Source: Sandaracinus amylolyticus (GTDB taxonomy: Bacteria > Myxococcota_A > Polyangia > Polyangiales > Sandaracinaceae). From it: a stretch of DNA of 64,000 nt. The translations under genes and the position numbers were made by a program. Of this stretch, positions 1-64,000 are shown piece by piece (within the stretch, counting starts at the first letter, position 1; each line of letters starts with the position of its first letter). The notes beneath the pieces were generated by a model that saw only the letters and a list, made by a program, of their open reading frames with translations, made no database searches and had not been told where the DNA came from. Location of the stretch: contig NZ_CP011125.1 of NCBI RefSeq assembly GCF_000737325.1, positions 930,001 through 994,000 of the forward strand, in the 5' to 3' direction.

Positions 1-355
1 CGATCCCGTCGGCGAGGATCTTCTGAGCGCCGTAGAGATCCGCGACGAACATGTTGAGCGCGCGGATGCGCTGCTCGAGCCCGCGCTCGACGAGCGTCCA
101 CGCGTCCGCGGTCACGATGCGCGGCACGACGTCGAAGGGGAAGATCTTCTCCGTTCCTTCTTCGTGCCCGTAGACCTGGAACGTGATCCCGAGCGTGAGC
201 ATCGACTTCTCGGCGGCGCGCTCGCGCCGCGCGATCTCCTCGACGCTCAGCTGCCCGAGCCGCTGCACGAAGGGCTCGCATCCCGGCCGCGGCACCCCGG
301 GCGCCGTGAACATCTCGTCGTGGAACCCGCCGAGATCGTAGTCCGTCACGTCCAT
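1..355 (-). CDS. Circularly permuted type 2 ATP-grasp protein (partial, N-terminal 118 residues)
   Basis: The gene runs off the left edge on the minus strand, so only its N-terminus is visible. The reading from the ATG at 355 gives an opening YDEMF-like segment, then SVEEIARRERAAEKSM, GITFQVYG, EEGTEKIFPFDVVPRI and a stretch ending ADLYGAQKIL. This is the conserved start of the DUF404/DUF407 (circularly permuted ATP-grasp) family. Such proteins are presumed ATP-dependent carboxylate-amine ligases, often encoded with alpha-E and transglutaminase-like proteins; those would lie outside this window. No convincing ribosome site precedes the ATG, so the start rests on family similarity. Substrate is unknown. 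Confidence 0.75.
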   Translation of the reverse strand, partial: MDVTDYDLGGFHDEMFTAPGVPRPGCEPFVQRLGQLSVEEIARRERAAEKSMLTLGITFQVYGHEEGTEKIFPFDVVPRIVTADAWTLVERGLEQRIRALNMFVADLYGAQKILADGI

Positions 356-433
356 GTCGAGCGCCAGGATAGACGTGCGACCACGCGCTCGGAAAGCGCG
401 AATTTCACGCGTTTCGCGCGTGTTTCGCGATCC

Positions 434-826
434 TCAGAACGTCGACGGCGCCGGGCCCGCGCTGCCGAGCACGCGATCCGCGAGCTTGTTGATCTCGTCC
501 TGCAGGATCATCGGCGCGATGAACGCGGTCACGCCGTTGAACACCGCGACCGCGTAGAGGATGACGAGCAGCGTCGACTTGTCCTCGTGCTGCATCCCGC
601 GTGATCCGTACATCTCGTGCACGACCTGCGCGTTCCGGTAGGCGACGTAGACGACCCACAGACCACACGTCAGCAGCGTGAGGATCAGATCCATCGTCGG
701 GTTCAGATCGTCGCGCCCCGAGACGCGCTTCAGCTCCTCGGTGGTCGAGTACTGCCACCACAGGTGATAGAGGCCGCACGTCACGAAGGTCAGGACGAGG
801 ACGATCCAGGGCTCGCGCTTGGTCAT
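434..826 (-). CDS. DUF4234 family small membrane protein
   Basis: This 130-residue protein has three hydrophobic segments, at about residues 6-27, 43-63 and 84-115. The WW and TCGL(Y/W) motifs in the first two helices fit the DUF4234 family of inner-membrane proteins of unknown function. The first helix follows a short basic start (MTKREPW). It is divergent from atpD, with about 180 bp between the two starts. No enzyme motif is visible. It follows the partial ATP-grasp gene's start by about 80 bp on the same strand in the order DUF4234 then ATP-grasp, so co-transcription is possible but unproven. Confidence 0.7.
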   Translation of the reverse strand: MTKREPWIVLVLTFVTCGLYHLWWQYSTTEELKRVSGRDDLNPTMDLILTLLTCGLWVVYVAYRNAQVVHEMYGSRGMQHEDKSTLLVILYAVAVFNGVTAFIAPMILQDEINKLADRVLGSAGPAPSTF

Positions 827-879
827 GGTCGTGCTCCTACCTACGCACGAGCAGCCCCGGGGCTGTCAGGCGCCCTTCG

Positions 880-2449
<1,570 letters not shown>

Positions 2450-2546
2450 CGGGAGGGGTCTTGGAAGACCCCTCCCCCCGTCCGGCAGAGCCGGCCGGGG
2501 CCCCCCACCCCAAACACCGCGCGCGGGGCCCCAGCCCCGCTTGCTC
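2450..2546. repeat. 97-bp hairpin-rich intergenic repeat, copy 1 (atpD-atpC spacer)
   Basis: The copy starts directly after the atpD stop codon. It contains three inverted repeats in order: 12-base arms GGGAGGGGTCTT / AAGACCCCTCCC around GG; CCGGC-AGA-GCCGG; and GCGGGGC-CCCA-GCCCCGC. A second copy of the same length lies downstream of atpC at 3003-3099. All three stems are conserved between copies, while the linkers differ. It ends 17 bases before the atpC start, so it is a leader for atpC as well as a trailer for atpD. Confidence 0.85.
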
Positions 2547-2563
2547 TCGCAAGGTGATGTTCG

Positions 2564-2998
2564 ATGGCTGCGAACCCTGAGCTTCTCACTCTCGAGGTGG
2601 CCACGCCGCTCGGCCTCGTGCTCCGCACCGAGGCGGAGAGCGTGGCGGCGCCCAGCGTGCACGGCGAGTTCGGCGTGTTCGCGGGCCACCTCCCGCTGCT
2701 CGCCGCGCTCAAGCCGGGCGTCGTGAAGTATCGCGTCGCCGGCAAGGATCACGTCGCGGCGGTGGGCGCGGGCTTCGTCGAGGCCGGCCCCGACAAGGTG
2801 CTCCTCCTGTGCGACCTGTTCGCGCAGCCGAAGGAGATCGACACCGCGAAGGTGCAGAGCGAGCTCGAGGCGGCAGAGAAGGAGCTCGCGGGCTACGGCG
2901 AGCTCTACGAAGGTCCGCGCTACGAGGAGCTGCAGCGCCAGATCGACTGGTGCCTCGCGCGCCTCCAGGCGAAGGCCGACAACGGCTCGCACCCGTGA
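2564..2998 (+). CDS. atpC: F1F0 ATP synthase subunit epsilon
   Basis: This 144-residue protein is the epsilon subunit of the F1 central stalk, which couples rotation and inhibits ATP hydrolysis. The N-terminal beta-sandwich is recognisable (LTLEVATPLG, then GEFGVFAGHLPLLAALKPG). The C-terminal helical hairpin contains TAKVQSELEAAEKELAG. The C-terminal helix continues to about residue 138, somewhat longer than the minimal form. An AAGGTGAT ribosome site precedes the ATG. It is the second gene of an atpDC unit, but the spacer from atpD holds a repeat element that could alter mRNA folding or processing. Confidence 0.95.
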   Translation: MAANPELLTLEVATPLGLVLRTEAESVAAPSVHGEFGVFAGHLPLLAALKPGVVKYRVAGKDHVAAVGAGFVEAGPDKVLLLCDLFAQPKEIDTAKVQSELEAAEKELAGYGELYEGPRYEELQRQIDWCLARLQAKADNGSHP

Positions 2999-3002
2999 TT
3001 CG

Positions 3003-3099
3003 CGGGAGGGGTCTTGGAAGACCCCTCCCCCCGACCGGCAAAGCCGGATCGGTCCCCCCTCCCCGAACGCTGCGCGCGGGGCCCCAGCCCCGCTTGCTC
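3003..3099. repeat. 97-bp hairpin-rich intergenic repeat, copy 2 (downstream of atpC)
   Basis: This copy begins 5 bases after the atpC stop and matches copy 1 (2450-2546) over the full length with roughly ten substitutions, all in the linkers or loops. The three stem-loops are intact: GGGAGGGGTCTT / AAGACCCCTCCC, CCGGC-AAA-GCCGG and GCGGGGC-CCCA-GCCCCGC. The position fits a transcription terminator or mRNA 3'-end element. The identical copy inside the operon makes a simple strong terminator less likely. Confidence 0.85.
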
Positions 3100-3239
3100 G
3101 TGCGCGGCGCTGGTGGAGCGCGGCGAAGAGAATCCGAAACGAGCCCCGTCGCGCAACAGCGTGGCGGGGCTCGTGACGTTCCGTCGCGTGTCCGCGATCG
3201 CGGCGTCCTCGAGGCACTCGCCTTGCGAGCTGCCCGCGC

Positions 3240-4169
3240 ATGCGAGGCCTCTCGCGTGCGCTCCTCGTCGTCGCGACGCTGCTCACGAGCGCGCCCGCCG
3301 CGGCGCAGGATCTCGGTCATCGATTGATCGGGACGCAGGGCCTCCACGCGGGACGCCTTCGCGAGCCAGGGCTCTACGTCGCAGACCAGCTCGGCTACTA
3401 CCACGCGGACACGCTGCGCGATCGCGAGGGCGCGGTCGTGCCGATCGAAGATCTGCGCGTGGACGCGCTCGCGAACGCGCTCGGCCTCTCGCTCGTCGTC
3501 GAGCTCCCCGACGAGCTGACGCACGTCGCGATCACGGCGGCGGTCCCGCTCGCTCGCGCGTCGCTCTCGGCGGACGTGCCCGAGGCGAGCCTCGACAACG
3601 CGGGCCTCGGTGACGTGTACGTGCAGCCGCTCTCGCTCGGATGGCGACTGCCGCACGTCGACGTCGTCACCGGGTATGCGCTGTACCTGCCGACCGGGCT
3701 CTTCCGCCTCGGCGAGGGCGGCATCAGCAGCGGGCACATCACGCACGAGCTCTCGCTCGGCACGACGATCTTCGCGGACGACGAGCGTCGCTACTTCGCG
3801 AGCGCGATGGCGAGCTACGACCTCCACCAGACGAAGAACGCCATCGACATCCGTCGCGGTGACACGCTCACGATCCAGGGCGGCATCGGCGCGACGCTCT
3901 TCGAGCTGGTCGACGTCGGCGTCGTCGGTGCCGCGCTCTGGCAGACGCGCGACGACGAGGGCGCCGACGTGCCGCTCGTGCTGCAGGGCGCGCGTGATCG
4001 CGTGCTCGCGCTCGGCGGAGAGATCAGCGTCGCGCTGCCGTCGATCCCAGGGCGCATCGGCGCGCGTTACGTCCACGAGCTCGACGTGAGGTCGCGCACC
4101 GAGGGTCAGGTGCTCGCGTTCCAGCTCGCGCTCGTCGCGTGGCGTCCAGAGCCGCGATCATCGCGGTGA
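3240..4169 (+). CDS. Outer-membrane channel-like protein (Phenol_MetA_deg/SphA-like)
   Basis: This 309-residue protein has a clear signal peptide (MRGLSRALLVVATLL, cleavage near APAAAQ). The rest alternates short hydrophobic and polar stretches, as in a small outer-membrane beta-barrel. Segments such as LYLPTGLFRLGEGG, AMASYDLHQTK and the closing ALVAWRPE resemble the putative MetA-pathway/transporter family PF13557. The likely location is the outer membrane. Substrate cannot be judged. It stands alone about 240 bp after atpC, beyond the second repeat copy. The family assignment is from pattern memory and is moderate. Confidence 0.55.
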   Translation: MRGLSRALLVVATLLTSAPAAAQDLGHRLIGTQGLHAGRLREPGLYVADQLGYYHADTLRDREGAVVPIEDLRVDALANALGLSLVVELPDELTHVAITAAVPLARASLSADVPEASLDNAGLGDVYVQPLSLGWRLPHVDVVTGYALYLPTGLFRLGEGGISSGHITHELSLGTTIFADDERRYFASAMASYDLHQTKNAIDIRRGDTLTIQGGIGATLFELVDVGVVGAALWQTRDDEGADVPLVLQGARDRVLALGGEISVALPSIPGRIGARYVHELDVRSRTEGQVLAFQLALVAWRPEPRSSR

Positions 4170-4277
4170 TCGCGCAGCGCGTCCGCGCGGCGTGCTCCCT
4201 CGCCGGCGAGCTTGGGACGCGAGATCGCGTCCGTACGTGAGCCTTGCTCCGGCACCCGGGGCGACAGGGGGACACAC

Positions 4278-4568
4278 GTGGAGCGACGAACCTACGAACG
4301 GATGACGCAGGAGATCCGCGCGATCCACCGCGCGCTCACGGGCGAGGAGCTTCGCATCGACGAGGCCGCGCCCTCCGAGCGCGACGCGCCCTCCGAGGGC
4401 GAGCTCGCCGCGCGCTTCGCGGAGCTCGCGATCGCCGCGCGATCGATCCCGAGCATCGCGTTCGAGCTCTGGGCGCTCGGCCTCGACGAAGAGCATGCGC
4501 GCGCGACGCCGCGCCGAGCAGAGCGCGCGCTCGCGGATGCGTCGGCGCGCGCCGACGCGGAGGAGTAG
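4278..4568 (+). CDS. Small acidic helical protein of unknown function
   Basis: I do not recognise this 96-residue protein. The frame is open from 4212, but the GTG at 4278 is preceded by a GGGGGA ribosome-site-like run at 4267-4272 and is the likelier start. An internal ATG at 4302 is an alternative. The product is charged and predicted mostly helical (ERMTQEIRAIHRAL; LAARFAELAIAARSIPS). No signal peptide or membrane segment is visible. It precedes the Arg/Glu-repeat protein by 60 bp on the same strand, and both have G-rich ribosome sites, so they may be expressed together. Confidence 0.5.
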   Translation: MERRTYERMTQEIRAIHRALTGEELRIDEAAPSERDAPSEGELAARFAELAIAARSIPSIAFELWALGLDEEHARATPRRAERALADASARADAEE

Positions 4569-4628
4569 CCCGCCCGACGATCTCACTCGGAAGTGGACTC
4601 GATCTTTTCGTTACAGGGGGAAGAAGCG

Positions 4629-5912
4629 ATGACGACCGACAACGTGACCGAGCAGGAGCTGTCCCGTCTCAGCCAGATGATCGCGATGACGCAGCAGGCG
4701 ATGGGACGCCGCCCGGCGATGACGGCGCCGATGATGATGGGCGGGCTCGCCGGCGGCGGCGCCCAGTGGTGGCAGCAGCAGCAGCACGAGGGAGCGTTCC
4801 AGCTCGGCGATCGCGTCGCGGAGCGCGTGCACGAGCGGATCCGCGAGGGCCTGCACACGCGGCTCTCGGAGGCGATCCACGAGCGCCTGCGGGAGCGGCT
4901 CCGCGAGCGCATCCGCGAGGGCGTGCGCGCGGCGATCGCGTCGGGCGCGATCACGAGCGGCATGGCCGCGCACCGCATCGTCGAGATGGTGCGCGATCGC
5001 ATCGAGCAGTCGCTGCGCGACGACATCCGCGAGGAGCTCCGCGATCGCCTCGCGGAGGGCCTGCGCGAGCGCGTCGTGTACGCGATCCAGAGCCAGCTCG
5101 GCGAGGGCGGATACGTGATCGCCGAGCGCGTCGCGCAGGATCTCCGCGAGCGTCTGCGCGAGCGCGTGGTGCAGGAGCGTCTCGTCCCCGCGATCCGCGA
5201 GCGCATGCTCGAGGGCGTCGAGACGCGCATCGTCGACGGGATGCGCATCGCGCTGATGCAGAGCGAGGGCGCGTGGGGTGGCCCCGAGATGCTGCAGTCG
5301 CGCATCGCCGACGCGATCCACGAGCGCATCGCGCAGGGCATGCGGGAGCGCATCGAGGACGCACTGCGCACGCGCCTCGCGTCCACGCTGCGCGAGCGCG
5401 TCCAGGAGTCGGTCCGCAGCGCGATGACGATGACGAGCGCGCCGCAGCAGCTCGGCTACGCGCCGCAGCACGTCGGCTACGCGCCGCAGCACGTCGGCTA
5501 TTCGCCGCAGCACGCGGGCTATGCGCCGCAGCAGATGAGCTTCGGCGCCCCCGGGAACGCGCAGATGGGCTTCGGGCCGACGTCGATGGGCAGCGGGTTC
5601 GCCGAGCGCATCGGCGAGCGCCTGCGCGAGCGCTTCGGTGACGAGATCGCGGAGCGCATCGCGGATCGCGCGCGCGAGCGCGTGATGGACGGCCTGCGCG
5701 AGCGGCTCGCGGAGACGATCCGCACCTGCATGCAGCAGGGCGAGATGGATCCCGAGCGCCTCGCGGACGTCGTGCGCGAGCGCGTCGGCGAGGTCGCGCG
5801 CGAGCGCGTCGCGATGGCGATCCGCGAGCGGCTCCGCGACGATCTCCGCGAGCGCGTCACCGAGACGGTGCGGAGCATGGCGCAGGAGCGCACGAGCTCG
5901 CAGCTCTCCTGA
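4629..5912 (+). CDS. Arg/Glu-rich amphipathic helical repeat protein, function unknown
   Basis: This 427-residue protein is not assignable to a family. An N-terminal segment rich in Met, Gly and Gln (to about residue 55) is followed by about 200 residues of repeated RERLRERI-like units. A Gln/Tyr-rich linker with five tandem 7-residue repeats lies at residues 271-305, and another roughly 105 residues of Arg/Glu units close the protein. The repeat phase (hydrophobic, charged, charged, hydrophobic) suggests long amphipathic helices without a strict heptad. There is no signal peptide. The ATG at 4629 has a GGGGGA ribosome site; an ATG at 4593 is less likely. Codon use looks like that of its neighbours. 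Confidence 0.75.
   Translation: MTTDNVTEQELSRLSQMIAMTQQAMGRRPAMTAPMMMGGLAGGGAQWWQQQQHEGAFQLGDRVAERVHERIREGLHTRLSEAIHERLRERLRERIREGVRAAIASGAITSGMAAHRIVEMVRDRIEQSLRDDIREELRDRLAEGLRERVVYAIQSQLGEGGYVIAERVAQDLRERLRERVVQERLVPAIRERMLEGVETRIVDGMRIALMQSEGAWGGPEMLQSRIADAIHERIAQGMRERIEDALRTRLASTLRERVQESVRSAMTMTSAPQQLGYAPQHVGYAPQHVGYSPQHAGYAPQQMSFGAPGNAQMGFGPTSMGSGFAERIGERLRERFGDEIAERIADRARERVMDGLRERLAETIRTCMQQGEMDPERLADVVRERVGEVARERVAMAIRERLRDDLRERVTETVRSMAQERTSSQLS
5439..5543 (+). repeat. Five tandem 21-bp units encoding (A/S)PQ(Q/H)xGY repeats
   Basis: Four well-matched 21-bp units (5439-5459, 5460-5480, 5481-5501, 5502-5522) and a diverged fifth (5523-5543) lie inside the Arg/Glu-repeat gene. Each keeps the core CGCCGCAGCA and encodes seven residues. 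They form the Gln/Tyr linker between the two helical halves. Unit number may vary between strains. Confidence 0.85.
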
Positions 5913-5932
5913 GCGCGCACGCGTCGACCGAG

Positions 5933-5972
5933 CGACGGCAGCCCACCCGGAGGACGAGGTGGGCTGCCGTCG
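5933..5972. terminator. Bidirectional hairpin terminator between convergent genes
   Basis: A perfect stem has arms CGACGGCAGCCCACC (5933-5947) and GGTGGGCTGCCGTCG (5958-5972) around a 10-base loop. It lies between the Arg/Glu-repeat gene (+, ends 5912) and the debranching enzyme gene (-, ends 5988). No T tract is present, as expected in such GC-rich DNA. Confidence 0.8.
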
Positions 5973-5987
5973 TCGTCGTTCCGACGA

Positions 5988-8105
5988 TCACTCTGCGGCC
6001 GCGACGGTGCCGACGCCTCTGCGCTCGTTCACCGCCGCGAGGACGCGTATCGCCTCCGCCACGCTCCACGCCTGCGCGCAGCATCCGCGCGGCGTGTACG
6101 GCGGCTCCGCGTCGAAGATCTCGCTGATGCTCCCGATGCACGCGGTCGCGAGGTGCTGCCCGAGGCTGATCGCCGTCGGTCGGATCTCCTCGATGCGATC
6201 GGGATGCACCTTGCTCCATGCGTCGAAGTACGGGCCGATCAGCCACGGCCAGATCGTGCCCTGGTGATAGGCGAGGTCGCGCGCGCGCAGATCGCCGAAG
6301 TACTGCGGCTGGTAGTCGGGGTGCGAGGGCGCGAGCGAGCGCAGCCCGTACGGCGTGAGCAGCTGCGTGCGCACGACGTCGACGACCTGCTCCCAGCGCG
6401 ACGGATCGAGCACCGCGTGCGGGAGCGAGATCGAGAAGATCTGGTTCGGCCGGATCGCGTCGTCCGTCCCGTCCTCACCGTCGATCACGTCGAACAGGCA
6501 GCCGAGGCGCTCGTTCCAGAAGCGCGCGTTGAACGATTCGCGCGCGCGATCCGCGAGCCCGCGATAACGCTGCGCCGCGTCTTCGTCGCGCAGCTCGCTC
6601 CGCGCCCACTCCGCCATCAGGCAGAGCGCGTTGTACCAGAGCGCGTTGATCTCGACGGCCTTGCCCCGGCGCGGCGTGACGACGAGATCACCGACCTTCG
6701 CGTCCATCCACGTCAGCTGGTATCCGGCCGCGCCCTGCGCGAGCAGCCCGTCCTTCGGGTCGACGTGGATGCCGAAGCGCGTGCCCTCGACGTGACGATC
6801 CACGATGCTCGCGAGCAGCGGGAGCAAGCGGCGCAGCGTGTCGCGATCGCCGCTCGCGTCGACGTACCGGCGCGTCGCGTGGAAGAACCAGAGCGTCGCG
6901 TCCGCGGTGTGATAGAGGCCCTCGCCCTTTCCCTCCGGGAACATGTTGGGGATGAGCCCGTCCTTCGCGTACTTCGCGAACGTGCGGAGGATGTAGCCGG
7001 CCTCCGGCACGCGACCGGTCGTGATCGTCAGCCCTTCGAGGCTGATCATCGTGTCGCGGCCCCAGTCCGTGAACCAGTGATAGCCCGCGAGGATCGTGCG
7101 CTCCTCGTCGCCGAACGCGTGCGCGAGCGCCGCGTCCTCGAGGCGGCCCGCAGGATGGATGATGAACTGATCGGCGGCGACCACGAGCTCCGAGCCGGTG
7201 CTCGTGTGCAGGCCCGGATGCGCGATCGCGACGAGCCGCTCGCGCCGCGCGCGCTCCGCGCCGAGCGCGAGCTCCGGCGTCAGCGCGCCGATCGTTCGCC
7301 AGTCCTCGACCGACGCGACGAGCGCGACCGACGCGCCCGGCGCGATCGCCGCGCGGAACCTCCCGGGGCTGTAGAGATCGCCCGACGCGTCGTAGCCGCG
7401 CGACTGCTCGACGAGGTAGCGCACGTTGCGGATGCGGCGCTCTTCGATCTCGAAGCGCGAGGTCGCGCCCACGATCTTCATCCGCAGCGGCGGCAAGCCC
7501 ACGTCGACCAGGTCCTCCACCTCGTAGCGACCGCCGAGCGCGCGCAGCGCGTACTCGCCTTCGATGGGCCCCGCGAGCGTGCCCTCGTGAGGGCGGAAGT
7601 GGAGCCACGGATCGAGCTGCAGCTCGAGGTGCCCCGAGCCGTTCAGGCGCGTGTAGATGACGTAGACCGTGTTCTGCCGGTGCGGCATCACGATGCGCTT
7701 CTCGATCACGTGCCCCGCGTGCTCGTACGTCCACACCGGGATCCCGAGCTCGAGCCGGAACTCGCGCAGCGTTGCGAGCGGCGCGTGCGTCGCGTCGGGG
7801 TCGGGCTGCTCCGAGAGGCGCGCCGCCCCGTGCTCTCCGACGACGAGCTCGCGGAGGTTGTTGAGCATCATCGTGCGGCCGCGCGGCGCGGGCAGCGCGG
7901 CCACGAGGTAGCCGTGGAAGCGGCGCGTGACGAGGCCCGTCATCGTGCCGCACGCGTACCCGCCGAGACCGTTGGTGACGAGCCACTCGGGCGCGCCCTC
8001 GGTCGCGGTGCGCACGTCGGGGTTCACGGTGGTCGACTGGATCCCCTCGGCGGGCGGCGGTGCGCCGATGCCGACCCATCGCAGCGTGGTGGCGGTGCCG
8101 GGCAT
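5988..8105 (-). CDS. Glycogen debranching enzyme (amylo-alpha-1,6-glucosidase, GDE family)
   Basis: This 705-residue enzyme is predicted to cleave alpha-1,6 branches of glycogen or limit dextrin in the cytoplasm. The N-terminal GDE_N domain opens with WLVTNGLGGYACGTMTG and RRFHGYLVAALPAP. The C-terminal (alpha/alpha)6 catalytic domain shows WFTDWGRDTMISLEGL, ATLWFFHATRRY, EINALWYNAL and AYHQGTIWPWLIGPY, all typical of GH133-like bacterial debranching enzymes. The frame extends to 8165, but the ATG at 8105 has an AGGAGA ribosome site and starts the usual N-terminus. It is divergent from an Lrp/AsnC regulator, with a large inverted repeat between them, which suggests shared control. A GH13 amylase and a trehalose-synthase-like enzyme elsewhere in the window point to alpha-glucan use. 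Confidence 0.92.
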   Translation of the reverse strand: MPGTATTLRWVGIGAPPPAEGIQSTTVNPDVRTATEGAPEWLVTNGLGGYACGTMTGLVTRRFHGYLVAALPAPRGRTMMLNNLRELVVGEHGAARLSEQPDPDATHAPLATLREFRLELGIPVWTYEHAGHVIEKRIVMPHRQNTVYVIYTRLNGSGHLELQLDPWLHFRPHEGTLAGPIEGEYALRALGGRYEVEDLVDVGLPPLRMKIVGATSRFEIEERRIRNVRYLVEQSRGYDASGDLYSPGRFRAAIAPGASVALVASVEDWRTIGALTPELALGAERARRERLVAIAHPGLHTSTGSELVVAADQFIIHPAGRLEDAALAHAFGDEERTILAGYHWFTDWGRDTMISLEGLTITTGRVPEAGYILRTFAKYAKDGLIPNMFPEGKGEGLYHTADATLWFFHATRRYVDASGDRDTLRRLLPLLASIVDRHVEGTRFGIHVDPKDGLLAQGAAGYQLTWMDAKVGDLVVTPRRGKAVEINALWYNALCLMAEWARSELRDEDAAQRYRGLADRARESFNARFWNERLGCLFDVIDGEDGTDDAIRPNQIFSISLPHAVLDPSRWEQVVDVVRTQLLTPYGLRSLAPSHPDYQPQYFGDLRARDLAYHQGTIWPWLIGPYFDAWSKVHPDRIEEIRPTAISLGQHLATACIGSISEIFDAEPPYTPRGCCAQAWSVAEAIRVLAAVNERRGVGTVAAAE

Positions 8106-8253
8106 TCTCGATGTCTCCTGCTGCGGCGCATCGCAATCGGCGTGCTGAAGGCGGGGTTCGCACATCCGCCGACTCGACCGGTGCGCGTGGGATCGAAGGG
8201 GCCTGGGACCGGCGTGCGGGTGCGACGCGTCGCCCCGGCCGATTCCTGCGCGT

Positions 8254-8290
8254 GGCAGCTCTCGTAGCCGATTCGGCTACCAGAGCTGCC
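8254..8290. promoter_or_regulatory. 37-bp near-perfect inverted repeat (candidate Lrp/AsnC operator)
   Basis: The repeat is centred on T at 8272. All symmetric base pairs from 8271/8273 out to 8254/8290 match except one (C/C at 8263/8281), giving 17 of 18 pairs. The arms are GGCAGCTCT-c-GTAGCCGA and its complement. It lies between the divergent starts of the debranching enzyme (8105) and the Lrp/AsnC gene (8328). This is the usual place for an autoregulatory operator. The identity of the binding protein is inferred. Confidence 0.65.
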
Positions 8291-8327
8291 GTTGACGGAC
8301 GAATCGTCTGCGCTAGAAGCAGCTCGC

Positions 8328-8831
8328 ATGCGAGATCCGCTGGACGACATCGATCGCGCGATCCTCGACGCGCTTCAGCGCGACGCGCGGACCAGCATCG
8401 CCGCGCTCGCCGACGCGGTGGGCCTCACCACGACCCCACTCCGGGCGCGGCTCGACAAGCTCGAGCAGACCGGAGTCTTGCGCGGCTACCACGCCGACGT
8501 GGATCCCGCGCAGGTCGACCGCGCGGTCATGGCGTTCGTGCACGTCACGCTCAAGGACCACGCCCTCGAGAGCCATCGCCGCTTCGTGAAGGCGACCACC
8601 GCGATGTCCGAGGTGCTCGAGGTGCATCACATCGCGGGTGACGAGGACTTCCTCCTCAAGGTCGTCGTCGAGAGCGTGCGCGCGTTCGAGTCGTTCCTGC
8701 TCGATCGGCTCACGCCGATCGCGGTGATCGGCCGGGTGAAGACGACGTTCGTGCTCTCGTCGGCGAAGCACCGCGGCCCCGTTCCCCTGCGCGACGAGGC
8801 GCCGGTGCGCGCGAAGAGGAGCACGCGATGA
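8328..8831 (+). CDS. Lrp/AsnC family transcriptional regulator
   Basis: This 167-residue DNA-binding protein has an N-terminal winged helix-turn-helix beginning LDDIDRAILDALQRDARTSIAALADAVGL and a C-terminal RAM (ligand-binding) domain with VMAFVHVTL and VHHIAGDEDFLLKVVVES. The HHIAGDEDFLLKV motif is characteristic. The ATG at 8328 puts DDIDRAIL close to the N-terminus, as usual; a TTG at 8292 in the same frame is an alternative that would abut the inverted repeat. The gene overlaps marC by 4 bases (ATGA), so the two are translationally coupled. Effectors are probably amino acids by family; no target is evident besides its own upstream region. Confidence 0.92.
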   Translation: MRDPLDDIDRAILDALQRDARTSIAALADAVGLTTTPLRARLDKLEQTGVLRGYHADVDPAQVDRAVMAFVHVTLKDHALESHRRFVKATTAMSEVLEVHHIAGDEDFLLKVVVESVRAFESFLLDRLTPIAVIGRVKTTFVLSSAKHRGPVPLRDEAPVRAKRSTR

Positions 8832-9448
8832 GCGCCGCGGCCTTCGGCGCGCTCTGCGTCTCGTCGCTCTTCACCGTGATCGATCCGATCGGGGTCGCGC
8901 CGGTGTTCGCGTCGATGACGGCGCGCAACGACGCGCGGGCGCGTCGTCGCGTGGCGCTCCGCGCGTGCCTCGCCGCGCTCGCGGTGCTCGCGGTGTTCGC
9001 GACGAGCGGCTCCGCGCTGCTGCGCCTCTTCGGCGTGACGATCGAGGCGTTCCGCATCGGCGGCGGCATTCTCTTCGTCCTGCTCGGGCTCTCGATGTTG
9101 CGCGGCGGCGATCACGCGAGCACCGGCGAGAGCGCGCCCGAAGATCCCTCGATCGTGCCGCTCGGGATCCCGCTGATCGGCGGCCCCGGCGCGATGACGA
9201 CGGTGATGGTGCTCGTCGGTCAGGCGGAGAGCGTCGTGCACGTCGCCGCGCTCGCGGCCGCGCTCGTCGTGGTGCTCGCGCTGACGTGGGTGGTGCTCGC
9301 GGCCGCGCCGGCGCTGCTCGCGCGCTTCGGCGCGACGGGCACCGCGCTCACGACGCGCATCATGGGCCTGGTGGTGCTCGTGATCGGCGTGCAGTTCGTG
9401 ATCGACGGCGTGGTGCCGATCGCGCGCGCGATCGTCGCGCCGGCCTGA
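8828..9448 (+). CDS. MarC family integral membrane protein
   Basis: This 206-residue protein has about six transmembrane segments and the family motifs FTVIDPIGVAPVFASMT near the start, FRIGGGILFVLLGLSML in the middle, and PLGIPLIGGPGAMTTVM. The family (UPF0056/MarC) is of uncertain function; its historical link to multiple antibiotic resistance was not supported. The ATG overlaps the Lrp/AsnC stop codon in an ATGA, so the regulator and MarC form a coupled pair. This hints at an amino-acid-related transport role, which is inference only. Confidence 0.9.
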   Translation: MSAAAFGALCVSSLFTVIDPIGVAPVFASMTARNDARARRRVALRACLAALAVLAVFATSGSALLRLFGVTIEAFRIGGGILFVLLGLSMLRGGDHASTGESAPEDPSIVPLGIPLIGGPGAMTTVMVLVGQAESVVHVAALAAALVVVLALTWVVLAAAPALLARFGATGTALTTRIMGLVVLVIGVQFVIDGVVPIARAIVAPA

Positions 9449-9656
9449 GCGCGTGGCGCATGGCCTCGCGGTGCGTCGTCGCGCGCCGCGGAGGTGGCAA
9501 GGACGTCGCGTGGCGCCTCGGCGCACGAGCGTCCGCGCGCAGCTCGGGACGGCGTCGACACACTCCGCGATCACCGCGGTTTCACGGGACATCACGCGAT
9601 CGATCCACTCACGAATGATGGTTGGAGACGGCCGCGTCGCGTCCATTCACCCGGGC

Positions 9657-9800
9657 ATGGCCACGAACACCGAGAACCTCCCGAGGGCGCCGCGCGTGTA
9701 CGACCGCCCCGAGCGCGCGCACGACAAGGGAGCGCTCGCGTTCCTCCTCGTGCTCGCCGTCATCGTCGCCGCGGCGATCATCGCAGCGCTGCTCTTCTGA
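9657..9800 (+). CDS. Small single-pass membrane protein (47 residues)
   Basis: The first about 24 residues are polar (MATNTENLPRAPRVYDRPER), and residues 25-47 form one hydrophobic helix ending at the C-terminus. The frame is open further upstream to 9453, but that extension is Arg-rich and non-conserved in character. This short form starts a membrane-anchored peptide 7 bases before the first DUF2382 gene. It is probably the first gene of that stress cluster. No family is recognised, and such short predictions carry some risk. Confidence 0.5.
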   Translation: MATNTENLPRAPRVYDRPERAHDKGALAFLLVLAVIVAAAIIAALLF

Positions 9801-9807
9801 GGTCGCG

Positions 9808-10221
9808 ATGCCCACGCCGCCGCAGCGCGAGGGAGACGTCGTGATCCCGGTCGTCGACGAGCGCGCCGAGATCGAGCGCCGGCTCGTCGACACCGCCGAG
9901 GTGCACGTGCGCAAGCGCGTGACCGAGCGCGTCGAGCAGGTGGTGCCCGACGGGTTCCGCGAGGAGGTCGCGATCGAGCGCGTGGCCGTCGATCGCTACG
10001 TCGATGTCGCGCCGGGCGATCGGATGGAGGGCGACGTGCTCGTCGTGCCGATCGTCGAAGAGGTCGTGGTCGTGCAGAAGCGGCTCGTGCTGCGCGAGGA
10101 GCTGCACATCCGGAAGCGACGCGTGCCGATCGAGAGCGCGCCGCAGGAGGTCGTCCTTCGTCGCGAAGACGTCGAGATCGAGCGCGTGCCGCTCGACGCG
10201 AGCACGAGGAAGGCCGACTGA
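9808..10221 (+). CDS. DUF2382 domain stress-type protein
   Basis: This 137-residue protein consists almost entirely of one DUF2382 (YsnF/AvaK) domain. It shows VVIPVVDERAEIERRLVDTAEVHVRKRV, then FREEVAIERVAVDR and VVPIVEEVVVVQKRLVLREELHIRKR. The pattern repeats twice, with alternating acidic and basic strands. DUF2382 proteins are usually found in stress, desiccation or general-stress clusters, with unknown biochemical role. No signal peptide is seen. It is followed after 37 bp by a longer DUF2382 paralogue, probably in one operon. Confidence 0.8.
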   Translation: MPTPPQREGDVVIPVVDERAEIERRLVDTAEVHVRKRVTERVEQVVPDGFREEVAIERVAVDRYVDVAPGDRMEGDVLVVPIVEEVVVVQKRLVLREELHIRKRRVPIESAPQEVVLRREDVEIERVPLDASTRKAD

Positions 10222-10258
10222 GCGCGACGCGCACGCCACCCACGCCCAGGAGGACATC

Positions 10259-11275
10259 ATGAGGAAGACGGTGGTCGGGCTCTTCGACGGCGCGAGCAGC
10301 GCGCTCGTCGAGAAGGAGCTCCAGGACGCTGGGTTCACGCGCGGCGACGTCCAGCTGCGCAGGAGCATGCTCGGCGGCTCCGTGCACGATCTGCAGCGGA
10401 TCGGAATCCCGCGGGCCGATGCCGAGCGCTACGAGGACGCGGTCGCGCGCGGACGGATCCTGGTCACGGTCGACGCGAACGAGGCGGACGCGCCTCGGGC
10501 GGCCGAGATCATGGCGCGCTACGAGACGGGCGCGAGGGACGCGCCGCCGACGGGCACGACGCTCGACGAAGGACGTCTCGAGAGCATCCGGAGCCAGAGC
10601 GCGCACGCCACGGGCGAGACCGGCGCGCGCCGCGTCGGGGAGAAGGTGATCCCGGTCGTCGAAGAGACGATGGAGATCGGCAAGCGCGAGATCGAGCGCG
10701 GCGGCGCGCGCGTCCACACGCGGCTCGTCGAGCGGCCGATCGAGCAGGACGTGGAGCTCCGCGAGGAGCGGGTGAGGGTCGAGCGCGTCCCGGTGGATCG
10801 CCCTGCGAGCGTGACCGACATCGCGGCCGCGCGGCGCGCGGGCGACATCTCGCTGCGCGAGCGCGCGGAGCAGGCGGTCGTCGGCAAGACGGCGCGCGTC
10901 GTCGAGGAGGTGCACGTCGGCAAGGAGATCGCGACGCGCACCGAGCACATCCGCGACACCGTCAAGAGGACGGAGGTCGAGGTCGATCGTGTCGACGGAT
11001 CGGACCGCGCGATGCGCGATCACCGCACGCACTTCGATCGCAACTACGGGACGGTCGCGGACGCGCGCTGGGAGTCGTACGAGCCGGCCTATCGTCTGGG
11101 CCACGAGCTCGGCGGCGATCGCCGCTACGCAGGTCGCGACTGGGCGATGATCGAGCGCGACGCGCGCACGCGCTGGGAGGGCACGTATCCCGGCACCTGG
11201 GAGCGCGTGAAGGCCGCGGTGCGGCACGCGTTCGTTCGCGCGCGCGGCGGGACGAGCGAGGTCCGGCACGTGTGA
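10259..11275 (+). CDS. YflT-like plus DUF2382 stress protein
   Basis: This 338-residue protein has three parts. Residues 1 to about 85 resemble the heat-induced stress protein YflT domain (TVVGLFDGASSALVEKELQDAGF, with RGRILVTVDA). Residues about 120-245 are a DUF2382 domain (GEKVIPVVEETMEIGKREIERGG, VHTRLVERPIEQDVELREERVRVERV). The C-terminal about 85 residues are charged and rich in Trp/Tyr (DARWESYEPAYRLGHELGG), with no family recognised. An AGGAGGA ribosome site at 10248-10254 fixes the ATG at 10259. The head-plus-DUF2382 layout is common in bacterial general-stress proteins; its role is unproven. Confidence 0.82.
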   Translation: MRKTVVGLFDGASSALVEKELQDAGFTRGDVQLRRSMLGGSVHDLQRIGIPRADAERYEDAVARGRILVTVDANEADAPRAAEIMARYETGARDAPPTGTTLDEGRLESIRSQSAHATGETGARRVGEKVIPVVEETMEIGKREIERGGARVHTRLVERPIEQDVELREERVRVERVPVDRPASVTDIAAARRAGDISLRERAEQAVVGKTARVVEEVHVGKEIATRTEHIRDTVKRTEVEVDRVDGSDRAMRDHRTHFDRNYGTVADARWESYEPAYRLGHELGGDRRYAGRDWAMIERDARTRWEGTYPGTWERVKAAVRHAFVRARGGTSEVRHV

Positions 11276-11361
11276 GTCGAGGAGCGTGGCGAGGGACGAG
11301 CGAGCGCGTCCCTCGTCGCGCGTCCCGCGCGTGGCGCGCGGTGTGCGAACGGATCGCGGAC

Positions 11362-11928
11362 ATGCAGGGTCGTCGATGGATCGCCGCGCTCGTGCTGATG
11401 ACGTCGTTCGTCGGTTGCTACGAGTCACGAGACGCGCCTCCCGAAGCCTATCGGCGTGACGGGAGCGTCTCGCAGCTCGACGGATCGGTGGGGCAGCTCG
11501 ACGGGGGAGGCACCACGTTCGACGGGGCGACCGCGGGCCCGGTGGACGCAGGACCGCTGCAGTGCGGCCAGGAGATCCCGGCCTTCGTCGGGCCCGGGTG
11601 CGCGGCGACGACGCGCGCGTGCGCGCAGGCGTGCGAGGAGGGCGACGGCGCGTGCGTGGACGGCTGCATCGCGCGCGACAGCGTGTGCGTGGCGTGTGTC
11701 GACAACACGCTCGTGCGCTGCGCGAATTCCGCGGGGTGCCAGCCGGGCTGGGAAGCGTTCGCGTGCTGCGCGCACGAACAGCCCGCGTGCGCGAGGCGCA
11801 GCGGTCTCGACCTCTTCGTGTGCCGCGACGCGTGCATGAGAGAGCTCGCGGCGTTCGACGAGTGCCTCAGCGACGCGGCGCCTGCGTGTCTTCGTCAGAT
11901 CGTCGAGCGCTGCGCGCTCGCCGAGTGA
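11362..11928 (+). CDS. Cysteine-rich lipoprotein, hypothetical
   Basis: This 188-residue protein has a lipoprotein signal (MQGRRWIAALVLMTSFVGC; lipobox FVGC, Cys 19). It then has a short Asp/Gly/Ala linker (LDGSVGQLDGGG) and about fifteen cysteines in the mature part, in patterns such as CAQACEEGDGACVDGC and CCAHEQPAC. This is typical of myxobacterial exported lipoproteins with no known function. It sits between the DUF2382 cluster and rtcB on the same strand. The frame is open from 11272, but the ATG at 11362 directly precedes the signal peptide. Confidence 0.7.
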   Translation: MQGRRWIAALVLMTSFVGCYESRDAPPEAYRRDGSVSQLDGSVGQLDGGGTTFDGATAGPVDAGPLQCGQEIPAFVGPGCAATTRACAQACEEGDGACVDGCIARDSVCVACVDNTLVRCANSAGCQPGWEAFACCAHEQPACARRSGLDLFVCRDACMRELAAFDECLSDAAPACLRQIVERCALAE

Positions 11929-11940
11929 TAATCACGCCGT

Positions 11941-13461
11941 ATGGCCTCGGGCATGTCGCGGGACTCGCGGGAGCTGATCCGCGCGGGCGACTGGAAGCGC
12001 CACTGCGTCTGGGACGCGGAGGGTGGATATCATCGGCTCGAGACCGAAGACGTCGGCGACGTGCCGGTGCGGCTGTTCCTCGGCGACGCGCTCCTGCGCG
12101 AGTGCGAGCAGGACGTCTATCGGCAGATCGTCAACGCGACGCGCTTCCCTGGCGTGAAGTGCGTGGTGATCACGCCGGACGTGCACGTCGGGTACGGCGT
12201 GCCGGTGGGCTGCGTGATCCTGACCGACCGCGACGAAGGCGCGGTCGCGATGGGGCCCGTCGGGTTCGACATCGGCTGCGGGATGGTGAGCGCGCGGAGC
12301 GACGCGCCCGCCGAGGCGGCGACGCCGGATCGGCAGCTCGAGTTCAACCGCGAGGTGATGGAGCGCGTCGCGCTCGGCGCGGGCGGGAAGTCGCATCGCT
12401 TCGGCGAGCTCAGCAAGCGCGAGCTCGAGGAGGTCGTGCGGGGCGGCGCCGAGCACTACGTCGAGGCGCACGGCGCGCGCGTCGATCGCCATCGCGCCGA
12501 GCGACAGCGCATCCCCGTCGACGACGGATGGAAGATCCCGTGGGGCGGAAAGGGAAATCCCGAGCGCGGTCTCGCGCAGCTCGGCACGCTCGGCGGCGGC
12601 AACCACTTCATCGAGCTCCAGAGGAGCGAGCAGACGAGCACGCTGTTCGTGCAGGTGCACACCGGCAGTCGCGGGTTCGGCCACGGGCTCGCGACGAACT
12701 ACTTCGAGATGGCGCGCGCGGAGCACCCCGAGCAGCGCGACATCGATCTCGGCTTCTTCACGCCGGACAGCGCGCACTACCGCGAGTATCTGAACGCCGT
12801 CGCGGCGGGCGGGAATTACGCGATCGTCAATCGACTGGTGCTCTTCGAGGCCGTCGCGGAGGCGTTCCGGCGCGTGTTCCGGAAGGACCTCGAGCTGATC
12901 TACGAGATCAGCCACAACCTCGTGCAGGCCGAGACCCACCCGGAGTTCGGGAAAGTGTGGGTGCACCGAAAGGGCGCGACGCGCGCGTTCCCGGGCGGAC
13001 ATCCGGCGCTGAGAGGCACGGAGTGGGAAGCGAGCGGTCACCCGGTGCTGATCCCCGGGAGCAATCGCGACTGGAGCTACATCCTCCGTCCGAAGCCGGG
13101 CGCGGTGAAGAGCGCGTACAGCGTCAATCACGGCGCGGGACGACGGCTGTCGCGCGGGGAGGCGACTCGCACGCTCGATCAGCAGAAGATCGACGAGCAA
13201 TATCGACGCGACGGAATCCTGGTCAATCTGGACGGTCGCGTCCCGCTCGACGAGGCCGCGCCTTGTTACAAGTCGAGCGACGAAGTCGTGAGCGCGGTGG
13301 TCGCAGCGGGGCTCGCGGAGATCGAGCATCGCCTCTGGCCGGTCTGCTCGCTGAAGGGCACCGAGGAAGGCCTGCGCTCGCCGAAGGCGAGGGCGCGCAA
13401 GGCCGAGGCGAAAGCGCGCGAGAAAGCGCGCGATCAGGGCCGCCGGATGCGCGGGAAGTGA
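11941..13461 (+). CDS. rtcB: RtcB family RNA ligase
   Basis: RtcB joins 2',3'-cyclic phosphate or 3'-phosphate RNA ends to 5'-hydroxyl ends using GTP and Mn2+. This 506-residue protein keeps the family signatures: PDVHVGYGVPVG, MGPVGFDIGCGM (metal-binding Asp 110 and Cys 113), LGGGNHFIE, VHTGSRGFGH, ISHNLVQ, HRKGATRA, and NHGAGR, whose His is the guanylylated residue in known RtcB proteins. A basic Lys/Arg/Ala tail of about 40 residues extends beyond the usual C-terminus. The start is ATG 11941 or 11953. Neither archease nor the RtcR activator is nearby. It ends 4 bp before the convergent amylase gene. Confidence 0.92.
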   Translation: MASGMSRDSRELIRAGDWKRHCVWDAEGGYHRLETEDVGDVPVRLFLGDALLRECEQDVYRQIVNATRFPGVKCVVITPDVHVGYGVPVGCVILTDRDEGAVAMGPVGFDIGCGMVSARSDAPAEAATPDRQLEFNREVMERVALGAGGKSHRFGELSKRELEEVVRGGAEHYVEAHGARVDRHRAERQRIPVDDGWKIPWGGKGNPERGLAQLGTLGGGNHFIELQRSEQTSTLFVQVHTGSRGFGHGLATNYFEMARAEHPEQRDIDLGFFTPDSAHYREYLNAVAAGGNYAIVNRLVLFEAVAEAFRRVFRKDLELIYEISHNLVQAETHPEFGKVWVHRKGATRAFPGGHPALRGTEWEASGHPVLIPGSNRDWSYILRPKPGAVKSAYSVNHGAGRRLSRGEATRTLDQQKIDEQYRRDGILVNLDGRVPLDEAAPCYKSSDEVVSAVVAAGLAEIEHRLWPVCSLKGTEEGLRSPKARARKAEAKAREKARDQGRRMRGK

Positions 13462-13465
13462 GCCT

Positions 13466-15127
13466 TCACGGCATCGCGAAGACGGCGAGTGATCGCGGCG
13501 CGATCGTGAGCGCGATGCGGCCTTCGACCACGCGCGCGGTCGCGCTCTCCGGGCCGTGGACTCGCATCAGAGTGGTGCCGTCGGGGGTCTCGCGATCGCG
13601 ATCGGCGATGCCGGGGTTCGTGCGATAAGGCACCTGCAGATCGCTGATCGTCGTCGCGCCTCCGTTCACTGCGACGACGACTCGACTCTCTCCCACGCTG
13701 CGGAAGAACGCCCACGCGTTCACGCCGCCCGGCGCAGGGCGCCAGAGCTCCGTGTATCCGCCCGCGTGCAGCGCGGGCGTCGATGCGCGCAGTCGCGCGA
13801 GCGCGCGCACCTCGTCGTGGATGCGCGCCGCATCGGGCAGCGCGCCGCCGTGCGCGCCCTCGCGATCCTCGGCGCGCCACGCCCACGCCGGCATGTCCCG
13901 CCGATTGAGCGGATACGTGCCGCCCATCCCGAGCTCGTCACCCATGTAGAGCTGCGGGATGCCCGGCACCGTGAAGAGCACGCCGAGCGCGAGCCGCAGT
14001 CGCGCGCTCTTCTCGGCATCGCTCGCGCTGCTCATCTCCTCGACGAAGCGCGGCACGTCGTGGTTGTCGATCATCGTCGCGCGCAGCCGCGCGCGCTCGG
14101 CGCCCCAGCGCGTCACCGCCTCTTGCGCGCGTCCCGCGACCGCTCCGAGCGAGCCGCCGCGCGCGACCGAGTCGATCAGCGCGCGACGCAGCGGGAAGTC
14201 GAAGAGCCCGTCGAACCCCGCGTCGAGATAGCGATCGAAGAGCGCATATCCACCCTCGTCGAAGAGCTCGCCGAGCAGGTAGAGCCCCGGACGCTCCTCG
14301 CGCACCGCGGGCACCCATCGCTCGCGGAAGTACGACTCCTCCACGTGCTTCACGGTGTCCATGCGGATCCCGTCGAACGCGAAGCGCGACACGAACGACG
14401 TGCTCATCGCGTCGAGGTAGTCCGCGACGTCGTCGCGCTCGTGCGCGAAGTCCGGCAGCCCCGAGAGCGCGCAGTAGATCTCGGGATCGCCCAATGTCTC
14501 GCAGCCCGCGCCCGGGTGGAACCACTCGGGCCGCTGGCCCACGACGCGCGCCCCGTAGCCCGCGTGGTTGACGACGAGGTCGACGATCAAGCGCATCCCG
14601 CGCTCGTGCAGCGCGTCGATCAGCGCGCGCAGCGCGGCCTCACCGCCGAGGCGCGGCTCGATCGCGCCGTCGTCGGGCACACCGAGATCCGCCCAGTAGC
14701 CGTGATAGCCGCACTGATCGCCGCGCCGGCCGACCTGTCGCTGCACCGGCGTGATCCACACCGCGGTGACGCCGAGCTCTTCGAGGTAGTCGAGCCGATC
14801 GACGATGCCCTGGAGATCGCCGCCGTGGAACAGGATCGGCGCGCTCGGATCGGTGCACGTCGCGTCGCCGTCGTTGGTGCGATCGCCGTTGGAGAAGCGA
14901 TCGACCATCACGAAGTAGATCACCGCGCGCTCCCACCACGCGCGGTCGAACGTGGTGAACGGATCGCCTCCGTCGACGCGCGGGCCCACGTCGCGCTCCG
15001 TCGCGCCGTCGATCGCGATCGACGCGTCGCGACGTCGCGCCCCCGCGTCGATCCCGTCCGCTGGAGGCGCGCCCGGCGCGCTCGTGCACGCCGTCAACGC
15101 CAGCATCATCGCGATCCGCGTACGCAC
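13466..15127 (-). CDS. Secreted GH13 alpha-amylase, lipoprotein
   Basis: This 553-residue protein is an alpha-amylase family glycoside hydrolase. It has a lipoprotein signal (MRTRIAMMLALTAC; Cys 14) and an Ala/Asp-rich linker of about 40 residues. The (beta/alpha)8 barrel follows with conserved regions DLVVNHAG, GIRMDTVKH (nucleophile Asp), LGELFDEG (acid/base Glu) and MIDNHDVPR (third Asp). A small C-terminal beta domain completes it. It is predicted to degrade starch or maltodextrins at the outer face of the cell. The gene converges with rtcB. The signal peptide and lipobox support the ATG at 15127. Confidence 0.93.
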   Translation of the reverse strand: MRTRIAMMLALTACTSAPGAPPADGIDAGARRRDASIAIDGATERDVGPRVDGGDPFTTFDRAWWERAVIYFVMVDRFSNGDRTNDGDATCTDPSAPILFHGGDLQGIVDRLDYLEELGVTAVWITPVQRQVGRRGDQCGYHGYWADLGVPDDGAIEPRLGGEAALRALIDALHERGMRLIVDLVVNHAGYGARVVGQRPEWFHPGAGCETLGDPEIYCALSGLPDFAHERDDVADYLDAMSTSFVSRFAFDGIRMDTVKHVEESYFRERWVPAVREERPGLYLLGELFDEGGYALFDRYLDAGFDGLFDFPLRRALIDSVARGGSLGAVAGRAQEAVTRWGAERARLRATMIDNHDVPRFVEEMSSASDAEKSARLRLALGVLFTVPGIPQLYMGDELGMGGTYPLNRRDMPAWAWRAEDREGAHGGALPDAARIHDEVRALARLRASTPALHAGGYTELWRPAPGGVNAWAFFRSVGESRVVVAVNGGATTISDLQVPYRTNPGIADRDRETPDGTTLMRVHGPESATARVVEGRIALTIAPRSLAVFAMP

Positions 15128-15177
15128 GAATTGCCATGATACGCGGGCCGATCACGACGTGCACCAGCCCTGAGTCA

Positions 15178-15726
15178 CTAGACGATTCGGTACTCGCTGG
15201 CCCACGCGCTCGCGATGCGCGGCTCGTCGCCTTCGATGAGCCACGGGAACTTGCGCGCATGCGCGCGCGGCACGCGCACCTGCTCGCGCGGCGCGAGCGT
15301 GCCGAAGACGACGTCCCACAGCGGCGTGCTGACGCCGTGGTTGCAGTCGGCGCGCTGGAAGTGGTGGTGCAGGTGATGACGTCGCGCCCAGCGCCCGTAC
15401 GCGCCGATCGGCGCCGCGACGTGGATGCGCCGGTGGATCCACTCGTAGATCAGCCAGCCCACCACGATGCCGACCGGGATGCTCGAGCCGAGCTGCCACC
15501 CGAGCGCGAGCGCGCAGACGATCACGATCGGCGTGAGCACGATCGCGGCCATCACGAGCTTGCCGCCGACCGGATAGAAGAAGTCGACCTTCGCGTGGTG
15601 CTCGAGGTGCCCGCGCGCGGCGCGGCGACCGAGCACGCGACGGTGGAACACCCATCGATGCAGCACGTACTCGAGCAGCGTCCACGCCACAACGCCCACC
15701 GCGAGCCCGATCCCCCACGTCGCCAT
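15178..15726 (-). CDS. Fatty acid hydroxylase / sterol desaturase family membrane protein
   Basis: This 182-residue di-iron membrane oxygenase has the expected His clusters: LHRWVFH, HLEHH, HRRIH, RHHLHHHF and NHGVS. Hydrophobic segments are at about residues 4-20, 54-76 and 80-96. The family (PF04116) hydroxylates or desaturates lipids such as fatty acids, sterols or carotenoids. The length and motif spacing resemble bacterial carotenoid or fatty-acid hydroxylases, but the substrate is not evident. The gene lies between the amylase and a TetR regulator on the same strand, about 25 bp downstream of the regulator's stop, so the regulator may control it. Confidence 0.85.
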   Translation of the reverse strand: MATWGIGLAVGVVAWTLLEYVLHRWVFHRRVLGRRAARGHLEHHAKVDFFYPVGGKLVMAAIVLTPIVIVCALALGWQLGSSIPVGIVVGWLIYEWIHRRIHVAAPIGAYGRWARRHHLHHHFQRADCNHGVSTPLWDVVFGTLAPREQVRVPRAHARKFPWLIEGDEPRIASAWASEYRIV

Positions 15727-15751
15727 GTCGTCCTCCCCGAATCGTTGGAGC

Positions 15752-16447
15752 TCAAACGATCTCCGCCGCGCGCCCGAGCGCCTCGCGCGCCCGCGCCGGC
15801 TCGGCGCCCCATCCCACCAGCAGCGTCACGACGAGCCGCTCGGTCAGCGCGTCGACGTCGAGCCCCGGCACGCCCCAGCGCTCGAGCTTCTTCGCCTGCG
15901 CGAGCCCGGTCAGGCTCGTCCACAGGAGGATCGCGCGCTCGAGATCGTCGCCCGCGCCGAGCGCTGCGGCCTCGCGCGCCGCCGCGAGCTCGCGCACCCC
16001 GCGCGTCGCGAGCGTCATCGCGACCTGCGCGTTCGCGTCGCCGAGCCCCTCGGGGAGCACGTTGCGCGGCTCGCCCATCATCCGCGAGAGCAAGCGCGCG
16101 TGGGTCGGCCGGCGCTCGGGCAACGTCGCGTAGACGCGCGCGACGACGCACACCCGCGAGAGCGCGCCGACGCGCGACGCGCGCGGATGCACCGCCTCGT
16201 ACTCGGCGATCGCGCGCTCGAGATCCGCCGCGAGCCCCTCGAACACCCGGCGCTGCAGGGCCGCGACGATGGCGTCCTTCGACGCGAAGTAGCGATACGC
16301 CGCGCCGACCGTGAGCTCCAGCTCGGCCGCGAGGCGCTGCATCGTCAGCGCGTCGTGCCCTTCGCGCTCGAGGATCCCCTCGGCCGCATCGAGGATGCGC
16401 TCCGACTTCGCCTCGCGCCGACGGACCTTCGCGGGTTCGTGAATCAC
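15752..16447 (-). CDS. TetR/AcrR family transcriptional regulator
   Basis: This regulator of about 231 residues has a classical N-terminal helix-turn-helix: RERILDAAEGIL-type start, LTMQRLAAELELTVGAAYRYFASKDAIVAAL. The variable all-alpha ligand domain follows. The start is uncertain. GTG codons at 16453 and 16447 fit the conserved domain, and an ATG at 16513 with a GGGGAG site would overlap the divergent ppx start. With the GTG start, two overlapping palindromes fall at the promoter. It is followed by the fatty-acid hydroxylase gene, a plausible target. The ligand is unknown. Confidence 0.85.
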   Translation of the reverse strand: MIHEPAKVRRREAKSERILDAAEGILEREGHDALTMQRLAAELELTVGAAYRYFASKDAIVAALQRRVFEGLAADLERAIAEYEAVHPRASRVGALSRVCVVARVYATLPERRPTHARLLSRMMGEPRNVLPEGLGDANAQVAMTLATRGVRELAAAREAAALGAGDDLERAILLWTSLTGLAQAKKLERWGVPGLDVDALTERLVVTLLVGWGAEPARAREALGRAAEIV

Positions 16448-16461
16448 GTTCACTTTGTGAA
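16439..16461. promoter_or_regulatory. Overlapping palindromes GTGAA-N5-TTCAC and TTCAC-N3-GTGAA (candidate TetR operator)
   Basis: GTGAA at 16439-16443 pairs with TTCAC at 16449-16453. The same TTCAC pairs with GTGAA at 16457-16461. The stacked half-sites sit at the start of the TetR gene and about 50 bp upstream of ppx, the usual place for a self-repressing TetR operator. A nearby TTTACG may be part of a promoter. Binding by this TetR protein is inferred. Confidence 0.5.
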
Positions 16462-16511
16462 TGACGTTTACGGAATCGTCAAGCACGCGCCGCTGGTACG
16501 CTCCGGCGCGC

Positions 16512-18038
16512 ATGAACGACGTGCTCCCCGCGCGCACGAGCCCGAGCTCGGAGCGCGAGACGCTCGCGGCGCTCGATCTCGGCTCGAACAGCTTCCACCT
16601 CGTCATCGCCCGCGTGGACGCGGAGGGCGTGCACGTGCTCGACGAGCGGCGCGAGATGGTGCGCCTCGCGGAAGGCCTCGACGCGCACAACACGCTGCGC
16701 AGGCCGGTCGAGCGTCGCGCGCTCGCGTGCCTCGAGCGCTTCGGCGCCTCGCTGCGTCCGCTGCCGCGCGGCGCGGTGCGCGTCGTCGGCACGAACGCGC
16801 TGCGCAAGGCGCGCAACGCGCGCGACTTCGTGCGGCGCGCCGAGGCGCTGCTCGGTCATCCGATCGAGATCGTGAGCGGCGCCGAGGAAGCGCGCCTCAC
16901 GTACCTCGGCGTCGCGTCGGGTGATGCGCCGCGTCCGGGCGAGCGTCGCCTGCTCATCGACATCGGCGGAGGCAGCACCGAGTGCATCCTCGGCGTCGGC
17001 ACCGAGGTCGCGTCGGCGCACAGCCTCTTCATGGGCTGCGTCAGCTTCACCGAGCGCTACTTCCCGCACGGCCGCATCAAGCGGAAGCACTTCGAGAGCG
17101 CGCGGAACGCCGCGCTCGCCGAGCTCGCGACGTTCGCCGAAGGCTGGCAAGGACGCTTCGATCAAGCGTGGGGCAGCTCGGGCACGATGCGCGCGATCGA
17201 CGCGATCCTCACCACGAACAAGTGGGGTGGCGCGGGCATCACGCCGGAGGGGGTCGCGCTCTTCGCGGACGCGATCCTCGAGCATCGCGACGTGCGCGAG
17301 CTGCGCATCGACGGGCTCGCGCCCGAGCGCGCGCCGGTGATCCCGGGTGGCCTCGCGATCGTGAGCGCGGCGCTCGAGGCGCTCTCGATCCCGCGGCTGC
17401 GCGCGGCGCGCAGCGCGATGCGCGAGGGGATCCTCTACGACCTGATCGGTCGTCACGCGGATCACGACGTGCGCGAGGCGTCGATCCGGTCGTTCGCGGA
17501 GCGACACGGCGTCGATCGCGAGCACGCCGAGCGCGTGCAGGCGACCGCGCTCGCGCTGCTGCGCGACGTGTCGGTGCCGTGGCGCCTCGATCTGCTCGAC
17601 TACGGCGCGCCGCTGCGATGGGCGGCGACGCTGCACGAGATCGGGCAGTCGCTCACGTACGCCGGCTATCACAAGCACGGCGCGTATCTGGTCCGCAACG
17701 CGACGCTCGCGGGGCTCGCGCGCGAGGACGCGATCCGTGTGTCCGCGCTGATCGGGCTGCACCGCCGGAGGCCGAAGCTCGAGTACGCCGCGGGGCTCGA
17801 GCGCGCGCAGCAGCGCGATCTCCTGCGCGTCGCGGTGCTGCTGCGCCTGGCGGCCGCGCTCCATCGCAGCCGCGCGGCGATCCGTCCGCCGGTGCGCGCG
17901 TTCGCGAGCGGCAAGCAGCTCGAGCTGCGGCTGCCGCGCGCGTGGGCCGAGACGCACCCGCTCGCGATGGGCGAGGTGCGCGCCGAGCGCGAGCACCTGC
18001 GCAAGATGGGCGTGAAGCTGCGCGTCGTCGCGCGGTAG
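16512..18038 (+). CDS. Ppx/GppA family exopolyphosphatase
   Basis: This 508-residue enzyme belongs to the ASKHA-fold Ppx/GppA phosphatases, which hydrolyse polyphosphate and/or pppGpp. The N-terminal domain shows LAALDLGSNSFHLVIARV, VVGTNALRKARN, IEIVSGAEEARLTYLG, LLIDIGGGSTE and MGCVSFTERYF. The C-terminal HD-like domain contains LHEIGQSLTYAGYHKHGAYL. The frame is open from 16461, but the ATG at 16512 begins the normal N-terminus. Ppx and GppA activity cannot be distinguished from sequence alone. The gene is divergent from TetR and precedes the kinase-globin-hydrolase fusion by 80 bp. Confidence 0.92.
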   Translation: MNDVLPARTSPSSERETLAALDLGSNSFHLVIARVDAEGVHVLDERREMVRLAEGLDAHNTLRRPVERRALACLERFGASLRPLPRGAVRVVGTNALRKARNARDFVRRAEALLGHPIEIVSGAEEARLTYLGVASGDAPRPGERRLLIDIGGGSTECILGVGTEVASAHSLFMGCVSFTERYFPHGRIKRKHFESARNAALAELATFAEGWQGRFDQAWGSSGTMRAIDAILTTNKWGGAGITPEGVALFADAILEHRDVRELRIDGLAPERAPVIPGGLAIVSAALEALSIPRLRAARSAMREGILYDLIGRHADHDVREASIRSFAERHGVDREHAERVQATALALLRDVSVPWRLDLLDYGAPLRWAATLHEIGQSLTYAGYHKHGAYLVRNATLAGLAREDAIRVSALIGLHRRRPKLEYAAGLERAQQRDLLRVAVLLRLAAALHRSRAAIRPPVRAFASGKQLELRLPRAWAETHPLAMGEVRAEREHLRKMGVKLRVVAR

Positions 18039-18118
18039 CGCGCAACCTCGCGGAAAGACGGCGATGCGCGCCGCACGCGCGGCGCTGGACGGGCGTTCGG
18101 GCGTGGTAAGTTGCGGCC

Positions 18119-20329
18119 GTGGCGCACGCGGTGAGAGACGAGGGCGACTGGGATCCGCCTCGCGAATTCGACGGATTCGTGGTCGTCGGACCGCTCGGAC
18201 GCGGCGGCATGGGCGCGGTGCATCGCGGTCACGACGTCGCCCTCGATCGCCCCGTCGCGCTGAAGTTCGTGCGCGCGGCGCATCCCGATCCACGCGAGCG
18301 CGAGCGCTTCCTGCGCGAGGCCCGCGCCCTCGCGCGCCTCACGCATCCGAACGTCGTGCAGGTGTTCCGCGTCGGCGAGGTCGAGGGCAATCCGTACATC
18401 GCGTACGAGTTCGTCGAGGGCTCGACGCTGCACGCGATGCGCACGCCGGTGCGCTGGGATCTCGCGCTCGATCTCGGCATCGGCATGGCGCGCGGGCTCG
18501 CGTCGATCCACGCGCGCGGCCTGCTCCATCGCGACATCAAGCCCGCCAACGTCGTGGTGACGAGCACCGGGGTGCCGAAGCTGATCGACTTCGGGCTCGC
18601 CCTGCGCATCCACGAGAGCGAGGCGGTCGACACCAGCGGCCCGCTGCCGAGCGGCGCGACCGGGCTCACGTCGATCGGTCGCATCGTCGGCACGCCGCAG
18701 TACATGGCGCCCGAGCTCTTCGAGGGGCTGCCGGCCACGCTGCGCTCCGACGTGTACGCGCTCGGGCTCGTGCTGCGCGAGCTGCTCACGGGCGAGCGGC
18801 TGCGCTGGGGCATGCCGCTCGATCTGCTCGCGACCCGCGCCATCGAGGACGAGGTGCGCGTGCCGCGCGTGCCCGACGCGCCGCAGGGCTTGATCGACGC
18901 GGTCGTGCGCTGCCTGCGTCGCGATCCCGCGGAGCGATGGCCGGGCGCGGATGCGCTGCGCGACGCGCTCGAGCTGCTGCGTCGTTATTACCGTCCGTTC
19001 GCGCAGCCGACCGAGGGGCGCGGCGTCGAGGACGAGTACGGTCGGCTGACCGCGTCGTTCGCGCGGATCGCGTCGTCGGGCGACGCGATGATCTCGCGCT
19101 TCTACACGCTGCTCTTCGAGCGTGCGCCCGACGCGAAGCCGCTCTTCCCGCACGACCTCGAAGGTCAGCGCCACAAGCTGCTGCACGCGATCGAGAACGT
19201 GGTCGCGCAGATCCGCGCGCCCGAGCGCCTCGTGCCGCTGCTCGAGGATCTCGGGCGACGGCACGTCGCGTACGGCGCGCGGCGCGAGCACTTCGAGCAG
19301 GCGGAGAGCGCGCTGATCGCCGCGCTGCGCGAGCACGACCCGCGATGGGACGCGCCGACCGAGATGGCGTGGCGCACCGCGATCTCGCGCTTGTCCGAGG
19401 CGATGCTGCGCGGGATGGCGATCGCCGACACCGATCTCGCGGAGACGCTGCCGCCCGCGCCCTCGCCGGGGCCCACGCGGCGCTCGACCCCGGTGCGCGC
19501 GGAGGTGACGCAGGATCTGCCGCGCACGAGCTTCGTCGATCGCGATGGCGTCGCGATCGCGTACCAAGTGATGGGCGAGGGGCCGGTCGATCTGGTGCTC
19601 GTGCCGGGGCTCGTCTCGCACGTCGAGCGGTCGTGGCAGCACCCGGCGAGCGCGGCGTGGCAGCGCGGGCTCTCGTCGATCGCGCGGCTCGTGATGATCG
19701 ATCGTCGCGGATGCGGGCTCTCGGAGCGCGCGCCCGAGTCGTACGAGCTCGACGCGCAGGTGGACGACGTGCTCGCGGTGCTCGACGCGGTGTCGAGCCG
19801 CCGCGCGGTGATCGTGGGCACGTGCGATGCGGGCGCGATCGCGGCGCTCGCGGGCGCGAAGGCGCGCGCGCGGGTCGCCGGTGTGGTGATCGTCGGCGGC
19901 GCGCTGCGGCTCGGCGATGCGCTCTCGAGCGAGGTGATCGACGAGCGCGCGCAGGCCGTGCGCGCGGGGTGGGGCTCCGCGGTGCTCGCGGATCTGCTCG
20001 CGCCGTCGCTCGCGGAGGACGCGTCGTTCCTCGCGTTCTGGGCGTCGCTGTTGCGATCGTCGTCGAGCCCCGGCGCGCTCGCCGCGCAGCTGCGGCGAGG
20101 CGCGGAGATCGACCTCACCGCGCACGTCGCGTCGCTCGACGTGCCGACGCTGATCGTGCATCGGCGCGGCGATCGGTTCGTGCCGCAAGCGCAGGCACGC
20201 GCGCTCGCGGAGGCGCTGCCGAGCGCCGAGCTGGTCGTGCTCGACGGCGAGGATCACCTGCCGCTCGCGGGCCCTCGCGACGCGCTGCTCGACGTGATCG
20301 ACGCGTTCGTCGCGAAGGTCACGCGGTGA
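18119..20329 (+). CDS. Ser/Thr kinase - globin - alpha/beta-hydrolase fusion protein
   Basis: This 736-residue protein combines three domains. Residues 20-290 form a Hanks kinase with P-loop GRGGMG (27-32), Lys 49, HRD (137-139), DFG (157-159) and APE (197-199), all intact. Residues about 303-432 form a flavohemoglobin-type globin: FY at 328-329 (B10 Tyr 329), Phe 343 (CD1), Gln 350 (E7) and His 382 (proximal F8), so heme binding is predicted. Residues about 470-736 form an alpha/beta hydrolase like those next to adenylate cyclases (IDRRGCGLSER). Its nucleophile elbow reads GTCDAG with Cys 569 instead of Ser, with Asp 685 and His 713 completing a possible triad. The gene converges with a stand-alone globin at 20330. 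A heme-regulated kinase is a natural inference. No membrane segment is seen. Confidence 0.9.
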   Translation: MAHAVRDEGDWDPPREFDGFVVVGPLGRGGMGAVHRGHDVALDRPVALKFVRAAHPDPRERERFLREARALARLTHPNVVQVFRVGEVEGNPYIAYEFVEGSTLHAMRTPVRWDLALDLGIGMARGLASIHARGLLHRDIKPANVVVTSTGVPKLIDFGLALRIHESEAVDTSGPLPSGATGLTSIGRIVGTPQYMAPELFEGLPATLRSDVYALGLVLRELLTGERLRWGMPLDLLATRAIEDEVRVPRVPDAPQGLIDAVVRCLRRDPAERWPGADALRDALELLRRYYRPFAQPTEGRGVEDEYGRLTASFARIASSGDAMISRFYTLLFERAPDAKPLFPHDLEGQRHKLLHAIENVVAQIRAPERLVPLLEDLGRRHVAYGARREHFEQAESALIAALREHDPRWDAPTEMAWRTAISRLSEAMLRGMAIADTDLAETLPPAPSPGPTRRSTPVRAEVTQDLPRTSFVDRDGVAIAYQVMGEGPVDLVLVPGLVSHVERSWQHPASAAWQRGLSSIARLVMIDRRGCGLSERAPESYELDAQVDDVLAVLDAVSSRRAVIVGTCDAGAIAALAGAKARARVAGVVIVGGALRLGDALSSEVIDERAQAVRAGWGSAVLADLLAPSLAEDASFLAFWASLLRSSSSPGALAAQLRRGAEIDLTAHVASLDVPTLIVHRRGDRFVPQAQARALAEALPSAELVVLDGEDHLPLAGPRDALLDVIDAFVAKVTR

Positions 20330-20752
20330 TCACTCGGCGGCCTGCGCGCGGCTCGCGCCGGCGAGCATGAGGTCGCGGATCGCGCCGTACGCGGCGGCCC
20401 ACGCCGCTTCGAGCTCGGGCGTCCACGCGTCACCCGCGACCTCGGCCAGCGTGCGCAGCAGCGCGTCGCCGACCCAGCCGTACATCTCCTCGGTCACGCC
20501 GTAGTCGACGTGCTTCGCGCCCATCGCGCCGAGCGTCTCGACGAGCCACGGCGCGTCCTCGAGGCGATCGACGACGGCGGCGAGCGCGCGGGCGAGCATC
20601 TCTTCCTGCTGCTTCCGCGCGTTGCGCGCGAAGAGCGGGCGCGCCTGCGGATAGCGCTCGAAGAGGATCTCGTAGAAGCGCGCGGTGAGCGCGGGCTCGC
20701 GCTCGAGGACGAGCTCGAAGGACGAACGGAGCAGCGGGACGTCGAGTGACAC
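20330..20752 (-). CDS. Single-domain globin (flavohemoglobin-type globin domain)
   Basis: This 140-residue globin resembles Vitreoscilla-type hemoglobin. It keeps B10 Tyr 27 (RFYEILF), CD1 Phe 41 (RPLF), E7 Gln 48 and the proximal F8 His 81 (GAKHVDYGV), so it should bind heme and O2 or NO. The GTG start at 20752 has a GGGAGG ribosome site; an upstream in-frame ATG at 20866 lacks one. Its stop codon abuts that of the convergent kinase-globin fusion with no spacer. The globin domains of the two genes share the B, E and F helix signatures, which suggests paralogy. Confidence 0.92.
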   Translation of the reverse strand: MSLDVPLLRSSFELVLEREPALTARFYEILFERYPQARPLFARNARKQQEEMLARALAAVVDRLEDAPWLVETLGAMGAKHVDYGVTEEMYGWVGDALLRTLAEVAGDAWTPELEAAWAAAYGAIRDLMLAGASRAQAAE

Positions 20753-20901
20753 GGTGCAGCCTCCCTGGTGAGCGCGACCCGCAGAGTGCAGGGCGCGATC
20801 CACGGCGCGACCGCGCAATTCGCGGAGAAAGCTCGGCGGCGAACCGTGCGCGCACAGTGCGCGCACGGTTCGCGCACGGCGAGCACCGTGCTCGTTCTCG
20901 C

Positions 20902-22326
20902 CTAGAGCCCGTCGACTGCGATGCCGTGCTTCCGCAGCAAGCGATACAGCACGTAGCGATTCCGCAATCCGAGCTCGCGCGCCGCCTTCGTCACGCTGCC
21001 GCCCGCGCGCGCGATCGCGGCCTCGATCGCCTCGCGATCGGGCTCCTTCTCCTCACCGGCCGGCTCGCCTTCGCGCTCCGGGGTCGCGAGGCGATCGACG
21101 AGGCTCGGCACGAGCTCGAGCTTGCCCGCGCGGCTCTCCGCCATCGCCTGCCACAAGAGCTGCTCGAGCTCGCGCACGTTGAGCTCGTAGCGATGTCGCA
21201 GCAGCGCGTCGACGAGCTCGATGCTCGGCTCCGGCGCGGGGACGCGCGTCTTCGTCGCCGCGATCGACACGAGGTGCCGCACGAGCAGCGGGACGTCGTC
21301 GGGGCGCGCGTCGAGCTGCGGGATCTCGAGCACGATCCCGAAGCGCGCGCGCACGTCGTGCTTGAGCTCGTCGCGCGCGCGGTTCGTCGCGCCGACGACG
21401 CGAATGGACGCGCGGCGCGGGCGCGCGTCGCCGAGCCGCTGGTACTCGCCGTCGCGATCGAGCACGCGCAGCAGGTGCGCCTGCGCGGTGCTCGGCATCT
21501 CGCCGATCTCGTCGAGGAAGAGCGTGCCCTTGTCGGCCTCGCCGACGAGCCCGGGACGCTCCGCCATGCCGGGGTTCGGATAGTTCCGCACGTTGCCGAA
21601 GAGCTCGGCGTCGACGAGGCCCTCGGGCAGCGTCGCGGCGTTGCGCGCGACCAGCGGGCCCGACGCGCGCGACGAGAGCTGGTGGATCGCGCGCGCGACG
21701 AGCTCCTTGCCCGTGCCGCTCGCGCCCAGGAGCAGCACGTGCGCATCCGCGCGCGCCGCGAACGCGACGCGATCGCGCAGCGTCCACGCCGCGACGCTCT
21801 CGCCCACGAGCCCGAACCGATCGGGCGCGCCGAACGCGAACGGCGCCTCGTCCTCGCCCCACGCGCGCTGCGCGTCCATGCGCGTCGGACGACGCACCGC
21901 GAGCAACAGCAGCTCGTCCGCGATGCGCACCGTGTCTCCGGGAACGATCTCGCGCTCGGTCGCGGGCTCGCCCGAGATCCACATCGGCGCGCGACCGATC
22001 GACGCGACGCGCAAGCCCTTCGCCGTGGGCTCGATGCGCAGCTGCTCGCGCGAGAGCCGCGGCGATGCGAGCGGCTCGCTCGGTCCGTCGCCCCAAGGAC
22101 GCTGCCGGACGAAGCGCGCGCGGGGAGCGCCATCGGACGCGGGTGCGCTGCCGCGACCGAGCACGCACGCGCGCTCGATGCGCGCGACCTCGCCGACGCG
22201 ATCGGGCTCCGCGCGCGACCACGCGATCACCAGCGCGTGGACCTCGCGCGGACCACGCACGGCGCGCGCGCCGTGCAACGAGAGCTCGAAATCCTCGGTG
22301 GGTGCGTCGTCGATCGTCTTCGGCAT
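20902..22326 (-). CDS. FHA-domain AAA+ regulator lacking the GAFTGA loop
   Basis: This 474-residue protein has an N-terminal FHA-like domain (about residues 45-145), an AAA+ domain of the NtrC type (about 170-395; Walker A GASGTGKE at 201-208, Walker B GTLFLDEIGEM), and a C-terminal Fis-type helix-turn-helix (SVTKAARELGLRNRYVLYRLLRKHG). The sigma-54-contacting loop is not GAFTGA: after ELFG it reads NVRNYPNPGM (245-254). By family knowledge such proteins may not open sigma-54 promoters and may act otherwise. The FHA domain suggests recognition of phospho-Thr produced by a Ser/Thr kinase. It follows an AraC gene by 45 bp on the same strand. Confidence 0.88.
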   Translation of the reverse strand: MPKTIDDAPTEDFELSLHGARAVRGPREVHALVIAWSRAEPDRVGEVARIERACVLGRGSAPASDGAPRARFVRQRPWGDGPSEPLASPRLSREQLRIEPTAKGLRVASIGRAPMWISGEPATEREIVPGDTVRIADELLLLAVRRPTRMDAQRAWGEDEAPFAFGAPDRFGLVGESVAAWTLRDRVAFAARADAHVLLLGASGTGKELVARAIHQLSSRASGPLVARNAATLPEGLVDAELFGNVRNYPNPGMAERPGLVGEADKGTLFLDEIGEMPSTAQAHLLRVLDRDGEYQRLGDARPRRASIRVVGATNRARDELKHDVRARFGIVLEIPQLDARPDDVPLLVRHLVSIAATKTRVPAPEPSIELVDALLRHRYELNVRELEQLLWQAMAESRAGKLELVPSLVDRLATPEREGEPAGEEKEPDREAIEAAIARAGGSVTKAARELGLRNRYVLYRLLRKHGIAVDGL

Positions 22327-22371
22327 GCTGCGGGAGGCCGCAGGATACGCGACGCCGACGACGAACGTGAG

Positions 22372-23403
22372 TCAGCGCTGCGAGCGGCGGAACTCGTCCG
22401 GCGTCTGGCCCGTCCATCGCTTGAACGCGCGATGGAAGTTGCTCGACTCGGAGAAGCCGAGCAGGAACGCGACCTCGCCGATCGCCATCTCGCTCTGCAC
22501 GAGCCAGCCCTGCGCGAGCTCGCGTCGCACGTCGTCGAGCACCTGACGGAACGTCGTGCCCTCTTCACCGAGACGACGCCGCAGCGTGCGCTCGCTCCAG
22601 CCGAGACGACGCGAGACGTTCGTCTCGCTCACCTCGCCGGCGTGCAGCGCCTCGCTCACCGCGCGACGCACGCGCGCGGTCGCGTCGGCGCGCGCGCCCA
22701 TGCGCCGCAGCATCTCCTCGGCGTGTCGTTCGAAGAACGCGGACAGGCTCGGATCCGCCTTCGCGAGCGGCAGGTCGAGCATCGCGCGCGGAATGACGAG
22801 CTCGGTGCGGGGCGCGCCGAAGCGCACGGCGCACCCGAAGAGCTGCTCGTGCGGGCGCGTGTCCGCGGGCGCGGCGTGGGTGAACGACACGAGCGAGGGC
22901 GACCAGGAGCGTCCCCCGTTCTCGTGCCCGATCAGCACGCGCACGGTGATGACGATCTTCGCCATCGTCGACTCGCCCGAGAGCTCGCGGCCGAGCCGGC
23001 GCGGGGCGGTCTGGTGCAGCGTGAGCCGCGTCTCTTCGGCGTGCTGCTCGAGCGTGAGCGTCTCGCCCTGCAGGAACAGCGAGAGGAAGCGCGCGAGGCG
23101 ATCGAGCGCCTCGCGCACCGTCGCCGCGGTCATGCACGTGTAGCCGAGGACGCTGAACTTCGATGGATCGGAGTCCTCCGCGACGCGCAGCGGCAGCGCG
23201 CGGTCGCCGCACTCCTCGATCGCCGTCTCCCACAGCTGATGGTGCGTGGGCAGTGGAATGTGCGCTTCGGGGTCTTTCAGGCGATCGGGCGTGAGCCCGA
23301 TTCGCTCGAGGATGCGCGCACGGTCTGCGCCCGACTTCTCTGCGCAATGGAGCACCATGAGGGCCCCCATCACCGAGACACTGCCGCCCCCGCCCTTGGT
23401 CAC
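22372..23403 (-). CDS. AraC family transcriptional regulator (OruR-like)
   Basis: This 343-residue regulator has an N-terminal arabinose-binding-like domain of the PF12625 type (HIPLPTHHQLWETAIEECGD; SDPSKFSVLGYTCMTA). Its C-terminal double helix-turn-helix contains SRRLGWSERTLRRRLGEEGTTFRQVLDDVRRELAQ and VAFLLGFSESSNFHRAFKRWTGQTPDEFR. The GTG at 23403 is used as start; the ATG a few codons later (MGALMVL) is an alternative. It is divergent from a hypothetical gene at 23544, and no ligand or target is evident. Such regulators often respond to amino acids or fatty acids. Confidence 0.9.
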   Translation of the reverse strand: MTKGGGGSVSVMGALMVLHCAEKSGADRARILERIGLTPDRLKDPEAHIPLPTHHQLWETAIEECGDRALPLRVAEDSDPSKFSVLGYTCMTAATVREALDRLARFLSLFLQGETLTLEQHAEETRLTLHQTAPRRLGRELSGESTMAKIVITVRVLIGHENGGRSWSPSLVSFTHAAPADTRPHEQLFGCAVRFGAPRTELVIPRAMLDLPLAKADPSLSAFFERHAEEMLRRMGARADATARVRRAVSEALHAGEVSETNVSRRLGWSERTLRRRLGEEGTTFRQVLDDVRRELAQGWLVQSEMAIGEVAFLLGFSESSNFHRAFKRWTGQTPDEFRRSQR

Positions 23404-23543
23404 ACGTCACCTTCAAGAAAACGGATCGGATCATTTGATACCGATTCCGACGCAGGAAGGAAAGCCATTCGACACGACGACGCGCCGCGTCGAAGGGGTC
23501 CCGAGGGCTCGACGGGCGCGCGCGAGGTGTAGAGACTCGCCAC

Positions 23544-23960
23544 ATGGACCTGAGCGTCGTGTTCCAGAGAGACGGTGCGCTCGACATGCGCCGCGGCTTC
23601 GACGTGGGCGCGGGACCGAGCGCCGGCATCGACGTGATCCTCGGCGCGCTCGACGATCTCGCGCGCGACGGCGAGCTCGATCCGGAGCCGCTGCGGACCG
23701 CGTCGTGGCTCGCGCAATGGGAGGAGATCGTGCTCGGCGAAGGCGAGCGCCGGGGGTGGTCGCGCGAGGGCGTCGACCCCGTCGTCGCGCTCTGCGAGCG
23801 CGCGGAGCTGGCGCGGATCCTCTCGGCGATGGAGGCGCTCCGGCCGGCCGTGGTCGAGACGATGAGCGCGCACGTGTCGTCGTGGGACGCGCTCTCGTCG
23901 TTCCTGCGCGCGTGCCACGCCGAGGGGAGCATCGCGCTGTGGTGCGATCTCGCGGGCTGA
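23544..23960 (+). CDS. Hypothetical 138-residue protein
   Basis: I do not recognise this protein. It is acidic and mainly helical (ILGALDDLARDGELD, ELARILSAMEALRPAVVETM), with several Trp residues and no signal peptide or membrane helix. It overlaps the start of the next lipoprotein gene by 22 bases, so the two are probably co-expressed. It is divergent from the AraC gene. The coding prediction rests on length, codon pattern and the coupled arrangement. Confidence 0.55.
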   Translation: MDLSVVFQRDGALDMRRGFDVGAGPSAGIDVILGALDDLARDGELDPEPLRTASWLAQWEEIVLGEGERRGWSREGVDPVVALCERAELARILSAMEALRPAVVETMSAHVSSWDALSSFLRACHAEGSIALWCDLAG

Positions 23961-24304
23961 TCCTCGCGCTGCTCGTCCTCGTCGCGTGCGGCGAGGACCA
24001 CGAGCGAGCCGACGCGAGCGTCGCGACCGACGCGGCGCGCGGATCCGACGCGCGTGCCTCGACGTGCGACGACGCGCTCGGCTCGAGCTGCGAGGGCTCG
24101 AGCGCCTGCGATGGCGAGCTCGAGTGTCAGAATGGTCGCTGCGTCGTCGCGCGCGCGGGGTGCGGCGGTTTCGCCGGCGCGCCGTGCGATGGCGAGCTCG
24201 AGTGCGTGTACTTCGAGTCCACCGACTTCGGCGTGTGCGTCACGACGGCCGAGCGTGGATGTCTCTGCGAGCGAGCGCCCTCGTCGTTCTCGGGCTGCGA
24301 ATGA
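23939..24304 (+). CDS. Small cysteine-rich lipoprotein
   Basis: This 121-residue lipoprotein starts at GTG 23939 (or 23942) after a GAGGGGAG ribosome site that lies inside the previous gene. The signal peptide reads RSRGLILALLVLVAC, with the lipobox ending at VAC, followed by an acidic linker (ADASVATDAARGSDARAS). The mature part has about twelve cysteines with the repeated motif CDGELEC, as in the disulphide-rich exported proteins of myxobacteria. Function unknown. Confidence 0.6.
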   Translation: MVRSRGLILALLVLVACGEDHERADASVATDAARGSDARASTCDDALGSSCEGSSACDGELECQNGRCVVARAGCGGFAGAPCDGELECVYFESTDFGVCVTTAERGCLCERAPSSFSGCE

Positions 24305-24364
24305 GCGGCCGCGCGCGTCGCGGACTGGCACCCTCGTCGAGGATGCCAGTCCCGACTGGCACGC

Positions 24365-26419
24365 TCATCGCTGTGCGAGACGAGCGAGCGCCTCGAGATC
24401 CGCGGCCGCGCTGCCGACCCGCGCGCCGAGCGGAAGCATCAGCACGGCCCGACCTTCCGCGACGACGACGTGCGCCGCGTCGACGTGCCCGTGCACGAGC
24501 CCCTGCGCGTGCAGGCCCTCGAGCGCGATCCGGATCTCCTCGGCGCGCATGCGATCGAGCGCCGCGCGCGCAGGCTCACCCTGCGGGAGCTCGAGGATCG
24601 CGCGCCCGCCCTCCTCGTCGATCGACCACACCGCCTGCAGGAACGGCGAGTCCGCGCGCGCCAGCGCGCGCAGCGAGCGCGCGCGATCGGCGTCGCACGG
24701 GACGATCACCACGCGCCGGCGCAGCAGCTCGTCGTCGGCGATCGTCGTGCCGTCGAGCTTCACGTCGACGATCGACCATCGCTCGACCGGCGGCGCGGGC
24801 GGTGCGCTGCTGCGTCGCGTCGTCACCGGCGTCGCGCTGCGCGGCGCGAGCTGCGCCTCCTGCTCGATGTGCGCCCAGGGGAGGTGCGCCCACGCCTCGA
24901 GCACCTCGCTCGCGGTGCGCGGTCGCGCCGCGGGATCCTTCTCGAGCATCGACGCGATCAGCGTGTCGAGCGCCTCGCCGATCCACGGCGCGTGGGTGAT
25001 CGCGCGCGCCGGCGTGAGCTCGAGGTGCTGCGCGACGAAGTCGGGGCCGGGGAAGGGCAGCACGCCGGTGAGCGCGCGGTAGACGATCACGCCGAGCGAA
25101 TAGAGGTCGGTCGACGCGTCGGGGCGCGACGATCCCGTGATCTGCTCGGGCGACATGTACGCGAGCGTGCCCATCATCGCGCCGGTCAGCGTCGCGCCGA
25201 GATCCGCGAGGTGCGCGACGCCGAAGTCGCCGAGCTTCACCTCGCCGGTGCGCCCGAAGAACACGTTCGCGGGCTTCAGATCGCGATGCACGACACCGCG
25301 CCGATGCACCGCCTCGAGCGCGCTCAGCACCGAGCGCCCCACGTGCTGCACGACGCTCGCCGGGAGCGCGGTCGCGACGTCGCCGTTCGACAGACGATCC
25401 TCGAGCGTGCCGCCGGACATGTGCTCCATCACGAGGAAGGGCCCGTCCGGCTGGTACTCGTAGACCTGCACGACGTTCGGGTGATCGATGCCCGCCGCGA
25501 CCTTCGCCTCACGCGCGAAGCGGCTCAGCGCGTCGCGCCCCGCGGCGCCCGAGCTGCCCGCGTGCAGCACCTTGATCGCGACCTCGCGCCCGTAGAACGC
25601 GTCCTCCGCGAGCAGCACGCGACCGGTGCCGCCCGCGCCGAGCGCGCGCACCACGCGATAGCGCCCCGCGATCAGCTGATCGCGGCTCGCGCTGCGTGGA
25701 CCGCGCTCGTCGCCGAACGACGCGCGCAGCAGCTCGGGCACCGTCGCCGGCATCGAGGGCTCGAGCGCACGCAGCACGTCGAGCCGGCTCTGCGCGGCGT
25801 CGGTCATCCCGAGCGCGTCGAAGCACGCGACGAGCAGCTTGCCCGCGGGGATCGCGAGCTCTTCGCGGTCCGCCGCGATCTGCAGCGCGCGCGCGGCGTG
25901 ATCCCATCGACCGAAGCGCGCGAGGATCTGTCCGAGCTCGAACGCGCTCTCGGCGTCGTCGGGCGTGTCGCGCAGACGACGCTCGTAGAGCATGCCCGCC
26001 TTGCGCACGTCGCCGAGCTCCTTCCAGCAGCGCGCTGCGTCGCCGAGCTCGCCCGCGCGCTCGTGGAGCGTCGCCGCGGCCTCGAGCTCGCCCGCCGCCT
26101 CGCGCAGCCGTGCTGCGTCGCTGGTCCGCCCGCGCGCCTCGGCGTAGCTCGCCGCGCGCGAGGCTTGCTCGGGGCGCGCCGCGAGGCTCGAGAGCAGCGA
26201 CGCCGCGAGCTCGCGATCCTGCGCGCCCACCGCGTGTCGGTACGCTTCGTCGTAGAGCCCGGCGTCGGTCGCGACACGGATCGCCTCGGCGTGCTTCCAC
26301 ACCGCCGCGAGGAGCTCCGCGGCGCGCGCGGGCTGCCCACCTTCCGCGCAGATGCGCGCGGCTTCTTCGTGGCGCCCCTCGCGCACGAGGGCCTGCACCA
26401 CCGCGTCGTCGACCGCCAT
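24365..26419 (-). CDS. TPR - Ser/Thr kinase with degenerate kinase-like C-terminal tail
   Basis: This 684-residue protein has three parts. Residues 1 to about 235 are helical TPR-like repeats (EEAARICAEGGQPARAAELL and similar). Residues about 254-512 form a complete Hanks kinase (P-loop GAGGTGRV, Lys 283, HRD 378-380, DFG 398-400, SPE). After a Pro/Ser linker, residues about 545-684 look like the remains of a second kinase C-lobe: LHAQGLVHGHVDAAHVVV matches LHxxGLVHRDLKPANVLV, but the HRD, Lys and Asn are replaced (HGH, A, H at 643-650). The ATG at 26419 is preferred to the GTG 6 bases upstream. No membrane segment is seen, so the kinase is probably cytoplasmic. Confidence 0.88.
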   Translation of the reverse strand: MAVDDAVVQALVREGRHEEAARICAEGGQPARAAELLAAVWKHAEAIRVATDAGLYDEAYRHAVGAQDRELAASLLSSLAARPEQASRAASYAEARGRTSDAARLREAAGELEAAATLHERAGELGDAARCWKELGDVRKAGMLYERRLRDTPDDAESAFELGQILARFGRWDHAARALQIAADREELAIPAGKLLVACFDALGMTDAAQSRLDVLRALEPSMPATVPELLRASFGDERGPRSASRDQLIAGRYRVVRALGAGGTGRVLLAEDAFYGREVAIKVLHAGSSGAAGRDALSRFAREAKVAAGIDHPNVVQVYEYQPDGPFLVMEHMSGGTLEDRLSNGDVATALPASVVQHVGRSVLSALEAVHRRGVVHRDLKPANVFFGRTGEVKLGDFGVAHLADLGATLTGAMMGTLAYMSPEQITGSSRPDASTDLYSLGVIVYRALTGVLPFPGPDFVAQHLELTPARAITHAPWIGEALDTLIASMLEKDPAARPRTASEVLEAWAHLPWAHIEQEAQLAPRSATPVTTRRSSAPPAPPVERWSIVDVKLDGTTIADDELLRRRVVIVPCDADRARSLRALARADSPFLQAVWSIDEEGGRAILELPQGEPARAALDRMRAEEIRIALEGLHAQGLVHGHVDAAHVVVAEGRAVLMLPLGARVGSAAADLEALARLAQR

Positions 26420-26443
26420 CCGCACAGTCTAGGGCAGACCCCG

Positions 26444-27340
26444 TCAGCCCGCGCTCACGCCGGCATCGGGCGGCGGCTGCGCGGCCTCGTCGGCGATCTC
26501 GGGCGTGGCGCTCTCTTCTTCTTCGACCTCTTCTTCGTCGTGCCCGACGTCGAGGTCCGGGATGCTCTCTTCGCCGCGCCGGCGCGCCGCGGCGTCGTAA
26601 CGCGACGTCTGCGCCGCGAGGATCGCGCGCTCGCGCGTGGGCTCGCTCGGCCCCGATCCATCGCTCCAGAAATAGCTGCGCGCGCGCACGTCGAGGTGCA
26701 CGAAGCCGCTCACCGGATAGATGCCGACGCCGACGAAGCCCTGCGGGCGGAGGTACGCGGCGAGCCTCCGATCGCTCACGCCGGGCAGCACGAAGTCGAT
26801 CGCGCGGCCCTGCGCGTGACGGCTCGTCGCGCGACCATCGCGGTAGCCGCTGATCACGTGCACGTACGGCACCTCGAAGTGCCGCACCGCGCGGTAGACG
26901 AGCTCGAGGAGCCGCGGATGGATGTCGTGCATCGCGCCCTCGCGCGACGCGAGCGCCTGCTGCGCGAGCACGAGATCGTCGGTGTCGAAGCCGCCTTCGG
27001 CGCTCGCGGGGACGAGCGCGACGCGCTCGCGCTGGCGCAGCGGGTGGAACACGAGCGGCGGCGGATCCATGCGCGCCCACGCGCGCACCTCGCTGCGGCT
27101 CGCGCGCTGGTGCCAGCGCTGGATCTGCCGGCGCTGCGCGGCGGTGAGACGAGGCCGGCGCGCGCGCCGCCGACTGCTGCGTGCCCGCGATCGCCGCGCG
27201 GATCGACCGCGGTGCTGGCACGCGCGCACCCCGTCGTCGGCGTCGGCGCGAGGCACGAGCCCCGCGGCCGATCCGAGCGCGAGCACGATCGCGATCACCA
27301 TCGACGCGATCGCGAGCGCGCGTGAAGAGACCCTCGACAT
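26444..27340 (-). CDS. M15/DUF882-type peptidase-like protein with signal peptide
   Basis: This 298-residue exported protein starts with a signal sequence (SRALAIASMVIAIVLALGSAAG) and a strongly basic stretch (residues 44-64). The catalytic domain resembles YcbK/DUF882 and peptidase M15 enzymes. The zinc-binding residues His 175 and Asp 182 lie in SRHAQGRAIDF, and His 215 lies in GFVHLDV. SGYRDGRAT and GVGIYP also match. Such enzymes act on peptidoglycan cross-links or peptides in the periplasm. The C-terminus is acidic and low complexity. It follows the TPR-kinase gene closely on the same strand. Confidence 0.8.
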   Translation of the reverse strand: MSRVSSRALAIASMVIAIVLALGSAAGLVPRADADDGVRACQHRGRSARRSRARSSRRRARRPRLTAAQRRQIQRWHQRASRSEVRAWARMDPPPLVFHPLRQRERVALVPASAEGGFDTDDLVLAQQALASREGAMHDIHPRLLELVYRAVRHFEVPYVHVISGYRDGRATSRHAQGRAIDFVLPGVSDRRLAAYLRPQGFVGVGIYPVSGFVHLDVRARSYFWSDGSGPSEPTRERAILAAQTSRYDAAARRRGEESIPDLDVGHDEEEVEEEESATPEIADEAAQPPPDAGVSAG

Positions 27341-27345
27341 CGCGA

Positions 27346-28908
27346 TCAGCTCGACGACGCGACGCCCTCGCCGTAGCCGCCCGACGCGCTCGGCGAGCGC
27401 ACGCCCGCGCCCGACGACGCACCCGTGCGCGTGAGCACGCGGATGCGCCCGGCCGCGCCGCCACCGCCGCCGCCGCCGTTGCCGTTCCCGCCGTTTTCGC
27501 CCGCGAGATCGCCGCCCGCGCCGCCGCGGCCACCGTCGCCGCCGCCCGCGCCGTCGCCGCCGCCCGCGCGCGCGGCGTCGTCGCGCCCGCGCTCGCCGTC
27601 GTCGCCGTTGCCGAACGGATCGCTGTCGCCGCCGCCGCCGCCGCCGCCGTTCGCGACGACCGCGCCGTCGATCACGACGCGCGGCGCTTCGAGGAAGATC
27701 GTTCCTCCCGCGCCGCCACCGCCACCGCCGTCGTCGCCCTCGCGACCGCCCGCGCCGGGCGCGCGGATCACGCCGCCGGCGGCGATCACGATGCGGACCG
27801 CGCTCGAGATCTGCAGCGCGCCGCCGCCACCGCCGCCGTCACCACCATCGTCGGCGTTCGCGCCGGCACCACCGCCGCCGCCGCCGATCAGCACGGTCAC
27901 GTCGGCGTCGTCGAGCGCCGGGCCGCTCGCGCCGCCCTGCGCGGTGCCCGAGATGCCGCCCTCGTCGCCGCCTTCGCCGCCGTTCGCCGCGTGACCGCCG
28001 CCACCGCCGCCGCTCATCAGCGCGCCGAACGTGCCGGTCACGGCGCCGCCGCCGCCGCCGCCCGGTCCGATGCCCGCGCCGCGCGCGTCGCCGCCGGTGC
28101 CGCCGCCGGGCCCGCCGCTCCGGCCGTTGCCTCCGACGTCGATCGCGCCCGCGATCTGCACCTCGCGCGCGGCGAGCAGGATCAGCGCGCGCGGCCCGCT
28201 CGCGACGAGCCGCCCACCCGCTTCGACGATGACGCCGCCGACCGAGAGGATCGCGGCGTCGGGCGTGCCCGCGCGCTGCGACGCGGTCGTGAGCAACATC
28301 CCGCTCGCGTCGCCCGCGGCGCCGGCGGCCCGCAGCTCGGCGGTCGAGACGATCTCGACGATGCGACCGGTGTCGGTGTCGATCGCGACCACCTCGCCTG
28401 CGCGCACCACGAGATCGGCCGTGCCCGCGACGAGACGCGTCGGATCCGCCACGTGCGAGGGCACGAGCTGCGCGCAGCGCACCGGCACCGTCGCGCCGAG
28501 GCAGCCCATCGGGCACGTCTCGACGACGTCGAAGCGACCCGACGCGTTGCACTCGGCGATCACGTCGCCCTGGCACTCGACGAGCCCGATCGGGCACGGA
28601 CGGAACGCGTCCACGCCGGTGTCGATCATCTCGCCTGCGTCGAGATCGCCCGCGTCTGGCTCGCCCGCGTCGAGCTCGCCCGCATCGAGGTCGCTCGCGT
28701 CGAGCCTCTCGCCGGCGTCGATCATCTCGCCCGCGTCGAGCTCGCTCGCGTCGATCTCGCTCTGGCGCGCGTCGATCGCGATCATCGCGTCCCGCACGCT
28801 CGCATCGAGGCCGCCCGCGCCTCCTCCGAACCCCGTGCGATCGAGGCTGCACCCGACGACGACCAGCGCGCACACGGACCACAACGCGCGTCGCGAGCAC
28901 ATCCTCAT
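27346..28908 (-). CDS. Glycine-rich lipoprotein with Asp-Ala-Gly repeats
   Basis: This 520-residue lipoprotein has a signal ending in the lipobox VVGC (after SVCALV), then about 60 residues of DAGE/DASD-type repeats ([19 protein letters not shown]). A region with six cysteines follows ([16 protein letters not shown]). The second half is extremely Gly-rich ([19 protein letters not shown]) with short valine-rich strands ([13 protein letters not shown]), as in surface adhesin-like or beta-helix proteins of myxobacteria. The start ATG overlaps the rnc stop codon as ATGA, giving unusual coupling to a housekeeping gene. The glycine tract comes from GC-only codons, so sequencing or strain variation is likely there. 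Confidence 0.8.
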
Positions 28909-29618
28909 CCGTCGGTCTCCCGCGCGCGCTCGAGCTCGCTCAGCGCCGCGCGTGCCGCGGCCTGCTCCGCTTCGAGCTTCGTCCGTCCCGAGCCGCGCGC
29001 GAGCACGCGCGCATCGGGCGCCGTCACGATCACGTGGAACACGCGCTCGTGCTCCGGGCCCTCGGTGCGCTCGAGCTCGTATCGCGGCGTCTCGCCGCGC
29101 GCCTGCATGCGCTCCTGGAGCCGCGACTTGAAGTCCTTCGCGCCCGGCGCGAGCGCGTCGATGCGCGGCGCGAGCAGCGCGCGCGCGATCGCGATCGCCG
29201 GCTCGATGCCTGCGTCGAGGAAGATCGCCGCGACGCACGCCTCGAGCGCGCTCGCGAGCAGCCGCGGCTTCTGCCGCCCGCCCGAGCGCTCCTCGCCGCG
29301 ACCGAGCCGCAGCGCGTCGCCGATCCCCAGCTCCGCCGCGATCGTCGCGAGCGCGCCCTCGTTGACGAGATCGGCACGACGGCGCGTCAGCTCGCCCTCG
29401 CGCGCGGTCGGGAACCGACGCTCGAGCACCATCGCGGCGGCGGCGCCGACGATCGCGTCACCGAGGAATTCGAAGCGCTCGTTGTCGGCGGCGGCGAGCT
29501 CCGGATGCTCGTGCACGTACGACCGATGCGTGAGCGCCGTCATCAGGAGCCCGAGATCACCGAACGCGTGCCCCAGCCGCTGGGCCACCGTGCTCGCGGA
29601 ATCGCGGGGATCGACCAT
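28905..29618 (-). CDS. rnc: Ribonuclease III
   Basis: RNase III cleaves double-stranded RNA and processes rRNA precursors. This 237-residue protein has the N-terminal catalytic domain with the signature NERFEFLGD (46-54; Glu 50 and Asp 54) and a C-terminal dsRNA-binding domain ([31 protein letters not shown]). In the second metal-binding motif, the expected Asp (Asp 114 in E. coli, within ILADTVEA) is Ser 123 (LLASALEA), although Glu 126 is kept. The 3' end overlaps the start of the glycine-rich lipoprotein by 4 bases. The divergent neighbour is an NlpC/P60-like gene 28 bp away. Confidence 0.92.
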
Positions 29619-29646
29619 TCGATCGGCCAGCGTAGACTCCCCCTGG

Positions 29647-30447
29647 ATGGACGTCGAGAGTCGACGGCGCAGCGGTGGCGCCGTGCTCGCCGCGATCGCC
29701 GCGTCGCTCGTGGTGATCGTCGCGGTCTCGGTGCCGGCGCGCGCGCAGCTCGAGGTCGGCGTCTACGAGGGCGTGCCGTGGCCGATCATCGCCCCGCCGC
29801 TCGGGCTCCCGATCCCCGCGCCGCCGCGTCCCACGCCCGCGGAGCCCGCGACGCCGGCGGCTGCGCGCGTGATCGAGGTGCTGCGCGGCGTGCAGACCTC
29901 GATGCGCCAGACGCGCTACCAGCACGCGACCGTCGTGCGCGAGCGCGAGGGCGTCTTCCTCTGGGACTGCTCGGGCATGGCGGCCTGGGTGCTGCGCCGC
30001 GCGGCGCCGCGCGCGATGAGCGCGATCACCCGGGAGCGTCCCGTCGCGCGCGACTTCGTGTCGGCGATCGAGCGTGCGCCGGCGCGCGGAGGTCGCAGCG
30101 GGTGGCAGCGCATCGAGCACATCGACGCGGTGCGTCCCGGAGACGTGTTCGCGTGGCGGCGTCCGCGCGGGTTCCCGAGCCGGAACACCGGTCACGTCGG
30201 GTTCGTGATGGAAGCGCCGGTGCCGCTTCCCTCGATCCCTGGCGCCTATGCGGTGCGCATCGCGGACTCGACGTCGTGGGGCCATCAAGAGGACACGCGT
30301 CGCGACGACGGCGTCGGCGGCTTCGGCTTCGGCACGCTCGTGTTCCTCACCGACGGCCAGGGCCACGCGACGCACTACGGCTGGGTCGGAACGCTCAGCG
30401 ACGGCTACGTGATCACGCCGATCGTGTTCGGTCGACCGCTCCGCTGA
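29647..30447 (+). CDS. NlpC/P60-like cysteine peptidase-like protein
   Basis: This 266-residue exported protein has a signal peptide ([22 protein letters not shown]) and a Pro-rich stretch to about residue 70. Its catalytic-like core resembles NlpC/P60: WDCSGM with Cys 108, NTGHVGFVM with His 183, and a later polar residue in IADSTSW. DVFAWRR before the His fits the typical PGDxxxF turn. Such enzymes hydrolyse peptidoglycan stem peptides. The frame is open far upstream, but only this ATG gives a signal peptide. The gene is divergent from rnc with a very short intergenic gap. Confidence 0.7.
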
Positions 30448-30455
30448 GCCGGCGC

Positions 30456-31823
30456 TCAGCGCGTGATCGACACCAGGCCCGCGAGGAGCGCGGCGATCAC
30501 GAACGGCGCGATCGTGAGCCCCCATCGCATCGACCGCGCGTACGCCGCGGCGCGCTCCGGCGCGTCCACCTCCGCGCGCAGCGCGCCGAGCGACGCGAGG
30601 GCGCGTCCGCCGAGCAGCCCGAACACCAGGAACGCCGCGAGGATCGTCAGGAGCGCCCACGTCGGCACGTGCTGCTCGAGCCGCCTCCGGATCGAGTCGT
30701 CGACGCGCATGCCCGCGCCGTCGACGCGCGTGTGGAACACGCGATCGCCCGCCTCGATCACGATCGCGTACACGTCGCGCGCGCGCACCACGCGCACCTG
30801 CTCGATCGCGCTCGGCCACGCCCGAGGAAGCCGGCCCGCGCCGTCCGCGTCGCCGTCTCCGGCGCGCACGATCAGCTCGCGGCCCTCGACGACGACGGTG
30901 ATCGTCGTGTCGGGCACCACGATGCGCGCGCGCTCGTCCTGCACGTCGCGCTCGATCAGCGTGGTGCCCGGCGGCGCGTCCGACTCGGCCGGCGTCGACG
31001 GACGGAGCGCCGTCAGCCCGAGCATCGCGAGCGCGAGCACCGGCGCGAGCACGTCGAGCGCGAGCAACGCGACGAGCGAGCGCGGCACCGGACCGCGCAC
31101 CTGCACCGCGCGCGGTGCCGCGAGCAGCGCGCGACGCTCGAGGTACGCCGCGGTCGTCCACGCCTGACCGAGCGGGATCGTGATCGTCATCAGCGGCAGC
31201 GCGCCGAGCAGCCCGAGGGGCGTCGCCGCACGCTCGAACGTGCGCGCGACGATCATCGCGGCGATCAGCGCGGGCGAGAGCTGCAGGAAGAACACGACGA
31301 ACGTCAGCGCGAGGTGGCGCAGCGCGCCGCCGCGCGACGCGAGCCACGCGCTCTCGACCACGGCGCCGCCGATGCGCCCGCCGCGATCGATCAGCACGAG
31401 CGGCGCGTAGAGGAACGGCGCGATGAAGCCGACCGCGAGGATGACCGAGCCGGTGATCAGCCCGACGCGTCGCAGCGCCTCGGGCCACGGGAGCGGTTCT
31501 TCCGCGGCGTCGGCGGTCGCGACGTCGGGCCCGAACCCCAGCGCCGCGAGCCATCCCGTGAGCGCGACGATCACGACCGTCGCGAGCACGATCGCGGCCG
31601 CGCGGATCCACGCGCTCGTGCGCGGCCGCGCGATGCCGGTCGCGGCGGCGATCTGCACGCCGTAGAGCTCGCACACGAACCACGGCCCGACGATCGCGCC
31701 GAGCCCGGTGCACGTCGCGCACAGCGAGAGCACGATCGCCGCGCCGAGCGCGACGGAGATCCCGGGGTGCGTCTGCACGAGCGAGACACCGGTGCGCAGC
31801 TCGCTCGTCGCGCTCGTGGTCAC
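30456..31823 (-). CDS. Polytopic membrane protein of unknown function
   Basis: This 455-residue protein has about eight predicted transmembrane helices. The first is near residues 21-47 (SVALGAAIVLSLCATCTGLGAIVG), several lie between 68 and 275, and two near the C-terminus (WALLTILAAFLVFGLLGG; GLTIAPFVIAALLAG). A soluble stretch of about 100 residues (near 280-380) between helices contains VVVEGRELIVRAGDG and may be periplasmic. I recognise no family. It converges with the NlpC/P60-like gene and is divergent from an SDR gene. Confidence 0.6.
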   Translation of the reverse strand: MTTSATSELRTGVSLVQTHPGISVALGAAIVLSLCATCTGLGAIVGPWFVCELYGVQIAAATGIARPRTSAWIRAAAIVLATVVIVALTGWLAALGFGPDVATADAAEEPLPWPEALRRVGLITGSVILAVGFIAPFLYAPLVLIDRGGRIGGAVVESAWLASRGGALRHLALTFVVFFLQLSPALIAAMIVARTFERAATPLGLLGALPLMTITIPLGQAWTTAAYLERRALLAAPRAVQVRGPVPRSLVALLALDVLAPVLALAMLGLTALRPSTPAESDAPPGTTLIERDVQDERARIVVPDTTITVVVEGRELIVRAGDGDADGAGRLPRAWPSAIEQVRVVRARDVYAIVIEAGDRVFHTRVDGAGMRVDDSIRRRLEQHVPTWALLTILAAFLVFGLLGGRALASLGALRAEVDAPERAAAYARSMRWGLTIAPFVIAALLAGLVSITR

Positions 31824-31914
31824 CCGTCCATCGTAGCGGCGTAGCCACCCGTGCAGCGCTGCGATATACCGGCCGCCGGGATTGGGGTTGGCTCCGGACG
31901 GAGGTCACGCAGTC

Positions 31915-32742
31915 TTGCAGCACATCTTCCGAGCGGGTCTCTTCGACGGCGAAGTCGCGATCGTGACCGGTGGTGGAACCGGGATCGGCTTCGCGGTCGC
32001 GCGAGAGCTCGGCACCCTGGGAGCGAAGATCGCGATCTGCGGTCGTCGCCCCGAGCCCTTGGCCGAGGCCGCCGATCGCCTGCGCGCGGACGGCATCGAC
32101 GTGCACCACGCGGCTTGCGACATCCGCAAGACCGAGGAGGTCGAGGCGTTCGTCGACGGTGTCGTCGCGCGCTTCGGCCGCGCTTCGATCCTGATCAACA
32201 ACGCGGGCGGCCAGTTCCCCACGCCCGCCGAGCACCTCGCGCCGAAGGGCTTCGAGGCGGTGGTCCGCAACAACCTGCTCGGCACGTGGAGCATGACCCA
32301 CGCGGTCGCGCGCCGCGCGTTCATCCCGAGCAAGCGCGGCCGCATCGTGAACGTCATCGCGAACGTCGCGCGCGGCTTCCCCGGCATGGCGCACACCGGC
32401 GCGGCGCGCGCTGGCGTCGAGAACCTCACGAAGACGCTCGCCGTCGAGTGGGCGGTGCACGGCATCCGCGTCAACGCGGTCGCGCCCGGCGTGATCAAGA
32501 CGAGCGGCACCGCGCAGTACCCGCCGGAGCTGCTCGAGATGTCGCGCGCGTCGACGCCGCTGAAGCGCCTCGGCAGCGCGGAGGAGACGTCGCACCTGAT
32601 CGTCTATCTCGCGAGCACGCAGGCCGACTTCGTCACCGGTCAGACCTTCTACATCGACGGCGGCGCGAGCCTCTGGGGATCGCCCTGGCAGATCCCCGAC
32701 GACGAGGTCCCGCAGTACCCGCCGTATCCCTTGCCGGAATGA
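31915..32742 (+). CDS. SDR family enoyl/dienoyl-CoA reductase-like protein (PECR/DECR type)
   Basis: This 275-residue Rossmann-fold reductase has the cofactor motif VTGGGTGIG near the N-terminus, INNAGG, and a C-terminal PGVIKTSG plus FVTGQTFYIDGGASLWG. The usual Tyr-x-x-x-Lys is absent; instead HTGAARAGVENLTKTLAVEW closely resembles peroxisomal trans-2-enoyl-CoA reductase (PECR) and mitochondrial dienoyl-CoA reductase, which also lack a classical YxxxK. It probably reduces an unsaturated acyl-CoA with NADPH. The start is a TTG at 31915, chosen because a GGAGG ribosome site lies 10 bases upstream; the frame extends a few codons further. Confidence 0.82.
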   Translation: MQHIFRAGLFDGEVAIVTGGGTGIGFAVARELGTLGAKIAICGRRPEPLAEAADRLRADGIDVHHAACDIRKTEEVEAFVDGVVARFGRASILINNAGGQFPTPAEHLAPKGFEAVVRNNLLGTWSMTHAVARRAFIPSKRGRIVNVIANVARGFPGMAHTGAARAGVENLTKTLAVEWAVHGIRVNAVAPGVIKTSGTAQYPPELLEMSRASTPLKRLGSAEETSHLIVYLASTQADFVTGQTFYIDGGASLWGSPWQIPDDEVPQYPPYPLPE

Positions 32743-32794
32743 TGTCCGTCTCCGGCTCGACGGCGCCGTGCTCGTGCACGAGGCAGAGGTTCGC

Positions 32795-33169
32795 GTGAGC
32801 GACGATCCGACGAACAGCGCGGCGCCCGAGCCGGAGCCCGAGGACACCACCGGCGCCAAGGCGACCAAGCTCTCCAAGAAGAAGCGGCGGCGCGGCGCGC
32901 CGAGCGAGACGACCGTGCCGACCCGCCTCCCCGGCGAGGGCACGGTCGAGGGCGAGAAGCTGCGCGAAGCGAACGCTGCGTTCGAAGCGGGCAACTACGC
33001 TCTCGTGCGGACCCTGACCAGCGAGCTCGAGCGCGCGAGCGATCCCACGATCGTCGACGCCGCGCGCGATCTCGCGCGGCGCACCGCGGTGGATCCGCTG
33101 CAGATGACGTTCCTCGTCCTCTGCGCCGTCGCGCTCCTCGTCATCACCTACGTCTACGTGCTGCGATGA
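32795..33169 (+). CDS. Single-pass membrane protein with helical repeat-like region
   Basis: This protein of about 124 residues starts at GTG 32795 after an AGGCAGAGG ribosome-site-like stretch; a GTG at 32768 is possible. It begins with an acidic/Pro region and a Lys/Arg cluster (TKLSKKKRRRGAP), continues with a TPR-like helical segment (KLREANAAFEAGNYALVRTLTSEL), and ends in a single transmembrane helix (TFLVLCAVALLVITYVYVL). The stop overlaps the next gene's start (ATGATG), indicating coupling. Function unknown. Confidence 0.55.
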   Translation: MSDDPTNSAAPEPEPEDTTGAKATKLSKKKRRRGAPSETTVPTRLPGEGTVEGEKLREANAAFEAGNYALVRTLTSELERASDPTIVDAARDLARRTAVDPLQMTFLVLCAVALLVITYVYVLR

Positions 33170-33786
33170 TGAACCGACCTCTCGTCACCACGTTCGTCGT
33201 GCTCGCGCTCGCCGGCTGCGGTGGTGCACAGCCCCGCACCACCACGCGCACCGGCCCGCTCCGCGCGCGCGAGCTCTATCCGATGGGCGAGGGCTACATC
33301 TGGACGCACGACGTCGACACCCAGACCGGCATCTCGACGCTGGGCATCACGCGCGTGACCGAGGCCACGCCCCCGCGCTTCGTGATCCAGGCCGACGGCG
33401 CGCGCGAGCGACACGTCTACGAGCTGCGCGAAGAGGGCATCTGGGACGTCGACGCGAACGCGTGGCACGTGCGCGATCCGCTCGTCGTCGGCGAGACGTG
33501 GGACGCGGGCAACGGCCGCACCGCGCGCATCACGCAGACGAGCCAGGAGGTCACCGTGCCCGCGGGCACGTTCTCCGAGTGCGTCGAGGTCGTCGTCGAG
33601 AACACGCAGACGCAGGGTCGCTCGCGCACCGTGTACTGCCCGGAGCAGGGCCCGGTGATCGTCGAGTACCACCAGGAGCTGATGACGACCGGCGGGATCA
33701 CGATCCACGGCGAGCTCCGCGCGCCGCTCCAGCGCGGCATGGAGGACGTCGAGGAGCCCGAGGGCTACGAGGGCCCGGGCGAGTGA
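33166..33786 (+). CDS. Hypothetical lipoprotein
   Basis: This 206-residue protein has a lipoprotein signal (MMNRPLVTTFVVLALAGC; lipobox LAGC) and a predominantly beta-strand body (YIWTHDVDTQTG, VIQADGARERHVYEL, EVTVPAGTFSECVEVVVENT). VPAGTFSECVEV is typical of secreted proteins measuring conversion or stability in myxobacteria, but no family name is certain. The stop codon overlaps the start of the HIT gene (GTGA), so these genes form a coupled operon. Confidence 0.65.
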   Translation: MMNRPLVTTFVVLALAGCGGAQPRTTTRTGPLRARELYPMGEGYIWTHDVDTQTGISTLGITRVTEATPPRFVIQADGARERHVYELREEGIWDVDANAWHVRDPLVVGETWDAGNGRTARITQTSQEVTVPAGTFSECVEVVVENTQTQGRSRTVYCPEQGPVIVEYHQELMTTGGITIHGELRAPLQRGMEDVEEPEGYEGPGE

Positions 33787-34202
33787 CCGTACTCGATCCG
33801 CGCATCGAAGCAGACAGCGCGCCGGTCGGGCGTCTTCCGCTCTGCCACGTGCGATGGATGCGCGACGCGCGATACCCGTGGGCGCTGCTCGTCCCCGAGC
33901 GCCCCGGCGTGCGCGAGATCCACGAGCTCGACGAGCGTGATCGTCACGTGCTGATCGACGAGTCCGCGCTGGTCGCGTCCGCGCTCTCGCGCATCGTCTC
34001 CGCGCACAAGATGAACGTCGCCGCGATCGGCAACGTCGTCGCGCAGCTCCACGTGCACGTCGTCGCGCGCTTCCCCACCGATGACGCGTGGCCCCGACCC
34101 GTGTGGGGCGTCCATCCCGCGCTGCCCTACGACCCCGAAACGCTCGAGGCGCGAGTCGCGTCCTTACGGAACGCGCTCGCGCCTCGTCTCGTCGACCTCT
34201 GA
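33783..34202 (+). CDS. HIT domain nucleotide hydrolase-like protein
   Basis: This 139-residue protein has the histidine-triad segment QLHVHVV (residues 88-94), preceded by AIGNVV. The first His of the canonical HxHxHxx is Gln, a variant seen in some bacterial HIT proteins, while the second and third His remain. Strands such as WALLVPERPGVREIHEL fit the fold. It probably hydrolyses a dinucleotide or nucleotide-linked substrate; the exact one is unknown. The GTG start at 33783 overlaps the upstream lipoprotein stop by 4 bases. Confidence 0.82.
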   Translation: MTVLDPRIEADSAPVGRLPLCHVRWMRDARYPWALLVPERPGVREIHELDERDRHVLIDESALVASALSRIVSAHKMNVAAIGNVVAQLHVHVVARFPTDDAWPRPVWGVHPALPYDPETLEARVASLRNALAPRLVDL

Positions 34203-34275
34203 TACGGCGTCCAAATCGGCTCGCCGCCGCAGAGCGCTCTCCCGTCCGCGTGCGCGCCACGCTCTCGTGGGGGCC

Positions 34276-34297
34276 CTCCGCCAGCGAGCACTCCAGC
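34276..34297. repeat. 22-nt dispersed repeat, copy 1 (convergent intergenic)
   Basis: This 22-base segment, starting CTCCGCCAGCGAGC, is identical to one at 42683-42704. Both lie in short gaps between convergent genes: here between the HIT gene (+) and a lipoprotein gene (-), 4 bases from the latter's stop codon. The segment contains the small inverted repeat GAG-CA-CTC. A shared 3'-end or terminator role is possible. Confidence 0.55.
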
Positions 34298-34301
34298 AGG
34301 A

Positions 34302-35789
34302 TCAGGGCGCGTTCACGTCACGGCACGGGCTGCAGTCGGTCCAGCCGCTCGCCGAGCACAGGCAGTACTCGCCCTGTCCTTCGCCGCAGCTGCGGAACCC
34401 GTGACGACCTTCGCACGTCACGTTGTCGAACACGTCGTCCATGCAGGTCGCCGGCCCGGTGCACTCATCGGGCGCGGTCGAGCAACGACCGTTGTTCCCG
34501 GTGACCTCGCCCAGGCTCCCCTCGGCGAGCACGAAGGGCTCGTGCTCGTACGACCACGTCGGGCCGATGTCCTCGATCTGCAGGCTCAGCTCGACACTCG
34601 GCGTGAACTCGATCGCCCACGGGAACTCCGCGGTCCAGTCGCAGCCGTTGGTGTCCATCGAGAGCTCCACACCGACGCTCCCGGTGAGCTCCGCGGTGAA
34701 CGCCGCGCCGACGTTGATCGTGAAGCCGCTGCGCTTCCAGCGATAGCCGATCGACAGCGTCAGCGCCGCGCCCGCCGTCAGCGTGCCGGTCGTCGTCACC
34801 GGGCCCGCGCGCTCCGTCGTCAGCGACGCGAAGGGATCGGTGCTCACGTCGGGACCGACCTGGTGGTACTCGCCGTCCTTCAGGCCGAGCTCCATCGCCG
34901 CGTCGACCTGCACGCCGGCGGTGAAGCGGAACGGCCCCGCGTCACCCATCGCCGTCAGCTCGCCGTTGAGCACGGGCGACGCCAGCAGCTCGATCGGGAT
35001 GCCGTACACGATCACGCGCCACAGGCGGATCTCCGGCGGCTGTCCACCGCCCGCGATCGCCATGAAGTCCGCCATGCACGAGAGCTGACCGCGGCCGTCG
35101 CCCGTCACGTGCACGCCCGCGCGCAGCGTTCCGTCGAAGTCCATGTACGCCGTCGGGCTCGCCGAGACGCCGGTGATCCCGACGTCCACGTCGATGTCGA
35201 TCGGGAAGTCCATCGCGCGCAGATCGGTCTCGACGAAGGGCTGGAAGCCGAACCCGGACGCGCCGGTGCAGCCCGCCAGATCCATCGGGTTGCCCGAGAA
35301 CGACGGGGTGCCGCCGAGCACGCAGGGCTGCGCGTCCATGCAGTCGCCGAGCGACTCCACCGCGACCCCGTCGCGCGCCTCGATCGGCTCGTCGACGCGG
35401 ACCGGGTCGTAGTGCGCGATCGCGCGGAACGTCACGAAGTACTCCGCGAGCGTCGCGTCGCGAGTCGTCGCGACGATCGATCCGTCCGCCTGCTCCTCGA
35501 CCGTCAGCAGCTTGCGCAGATACCCGATGCCGCTCGGGCCCGCGACCACGTGCCCGACGCGCAGCGGCGAGTCCCCGTCGAAGCGGAACACCAGCCGATC
35601 GTCCTCCACGACGACCGACTCGAACGCGTCGAGGCTCTCCACGTCGAGCGCGTCGGCGGTGAGCTCGACCTCCTGGATCTCCACCCACGAGCCGCGATGT
35701 GCTGGCTCGTTCGTGTCGTTGGAACAGCCCGCCGCGATCGACGTCAGCGCGAGGGCGACGAGGAATCGATATGCATGCGCACGCATCAT
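34302..35789 (-). CDS. Large secreted lipoprotein, hypothetical
   Basis: This lipoprotein of about 495 residues has a signal (RAHAYRFLVALALTSIAAGC; the lipobox ends in AAGC) and a mainly beta-strand mature region with VGITGVSASPTAYMDFDGTL and ELTGSVGVELSM. A C-terminal segment has clustered cysteines (CSTAPDECTGPATC, CSPCRD). I cannot assign a family. The tandem ATG ATG at 35789/35786 gives the likely start; an upstream ATG at 35825 extends the frame without a signal. It converges with the HIT gene and is divergent from the copper-protein gene. Confidence 0.65.
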   Translation of the reverse strand: MMRAHAYRFLVALALTSIAAGCSNDTNEPAHRGSWVEIQEVELTADALDVESLDAFESVVVEDDRLVFRFDGDSPLRVGHVVAGPSGIGYLRKLLTVEEQADGSIVATTRDATLAEYFVTFRAIAHYDPVRVDEPIEARDGVAVESLGDCMDAQPCVLGGTPSFSGNPMDLAGCTGASGFGFQPFVETDLRAMDFPIDIDVDVGITGVSASPTAYMDFDGTLRAGVHVTGDGRGQLSCMADFMAIAGGGQPPEIRLWRVIVYGIPIELLASPVLNGELTAMGDAGPFRFTAGVQVDAAMELGLKDGEYHQVGPDVSTDPFASLTTERAGPVTTTGTLTAGAALTLSIGYRWKRSGFTINVGAAFTAELTGSVGVELSMDTNGCDWTAEFPWAIEFTPSVELSLQIEDIGPTWSYEHEPFVLAEGSLGEVTGNNGRCSTAPDECTGPATCMDDVFDNVTCEGRHGFRSCGEGQGEYCLCSASGWTDCSPCRDVNAP

Positions 35790-36073
35790 GGGCCGGCCGT
35801 CGAGCAACGTATGTGCCTGGATCATCAGCGCATTCCTAGTACGGAACGCGACCTCGATGCAGCGTTTCGTTCCTCGGCGGAGCGATCCGTACAGCGTCGT
35901 GCTCTCCCGCGTGCGATCTCGCCCCGTGCGCGCGAGCCCGAGTGACCAGTTCCTGGCAGGTGCCGTGGCCAGTGCGCATCGCACATCACCGCGCAGCTCG
36001 TGTGACGTGCACGTATCGCGCTCTTGATCGGATCGGTACGATCGCGTCGCTTGGGCTTCGACGGAGGTCTTCG

Positions 36074-36997
36074 ATGCGCGCTCTCGCTCCGCTCGCGATC
36101 GTGATCGTCCTGTTCGGCTGCGGCTCGTCTCGCACGAGCGGCGTCGACGGTGGGAACCAATCCGACGCTGCGACCGCCGACTCCGGCACGGTCGTCGGCA
36201 CCGATGCGGGGCCGGTCGATCCGGGGGCGCCCTCGGCGACGGTGTCGTTCGGCCCGCATCCGCTCGGCGTCGGCGACGAGCGCACCGTCTGCGTGATCCT
36301 CGACGCGGGCAATCCTGTCGCGCGCCAGGTCCGCGCGATCCGCACGCACCTGCCGCAGGGCAGCCATCACATGATCGTCTATCGCACCGACATGCCGGTC
36401 CGCGAGACGCCCTATCCGTGCTTTCCGTTCGCCGACGGTGGCGAGGCGGTGTTCATCGCGGAGACCGTGGAGGCCGAGCTCGTGTATCCCGAGGACGCCG
36501 CGCTCGAGTTCTCGGCGCACCAGCACATCCGCCTCGAGATCCACGAGATCAACTACACGCGCGAGCCGATCGACGTGCGCTCGAGCGTGACGTTCGAGTT
36601 CCATCCGCCCGACGCTCCGCCGCGCGCGCCGGTCGAGTTTCTCTTCACCGGCAACATGTCGCTCACGCTCCCGCCGCGACGAGAGACGACGGTCACGAGC
36701 TTCCACGGCGTGCGCGACGGCGCGCGCATCTTCGCGCTCACCTCGCACACGCACTCGCTCGGCACCTACGCCGCGATCCATCGCGCGCGCTCGGAGACCG
36801 ACTTCGACACGCCGCCGCTGCACGAGTCGACGGAGTGGGCCGAGCCCCCGCTGAACACGTTCGGGCCCCCGCTCGTGCTCGATCCCGACGAGGGCCTGCG
36901 ACTGACCTGCACCTACTTCAACGACCGCGCGGACACGGTCAGCTTCGGTCTCGATTTCGAGGACGAGATGTGCTTCCTCTGGGCCTACTACTACTGA
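36074..36997 (+). CDS. Peptidylglycine/dopamine monooxygenase-like copper protein (lipoprotein)
   Basis: This 307-residue protein has a lipoprotein signal with lipobox FGC (RALAPLAIVIVLFGC), then a short Asp/Ala/Ser linker. Its core matches copper type II ascorbate-dependent monooxygenases of the PHM/DBM type. Candidate copper ligands are His 98-His 99 (GSHHM), His 157 (LEIHEINY), His 225 and His 227 (SHTHSLG), and Met 299 (EDEMCFLW). In mammalian PHM these correspond to H107/H108, H172, H242/H244 and M314. A GGAGG ribosome site at 36063-36067 fixes the ATG. If active, it would hydroxylate an unknown substrate outside the cytoplasm using copper and a reductant. Confidence 0.78.
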   Translation: MRALAPLAIVIVLFGCGSSRTSGVDGGNQSDAATADSGTVVGTDAGPVDPGAPSATVSFGPHPLGVGDERTVCVILDAGNPVARQVRAIRTHLPQGSHHMIVYRTDMPVRETPYPCFPFADGGEAVFIAETVEAELVYPEDAALEFSAHQHIRLEIHEINYTREPIDVRSSVTFEFHPPDAPPRAPVEFLFTGNMSLTLPPRRETTVTSFHGVRDGARIFALTSHTHSLGTYAAIHRARSETDFDTPPLHESTEWAEPPLNTFGPPLVLDPDEGLRLTCTYFNDRADTVSFGLDFEDEMCFLWAYYY

Positions 36998-37023
36998 GCC
37001 CAAAAGCGCGTCTGAAACTGTAG

Positions 37024-39654
<2,631 letters not shown>

Positions 39655-39659
39655 GTCGG

Positions 39660-39688
39660 CGGGACGGGCCTCTGCGGAGGCCCTCCCG
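39660..39688 (+). terminator. gyrB transcription terminator hairpin
   Basis: A stem of GGGCCTC (39666-39672) and GAGGCCC (39677-39683) with loop TGCG is extended by CGGGA/TCCCG (39660-39664 with 39684-39688) around one bulged C. It begins 5 bases after the gyrB stop codon. There is no T tract. Confidence 0.6.
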
Positions 39689-39760
39689 GCGCTCGATCGA
39701 GCCCGCTCTTCTCACCGCGCGCGGTGCGCGCATATCTCCGGCGCGGTGAGGAGCTCGTCG

Positions 39761-40765
39761 ATGGCGCTGCTGGATCGCTCGGTCTCCACGATCGCGCGCG
39801 GGATCCGCGCGGTCCGCCTGCGCACGCCGTCGGTGCACGCGCTCTCGGAGATCCGCGCGCAGGCTGCGTCGCGCGCGCTCGATCGCGCGCGGCCCCACGC
39901 GCGCGCGATCGCGTCGCCGCTGCGAGCTGGTGAGCCCGATGCGCGCCGGGCGCTCGCGCGCATCGCCGAGTCCGCGCTCGATCACATGCGTCGCGAGGTG
40001 CGCGAGGAAGCGTCGCGCCGCGGGCTTCTGACCTCGCTCGCGATCGGGCTCGACGAGCGCTTCTCGCGCACCGACGAGCCGGAGTGGCTCGACGATCCGG
40101 AGTTCGATCGTGCCGCGCGGGTGCGCGCGCTCGAGCACCTCGACGCGCTGAACGTGATGGTCGGCGGATACGCCGCGTTCTTCGACGCGCTGCGGCCGTA
40201 CCTCGGGCGCGATCGGTCGCGCCCGACGCGCGTGCTCGATCTCGCGTCGGGGCATGGCGGGTTCGCGCTCGCGGCGGCGCGCATGGCGCGCGACGAGGGG
40301 CTCGCGATCGAGCTGTGCGCGACCGATCTCAAGCGCGAGTACCTCGACATCGGCGCGGCCGTCGCGCGACGCGAGGCGCTCGACGTGCGCTTCGAGGTGC
40401 AGGACGCGCTCGATCTCTCGGGCATCGAGCCCGGCGCGTACGACGTGATCGTGTCCACGCAGTCGCTGCACCACTTCCCGCCGGGGCTCGTCGCGGTGCT
40501 CGCGTCGGAGGCGAGCCGCGTCGCGGGGCGCGGCGTCGTGCTGATCGACGGATATCGCAGCCGGATGCACGCGGTGGTGGTCGGCTCGATCGGGCTCCTG
40601 CGCTTCCGCGACGTCGCGTTCGCGCACGATGGATGGGTCTCGTTCCGCCGCTTCTTCGTGCCCGAGGAGCTCGAGGTGCTCGCGCGGCTCGGGCCCGAGG
40701 GAGATCGCGCCGACGCGCGCTGGATGCCGCCGACGCACTGCGTGGTGACGATCCCGACCGGCTGA
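39761..40765 (+). CDS. Class I SAM-dependent methyltransferase
   Basis: This 334-residue protein has a C-terminal Rossmann methyltransferase domain with the SAM-binding motif RVLDLASGHGGFALAAARMA, an acidic follow-on (ELCATDLK), and the later VIVSTQSLHHF. The N-terminal about 130 residues are Arg-rich and helical and may bind substrate. The ATG at 39761 is preceded by a GAGGAG site, preferred over the GTG at 39746. The acceptor is unknown. It lies downstream of gyrB beyond a terminator, so it is probably expressed separately. Confidence 0.82.
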   Translation: MALLDRSVSTIARGIRAVRLRTPSVHALSEIRAQAASRALDRARPHARAIASPLRAGEPDARRALARIAESALDHMRREVREEASRRGLLTSLAIGLDERFSRTDEPEWLDDPEFDRAARVRALEHLDALNVMVGGYAAFFDALRPYLGRDRSRPTRVLDLASGHGGFALAAARMARDEGLAIELCATDLKREYLDIGAAVARREALDVRFEVQDALDLSGIEPGAYDVIVSTQSLHHFPPGLVAVLASEASRVAGRGVVLIDGYRSRMHAVVVGSIGLLRFRDVAFAHDGWVSFRRFFVPEELEVLARLGPEGDRADARWMPPTHCVVTIPTG

Positions 40766-40779
40766 GCGGAGTCGTGCTC

Positions 40780-41628
40780 TCAGCGCGGGAAGTCGGTCGA
40801 GAGCGACACCGCGCGCCAGGCGTCGAGCTCCTGCGCGACGAACGCGTTCTTCGCCTCGATCGCGGCGACGGTGTCGGACCCGAGCGGCAGTCGCAGCGGG
40901 GGCGACGCCGCGCGCGTGAGCTCGACGACCACGCCCGCGAGGCGGAGCGGATCGCCCGGCTGCTGGAGGCTCACCGACTTCGCGACCGCGCGGACCTTGC
41001 CGGCCGTCTCGGCATAGTCGGCGATCCTCGGCGGCGTCTCGACGACCGAGCCCGCCTCGAGGAACTCGGTGCGGAAGTAGCCGGGCTCCACGATCGTCAC
41101 CGCGATCCCGAGCGGCGCGAGCTCGGCGTGCAGCGCCTCCGAGAGGCCCTCGACCGCGAACTTCGTCGAGCAGTACACGCCGAAGCCGGGACCGGATCGG
41201 TAGCCGCCGACCGACGAGAGGTTGATGACGTGCCCCGAGCGCTGCCGGCGCATGACCGGGAGCACCGCGCGCGTGACCGCGAGCAGCCCGAAGACGTTCG
41301 TCTCGTAGACCCGTCGCACGTCGTCGGCCGACGTCTCCTCGACCGCGCCGATCACGCCGAAGCCCGCGTTGTTGACGAGCACGTCGATGCGTCCGAAGCG
41401 CGCGAGCGCCGCGTCGACCGCGGCCTGGACCGAGCGCTCGTCGGTGACGTCGAGCGCGACGGGCAGCACGTTCTCCGAGCCGCCGAAGCGGTCGGCGACG
41501 CGGCGCGGATCACGCGCGGTCGCGACGACGAAGTCTCCCGCCGCGAGGGCGGCGCTGGTGAGCTCCGCGCCGATGCCGCGCGACGCGCCCGTGATCAGCC
41601 AGACACGATGGTTCTCGATGTTCTCCAT
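40780..41628 (-). CDS. Short-chain dehydrogenase/reductase
   Basis: This 282-residue classical SDR has the motif ITGASRGIGAEL near the N-terminus, DVTDERSV, NNAG, the catalytic Ser in INLSSVGG and the YCSTK motif (Tyr-x-x-x-Lys). It is predicted to use NAD(P)H on an unknown alcohol/ketone substrate. It is divergent from a LysR regulator with a likely LysR box between them, so the regulator probably controls it. Confidence 0.88.
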   Translation of the reverse strand: MENIENHRVWLITGASRGIGAELTSAALAAGDFVVATARDPRRVADRFGGSENVLPVALDVTDERSVQAAVDAALARFGRIDVLVNNAGFGVIGAVEETSADDVRRVYETNVFGLLAVTRAVLPVMRRQRSGHVINLSSVGGYRSGPGFGVYCSTKFAVEGLSEALHAELAPLGIAVTIVEPGYFRTEFLEAGSVVETPPRIADYAETAGKVRAVAKSVSLQQPGDPLRLAGVVVELTRAASPPLRLPLGSDTVAAIEAKNAFVAQELDAWRAVSLSTDFPR

Positions 41629-41702
41629 GGCTCGCTCCGTTTCGATGTCCTGAGCCTGGCTCGTCGGACCATGAAGATCATCGGCGGAATCGTGGATGCG
41701 TC

Positions 41703-41719
41703 ATGAATCCCTCGTTCAT
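41703..41719. promoter_or_regulatory. Candidate LysR box ATGAA-N7-TTCAT
   Basis: The inverted pair ATGAA (41703-41707) and TTCAT (41715-41719) matches the T-N11-A style of LysR-family binding sites. It lies in the gap between the divergent SDR and LysR genes, 9 bases before the LysR ATG. Binding is inferred from position and symmetry only. Confidence 0.45.
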
Positions 41720-41728
41720 AATCGTCTC

Positions 41729-42664
41729 ATGGCCGACAGCTTCGACGGGCTCTCCGCGTTCCGCGCGGTCGCTCAGCACAAGAGCTTCACCGCCGCGGCC
41801 GCAGCGATGGGCATCTCGCCGACCGCGATGAGCCAGAAGATCAAGCTGCTCGAGCGGCGGCTCGGCGTGCTGCTCTTCCAGCGCACGACGAGGCGCGTCG
41901 CGCTGACCGATGCGGGCGCGCAGCTCTTCGCGCGGCTCGAGCCGGCGCTCACGGAGGTCGAGGACGCGATCGCCGCGCTCGGCGATCACCGGGGACGTCC
42001 TTCGGGGCGACTACGGATCACGGCGCCGCGCGTCGGCGGCGCGCGGCTGCTGCCGCCGATCGTGGCGCGGATGCAGGAGCGGTATCCGGAGCTCGCGCTC
42101 GAAGTGTCGCTCGACGACGCGTTCGTCGACCTCGTCGGCGCAGGCTTCGACGCGGGCATCCGGCTCGGCGACGCGATCGAGAAGGACATGGTGCGCGTCA
42201 CGATCACGAAGCGCTCGGCATGGTCGATCGTCGCCGCGCCGAGCTATCTCGCGCGCGCGGGGCGACCGAAGAAGCCGGAGGATCTGAGCCGTCATCGCGC
42301 GATCCGACAGCGGATGATCGCGACCGGCGTGATCTATCGCTGGGAGCTCGAGCGCCAGGGCAAGCCGATCACGGTCGACGCGCCGGGCTCGGTGGTCGTC
42401 GACGATCCGGGGCTGATCGTCGCGCTCGCGCTCGAGGGCGTGGGGCTCGCGTACGTGGCGGACGAGACGATCTCCGACGCGGTCGCACGGGGACGCCTCG
42501 AGCGCGTGCTCGAGCCCTTCGTGACGCCCGGGCCGCCGTTCTGCCTCTACTTTCCGACGCGCGCGCAGGAGCAACCGAAGCTGCGCGCGTTGCTCGAAAC
42601 GGTGAAGTGTATGCGGGACGAGCTCGACGCACCGCCGCGATCGCGACGCGCGAAGAAGCGGTGA
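41729..42664 (+). CDS. LysR family transcriptional regulator
   Basis: This 311-residue regulator has the N-terminal winged helix-turn-helix (FRAVAQHKSFTAAAAAMGISPTAMSQKIKLLERRLG, then LLFQRTTRRVALTDAG) and a C-terminal periplasmic-binding-like effector domain. The start at 41729 gives the usual spacing to the helix-turn-helix; the frame is open upstream to 41696. It is divergent from the SDR gene, its probable target, with a candidate operator between. Confidence 0.92.
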   Translation: MADSFDGLSAFRAVAQHKSFTAAAAAMGISPTAMSQKIKLLERRLGVLLFQRTTRRVALTDAGAQLFARLEPALTEVEDAIAALGDHRGRPSGRLRITAPRVGGARLLPPIVARMQERYPELALEVSLDDAFVDLVGAGFDAGIRLGDAIEKDMVRVTITKRSAWSIVAAPSYLARAGRPKKPEDLSRHRAIRQRMIATGVIYRWELERQGKPITVDAPGSVVVDDPGLIVALALEGVGLAYVADETISDAVARGRLERVLEPFVTPGPPFCLYFPTRAQEQPKLRALLETVKCMRDELDAPPRSRRAKKR

Positions 42665-42682
42665 GCGCGTGTCGAATCGGCG

Positions 42683-42704
42683 CTCCGCCAGCGAGCACTC
42701 CAGC
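42683..42704. repeat. 22-nt dispersed repeat, copy 2 (convergent intergenic)
   Basis: This segment is identical over 22 bases to 34276-34297. It lies between the LysR gene (+) and the large kinase gene (-), 11 bases from the kinase stop codon. Here the sequence extends into CCAGCTGG, allowing a 5-bp stem (CCAGC/GCTGG) across the repeat. Confidence 0.55.
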
Positions 42705-42715
42705 TGGACTGCCGC

Positions 42716-45700
42716 TCAGCCGGTCCCGACCAGCGCGCGATGCTCCGCGATGCGCTCGAGGAAGCTGCGCCGCCACCCTGCGTCGACGATGCGCGCTGCG
42801 AGCTCCTCGATGCGCGCGCGGCCGCGCGCTCGCACGGCGCGCGCTTCCTCGACGTAGCCGTTCGCCTCGAGCGCGCGGACCGCGGCGAGGAACACCTCGC
42901 CTTCGCCCTCTTCGACGCTGCCCACCGCGTCGCGGATCGAGAGCGCATCGCCCGCGAGCTGCAGCGAGGCCTCGAGCTCGCCGCGCTCGAGCCGCGCGCG
43001 CGACGCGAGCGCGCGTGCGTTCGCCTCGAGCGTCGCGTCGCCGTGCGTCTGACCGGCGAGCGCCTCGAGCGCATCCGCCACCTGCGTCTCGCCCGCGTGC
43101 AGCCGCGCGCGCAGCGCGTAGAGGCGCGCGGCCTGCTCGAGGTGGAGATCGCCGATCGCCGTCGCGATCGTGATCGCGCCGTCGAGCGCGACCACTGCAT
43201 CGGCGCCGCGCCCGAGCGCGCCCAGCGCGTAGCCGAGGTTCGCGAGCGCGTAACCCTCGGTGAGCCGATTGCCCACGCGACGCGCGAGATCGAGCGCGCG
43301 CCGCAGCGCGGCCTCGGCCTCTTCGTGCGCGCCCAGCCGGTTCGACGCGTCCGCGCCGTTGCTCTCCGCGCCCGACGCGCGCCGCAGATCGCCGGCCTCG
43401 GCATAGAGCGCGGCGGCGCGTGCATAGGCGAGCTTGCGCGCGCCGTGATCGCCCGACGTGCCCGCGACGTAGCCGCGCAGGTCTTCGACGATCGCGCGCG
43501 TCGGCGCCATCAGCCTCGGCTCGATCGAGGCGAGCGCAGCGAGCGCGCCCGATGCCTCCGCGTTGCGCCCCAGCGTCACCCACGTCGAGGCGCGACGGCA
43601 CGTGGCGCGCGCGAGCGTGTCCGCGTCGCCCGAGCGCTCCGCGAGCAGCACCGCGCGCTCGAGCTCGGTCAGCGCCTCGTCGTAGCGGCGCATGCGACGG
43701 TGGAGCTCCCCGCGCTCGCTGGACGCGAGCGCGCGCTCGCGCTCGTCGGTCGCGCTCGCCTCCGCGTCGTCGAGGGCGCGCGACTGCTCGGGCGCATCGC
43801 CGACGAAGCGCGCGGCCTCGGCGCGCGCGAAGTGCAGCGCGAACGCGTCCTCGTCGGGCACGCCGCAGCGGATCGCGTGCGACGCGCAGCGCAGCACGGC
43901 GCGCGCATCGCCGCCTTGTGCGGCCGCGAGCGCGGCGCGCGTGTACCAGGGCGCTGCGCGCGACGGATCGCCCGCCGCCTCGAGGTGGCGGCCGACGTCC
44001 TCGGGCTCGCGTCCCTGGGCCTCGCCGAGCGCAGCCGCGCGTCGATGGAGCTCGCGTCGATGATCGTCGTCGAGCATCGAGTACGCGACCGCACCGACGA
44101 GCGGGCTGCGGAAGCGATACGCGCGCGCGCCGCGCACCGTCACGCGCGCGAGGAGCTCGCGGCGCACGAGCGTCCCGAGCAGACGCTCCGCGTCCTCGGT
44201 GCCGATGCCCTCGAGCTCCGATACGTCCGCGGGGCGCGCGAAGATCGCGAGGCGCTTCACGCACTCCTTCTCGTCGCTCGGCAGTCGATCGAGGCGCGCC
44301 TGCACCGCGTGCTCGATCGTCGCGGGCAGCGGCCACGCGCTGGGCTCGACGGCGGAGAGCCCGTGCGCGCCACCGGCGTCGAGCATCTGCTCGATGAACA
44401 GCGGGTTGCCGCCCGCGTGATCCGCGAGCGCCTGCGCGGCCGCGGGGGTGAGCTCGCCGCTGCGCAGACCTCGTGCGCGCGCCATCGCGAGGACGTCGCT
44501 CGCGCGCAGCGGTCCGGGCTCGATGCGCGAGCTCGCGCTCGCCGACGCGAGCAGCTCCGGATGCGCCTCCGCGAGCTCGGGGCGTCCGGTGCCGACGATC
44601 CAGAGCGGCGAGTCGGCGAAGAGCGTCGGCGCCTCCTCGAGCAGCGCGAGCGACGTGGGATCCGCCCACTGCAGATCCTCGAGCACGATCACCAGCGGCC
44701 CTTCGCGGAGCAGCGCGCGCGCACGACCGAGCACCTCCGCGCGCAGTCGATCCGCGACCGCCTGCGGATCGTGCTTGCCGCTCGCGCCGCGCGCCGGCTC
44801 CACGCCGAGCGCGCGCTGCCACACCGCGAGCGCGTGCGCGGGCTCGTGCGGCTCGGCCTCGCTGCGGCGCCACGCGAGCGGCGGCGACGACTCGGCGGCG
44901 AGGCCGCGCACCGCCTCGGCGAGCCGCGTCTTTCCGATGCCCGGCGGGCCGAGGATCCACGTGAGCGCGGCGCGGTGCTCGTCGATCACGGTGTCGCGCG
45001 CGCGTCGCAGCGCGGCGAGCTCGGCGTCGCGTGCGAGCAGCGGTGACGCGGCCTGCGGCGTCGAGCGCGTCTCGCCGACGAGGAAGAGCTCGGGCGCGAC
45101 CTCGATCAGATCGCAGCGGCTCGCGATCGCGCGCGCCGCCTTCGGGCCGGCGACCACGCCGCGCTCGGCGCGCGAGCACGCCTCTTCCGCTTCGCGCAGC
45201 GCCTCGCCGCCGATCACCGTGCCGCGCAGCACGGCGGGGCCGACCGCGATCGCGAGCCGCGCCGCGTACGCGCGCGCCGTGCGCGCCGCCGCGAGCGCCC
45301 GCTCGATCTCGTCGCCGTGCGAGATCTGCGCGCCGAAGATGCCCGCCGCGCGCCCCGCGATCAGCGGCACGTGCTCGCCGCCGACGCTCGTCATCGCGCT
45401 CGCGAACCGCTCGGGATCGACGACCGACTCCGCGAGCACGATCGCGATCGAGCGCCGCTCGCCTCCGACCGCGCGCGCGCGCATCGTGGGCGCGGTCGCG
45501 TCCTCCTCGGCGTCGACCATCGCTCGTGCGAGCGCGTCCGCGAGATCGCGCGCCGAGGCCCAGCGACCTGCAGGATCCTTCTCGAGGCAGCGCTCGACGA
45601 CGCGCGCGATCGCGCGCGGCACCTCGGGCGCGACGCGCGCGAGCGGCGGCGCGGGATCGACGGCGACCGCGAGCAGCGTGGCGAGCGTGCCCTCGCGGCG

Positions 45701-46315
45701 GAACGGCGAGACGCGGGTGAGCCCTTCGTAGAGCACGACGCCGAGCGCCCACACGTCCGCGCGCTCGTCGATGCGCACCTCGCCGCGCGCCTGCTCGGGC
45801 GCGAGGTACGCGGGCGTGCCGACGATCGCGCCGCTCGCGGTGATGCCGCTCGAGCCGTCGCTCGCGGTCGCGATGCCGAGATCGAGCACCTTGAGCGCGC
45901 CGTCGCGACAGCGGAAGAGGTTCGCGGGCTTCACGTCCCGGTGCACCAGGCCCGCGGCGTGGATCGCGCCGAGCCCGCGGCACGCTTGGACGATCGCGTC
46001 GAGCAGGACGTCCATCTCGATGCCGCGCGCGAACGCGACGTCGAGCGTCTCGCCCTCGAGCAGCTCGAGCACGAGGTAGGGCCGGCCCGTCGCGTCCATG
46101 CCGGCGCCGAGCGTGCGCACGACGTTCGGATGGTCGATGCGCGCCGAGGCCTCGCGCAGGAACCGATCGACCGCGCCGGGCCCGGGCACGGCCGCGTCGA
46201 TGCGCTTGACCGCGACCTCGTTTCCCGACGGATCGCGAGCGCGGAAGACGGTGCCCATCCCGCCACGGCCGAGCTCTTCGACCAAGCGGTATGCGCCGAG
46301 GCGCCCGAAGCTCAT
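42716..46315 (-). CDS. PknK-like Ser/Thr kinase with degenerate cyclase, AAA-type ATPase and TPR domains
   Basis: This 1199-residue protein starts with a Hanks kinase (P-loop GRGGMG 16-21, Lys 37, HRD 125-127, DLG 145-147 in place of DFG, APEQ). Residues about 285-415 resemble a class III cyclase without its metal Asp (IAIVLAES where ADI is usual; VGPAVLRGTVIGGEALREAEEACSRA). A STAND/AAA ATPase follows with Walker A GPPGIGKT at 456-463 and LVIVLEDLQWADPTSLALLE as Walker B. The C-terminal about 400 residues are TPR-like helices. This is the layout of large myxobacterial and mycobacterial PknK-like regulators. It follows an FHA regulator by 60 bp on the same strand, a probable substrate or partner. 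Confidence 0.9.
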   Translation of the reverse strand: MSFGRLGAYRLVEELGRGGMGTVFRARDPSGNEVAVKRIDAAVPGPGAVDRFLREASARIDHPNVVRTLGAGMDATGRPYLVLELLEGETLDVAFARGIEMDVLLDAIVQACRGLGAIHAAGLVHRDVKPANLFRCRDGALKVLDLGIATASDGSSGITASGAIVGTPAYLAPEQARGEVRIDERADVWALGVVLYEGLTRVSPFRREGTLATLLAVAVDPAPPLARVAPEVPRAIARVVERCLEKDPAGRWASARDLADALARAMVDAEEDATAPTMRARAVGGERRSIAIVLAESVVDPERFASAMTSVGGEHVPLIAGRAAGIFGAQISHGDEIERALAAARTARAYAARLAIAVGPAVLRGTVIGGEALREAEEACSRAERGVVAGPKAARAIASRCDLIEVAPELFLVGETRSTPQAASPLLARDAELAALRRARDTVIDEHRAALTWILGPPGIGKTRLAEAVRGLAAESSPPLAWRRSEAEPHEPAHALAVWQRALGVEPARGASGKHDPQAVADRLRAEVLGRARALLREGPLVIVLEDLQWADPTSLALLEEAPTLFADSPLWIVGTGRPELAEAHPELLASASASSRIEPGPLRASDVLAMARARGLRSGELTPAAAQALADHAGGNPLFIEQMLDAGGAHGLSAVEPSAWPLPATIEHAVQARLDRLPSDEKECVKRLAIFARPADVSELEGIGTEDAERLLGTLVRRELLARVTVRGARAYRFRSPLVGAVAYSMLDDDHRRELHRRAAALGEAQGREPEDVGRHLEAAGDPSRAAPWYTRAALAAAQGGDARAVLRCASHAIRCGVPDEDAFALHFARAEAARFVGDAPEQSRALDDAEASATDERERALASSERGELHRRMRRYDEALTELERAVLLAERSGDADTLARATCRRASTWVTLGRNAEASGALAALASIEPRLMAPTRAIVEDLRGYVAGTSGDHGARKLAYARAAALYAEAGDLRRASGAESNGADASNRLGAHEEAEAALRRALDLARRVGNRLTEGYALANLGYALGALGRGADAVVALDGAITIATAIGDLHLEQAARLYALRARLHAGETQVADALEALAGQTHGDATLEANARALASRARLERGELEASLQLAGDALSIRDAVGSVEEGEGEVFLAAVRALEANGYVEEARAVRARGRARIEELAARIVDAGWRRSFLERIAEHRALVGTG

Positions 46316-46375
46316 CGCGCCCCGATGGTATCAGGGCATGTCTCGACGCGTGCCGGAGAAACCCGGCGCGAAAGT

Positions 46376-47806
46376 TCATCCGTCGCGGTAACTCTCGGGG
46401 TCGAGGCCGTGCTGCTGGAGCCAGCGGTAGACCTGCTTTCGCGAGCGGCCCGCGACCCGCGCGACGTCGGCGATCACGCCGCGGTGCTCGCGCAGCAGCG
46501 CTTCGAGCGTCTCGCGATCGGGCACCGCCTCGAGGCCCGCGGGCTTCGGAGGAAGCGGCGTCGCGGCGTGGGTGCCGGGCGTCGCGGTCGGGATGCCGAG
46601 CGACGGGGGCGTCGTGCCGGGCGCTGCGCCCTCGGTCGTCTGCGCGGGCCCGCTCGCGCGCGCGGCGCGCGACACGCGCTGCAGTCGATCACCGAGCATC
46701 CCGAGCTCGAGCCGCTCCGCGCCCTCGCCGACGACCGAGAGCTGCGTCGCGATCTTGCGCAGCTCGCGCACGTTGAACGGCCACTCGTGCAGCAGCAGCG
46801 CGCGCACGAGATCGGGCGCGAGCGGCGGCGCGGTGTCGCCGAGATCACGCATCAGGATCGTCAGCACGTCCTCGCGGCGCGCGCGCAGCGGCGGCAGCTC
46901 GAGCGTGAAGTCGCTGAGGCGCGCGTAGAGATCGCCGCGGAAGCGACCCGCCTCGACCTCCTCGAGGAGATCGCGGTTCGTCGCGGCGACGACGCGCACG
47001 TCGATCGGTCCGCCGCGCGTCGCGCCCACCGGCGTGACGATGCGCTCCTCGAGCACGCGCAGCAGCTTGGGCTGCACGTCGAGCGGGAGATCCGCGATCT
47101 CGTCGAGGAAGATCGTGCCCGCGTCGGCCGCGCGGAAGAGCCCTTGTCCACCGGTGCGCGCGCCGGTGTACGAGCCGGCGAGGTGCCCGAAGAGCTGCGC
47201 CTCCGCGAGCGACGCCGGGATCGCGCTGCAGTTCACCGCGACGAGCTCGCCCTTGCGCCCGGAGGCCTGGTGCAGCGCACCCGCGACGAGCTCCTTGCCG
47301 GTGCCGCTCTCGCCGTGCAGCAGGACCGACGCGAGGCTCGGCCCGATGCGGTGGATCGCGCGGCGCAGCACGCGCATCGCGGGCGCGTCGCCGAGCAGGC
47401 CCCAGGTCGGCACCTCGTCGTCGCTCTCGTCGTCGGGCGCGCCGCGACGAAAGAGGAGCGCGCTGTCGCCCACGAAGATCAGCGCGCCGTCCTCGAGCAC
47501 GCAGTCGGTCACGCGCACACCGTCGACCTCGGTGCCGGTGCTGCTGCGATCGACCAGCCGCGCGACGCCGGTGTGCGGCTCGAGCTCGACCAGCGCGTGG
47601 AGCCGCGACACCCGAGGATCATCGCGCAGCGCGAGCCCCGCGCCCGCGACCGCGCGCCCGATCGGCGTGCTCGCGGTCGTCAGCGGGAACGCGGCCTCGC
47701 GCTGGGGCGTGCCCGCGATCGAGAGGACCCGCAGCGACGCGACGACGCGCGCACCGGTGCCGCGCGGGCGTTCCTTGAGCGTCGTGTCCCAGCTGCGGCT
47801 CCCCAT
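46376..47806 (-). CDS. FHA-domain sigma-54-type transcriptional activator
   Basis: This 476-residue enhancer-binding protein has an N-terminal FHA domain (IGR at 49-51, RVSRLHA at 65-71, DRSSTGTEVDG). The AAA+ domain follows (Walker A GESGTGKE near 166-173, LFGHLAGSYTGART, GTIFLDEIADLPL), with a C-terminal Fis-like helix-turn-helix (VIADVARVAGRSRKQVYRWLQQHGL). The sigma-54 loop reads GSYTGA (211-216) rather than GAFTGA; Tyr for Phe is tolerated in known activators, Ala to Ser is less common. The FHA domain suggests docking to phospho-Thr, and the adjacent downstream kinase gene is the obvious partner. The ATG at 47806 sits beside a dyad at its ribosome site. Confidence 0.9.
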   Translation of the reverse strand: MGSRSWDTTLKERPRGTGARVVASLRVLSIAGTPQREAAFPLTTASTPIGRAVAGAGLALRDDPRVSRLHALVELEPHTGVARLVDRSSTGTEVDGVRVTDCVLEDGALIFVGDSALLFRRGAPDDESDDEVPTWGLLGDAPAMRVLRRAIHRIGPSLASVLLHGESGTGKELVAGALHQASGRKGELVAVNCSAIPASLAEAQLFGHLAGSYTGARTGGQGLFRAADAGTIFLDEIADLPLDVQPKLLRVLEERIVTPVGATRGGPIDVRVVAATNRDLLEEVEAGRFRGDLYARLSDFTLELPPLRARREDVLTILMRDLGDTAPPLAPDLVRALLLHEWPFNVRELRKIATQLSVVGEGAERLELGMLGDRLQRVSRAARASGPAQTTEGAAPGTTPPSLGIPTATPGTHAATPLPPKPAGLEAVPDRETLEALLREHRGVIADVARVAGRSRKQVYRWLQQHGLDPESYRDG

Positions 47807-47809
47807 GAC

Positions 47810-47830
47810 CTCACCCAGTGTACGGGTGAG
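47810..47830. promoter_or_regulatory. Inverted repeat at the ribosome site of the FHA activator gene
   Basis: CTCACCC (47810-47816) and GGGTGAG (47824-47830) flank 7 bases. On the minus strand, where the gene is read, the first arm contains GGGTGAG, which overlaps the ribosome site for the ATG at 47806. It could be an operator for the activator itself or a hairpin limiting translation. Confidence 0.4.
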
Positions 47831-47952
47831 CGGGCGCAGGCGGAACCGAATCGGCGGCGTCGTCACGGCCAGCGCGCCGCCCGCGCGAACGTCGAGATCC
47901 TCGCTCGTCGCACGACCGTCTCCTCCTCGCGCACGAGATGTCCCAGCCGCGA

Positions 47953-49356
47953 TCAGAGCGAGGCGGGCGGGATCGCCGGCGGCATGATGATCCCCGCGAT
48001 CTCGAGGCGTCTGTCGACCGACCGATCGTTCGCGATCGCCGCGTCCTGCCGCATGATCGCATCGTCCCACCCGGACGGCAGGATCGTGTCCTGCGCGACC
48101 ACGCCGAACGCGCCCCCTTGCGCGCGCGCGGTCACGCCGTCGATGGCGATCGTCGCTTCGGTCCCTCCCGCGTCGACGAGCAGCCCGACGCGCGCGTTGT
48201 CCTCCAAGACGACGTCCTCGAGCGTCAGGTCGATCGCGCTCTCGGGCGCCACCACGTTGCTGCGCCAGAGCGTGAGCCCGTCGCCCATGTCGTGTGCGGT
48301 CCCCGCGCCGTCGAAGAGCACCGCCTCCCGCTGCGCGCGAAGCGTCGTGTGCCGCAGCACGACGCTCCCGCTGTCGACCGCGAGGATGCCCGCGCCTCCG
48401 GCGCGCTCGATCGTCAGAGCGTCCGCGTCGATCACCGCGCGCTGCGCGCGCACGCCCGCGAGCCCCATGTCCGCGATCGTCACGCCGCGGAACGTGAGCG
48501 TGCTGTCCGCGCCGAACACGCCGAAGCCATCGCCGTCCGCGATCCATACGCCGTCGAGCAACGCGGGCGACGACACCGCGGCGACCGCGACGCCCGGAAG
48601 CTCGAGGCCGGACAGCATCGACGCGATCTCGACCCCGTGCAGCTCCGCGGCGGCATCGAACACCGCGATCGCCGCGCCCCGGACGTTCTGCACGTCGACG
48701 TCGTCGAGGCCGTCCGAGTCGCGATCGGCATCGAGGTCCGTCCACGTCAGCCGGCCACCGTCGACCGCGACCGCGCCGAGCGCGAATCCCGCGAACCGGC
48801 TCGCTTCGACGTGCACCCCCGACTCGGCGTCGTCGGCGCTGCCCACGTCGATCGCGATCACGCCGTAGGTCGCCGTGTCGCTCCGCGTCGTCGGCGCGAA
48901 CGCCGCGTTCCCCGCGTCGATCGGGCCTTCGAACGTCACCTCGCGCAGCGCCACGCGGCGGCGGTCCTGCACGCCGACGCCGACCCCGCGCATCACGCTG
49001 ATCGTCACGCGCTCGACGGTCACGTCGCCGTCGCCGCTCGCGCGCACGCCGTAGCCGCCGTCGTGCACTTCGACGCGCAGGCGTCGCAGCACCGCGCCGG
49101 TGCCCTGCGCGAACTCGACGACGGGCGCGTCGCCGGCGCTCTCGAGCACGCTGTCTCCGCCCTCGCCGACGAGCGTCACGCCCGGCGGGATCACGACGCT
49201 CGCCGGGAAGCGGCAGCTCCCGACGTGCACGACGTCTCCTGGCCCCGCGGCCTCGAGCGCGCCGGTGAGCGACTCGGCGTCGCAGTACGTCTCGGGCCCG
49301 CCGCACGCGGACGCGAGGCCGAGCGCGACGAGCGCGAGGGACGTGGATCGCTGCAT
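47953..49356 (-). CDS. Right-handed beta-helix lipoprotein
   Basis: This 467-residue lipoprotein has a signal (MQRSTSLALVALGLASAC; the lipobox ends in ASAC) followed by a regular array of short beta-strand turns (VTLVGEGGDSVLES, GVTIADMGLAGVRAQRA, LRHTTLRAQREAVLFDG), typical of parallel beta-helix folds. Length and repetitiveness fit polysaccharide-binding or pectate-lyase-like proteins, but no catalytic motif is visible. It is divergent from a second beta-helix lipoprotein gene (49568), separated by 211 bp. Confidence 0.72.
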   Translation of the reverse strand: MQRSTSLALVALGLASACGGPETYCDAESLTGALEAAGPGDVVHVGSCRFPASVVIPPGVTLVGEGGDSVLESAGDAPVVEFAQGTGAVLRRLRVEVHDGGYGVRASGDGDVTVERVTISVMRGVGVGVQDRRRVALREVTFEGPIDAGNAAFAPTTRSDTATYGVIAIDVGSADDAESGVHVEASRFAGFALGAVAVDGGRLTWTDLDADRDSDGLDDVDVQNVRGAAIAVFDAAAELHGVEIASMLSGLELPGVAVAAVSSPALLDGVWIADGDGFGVFGADSTLTFRGVTIADMGLAGVRAQRAVIDADALTIERAGGAGILAVDSGSVVLRHTTLRAQREAVLFDGAGTAHDMGDGLTLWRSNVVAPESAIDLTLEDVVLEDNARVGLLVDAGGTEATIAIDGVTARAQGGAFGVVAQDTILPSGWDDAIMRQDAAIANDRSVDRRLEIAGIIMPPAIPPASL

Positions 49357-49567
49357 GCCCGAGAAGATATGCGATGCGCCGTGCTGCATGCCTCTCCATG
49401 CCCGTGAGCAACGCTCGGGCCGGCGTCGGGCCGCGCGATCTCGGCGACGCGTGCGGGCGCGCCCGCGTGCGGTCTCATGGGACGGCCCGCGCGCGCGTGC
49501 TATCCGGGCCCCGCGGTGGGCGCCGGGGGTGGTCGGCGGCGCGCTGCGTACGACGCAGGGGGCGAAC

Positions 49568-51706
49568 GTGGACGGACGGATCGACGTGCTGCGAGGGATC
49601 GTGATCGCGGGGGCGATCCTGACGGCGGCGTGCGCCTGCGAGCGCGATCGCGCAGTGGATGACATGGACGGCGGCGTCCTCGACTTCGTCGTCGCGGTGC
49701 CGGTCGCGCCGGCGACGGTGACGCTCGCCTGTCCCGAGGGCTGGCGCGCGCGCACGGTCGCGAGCGGCGCGTCGGTATGCGAGCCGTGGCCGAGCGACGG
49801 ACCGACCACGTGCGCGCCGGACGAAGCGGCGATCCCCGGCCGCGGATGCGTGACGATCGGCGAGGCGTGCCCCGAGGACGGGTGGCCCGCGGAGCTCCCT
49901 GCGAGCGGCGTGACCTACGTGCGCGCGGGCGCGACGGCCGGAGACGGGACGCGCGAGCACCCTTACGGAACGCTCGCCGAGGCCGCGGGGGTCGAGGGCG
50001 TGATCGCGCTCGCGGTCGGTGAGCACGAGGGCTCGATCGACACGCGCGCGGAGCGCATCGTCGGCGCGTGCGCGTCGCGCACGATCGTCCGCGACGCACG
50101 CACCGAGGGCGACGCGACGATCATGGTGCGCGCGTCGGACGGCGAGATCCGCGACGTCACGGTCGTGAGCGCCGCGATCCCCGCCGTGCGCTTCGGCGAA
50201 GGCGTGCACTTCGAGGTGCGGCGCGTGGTGCTCGAGAGCCCGATCTACGCGGCGCGCGTCGACCCGCGCGCGAGCGTCGAGATGGAGGACGTGATCCTGC
50301 GCGAGCCCGAAGGCACCGTCGTGGCGACGCTCGCGGCACGGCTGTCGACGGGGTCGTCGATCACGCTGCGACGCGCGTCGGTGCGCGGCTCGATCTGGTT
50401 GGGCGACGAGGCAGAGGAGGGCTCGTCCACGGTGGTGCTCGAGGAGGTCGCGTTCCAGGACGCGAGCTTCGCCGTCCTCGGCGCGTTCGGGACCCTCGAG
50501 GCGCGCCGCGTGGTGATCGAGCGCGTCGAGCTCGGCTTCGGCGTGAGCCCGTGGACGAGCGCGACGCTCGAGGACGTGGTGATCCGCGAGCTCCACTCGG
50601 TGCCGAGCTCGGGCGACGATCCCTCCGCGATCTTCTCCAGCGGCGACGTCACGGCGGATCGCTTGTGGATCGCCGACGTCGAGGGGCCCGCGATCGCGAT
50701 CTCGAGCGCGGAGCGCATCGTGAGGCTCGGCGAGCCCGCGTCGCTCGAGCTGGCAGACGTGGTGATCGAAGACGTGATCGCGGCCGAGGCCGTCGGGGCG
50801 CAGGACGGCACGATCGCGACGATCGACCGCATCCACGTCGCGCGCGTGCACGGCGACGCGATCGCGGCGGCCGACCCGGGCACCTCGCTCACGCTGCGCG
50901 ACGCTACGATCTCCGACGTCACGACCGTCGGCATCGATGGCGACGCGATCGGGATCCTGCTGGGCGCGGCCGCGACGATCGAGCGCGTCGCCGTGCGAGG
51001 CACCGCGAGGGGCGCGCTCTTGATCGCCGGTCCCGGGACACACGTCGGCGCGAGCGATCTCGACGTCGACGCCCACGCGGCCGGTGTAGTCGTCCAGTGC
51101 GCGATCGCGCCGACGGAGACGTGCGAGACCGGTGCCGAGCCCATGCTCACGCTGCGTCGGTCGCGCATCGTGGGCGCGCACGGGTTCGGCATCGGCGCGG
51201 ACCAGGCGCAGCTGACGCTCGAGGACGTGCGCGTCGACGGCGTGAGCGCGCGCGGGCCGCTCGACGGGTTCGGCATCGTCGAGGTGAGCGCGCGCATCGA
51301 AGGGGCGCGCGTCGAGGTCGTGGGCGCGACCCGCCACGCCGTGCTCGCCTTCGGCGCGGCCACGGCGCTCGAGGTCACCGGCCTGCGCGTGACCGACACG
51401 CGACCTTCGCCGCCGTGCGAAGGCGAGGGATGTGCTCGAGAGGCGCTGGGCGATGCGGTCACCTGCGCCGAGGGTGCGTCGCTCACGTTGCGCGGCTTCG
51501 TCGCGGAGCGCGCGGCGTCGGCGGGCGTGATGCTGGTCCAAGGATGCGCCTCCGCGACGTTCGAGCGCGGGCGGATCGTGGACAACGCGCTCGGTGTGCT
51601 CACCGACGCGACGGTCCCGCGGCCGCGCTTCGTGAACGTCGTCGTCGACGACAACGGCACGGATTTCGGCACGACGACGCTGACTGTCGCGCGGCCGACA
51701 TTCTGA
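49568..51706 (+). CDS. Large right-handed beta-helix lipoprotein
   Basis: This 712-residue protein starts with GTG after an AGGGGG site and has a lipoprotein signal (RGIVIAGAILTAAC; lipobox ending AAC). A Cys-containing N-terminal part leads into long parallel beta-helix repeats (VEMEDVILREPEGTVVATL, LTLRDATISDVTTVGIDGDA, LTLEDVRVDGVSARG). The repeat style is like that of the divergent gene at 47953-49356, so the two are probably paralogous surface proteins sharing a promoter region. No catalytic residues are identifiable. Confidence 0.72.
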   Translation: MDGRIDVLRGIVIAGAILTAACACERDRAVDDMDGGVLDFVVAVPVAPATVTLACPEGWRARTVASGASVCEPWPSDGPTTCAPDEAAIPGRGCVTIGEACPEDGWPAELPASGVTYVRAGATAGDGTREHPYGTLAEAAGVEGVIALAVGEHEGSIDTRAERIVGACASRTIVRDARTEGDATIMVRASDGEIRDVTVVSAAIPAVRFGEGVHFEVRRVVLESPIYAARVDPRASVEMEDVILREPEGTVVATLAARLSTGSSITLRRASVRGSIWLGDEAEEGSSTVVLEEVAFQDASFAVLGAFGTLEARRVVIERVELGFGVSPWTSATLEDVVIRELHSVPSSGDDPSAIFSSGDVTADRLWIADVEGPAIAISSAERIVRLGEPASLELADVVIEDVIAAEAVGAQDGTIATIDRIHVARVHGDAIAAADPGTSLTLRDATISDVTTVGIDGDAIGILLGAAATIERVAVRGTARGALLIAGPGTHVGASDLDVDAHAAGVVVQCAIAPTETCETGAEPMLTLRRSRIVGAHGFGIGADQAQLTLEDVRVDGVSARGPLDGFGIVEVSARIEGARVEVVGATRHAVLAFGAATALEVTGLRVTDTRPSPPCEGEGCAREALGDAVTCAEGASLTLRGFVAERAASAGVMLVQGCASATFERGRIVDNALGVLTDATVPRPRFVNVVVDDNGTDFGTTTLTVARPTF

Positions 51707-51766
51707 GCGTGCAATTCCGCGGGTAGCGGCTTCCGTCGCCGAGGGCGATCGTGAGAGCCTCGCGGC

Positions 51767-53325
<1,559 letters not shown>

Positions 53326-53329
<4 letters not shown>

Positions 53330-54138
53330 GCGAGGACGATCGGTCGGACGAGGAGGTGCTCACCGTTCGACCGATCGGCGTGCTGCGCACGCCGTATCGC
53401 GAGCTCGCCGAGGTGCCGCGCCAGCCGCGCCTCGCGAACGTGCGGGCGCGGATCGAGCTCGTGCCGGGGCTCGGCCTCGAGGATGCGATCGCGGATCTCG
53501 AGGGGTGGGACTACGTCTGGGTGCTGACGTGGATGCACCGCGCGCGCGGCTGGCGGCCGAAGGTCCAGCCGCCGCGCAGCGAGCGCAAGCGCGGGGTGCT
53601 CGCGACGCGCGCGCCGCACCGTCCCAACGCGATCGGGCTGAGCGCGATGCGCATCGTGTCGATCGCGGGGCTCGTGATCGAGGTCGAGGAGTGCGACGCG
53701 ATCGACGGCACGCCGGTGATCGATCTGAAGCCGTACGTGCCGTGGGCGGATGCGATCCCGGACGCGCGCACCGGCTGGCTCGAGCCGCCGGAAGGCGCGC
53801 GGCCGGGCGGACAGCGTCCGGCGGATCCGCGGCCGTCGTGGAGCGTCGTGATCGAGGAGCGCGCGAGGGAGCAGCTCGCGTGGCTGCGCGAGCGCGGGAT
53901 CGATCTCGAGGAGCGGCTCGTGTACGCGCTCTCGCTGGGGCCGCAGCCGCACGCGTATCGACGCATCGCGGTGGTGGGCGACGAGTCGCGCATCGCGGTG
54001 AAGGAGTGGTTCGCGTTCTTTCGGTCGCGTGGTGAGGGGACGATCGTGGTGCAGCGGATCACGAGCGGCGTGCGACCGCGTGAGCGGGCGCGCGCGGCGC
54101 CGGTGCATCGGGAGTTCGTGGAGCGCTTCGGCGGGTGA
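53326..54138 (+). CDS. trmO: tRNA (adenine37-N6)-methyltransferase TrmO (TsaA/UPF0066 family)
   Basis: This 270-residue enzyme is of the UPF0066/TsaA family; E. coli TrmO methylates t6A37 of some tRNAs using SAM. Motifs include VRPIGVLRTPYREL near the N-terminus, then RKRGVLATRAPHRPNAIGLSAMRI, the signature loop of the family. A C-terminal TsaA-like part contains LVYALSLGPQPHAYRR and FFRSRGEGTIVVQRI. It is coupled to the MYXO-CTERM gene through an ATGA overlap, an odd partnership between a housekeeping enzyme and a surface protein. Confidence 0.88.
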
Positions 54139-54200
54139 GGGTGGGGCGCGGCTCGGGCTGCGAGGGGTGTGCCGGGGCGGGTGGGGCGATGGTCGCGCGG

Positions 54201-54378
54201 AATGATTGAGGAAAAGCTCAACCACGGTCGGTTTTGGGTGGCGGGTGGCGGGCGGATGGCGGGCGGTCCGCCAGCTCCGCGATGTGGGGCGTCGGACGTC
54301 GATCGGCGGGCCTGAGCTCAACCACGGTCGGATTTCCTGCCGCGAAATCATTGAGGAAAAGCTCAGCCACGGTCGGTT
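54201..54378. repeat. Three-copy repeat cluster upstream of the gene at 54422
   Basis: Copies 1 (54201-54234) and 3 (54346-54378) share AAT(G/C)ATTGAGGAAAAGCTCA(A/G)-type sequence followed by CCACGGTCGGTT. Copy 2 (54314-54335) keeps the GAGCTCAACCACGGTCGG core but lacks the GAAAAG, so its hairpin TGAG-gaaaag-CTCA is collapsed into the palindrome TGAGCTCA. Between copies 1 and 2 lies a GGCGGG-rich stretch. The cluster is the 283-bp gap between trmO and the next gene; no coding capacity is evident there. Confidence 0.7.
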
Positions 54379-54421
54379 CAGGCCCTCGACACGCGCGCTG
54401 CGCGCGTGGTAGCCGCGTTCG

Positions 54422-55231
54422 ATGCACGCCGTCGCCGTCACGCGCGCGCGCCTCGCGGTCGCGCCTCTCGCCGGCTACCGCGACGCGAGCCCGACCGACG
54501 TCACCCCGACCCGCGAAGCCCTCGCGCGCGTCATCGCCGAGCTCACCGGGCGCGACCTCTACTCGGTCCGCCTGCGCCTCGGCCAACCGCTCCCCTGGAT
54601 CGTCGCGCTCGAGCCCGACGAGTCCCGCGCCCACGCCCTCGTGACCGAGCTCCGCCGCCGCGGCCTCGGCGCGGTCACCCGTCCCGACGACGCGCCCTGG
54701 ACCACGCGCCACGGCGCGCTCTCGCTCCACGACGACGCGCTCTCGTTCGAGCCCAGCGGCGCGCGCATCCCGTACCGCGCGATCCGCGTCGTCGTCCTCG
54801 CCACCATCGACGAGGAGACGAGCCGCGAGCACGTCGACTTCGTCCGCGTCTCCAACGATCCGCGCAGCGCCGAGCCGTACATGCCGGTGAGCCGTTATCA
54901 GAACGAGACCTCGCGCTCGCGCGCCGCGTACCTCGAGCTCGACGGCTCAGAGCCCGGCGTGCGCCTCGTGCAGAGCGGTCTCTCGCTCGCCGGCGCCGAT
55001 CCCGGCCGCACCTCCTTCGAGCGCTTCGATCGCGCGCTGCACGCGCTCCTCGCGCGCATCCCCGAGCACGTCCCGCGCGACGCGCGCCTCGTCGATGCGC
55101 GCCGCGTCCGCCAGGGCTTCGCGCTGCGCAACGACGGCCGCGAGCGCATCACCTCGAACGTCCGCGAGACCGATCTCGCCGCACGCCTGCTCGCGCGCGC
55201 GTGGCTCGAAGATCAGATCGATCCCGCGTGA
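54422..55231 (+). CDS. Hypothetical 269-residue protein
   Basis: I do not recognise this protein. It has no signal peptide or membrane helix. The N-terminal about 85 residues look like an alpha/beta domain (LPWIVALEPDESRAHALVTELRRRGLGAV), and the middle contains strands such as GALSLHDDALSFEPSGARIPYRAIRVVVLATI. The C-terminal part is helical and Arg-rich. It converges with the GalT-like gene, overlapping it by 19 bases at the 3' ends. Confidence 0.55.
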   Translation: MHAVAVTRARLAVAPLAGYRDASPTDVTPTREALARVIAELTGRDLYSVRLRLGQPLPWIVALEPDESRAHALVTELRRRGLGAVTRPDDAPWTTRHGALSLHDDALSFEPSGARIPYRAIRVVVLATIDEETSREHVDFVRVSNDPRSAEPYMPVSRYQNETSRSRAAYLELDGSEPGVRLVQSGLSLAGADPGRTSFERFDRALHALLARIPEHVPRDARLVDARRVRQGFALRNDGRERITSNVRETDLAARLLARAWLEDQIDPA

Positions 55232-56118
55232 TCGCGCAGCGCGCGCGCGGCGTCCTCCGGCGCGACGACGCACACCGGCGTCCCGCTCTGCAGCTCGAAC
55301 CCGGCATCGCCGCCGGTGCGCGGCAGCACGTCGATCGTGAAGAACGTCGAGACGCCGACGGCGGGATCGCGCAGCAGCACGTTGTAGTCGTGCGTGCCGA
55401 GCACCGCGCGCAGCCGCGACGTCACGTCGACGAGCACACGCGCGAGCATCGCGAGCCGCGCATCGTCGAGCGCCGAGAAGCGCGCGCACTCACCGGCGAG
55501 CGCGAGCTTCACCTCGAACGCGCGATGCGACGCGTGCGGACACCACGCGATCACCTCGCCCTCGTCGCACACCACGCGTGCGCCTGACGCGCGCTCCTCG
55601 TCGATCACGCGCGCGAGCAGCGCTCGGTCACTCGTCGCGATCGCATCGCGCATCGCGATCGCCGGCGCGACGTGCGGCAACGTCGCGATCTGCGCGTGCG
55701 GATGCGGCTGCGAGCTCCCCGCGCGTCGACCGCGGTTCCGGAACACCGAGATCGACGCGACGCCCTCGCGCGCCTCGAGCACGCGCAGCCGCGCGCGGAT
55801 GGCCGCGAGCACGTCGAGCGCCTGCGACGCCGAGTACGTCGCGAGATCACCGTCGTGGTCCGGCGACTCGATCACGACCTCGTGCGCGGCGAGCTCGCGC
55901 GCGAGCAGCGGATACCGGTTCGCGACGACGCGCACTCGCCACGGATCGCCGATCGCGAGCACAGTCTCTTCGGTCTCCGCCTCGCGTCCCGGGCAGAACG
56001 GGCACGCCTCGCGCGTCACGTCGGGGAGCCCGCCCGCGCGCACCGTGCCGATCCCGCGCCGCCCGGGCGCGAGCACCGTCGGGATCCCGGTGAAGACGTC
56101 GACGCGCAGCTCGCTCAT
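55213..56118 (-). CDS. Galactose-1-phosphate uridylyltransferase-like protein (GalT/HIT superfamily)
   Basis: This 301-residue protein has a zinc-type pair CPFC (Cys 39, Cys 42) and the nucleotidyl-transfer loop HPHAQ (His 139, His 141, Gln 143), preceded by GSSQP. These match the GalT branch of the HIT superfamily, in which the second His carries the UMP group. Additional family elements are VRVVANRYPLLARE and FFTIDVLPR. The acceptor sugar phosphate cannot be set from sequence. The start ATG overlaps the stop of the acyl-CoA synthetase gene by 4 bases, so both are coupled; the metabolic link is unclear. Confidence 0.8.
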   Translation of the reverse strand: MSELRVDVFTGIPTVLAPGRRGIGTVRAGGLPDVTREACPFCPGREAETEETVLAIGDPWRVRVVANRYPLLARELAAHEVVIESPDHDGDLATYSASQALDVLAAIRARLRVLEAREGVASISVFRNRGRRAGSSQPHPHAQIATLPHVAPAIAMRDAIATSDRALLARVIDEERASGARVVCDEGEVIAWCPHASHRAFEVKLALAGECARFSALDDARLAMLARVLVDVTSRLRAVLGTHDYNVLLRDPAVGVSTFFTIDVLPRTGGDAGFELQSGTPVCVVAPEDAARALRDHAGSI

Positions 56119-57596
56119 CGCGCGCGCAGCTCGTCGTGCATCGCGCGCAGCACCGTCTTCTGCACCTTGCCCATCGCGTTGCGCGGCAGCGCGTCGAGCG
56201 CGTGCACCTCGCGCGGTCGCTTGTGCGGCGAGAGCAGGCGCGCGACGTGGTCCTCGAGCGCCTTCACGTCGACGCTCGATCGCGTGACCACGAACGCGAC
56301 GATGCGCTCGCCGAGATCGGGATCGCTCGCCCCGATCACCGCGGCCTCCGCGACCTCGGCGTGCTCGAGCAGCGCGGCCTCGACCTCGCCCGCGCCCACC
56401 TTGAACCCGCCGCACTTGATCAGATCGGTCGCGCGCCGGCCGACGATCCGGATCTGCCCGTCGTGCGCGCGCGTCGCGAGATCGCCGGTGTAGAACCAGC
56501 CCTCCGCGTCGAGCACCGCGCGCGTCGCGTCCTCGCGATTGAGATAGCCCGCGAACACGTTCGGTCCGCGCACCGCGACCTCGCCGATCGTCGCGTCGTC
56601 GCTCGCGTCGATGGTGCGTCGCTCGTCGTCGACCAAGCGCAGCTCGACCTCGTCGAGCGGCTGGCCCACCGAGCCCGGGCGTCGGTCGCCGTCGTGTCGT
56701 GCCGAGCAGTTGATGAGCGTCTCGGTGAGCCCGTAGCGCTCGATCACCCGATGCCCGGTGAGCCGCTCGAGCCGCTGGTGCTCGCGCACCGGCAGCGGCG
56801 CCGATCCGCTCACGAGCAGGCGCGCGCCGCGCAGCGCCTCGGCGATCGCGAGCTCGCCCTCCGCGGCCTCGCAGAGCCGGTGGTACATCGTGGGCACGCC
56901 GAAGAGCACGCTCGTCTCGTGCTCGCGCAGCGCGCTCGCGATCTCCTCGGGCGCGAAGCGCGGCACCCATCGCAGCGCGCCTCCGCGACGGATCGCACCG
57001 AACAATCCGAGCACCAGGCCGTGCACGTGGAAGAGCGGGAGCGCGTGCACGATCACGTCGTCCGCGCTCCACGACCATGCGCGCGCGAGCATGTCGAGAT
57101 CGCTCGCGACGTTGCGCGCGGTGATCAGCGCGCCCTTCGGTGCGCCGGTCGTGCCCGACGTGTAGAGGACCAGCACCGGGACGTCGAGGATCGGCCGGGG
57201 CGCGATCGGGGTCGCGCCTCGATCGTCGCTGATCGTCGCGGTGAGCAGCTCGAGCCCGGGCGCGCGTGCGCGCACGCTCGCGGGATCCGCCGCCACTGCG
57301 AGCTTCGGCGCAGCATCGGCGAGCACGTGCCCGAGCTCGCGCTCGCCGAGCTTCGGATCGATCGGCACCGTCACGTATCCCGCGGCGGCCTGCGCGATCA
57401 GCGCGACCAGCGTCTCGAGCGCGGGCTGCGTCCACACGCCGACGCGCTCACCGGGCATCACGCCGCGCAGCTCGAGCGACTCGACGTGGTGCGCGCACGC
57501 GCTCGCGAGCTCGGCCCAGGTCAGCGTGCGATCGCCGACGCACAGCGCGAGCCGGTCCGACGAGGGCGCGTGGAGCGAAGGGAAGAGCGTGTCCAT
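56115..57596 (-). CDS. AMP-dependent acyl-CoA synthetase/ligase (ACSF3/MatB-like)
   Basis: This 493-residue adenylating enzyme has the P-loop-like A3 motif YTSGTTGAPKGA, YGLTET, GWFYTGDLA, GRRATDLIKCGGFKVGAGEVE (hinge) and the C-terminal PRNAMGKVQK containing the catalytic Lys. The overall pattern resembles malonyl-CoA synthetase and ACSF3-type enzymes, but substrate choice is inference. It forms a coupled unit with the GalT-like gene (ATGA overlap) and is divergent from the trehalose-synthase-like gene. Confidence 0.9.
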   Translation of the reverse strand: MDTLFPSLHAPSSDRLALCVGDRTLTWAELASACAHHVESLELRGVMPGERVGVWTQPALETLVALIAQAAAGYVTVPIDPKLGERELGHVLADAAPKLAVAADPASVRARAPGLELLTATISDDRGATPIAPRPILDVPVLVLYTSGTTGAPKGALITARNVASDLDMLARAWSWSADDVIVHALPLFHVHGLVLGLFGAIRRGGALRWVPRFAPEEIASALREHETSVLFGVPTMYHRLCEAAEGELAIAEALRGARLLVSGSAPLPVREHQRLERLTGHRVIERYGLTETLINCSARHDGDRRPGSVGQPLDEVELRLVDDERRTIDASDDATIGEVAVRGPNVFAGYLNREDATRAVLDAEGWFYTGDLATRAHDGQIRIVGRRATDLIKCGGFKVGAGEVEAALLEHAEVAEAAVIGASDPDLGERIVAFVVTRSSVDVKALEDHVARLLSPHKRPREVHALDALPRNAMGKVQKTVLRAMHDELRAR

Positions 57597-57661
57597 CGCG
57601 GCGAGCGGTGTAGCACGACGCGCGTGCGACCCGCGCGCCGGGGCCTACGTCGCACCACGGG

Positions 57662-59404
57662 ATGATCGAAGACCTCTGGTACAAGAACGCGATCATCTAC
57701 AGCCTCGACCTCGAGACCTTCGTCGACTCCAACGGCGACGGCTGTGGCGACATCGAGGGGCTGATCCGTCGCCTCGACTACCTCGAGGCGCTCGGCGTCG
57801 ACGTGCTGTGGCTCGCGCCGTTCCATCCTTCGCCGAACCGCGACAACGGCTACGACGTCTCCGATCACTACGGCGTCGATCCGCGCCACGGCTCGCTCGG
57901 CGACTTCGTCGAGCTGGTGCACCAAGCGAAGAAGCGCGGGCTCAAGATCATCATCGACCTCGTGGTGAACCACACGTCGGATCAGCACGCGTGGTTCCAG
58001 CGATCACGCGCCGGCGATCCGCGCTTCCGCGACTGGTACGTGTGGTCGAAGAAGCGCCCGTCGACCTGGAACGAAGGGATGGTGTTCCCCGGCGTGCAGC
58101 GCGCGACGTGGACGCGCGACGCGCAGCGCAAGGAGTTCTATTTCCATCGCTTCTACGAGTTCCAGCCCGACCTCAACATCGCGAGCTCCGAGGTGCGCGC
58201 CGAGATCCGCCGCATCATCGGGTTCTGGCTGCAGGTCGGGGTCGACGGATTCCGCGTGGACGCAGTGCCGTTCATCATCGAGCACCCCGATCCCGCGAAC
58301 CTCGAGGCGCCGCCGCGCCTGCGCTTCGAGTACCTCGAGGAGATGCGCGACTTCCTGCAGTGGCGCGGCTCCGACTGCGTGCTGCTCGGTGAAGCGAACG
58401 TGCTGCCGGACGAGAGCTGCGCGTATTTCCGCGACGGCCGCGGCATCCACATGATGTTCAACTTCTGGGTGAACCAGCACCTCTTCTACGCGCTGGCGAC
58501 GGGCGACGTCGCGCCGCTGCGAGAGGCGCTGATCGCCACGCGCGAGCTGCCCTGGTCGGCGCAGTGGGCGCAGTTCCTCCGCAACCACGACGAGCTCGAT
58601 CTCGGGCGCCTCGAGGACGCGCAGCGCGCGCGCGTGCTCGCGCGGTTCGGCCCCGATCCTTCGATGCAGCTCTACGATCGCGGCATCCGCCGGCGCCTCG
58701 CGCCGATGCTCGGCAGTCGCGCGCAGAGCGAGCTCGCGTACAGCATGGCGTTCGCGCTCCCGGGCACGCCGGTCATCCGCTACGGCGACGAGATCGGGAT
58801 GGGCGATCTCCTCGAGCTGCGAGAGCGCGACGCGGTGCGGACTCCGATGCAGTGGTCGAACGATCCGCAGGCGGGATTCTCGACGTCCGAGTCGCTCGTG
58901 CACCCCGTGATCGAGTCGGGCGCGTACGGATATCGACACTGCAACGTCGCCGATCAGCGCCGCGATCCCGGCTCGATGCTGCGATGGATGATGCGCCTCG
59001 TGTCGATCCGGAAGGAGTGCCCCGAGATCGGCTGGGGACGCTGGGAGATCCTCGAGAGTGGCTCTCCGCACGTGCTCGCGATGCGCCTCGAGTGGCGCGA
59101 TCGATCGGTGGTCACGCTCCACAACTTCGACGTGCACCCGCAGGAGGTCGAGATTCGCGTCGACGTCGAGGACGGCCATCGGCTCGTCGATCTCTGGACG
59201 CCTCGAGAGAGCGTGGCGGGTGAGGACGGACTCCATCGCATCCCGCTCGAGTCGTTCGGATATCGATGGTATCGAGTCGGCAGTCTGAATTACGCGCTCC
59301 GCCGCACGCCCGAGGCTCCGATGTTGCGCGACGCCGCCGTGCCCCCGCGGAAGCCCGCGAAGCCCCGCGGGGGCACGAAGAAGCGCCGCAAGAGCCAACG
59401 TTAG
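57662..59404 (+). CDS. GH13 trehalose-synthase-like enzyme
   Basis: This 580-residue alpha-glucosyl enzyme has the (beta/alpha)8 barrel motifs DLVVNHTS, GFRVDAVPF (nucleophile Asp), LGEANV (acid/base Glu) and LRNHDELD. The N-terminal WYKNAIIYSLDLETF and the NSNGDG-like calcium motif (DSNGDGCGD) fit trehalose synthase and related maltose-acting GH13 enzymes. It is predicted to convert maltose to trehalose or cleave small maltosides. It ends with a basic tail (PRGGTKKRRKSQR). There is no signal peptide, so it is cytoplasmic. Its stop overlaps the stop of the convergent HAF gene. Confidence 0.88.
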   Translation: MIEDLWYKNAIIYSLDLETFVDSNGDGCGDIEGLIRRLDYLEALGVDVLWLAPFHPSPNRDNGYDVSDHYGVDPRHGSLGDFVELVHQAKKRGLKIIIDLVVNHTSDQHAWFQRSRAGDPRFRDWYVWSKKRPSTWNEGMVFPGVQRATWTRDAQRKEFYFHRFYEFQPDLNIASSEVRAEIRRIIGFWLQVGVDGFRVDAVPFIIEHPDPANLEAPPRLRFEYLEEMRDFLQWRGSDCVLLGEANVLPDESCAYFRDGRGIHMMFNFWVNQHLFYALATGDVAPLREALIATRELPWSAQWAQFLRNHDELDLGRLEDAQRARVLARFGPDPSMQLYDRGIRRRLAPMLGSRAQSELAYSMAFALPGTPVIRYGDEIGMGDLLELRERDAVRTPMQWSNDPQAGFSTSESLVHPVIESGAYGYRHCNVADQRRDPGSMLRWMMRLVSIRKECPEIGWGRWEILESGSPHVLAMRLEWRDRSVVTLHNFDVHPQEVEIRVDVEDGHRLVDLWTPRESVAGEDGLHRIPLESFGYRWYRVGSLNYALRRTPEAPMLRDAAVPPRKPAKPRGGTKKRRKSQR

Positions 59405-61701
59405 TCGCGCGGCATCAGCACCACGCCGCGCTCGGTGCCGTCGGGCTCGACGCCGTTCGCGACGATCGCGCCCCGCGCGTCGATGTCGCGCGCCTCGCGC
59501 AGCACGAGCTCGGTGTCGCCGGCGCGCGTGTCGAGCCGCACCAGCTCGCCCTCCTGCGGATCGTAGCGAAACGCGAAGGGGTGTCCGTCGGTCCCGGACG
59601 CGGTGCCGACCACCACGCCTTCGTCGTTCACCGCGAGCGGCACGACACGCCCGCTCGTCGCGGGATCGCCCGCGACATCGGGCAGCCAGTCGAAGAGCTC
59701 GCGCGTGCGATCGTAGACGAACGCGTGCCCGTACACGCCCGCGACGTAGCGCCCGTCGTCGCTGATCGCCGACGCGGTCGCGCCTGCGCCGAGCTCGAGC
59801 GGCGTCAGCGTCCCAGCCGCGACGATCACCGCATCGTCGGCGCGCGCGCCGACCACGACGCCGTCCTCGCTCATCGCGAAGGGCTGGCCGACGAAGAGCG
59901 CGTGCCACGCGCCGTCGCCGGTGCGCACGCACGCCGACGGGCCCGCGTCGAGGAGGCACTCGATCAGCACTTCGCCCGCTGCGTCGACGTCGTAGCCGAA
60001 CGCGTGTGCGACGCCCTCTGCGAGCAGGTGCGGCGCCAGCTGCGCGCTGCCCTCGTGCGTGAACGGCATCCACGTGCGCAGATCGCTGAACTCGTCACGC
60101 ACCCACACGCTGCCCGCGATCGTCCCGCTGCGCGAGGTGCGCGACACGACCCACTCGCCGCTCGGGTCGTCGAGGAACGAGAGCTCACCGTCGCGCCACC
60201 ACGCGCCGCGCATCCGGTCCGCGCCGACCTCGGTGCGGAACGCGGACGAGAGCAGCACGTCACCGCTCGCCGTCATGCCGAGCGCGATGCTCCCCGGCGC
60301 GCCGTCCTGACCGTCCTGCATCGCGATCACGTCGTACTCGTGCGGCCCCGCGGCGGGCGTCGCGGGCGGGCGATCGATCTCGGGCCAGTCGAGCGGCACG
60401 AGCAGCAGCGCGACGGACTCCGCCGTCACGGGATCCGTGGTCGTCGCGGCGATGTGACCCGCGTCGCCGATCGCGCGTGCATCCTGGATCCGCCAGTCGT
60501 CTCCGGGGAGCTCGGTGAGCGCGTCGAGCCGCATGATCTCGCCGCGCCGCGGGTCGAAGAGCCAGGCGGCGTCCTGGCCGTGCTCGTCGTGTCCCGAGCC
60601 CACGGCGAATCCGTCGTCGTTCACGCCCCATGGCTGCGAGTAGAGATCGCGCAGCGGACGCCCGTCGACGTCGCCGATCACGATCGGCGGCTCGTCGCTC
60701 TCGCGATCGATCCAGAGCGCGGTGCCGAAGGGCTCCGTCGCGGTCGGTCGAGTCTGCAGCGCGACCACGTAGCGGCCGTTGCCGCTGATCGCGCGCGGCA
60801 TCGTCTCGAAGATCGAGCGCGGTCCGATCTCCACGAGCCCTCCGTCGTCGCGCACGAAGCCCGAGGTCTCGAGCTCGTTCGCGAGGCCGACGAGCGTGCC
60901 GTCGTCGGCGAGCGCGAATCCTCCGCCCGGCTCGAAGAGGTCCCAGCCCGTGCCCGGCGTGTAGCGGCAGATGCGATACGCGCTCTCGATCTCGCACTCC
61001 GCCGCGATCTGGCCCTCGTCGTTGATCGAGGTCCCCAGCGAGTACACGTTCGCGCCGAGCTCGAGCCCGACGTCCTCGAAGCTCTCGCCGTCCGAGACGA
61101 ACGCGCGGTCGGGCCCGTTGGCCCACGTCGCGCTCCCGGTCACGAGCCCGTCGTCGTTGATCGCGAGGCCGCTCGTGGTGATCGCGGCGTCACCGCCGAC
61201 GTCGACGATCCCGCTCGCCTCGTCGAAGCGGAACGCGAACCAGCGGATCCCGCCGGCAGCCATCACCGCGCGCGCGGTCCCTGCGATCTGTCCGACAGCG
61301 TTCACTCCGTACGCCGTGCTCGCCTGCGACTCGGCGCCCGCGATGAGCGGCACACGCACCGCGCGGAACCGAGGCGGCGCGTAGACGACGGTGGGACGCG
61401 CCTCGCTCTCGTCGCACGGAAAGGGCAGCCCGGCGTCGCAGGGCGGAGGAGGCTCTTCCTCTTCCACGCACTCGCCCGCCTCGAGCACGTAGCCAGTCGC
61501 ACAGGCGTCGCAGCGCGCGCCGGAATATCCGACGTCGCACGAGCACGTCAGTCGACCTCCGGTGCAGATGCCGCTTCCGTGCGCGCCGCACGCACCGACG
61601 TCGCAGAGCTCCGTCGCGCGAGGCCCGTCGCACGCGCATCCCGGCGCGAGCGCGAGCGGGACCACGAGAAGAATGAGGGCGAGCGAATCGAATCGAGACA
61701 T
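59401..61701 (-). CDS. HAF-repeat lipoprotein with EGF-like domain
   Basis: This 766-residue lipoprotein has a signal (MSRFDSLALILLVVPLALAPGC; lipobox ending APGC), then an EGF-like disulphide module (CDVGACGAHGSGICTGGRL, CSCDVGYSGARCDACA), and an acidic/Pro linker. The main body contains many HAF-type repeats (AYGVNAVGQIAGTA, AINDDGLVTGSATW, AISDDGRYVAGVYG), the family of extracellular proteins with a beta-propeller-like repeat. An AAGGAGAT ribosome site precedes the ATG at 61701. Function is unknown; a surface role is likely. Confidence 0.82.
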   Translation of the reverse strand: MSRFDSLALILLVVPLALAPGCACDGPRATELCDVGACGAHGSGICTGGRLTCSCDVGYSGARCDACATGYVLEAGECVEEEEPPPPCDAGLPFPCDESEARPTVVYAPPRFRAVRVPLIAGAESQASTAYGVNAVGQIAGTARAVMAAGGIRWFAFRFDEASGIVDVGGDAAITTSGLAINDDGLVTGSATWANGPDRAFVSDGESFEDVGLELGANVYSLGTSINDEGQIAAECEIESAYRICRYTPGTGWDLFEPGGGFALADDGTLVGLANELETSGFVRDDGGLVEIGPRSIFETMPRAISGNGRYVVALQTRPTATEPFGTALWIDRESDEPPIVIGDVDGRPLRDLYSQPWGVNDDGFAVGSGHDEHGQDAAWLFDPRRGEIMRLDALTELPGDDWRIQDARAIGDAGHIAATTTDPVTAESVALLLVPLDWPEIDRPPATPAAGPHEYDVIAMQDGQDGAPGSIALGMTASGDVLLSSAFRTEVGADRMRGAWWRDGELSFLDDPSGEWVVSRTSRSGTIAGSVWVRDEFSDLRTWMPFTHEGSAQLAPHLLAEGVAHAFGYDVDAAGEVLIECLLDAGPSACVRTGDGAWHALFVGQPFAMSEDGVVVGARADDAVIVAAGTLTPLELGAGATASAISDDGRYVAGVYGHAFVYDRTRELFDWLPDVAGDPATSGRVVPLAVNDEGVVVGTASGTDGHPFAFRYDPQEGELVRLDTRAGDTELVLREARDIDARGAIVANGVEPDGTERGVVLMPRD

Positions 61702-61876
61702 CGACGATCGATCTCCTTGCGTGTCGAGCAGTGGCCGGAGCGCTCGAATCACGTCGCGGAGATTCGATGTTGGACACATCGATGCTCGGGAGATCGACTG
61801 CCACGCTCGACTGGCACGCTCGCGCGCGCACACGGGCCCATTCGCGCCGGATCGGCACGGCGGACGAGCGAGGGGG

Positions 61877-61924
61877 GGGCGGGCGTGCGCGTTCTGGATG
61901 GGGGCGAGAGCGGCACGCCCGCCC
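61877..61924 (-). terminator. Kinase-gene terminator hairpin
   Basis: GGGCGGGCGTGC (61877-61888) pairs with GCACGCCCGCCC (61913-61924), a 12-bp stem with a 24-base loop. It lies 44 bases past the stop of the minus-strand kinase gene and upstream of the HAF gene. No T tract; rho-independent activity is not assured. Confidence 0.5.
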
Positions 61925-61967
61925 ATCTCGACTTGGGCGCCGCGAGCGCGGTCCGTCACGAGGTCGC

Positions 61968-63968
61968 TCAGGTGCCCGGCGGCTTGCTCTCTCGCTCTCG
62001 CTGTCGCTCGAGGAATGCGCGCCACTCGCGGCGTCGCTGTTCGCTCCGCTCGCGCCACGGGGCCACCACGTCCTCTTCGATGCGCGCCCAGATCGCGACC
62101 ACGTTGATCGTGAGCGAGAGGTTCGCGAGCGACTCGAAGAGGAACACGTGCTCGGGCCACACGTTCGCGAGCGCGAGCCCGACGACGTACACGGCGACCG
62201 TCGGCCAGAGGCGCGCCTCGATCGTGGCGGCCGCGACCGCCGCGAGCACGGTGTAGAGGAACATCAGCAGCGGTCCGGCCTGCTCGGGCGTCACACCGAG
62301 CCTCCACACCGATCCGAAGAAGACGATCTGCGCGCCCAGCATCACGCCGACGAGCCGGGTGAGGCGGCGGTTGATCGCGGTGCGCGAGAGCGAGTCGCGC
62401 GCCCAGTACCCGAGCCCGACCGCCGCGACGAAGAGCGCCGACGTCGCGATCATCGCCTGGGCGTGCGAGCGCTCCGCGTGACCGGTGCGCATCCAGACCC
62501 AGAGCGAGAACGGCGCGATCGTCCACAGCGTGCCGAGCACCATCCCGATGAACACGCGCGTGCGGCGCCCGATCGACGGATCGTGATCGCGCGCGAGCTT
62601 CGCGCGCCGTTCTTCCTCCGCTTGCCACTTCGCGCGCTCCTCGCTCACGCGCGCGACGAGCTCGGCCGGTGCGCCCTCGACCTCGGCGAGCAAGAGCGCG
62701 GCGGCCTTCGGATCACCCTGCTCGAGCTCGAGCTCGATCATCGTGATCAGCGCGCGTCGCAGCCCGGCGCGCGCCTCCTCGTTGTCGCGCCAGATCTCGA
62801 GCGCCTCGAGGAAGCCGAAGCGGCACTCGCCGAACAAGTGATAGAGGCGCAGGCGACGCTCGTCGGGATCGCCACCGGCGCGCGCCTTCTCTTCGAGCAG
62901 CTCGGCGAGGCGCGTCTCGGCCTCGGCCGCGAGCTTCAGCGATCCGCGGTGCTCGAGGAACCCGATCAGCGCGAGCCGCAGCTGCTCCGCGCTCTCGAAG
63001 CGCGCGTCGGGATCGGCGTCCATCGCGCGGAGCACGATGCGCGCGAGCTCTGCCGGCGTGCCCTCGGGCAGGCTCGGCTTGCTGCGCGCGATCGCGTGCA
63101 GGATCTCGCCGAGGTGCGCGCCCTCGTGCGGCGCGCGCCCCGCGATCACCTCGAAGAGCATCGCGCCGAGCAGGTACACGTCGGTGCGCGCGGAGAGCAG
63201 TCCGGGCGCGCCGCCGAGCATCTCGGGCGCCATGTAGAGCGGCGTCCCTGCGAGCTCGATCGCGTCCTTCGCGAGCGGAAGGCGCCCGGTGCCGTCGTCG
63301 TGCATCGCGACCGCGATGCCCCAGTCGAGCACGTAGACCTCGCCGAACTCGCCGATCATCACGTTCTCGGGCTTGAGATCGCGATGCAGGATCCCGCGGC
63401 TGTGCGCGAAGTGCACCGCGTTGCACACCGCGACGAGGATCCGGACGTTCCACTCGAACGCGTCGCGCGCCTGGAAGCGCTTCTTGATCGCCTTGTCGTC
63501 GCGCATGAGCTCGGCCCACGACGCGCCGGCGATCTTCTTGAGCACGATCTGCGGCGCGCCCTGGGCGTCGAGCGAGATGTCGTAGACCGGCACGACGTTC
63601 GGGTGCTCGAGCGAGCCCGTGACCCACGCCTCGCGTAGCAGCTTGAGCGTCGCCGCGTCGCTCTTCTGATCGGCCTTGAGCGTCTTGACCGCGACCTCGC
63701 GACCGAGCGCGAGCTGCGTCGCGAGCCGCACGACGCCCATCCCGCCCTCGCCGATCGTGCCGCGCACCTCGATGCCCGCGCCGGTCGGTCCCATGCGGCG
63801 CAGCAGCGCGATCGCGTGCTCGCCCGCGGCGTCGGGGCGCGAGCGCTCGGGCGTGATCGTCGAGCTCGGCGATCGATCGATCGTGCGCGCGTCCTGGAGG
63901 AGCTCCTCCATCCGCGCTTCGAGGGTCTGGCTCAGCTCGTCCGAAGGCGGCATCCGCGCGCTCGTCAT
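61968..63968 (-). CDS. Membrane Ser/Thr protein kinase with DWG activation motif
   Basis: This 666-residue protein has a cytoplasmic Hanks kinase (about residues 65-330; P-loop GEGGMG 73-78, Lys 95, HRD 195-197, DWG 215-217 where DFG is usual, APE). A helical region follows (KLAAEAETRLAELLEEK), then a C-terminal block of about six transmembrane segments starting near residue 470 (TRVFIGMVLGTLWTIAPFSLWVW). The DWG variant is found in many bacterial kinases and is not proof of inactivity. The first about 60 residues are polar. No sensory ectodomain is seen. It is the last gene of the window, with only 32 bases beyond its start. Confidence 0.9.
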   Translation of the reverse strand: MTSARMPPSDELSQTLEARMEELLQDARTIDRSPSSTITPERSRPDAAGEHAIALLRRMGPTGAGIEVRGTIGEGGMGVVRLATQLALGREVAVKTLKADQKSDAATLKLLREAWVTGSLEHPNVVPVYDISLDAQGAPQIVLKKIAGASWAELMRDDKAIKKRFQARDAFEWNVRILVAVCNAVHFAHSRGILHRDLKPENVMIGEFGEVYVLDWGIAVAMHDDGTGRLPLAKDAIELAGTPLYMAPEMLGGAPGLLSARTDVYLLGAMLFEVIAGRAPHEGAHLGEILHAIARSKPSLPEGTPAELARIVLRAMDADPDARFESAEQLRLALIGFLEHRGSLKLAAEAETRLAELLEEKARAGGDPDERRLRLYHLFGECRFGFLEALEIWRDNEEARAGLRRALITMIELELEQGDPKAAALLLAEVEGAPAELVARVSEERAKWQAEEERRAKLARDHDPSIGRRTRVFIGMVLGTLWTIAPFSLWVWMRTGHAERSHAQAMIATSALFVAAVGLGYWARDSLSRTAINRRLTRLVGVMLGAQIVFFGSVWRLGVTPEQAGPLLMFLYTVLAAVAAATIEARLWPTVAVYVVGLALANVWPEHVFLFESLANLSLTINVVAIWARIEEDVVAPWRERSEQRRREWRAFLERQRERESKPPGT

Positions 63969-64000
63969 CGTCGTCCTGCGTGGCTCTCGCCGATCGACTC

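Follow-up and report, generated by a model that had tools for sequence, protein, structure and literature searches.

What are two copies of the same hairpin-rich sequence doing on either side of a gene of the ATP synthase operon? The window, i.e. the whole 64-kb stretch of DNA analysed here, covers positions 930001-994000 of the single 10,327,335-bp chromosome of Sandaracinus amylolyticus (genome G000). Within it atpC (TIGR01216), downstream of atpD (TIGR01039), is bracketed by two 97-bp repeat copies, both on the + strand. The initial annotation had described this pair, and we located both copies exactly (Table 1).

The cores are embedded in a longer direct-repeat block (2441-2574 versus 2994-3127) with 81% identity. 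A search of the 64-kb window for the seed GGGAGGGGTCTTGG with up to two mismatches returned only both copies and their palindromic partners, with 0.24 matches expected by chance. Three hairpins are predicted in each of the two copies flanking atpC, with z-scores of −3.6 and −3.9 against dinucleotide shuffles. Past atpC and copy 2, a 16-bp inverted repeat lies at 3139-3174; the sister species has a similar sequence, and the inverted repeat is probably the operon's native 3′ hairpin.

In our judgement the repeat is probably a mobile element of the MITE/REP type, short (∼97-bp core), structured and non-autonomous, which lands in sense orientation just behind gene 3′ ends. The family is dispersed, its copies are placed at gene ends with a three-hairpin architecture, and insertion at pre-existing gene ends is lineage-specific. 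According to this proposal the element would spread within Sandaracinus and, in patches, across the order, in sense orientation and mostly 0-6 nt past a stop codon.

Table 1. Features of the atpD-atpC region (window coordinates) and loci from the genome-wide comparison
Feature	Position or loci	Strand	Remark
atpD stop codon	2447..2449	+	TAA; TGA in the sister species
Copy 1 core	2450..2546	+	Directly 3′ of the atpD stop; sister-species site empty
Copy 1 hairpin 1 (hp1)	2451..2476	+	11-bp stem, GGGAGGGGTCT-TGGA-AGACCCCTCCC
Copy 1 hairpin 2 (hp2)	about 2477..2499	+	CCGGC/GCCGG core, outer C/G stem
Copy 1 linker	2500..2522	+	C-rich, largely unpaired; from folding and alignment
Copy 1 hairpin 3 (hp3)	2523..2540	+	GCGGGGC-CCCA-GCCCCGC; across families, highest sequence conservation of any part
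atpC (F1 epsilon)	2564..2998	+	
atpC stop codon	2996..2998	+	TGA
Copy 2 core	3003..3099	+	4 nt 3′ of the atpC stop; sister-species site empty
Copy 2 hairpin 1	3004..3029	+	
Copy 2 hairpin 2	3031..3052	+	From folding
Copy 2 hairpin 3	3076..3093	+	
G000 copies also present in G008	L004, L005, L011, L014, L015, L026, L030		
G000 copy with remnant in G008	L019		
G000 copy ambiguous in G008	L010		
Group II introns L184-L191 (G000:C1)	6480714, 1463274, 9737454, 10316101, 2237593, 9086747, 8587925, 172012		

Size, distribution and structure of the family

The initial annotation had guessed at a genome-wide repeat family and suggested a genome search for GGGAGGGGTCTTGG. Made with copy 1 in BLAST and with a covariance model, this search was positive. 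BLAST against the G000 genome yielded 47 pieces, ∼30 of them close to full length. The covariance model, built on 61 repeat copies, gave ∼41 matches in G000 and ∼70 in the sister species, the congener G008. Among the other members of the taxonomic family, genome-wide copy numbers (approximate, as are all those given here, because the searches capped the number of candidates scored) were ∼56 in G001, ∼34 in G003, ∼27 in G007, ∼9 in G006, ∼7 in G002 and ∼4 in G005, with zero model matches in the further congener G009 and in G004. At stricter settings 16 of the 116 genomes of the order were positive, patchily distributed over five families. An exact 24-mer from hp3 matched only metagenome-assembled genomes labelled Sandaracinaceae, Polyangiaceae, Myxococcales or Deltaproteobacteria. 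Rfam, run on positions 2300-3300 with permissive filters, returned chance-level matches only and no family at gathering score or with a convincing E-value. A search of the open PMC literature found no account of this family, though descriptions elsewhere may exist.

Tandem repeat arrays with units of ∼105 bp occur at L091/G000:C1:7568934-7569180 and at L057; the place orthologous to the array at G000:C1:7568934 is occupied in G008 too. In genome G042 the copies (L232-L234) are bounded by inverted GTAG-headed hairpins that are REP-like, and in two cases the TAG of the GTAG head apparently doubles as the stop codon.

The three stems are real and are kept by base pairing, as judged from covariation in the alignments; the earlier idea that the stems are conserved through their pairing was thus borne out, both within the genus and across genera. 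Within the genus 96% of the cells pair, and nine two-sided (compensatory) changes were counted against one in shuffles, among them GGGAGGGGTCTT/AAGACCCCTCCC, GGAAGGGGTCAT/ATGACCCCTTCC and GGGCGGGG/CCCCGCCC. Across genera two-sided changes occur in 27 of the 28 pairs; they fill 188 cells versus 50 in shuffles, and at most 34 once the alignment is slid by 1-3 columns, though this alignment was fitted to the covariance model, so that the covariation counts lean toward structure.

The order of hp1, hp2, C-rich linker and hp3 is constant though the stem sequences differ, e.g. GGAGGGGCGTTCCGGCGCCCCTCC in G083 and GGGGGGCATTTTGCAAAATGCCCCC in G024. Sandaracinus and G024, a genome of another family, have almost the same hairpin 3 and flank (GCTGCGCGCGGGGCCCCAGC(A)CCCGCTTGCTC). 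On the left, Sandaracinus copies begin as (stop)-GYTTG-CGGGAGG; on the right their end is ill-defined, with a variable tail of 15-45 nt past the core.

Insertion behind gene ends

For 30 copies in G000 we concatenated the flanks and located the joined sequence in the sister species G008. The element was missing from 21 of the 30 orthologous sites, seven copies were shared, and one remnant and one ambiguous case made up the rest (Table 1). Where the G008 site is empty, it already contains the stop codon, with other bases after it, which means that the element arrived after the stop. The atpD-atpC gap of G008 is just 6 bp (TGA-TTGGCG-ATG), and its atpC has neither an upstream nor a downstream copy. 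In a comparison of ten genomes of the family this gap is short (1-22 bp) in all the others except G003, where a sequence-diverged variant of the repeat (L076, C579) lies directly 3′ of atpD; in G002, the congener of G003, the gap is 6 bp. Lineage-specific insertion is the simplest reading of these site comparisons, since the alternative needs precise loss in many lineages. One copy in G008, L065 (G008:C1:5438168-5438280), has on its two sides a near-perfect direct duplication of 48 bp of the surrounding sequence, much longer than any other flanking repeat.

In G000 and G008 together, the core starts within 15 nt past a same-strand stop codon in 53 of the 70 copies (76%); the stop-to-core spacing has its mode at 4-5 nt, and a further cluster of copies lies at 9-11 nt. 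With position and orientation drawn at random in non-coding DNA, 5.4% would fall within 15 nt of a stop (binomial p about 1e-52). About one-quarter of the copies in these two genomes are not at a same-strand stop; even some truncated or variant copies begin directly 3′ of stops (L169, L173). The stop codons used (44 TGA, 6 TAG and 3 TAA) match background usage (400, 67 and 9, respectively), indicating that it is the position of the stop that counts and not a TGA motif. In G035 and G044, genomes of other families, copies start at the 3′ ends of genes for tRNA-Ala, tmRNA and tRNA-Gly. A CTGA target motif is therefore insufficient to describe the target, as TAG and TAA are used at background proportion and copies are also found behind tRNA or tmRNA genes.

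Such a placement could also be read in another way, namely that the repeats are functional transcription terminators or stabilisers of 3′ ends, selectively retained at gene ends, with mobility secondary. The tight spacing of three-quarters of the copies behind stops, the extension of gene-end placement to tRNA and tmRNA genes and the long-term conservation of the structure with compensatory changes all favour selection of this kind. Against it stand the patchy distribution, with zero copies in the congener G009, and the copies that sit inside operons, with the next start 10-15 nt past the core (L001, L013, L015, L021), as strong termination within tight operons would be costly. An intrinsic terminator scan of positions 2350-3300 gave no match and no T-run, and an intrinsic terminator was rejected for lack of a T-run. 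We regard terminators or stabilisers as an unlikely primary identity of the family, and continue with the mobile element.

Mobilisation

The hallmarks of a MITE are clear in a related genus only, in genomes G024 and G019 (family f11). There the element is a MITE with a unit of ∼157 bp and 16-bp GTAA..TTAC inverted repeats; the ends of the unit read GTAA[G/C]CGTTCAGGGGG and CCCCCTGAACGCTTAC, and the 8-bp target duplications are exact in four cases and 7/8 in two. Genome G001 contains a 2,062-bp insertion sequence that encodes an IS66 transposase (PF03050); its ends read GTAACTGTTCAG, and its 8-bp duplication, GTCTGGGG, is exact. A fragment of an IS66 transposase in G019 stops ∼40 nt short of a matching end, ATAACTGTTCAGGGGG. 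These ends and duplications support an IS66-type origin of the element in the G024/G019 lineage; for the Sandaracinus copies we infer the same origin by extension. The family would then have been founded by an IS66-like (DDE) transposase acting in trans, and repeat units of ∼100-160 bp leave no room for a transposase gene within.

In the Sandaracinus copies of G000 and G008 no 8-bp duplication with its end at the stop could be detected (p = 0.75), and exact 8-bp repeats at other offsets were not above chance either. Permutation tests of left-right similarity for a target duplication in Sandaracinus, run over several windows, gave signals that were weak and window-dependent or absent. No match to the IS66 transposase (PF03050) exists in G000, which rules this enzyme out as the present mobiliser there, and the Y1 transposase (PF01797) is absent from G000, G008 and G009. 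The G000 insertions are younger than the split from G008, yet the genome has neither transposase, a point against the reading that we favour.

Two further kinds of mobility gene in G000, IS110 (10 copies) and the reverse transcriptases of group II introns, are unlinked to the repeat save for one weak model match in L190. The IS110-type transposase genes (PF02371) occur at 10 places of G000:C1 in two groups, one of which has five equal-scoring copies. The eight near-identical group II introns of G000:C1 (RF02003 + RF00029; L184-L191) each abut with their 3′ end the region of a start codon (GGATCTACCA-ATG), in eight different genes, and look like a recently active family that inserts at start codons.

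A REP/RAYT system, in which hairpin repeats are mobilised by a Y1 (HUH) transposase, seems to us improbable for this family. Dispersed palindromic repeats near stops do recall E. coli, where many REPs sit 15 nt or less from a stop codon and reportedly can stall ribosomes (work summarised in PMC12306157). Proteins with a Y1_Tnp domain are encoded in G001, G002 and G003, with one G001 copy ∼0.7 kb from such a gene, and the copies of G042 have GTAG-like hairpin ends. A RAYT/Y1 mobiliser was sought in the genome itself and in those of the family: G000, G008 and G009 are without Y1_Tnp, neither G000 nor G008 has a repeat-flanked RAYT gene, and the Sandaracinus copies are without a GTAG or GTGG head. 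The 8-bp target duplications at G024 copies point away from Y1 as well; we know of no Y1 enzymes that make them.

Very improbable indeed is a cis-regulatory RNA element of the ATP synthase operon, tuning epsilon relative to beta as the initial annotation had suggested: the atpD-atpC gap is filled with strong hairpins and a related element sits independently in the same gap of G003, but the site is empty in the sister species and in all family members other than G003, ∼25-30 unrelated genes of G000 have the same element directly 3′ of them, and copy 2, lying 3′ of atpC, cannot set the atpD:atpC ratio likewise. With this, a special role in tuning epsilon is left unsupported; a side effect of the copy on atpC translation is possible.

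Possible effects and comparison with known systems

For the mobile element that we favour, landing behind a gene end together with a strong 3′ hairpin would make insertions tolerable, as neither the coding sequence nor its stop is disrupted. More tentatively, once the element has landed, hp1 might serve as a ribosome-termination or 3′-end structure that lowers re-initiation on the next gene. Between atpD and atpC the gap is 114 nt in G000 versus 6 nt in the sister species, with hp1 immediately 3′ of the atpD stop, and from this change a loss of atpD-atpC coupling is predicted. That the insertion of copy 1 probably uncoupled the translation of atpC from that of atpD is thus a reasonable prediction rather than a result. 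A broader possibility, which we put forward as speculation, is that the family homes to gene 3′ ends (any stop, tRNA and tmRNA ends), installs there a transcript-end or ribosome-termination structure and repeatedly rewires operon coupling, as for atpC and atpD.

Small bacterial repeats are commonly viewed as clutter between genes. In three-quarters of the copies of this one, the position of the insertion point relative to the coding sequence varies by no more than a few nucleotides, whichever stop is used, and the three-hairpin architecture endures while the stem sequences turn over between genera. What appears to be new is a structurally conserved mobile family, found patchily in the order, with a strong preference for gene 3′ ends that is independent of stop type. 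Comparison of filled and empty sites in the sister species makes two questions testable: how the element locates the ends of genes, and whether a hairpin past the stop uncouples neighbouring genes. The atpD-atpC gap is a natural experiment of this kind, as one species has the insertion there and the other just 6 bp.

Among known systems, the ribosome termination structure (RTS) shares with our repeat a stable hairpin immediately 3′ of the stop codon, and in a synthetic E. coli operon it lowered re-initiation (PMC7518266). The RTS is, however, a functional class across phyla and not a homologous mobile family, and the function of our repeat is one that we only infer. MIRUs (mycobacterial interspersed repetitive units) are likewise small mobile repeats at gene boundaries whose neighbouring genes survive; their insertion sites are described as start codons, and they are said to contain an ORF that is coupled to the gene that follows (PMC12548453), whereas the present repeat sits at stops, has no conserved ORF and forms a chain of stable hairpins. 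The REP, BIME and REPIN sequences that go with RAYT (PMC2817692, PMC3116915) are also short, dispersed, palindromic and extragenic; according to PMC2817692, REPs flank the RAYT genes. Our repeat differs from them in its three tandem hairpins within ∼97 nt, in having no GTAG head and no Y1 transposase in G000, and in its one predominant orientation with 76% of copies at stops.

The likeness to IS66-type MITEs is found in the 16-bp GTAA..TTAC repeats, the ∼157-bp unit and the 8-bp duplications of G024 and G019, whose ends resemble those of the IS66-type insertion sequence of G001; the G000 and G008 copies differ in their diverged ends and in showing no detectable 8-bp duplication, G000 also being without an IS66 transposase. 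To our knowledge, three conserved hairpins combined with a gene-end bias are unusual among MITEs. As expected of a MITE, the repeat has no internal transposase gene and occupies lineage-specific insertion sites, 21 of 30 being empty in G008.

Follow-up and report, generated by a model that had tools for sequence, protein, structure and literature searches.

Can a bacterial Ser/Thr kinase receive its signal from a heme-binding globin to which it is fused? The question is raised by a single gene in a 64,000-nucleotide stretch of the genome of Sandaracinus amylolyticus, a myxobacterium of the soil (contig NZ_CP011125.1, positions 930,001 to 994,000 of the forward strand; referred to here as the window, with coordinates counted from its first letter), the product of which combines a kinase, a globin and an alpha/beta-hydrolase fold. 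To our knowledge, the outputs of bacterial globin sensors are histidine kinases, cyclases or chemoreceptors, and the globins concerned are mostly of the S-type.

The literature searched, with subscription journals mostly outside its scope, yielded no description of a bacterial fusion of a globin with a Ser/Thr kinase; two surveys of Ser/Thr kinases (PMC1262709, PMC11032199) and a paper on the myxobacterial phosphatome (PMC2887360) do not contain the word 'globin' in their main text. In the sections cited here, a globin census gives flavohemoglobins and globin-coupled sensors as chimeric classes (PMC1457004), and a PAS-globin chemoreceptor is described from Corallococcus (PMC6194562). The reading that we favour, and regard as reasonably probable, is that the protein is a cytoplasmic heme-based gas or redox sensor kinase, which most likely acts on a nearby AAA+ regulator.

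The fusion gene and its occurrence

The gene and its three domains are located as follows:

18119..20329, plus strand: gene for the 736-residue kinase-globin-alpha/beta-hydrolase protein (GTG start; TGA stop at 20327-20329)
18176..18973, plus strand: Hanks Ser/Thr kinase domain, residues 20-285 (Pfam, motifs, conservation among homologues, PDB folds PknB/PknE)
19025..19426, plus strand: F-type globin domain, residues 303-436 (Pfam, PDB sequence matches, model, alignments)
19511..20317, plus strand: alpha/beta-hydrolase fold, residues 465-733, probable pseudohydrolase (Pfam, NCBIfam LipJ, alignment, dN/dS)

A first-pass annotation of the window had described one 736-residue protein with all three parts and had proposed profile searches for them. 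The open reading frame bears this description out, and in Pfam each domain exceeds its curated cut-off: Pkinase at residues 22-279 (E 1.8e-41), Globin PF00042 at 327-429 (E 5.3e-14) and Abhydrolase_1 at 492-715 (E 2.6e-21). The three-domain layout is confirmed, with 'hydrolase' denoting a fold, the nucleophile of which is not conserved. A counterpart in the second genome of the genus (G181) is 92.9% identical to the window protein, and dN/dS between the two is 0.185 over the whole protein, which speaks against an artefact of reading frame or assembly. By domain, kinase and globin are strongly constrained, with ratios of 0.071 and 0.070, and the hydrolase less so (0.351); with values below 1 in all three domains and the fusion carried by 14 genomes, an artefact or a chance fusion was rejected. 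Scans for sigma70-type promoters and terminators between 17900 and 22600 gave no match.

The motifs support a complete Hanks-type Ser/Thr kinase: the P-loop, Lys, HRD, DFG and APE motifs are all present (positions 27, 46-49, 137-144, 157-159 and 191-199), and the catalytic residues K49, H137-R138-D139, K141, N144 and D157-F158-G159 are invariant among 12 aligned homologues. PknB-type Hanks kinases likewise possess the full kinase domain with all motifs; the window protein differs from them in that Pfam finds no PASTA match and that the globin and the probable pseudohydrolase stand in its place.

The first-pass annotation had also suggested a search for the same architecture in other genomes, and it was found in 13 besides the window's. 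A globin-hydrolase query against 183 genomes of the order gave a single match running through both domains in 12 genomes, the window's own included, and a kinase-globin query against 377 genomes of the phylum, at a strict cut-off of E 1e-50, contributed two more, which belong to a different order of the same class (G253, G422). The triple fusion is thus present in 14 of 489 Myxococcota genomes, with a patchy distribution over two orders of one class, and analysis of the open reading frames gave the order kinase, globin, hydrolase in all of them. Since the two queries were not both run on every genome and the cut-off was strict, further genomes with the fusion may exist. In the window's own family, two of ten genomes carry it, and one genome of the same genus (G182) does not. 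Other hosts include Minicystis rosea DSM 24000 and Sorangium cellulosum So ceGT47, So0157-2 and So0008-312 (Polyangiales, Myxococcota), and at least four members come from metagenome-assembled genomes (G051, G125, G135, G168).

Kinases and globins are joined in other combinations as well: as a kinase-globin pair alone (L057, L058), with an intervening LRR stretch (L056, L060), and as a kinase-globin followed by two cNMP stretches and an aminotransferase (L055). An acidobacterial protein (L131) has the order kinase-Fer2-globin, with a cyclase match just below the curated cut-off. The idea that kinase-globin fusions are common in Acidobacteriota was rejected: 22 of the 297 genomes drawn had a globin match at E 1e-15, and among these matches L131 was the only long open reading frame (784 aa, kinase by Pfam), the others measuring 143-420 aa.

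The globin domain and its lineage

The fused globin belongs, as judged from sequence comparison, to the flavohemoglobin lineage (F-type) and not to the S-type of classical globin-coupled sensors. It matches the NCBIfam flavohemoprotein model at 2.1e-10, and its best sequence match in the PDB is HGbRL (3wfw, E 2.2e-13). Pfam finds no FAD/NAD reductase domain of the kind expected in a flavohemoglobin anywhere in the window protein, and protoglobin (PF11563) gives no match there at E 0.01. The protein shares with the classical globin-coupled sensors the fusion to a signalling domain; it lacks their N-terminal S-lineage globin, its own globin being situated after the kinase. HGbRL, the host of which we take to be Methylacidiphilum, is likewise an F-type globin on a non-reductase partner (Roadblock/LC7), but it has no kinase, and it has Tyr at the position of Phe392 of the window protein.

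The heme pocket is lined by Tyr329, Phe343, Gln350 and His382, presumably B10, CD1, E7 and F8 in helix nomenclature. That these four residues are kept had been claimed from the window alone, and the claim holds well beyond it: they are invariant in all 14 triple fusions and in all 19 kinase-adjacent globins. Modelled from 21 sequences, the globin stretch reaches a mean pLDDT of 93.3; neuroglobins rank first among the solved structures that the model matches, and Hell's Gate globin I (3s1i) is matched with a target TM of 0.91 and an rmsd of 1.2. The first-pass annotation had regarded the want of a globin-fold match for residues 303-432 as decisive against its reading, and the model supplies such a match.

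These data also bear on the idea that the kinase is constitutive or responds to redox stress, with a globin fold that is heme-free in vivo or senses nothing but heme supply. The eukaryotic Ser/Thr kinase HRI, which heme controls, is a precedent for the latter (PMC1457004); according to the cited section of the same census, its N-terminal heme-binding region has been called globin-like by others, and the searches reported there did not recognise a globin. The invariance of the four pocket residues in 19 of 19 kinase-adjacent globins and a predicted fold that matches full globins render this alternative very improbable, and the favoured sensor reading assumes a globin that carries heme.

The fused globins depart from the flavohemoglobins on the proximal side, and the codon concerned and a second globin gene are located as follows:

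19292..19294, plus strand: codon of Phe392, at the position of VHb Tyr95, where the proximal Tyr of flavohemoglobins is replaced (alignments)
20330..20866, minus strand: free-standing single-domain globin, a 178-aa open reading frame with a conserved core starting near 20758 (Pfam, alignment, tree)

The proximal Tyr is part of the proximal hydrogen-bond relay of flavohemoglobins. At its position, as set by alignment with VHb, the 19 kinase-adjacent globins have Phe (14), Val (3) or Leu (2) and never Tyr, and 37 of the 38 other aligned globins have Tyr. As the residue belongs to this relay, its loss fits a shift from redox catalysis to ligand sensing; it could also mean a weaker heme function. 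The literature searched contained nothing on loss of the proximal Tyr as a change from catalysis to sensing.

The free-standing globin is convergent with the fusion gene, and the two stop codons abut (TGA at 20327-20329, TCA at 20330-20332). It keeps the proximal Tyr, and globins of this kind adjoin the fusion gene in five of the 14 genomes (the window's, G181, G130, G051 and G125). In a midpoint-rooted tree of 57 globins, from which duplicate copies and matches scoring no more than 80 bits were omitted, the kinase-adjacent globins (14 from triple fusions, five from proteins without a hydrolase) cluster with a support of 91/95, short of the 95/80 set for a starred group. The window's free globin falls into a separate starred group (100/99), together with its counterparts beside the four other fusion genes and with regulator-adjacent globins; as the two globins are placed in different groups, a recent copy of the fused globin was rejected as its origin. 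Triple fusions and the five kinase-globins without a hydrolase, three of which are near copies from one genus, are intermixed, and the triple fusions require four changes on the tree, which lends no support to the hydrolase having been added only once.

Could the globin instead be a tethered heme enzyme or scavenger, an NO dioxygenase or peroxidase that is localised by the kinase and does not regulate it? Its flavohemoglobin lineage, seen in the NCBIfam and PDB matches, would suit such a role, as would its pocket, because B10 Tyr together with E7 Gln forms the NO dioxygenase pocket. The protein lacks a reductase domain by Pfam, however, the proximal Tyr is missing from every kinase-adjacent globin, and a globin that keeps it is encoded beside five of the 14 fusion genes; we therefore consider a tethered enzyme unlikely and retain the sensor kinase as the favoured reading.

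The hydrolase fold

Three positions of the hydrolase fold correspond to a catalytic triad:

19823..19825, plus strand: codon of Cys569, which occupies the nucleophile position (GTCDAG), where G181 and most members have Gly (alignment)
20171..20173, plus strand: codon of Asp685, at the catalytic-acid position; kept in 14 of 14 (alignment)
20255..20257, plus strand: codon of His713, at the catalytic-His position; kept in 14 of 14 (alignment)

The first-pass annotation had counted an active hydrolase among the possible outputs of the protein, and this part of its proposal found no support in an alignment of the 14 fusions with 17 related hydrolases (two from the window's own genome, 15 from elsewhere in the order). 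The nucleophile Ser is kept in all 17 relatives, whereas the fusions have Gly in 11 cases, Cys in one (the window) and Ser in two (G051, G125). Since G181 has Gly where the window has Cys569, this Cys does not count as a conserved catalytic residue. The nucleophile being missing in 12 of 14 members although Asp and His remain, an active hydrolase was rejected as a general output; the two domains that keep Ser could be active. Judged by these residues, pseudohydrolase is the best description of the domain, which is probably inactive in most members and retained for binding or assembly. It is also the least constrained part of the protein, its dN/dS between the window and G181 being five times that of the kinase or the globin.

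The nearest NCBIfam model is that of LipJ lipase/adenylate cyclase (NF058673; 3.3e-41, 141.5 bits against a cut-off of 800). The window protein differs from such hydrolase-cyclases in that the Ser of G-x-S-x-G is replaced (Cys569) and that it lacks a class III cyclase tail: Pfam gives no Guanylate_cyc match, and the hydrolase is the last domain of the protein. The LipJ match in G253 and G422 extends into the cyclase part of the model (8-424 and 7-424 of 449). Pfam finds no cyclase in the C-terminal tails of these two proteins and of that in G130, so that for a degenerate cyclase tail in G253 and G422, which the LipJ model suggests, the two resources point in opposite directions.

The hydrolase fold might itself be the true sensor, recognising a small ester- or lactone-like ligand, with a globin that only dimerises or sets the redox state. 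Alpha/beta-hydrolase-type ligand binding of this kind is exemplified by D14/KAI2 and RsbQ. Among PDB matches, haloperoxidases and esterases are best (4e-14) and D14 is weak (6.5e-6); this distant likeness, the relationship to the LipJ model, the retention of Asp and His in all 14 members and the occurrence of related folds joined to HTH regulators (L052, L024) are all compatible with a ligand sensor. Against it stand the relaxed constraint on the domain and the five proteins of the same globin group that have no hydrolase, from which it follows that the kinase-globin pair can stand alone. We judge it improbable that the hydrolase fold is the sensor proper; under the favoured reading, in which the globin senses, the LipJ-related fold would most likely be a second ligand-binding or dimerisation domain and not an enzyme.

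A neighbouring regulator and the proposed relay

Two further genes flank the fusion gene and the free globin:

20902..22326, minus strand: AAA+ regulator of the sigma54-activator type, with a Fis-type HTH and an FHA-like N-terminus (Pfam, profile search)
16461..18038, plus strand: Ppx/GppA phosphatase gene, 80 bp upstream of the fusion gene (Pfam, locus comparison)

The Ppx/GppA gene was rejected as a conserved partner, as it is present at only one (G181) of the 13 other fusion loci. Regulator and free globin share a strand, on which the regulator precedes the globin open reading frame by 35 bp and its conserved core by about 140 bp. In place of the GAFTGA loop, through which sigma54 is contacted, it has NYPNPGM; GAFTGA is absent from all 12 members of the regulator subfamily examined, which have a YPN- or YPH-type sequence instead, and a generic regulator paralogue in L042 keeps it. 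A profile of the N-terminus from six sequences had three PDB matches at E<=10, all to aprataxin and APLF chains, and the best of them (3kt9) is weak at E 0.0025; these chains are, we assume, FHA domains. Pfam gave no FHA domain in four regulators scanned, even at E 1. From the weak profile match and a likeness in motifs, the N-terminus resembles an FHA domain.

A regulator, a free globin or both are found near six of the 14 fusion genes. In G051 and G135, the regulator directly adjoins the fusion gene, and in the window a single gene intervenes; the distance is about 3 kb in G130 and about 6-6.5 kb in G181, and the contig of G125 is only 4.2 kb long. At the eight other fusion loci, namely six of Sorangium type, G253 and G422, the fetched flanks contained neither gene. 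The association was surveyed from the side of the regulator: a search of 183 genomes, made regardless of globins and with no more than eight candidates scored per genome, gave 79 regulators. Among these, a globin gene or a globin-fused kinase lies within 3 kb in 11 cases, or 12 with G181 at about 6 kb, and 67 have no globin nearby; a back-of-envelope expectation by chance, assuming two globins and a 9-Mb genome, is 0.13. At five of the seven regulator-globin loci without a fusion (G167, G164 at 2.46 Mb, G124, G117 and G052), the next neighbour is an open reading frame for a Ser/Thr kinase, for which a rough, likewise back-of-envelope binomial P is 8e-7; the other two are G164 at 1.91 Mb and G155, the contig of which extends 2.6 kb on one side. 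Kinases and such regulators may adjoin for other reasons. The separate kinase, globin and regulator genes would, on the evidence of gene order, represent a split form of what is fused in the window.

The observations on which a mechanism can be built are the domains, the intact kinase and heme-pocket residues and their conservation, the loss of the nucleophile and the recurrent neighbourhood. Signalling could proceed in the following manner: (i) the globin (residues 303-436), in a presumably cytoplasmic protein, most likely binds heme via His382 and would report O2, NO or the redox state of the heme to the directly preceding Hanks kinase; (ii) the kinase would then phosphorylate protein targets, most likely the AAA+ regulator at 20902-22326, the FHA-like N-terminus of which is a possible reader of phosphothreonine; (iii) the regulator may control gene expression, probably including that of the free globin immediately downstream of it. 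Control of the kinase by gas is what we infer from this arrangement. A full-length model, built with nine sequences, one of them without a hydrolase, has a pLDDT of 79.4 and a pTM of 0.42 and matches Ser/Thr and other protein kinases as well as esterases in the PDB; at this pTM the interdomain arrangement is undefined, so that no coupling surface is visible. What sequence and predicted fold support of the earlier proposal of a heme-based Ser/Thr kinase is the fusion of a complete kinase with a globin that has its heme ligands, without the active hydrolase output, and the pathway likely includes the regulator and the second globin, neither of which that proposal had considered.

A close parallel is the globin-coupled histidine kinase AfGcHK/NmpU (PMC11841059, PMC8697598), in which, as in the window, a heme-type globin is fused to a protein kinase. 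The two differ in their components: a protoglobin and a histidine kinase in AfGcHK/NmpU (PMC11841059), an F-type PF00042 globin behind a Hanks Ser/Thr kinase in the window. In the sections cited of the same study, NmpU of Myxococcus xanthus stands at the head of a relay that leads to NmpR, an NtrC-like protein in control of genes for oxygen use; an NmpU homologue senses O2 through its protoglobin domain, and loss of heme binding sharply lowered the autophosphorylation of NmpU (PMC11841059). By analogy, the NmpU-NmpR relay may serve as a precedent for the wiring proposed here. A more complete scheme, to be taken seriously although we place it somewhat short of probable, is a Ser/Thr relay from gas to transcription, in which an F-type globin turned into a sensor by loss of the proximal Tyr, a Hanks kinase, an FHA-like regulator without GAFTGA and a dead hydrolase as second ligand input form the Ser/Thr counterpart of NmpU-NmpR, fused in 14 genomes and encoded by separate genes in others.

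The central idea of a globin-coupled Ser/Thr kinase is well founded at the level of sequence, and the design is conserved. If it is true, the large myxobacterial kinomes would gain one of their few nameable inputs, and globins of the flavohemoglobin lineage would have been recruited for sensing, with loss of the proximal Tyr as the visible signature; it would also point to a globin-linked subfamily of AAA+ regulators without GAFTGA. In related bacteria with the same design, signals of gas or redox state may reach other proteins along a route for which the literature searched, in the parts it covers, offers no description.

Kinase-globin proteins with further partner domains

Kinase-globin pairs are joined to different partner domains in several of the sampled DNA stretches (each with an L handle and its own coordinates):
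L055:1957-6225, 1423-aa protein with kinase-globin, then a pair of cyclic-nucleotide-binding stretches, then a class-V aminotransferase domain
L131:2087-4438, acidobacterial protein with kinase, 2Fe-2S ferredoxin, cyclase-like stretch and globin (784 aa)
L056:1490-4894 and L060:1561-5100, kinase-leucine-rich-repeat-globin proteins

The cyclase-like stretch of the acidobacterial protein scores slightly below the Pfam cut-off. Both leucine-rich-repeat proteins retain the proximal Tyr (the position of VHb Tyr95) and fall outside the main kinase-globin group, the tree group of 19 globins that directly follow a kinase and have lost this residue. The siblings of L055, namely L065, L066 and L068, come from related genomes with kinase-globin ORFs (1434 and 1440 aa). 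In the draft record of genome G167 (L047:7545-10346), the kinase region contains what looks like a duplicated stretch that includes an ambiguous residue, probably through faulty assembly.

Other globin and hydrolase architectures

L054:2666-4771, two tandem globins in one protein (702 aa; genome G165)
L054:4780-6501, kinase-AAA protein, with the tandem-globin gene directly upstream (G165)
L059:1988-4615 and L122:5806-8301, globin-PAS-chemoreceptor fusions, globins of PF00042
L052:2184-3887 and L024:1168-2745, alpha/beta hydrolases joined to a transcription-factor HTH

Double-globin ORFs like that of G165 also occur in sibling genomes. Both HTH-fused hydrolases retain the Ser nucleophile; the L052 fusion belongs to the window's own genome.

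Neighbouring kinase and regulator genes

The fusion gene has another kinase gene some 4 kb away:
window 24365-26425, minus strand, Pkinase with weak tetratricopeptide matches

Genes of a subfamily of sigma54-type AAA+ regulators without GAFTGA, the sigma54-contact loop, often adjoin globin genes. All 12 members examined (window 20902-22326, minus strand; L042, L043, L049 and L174-L181) carry a YPN- or YPH-type loop in place of GAFTGA.
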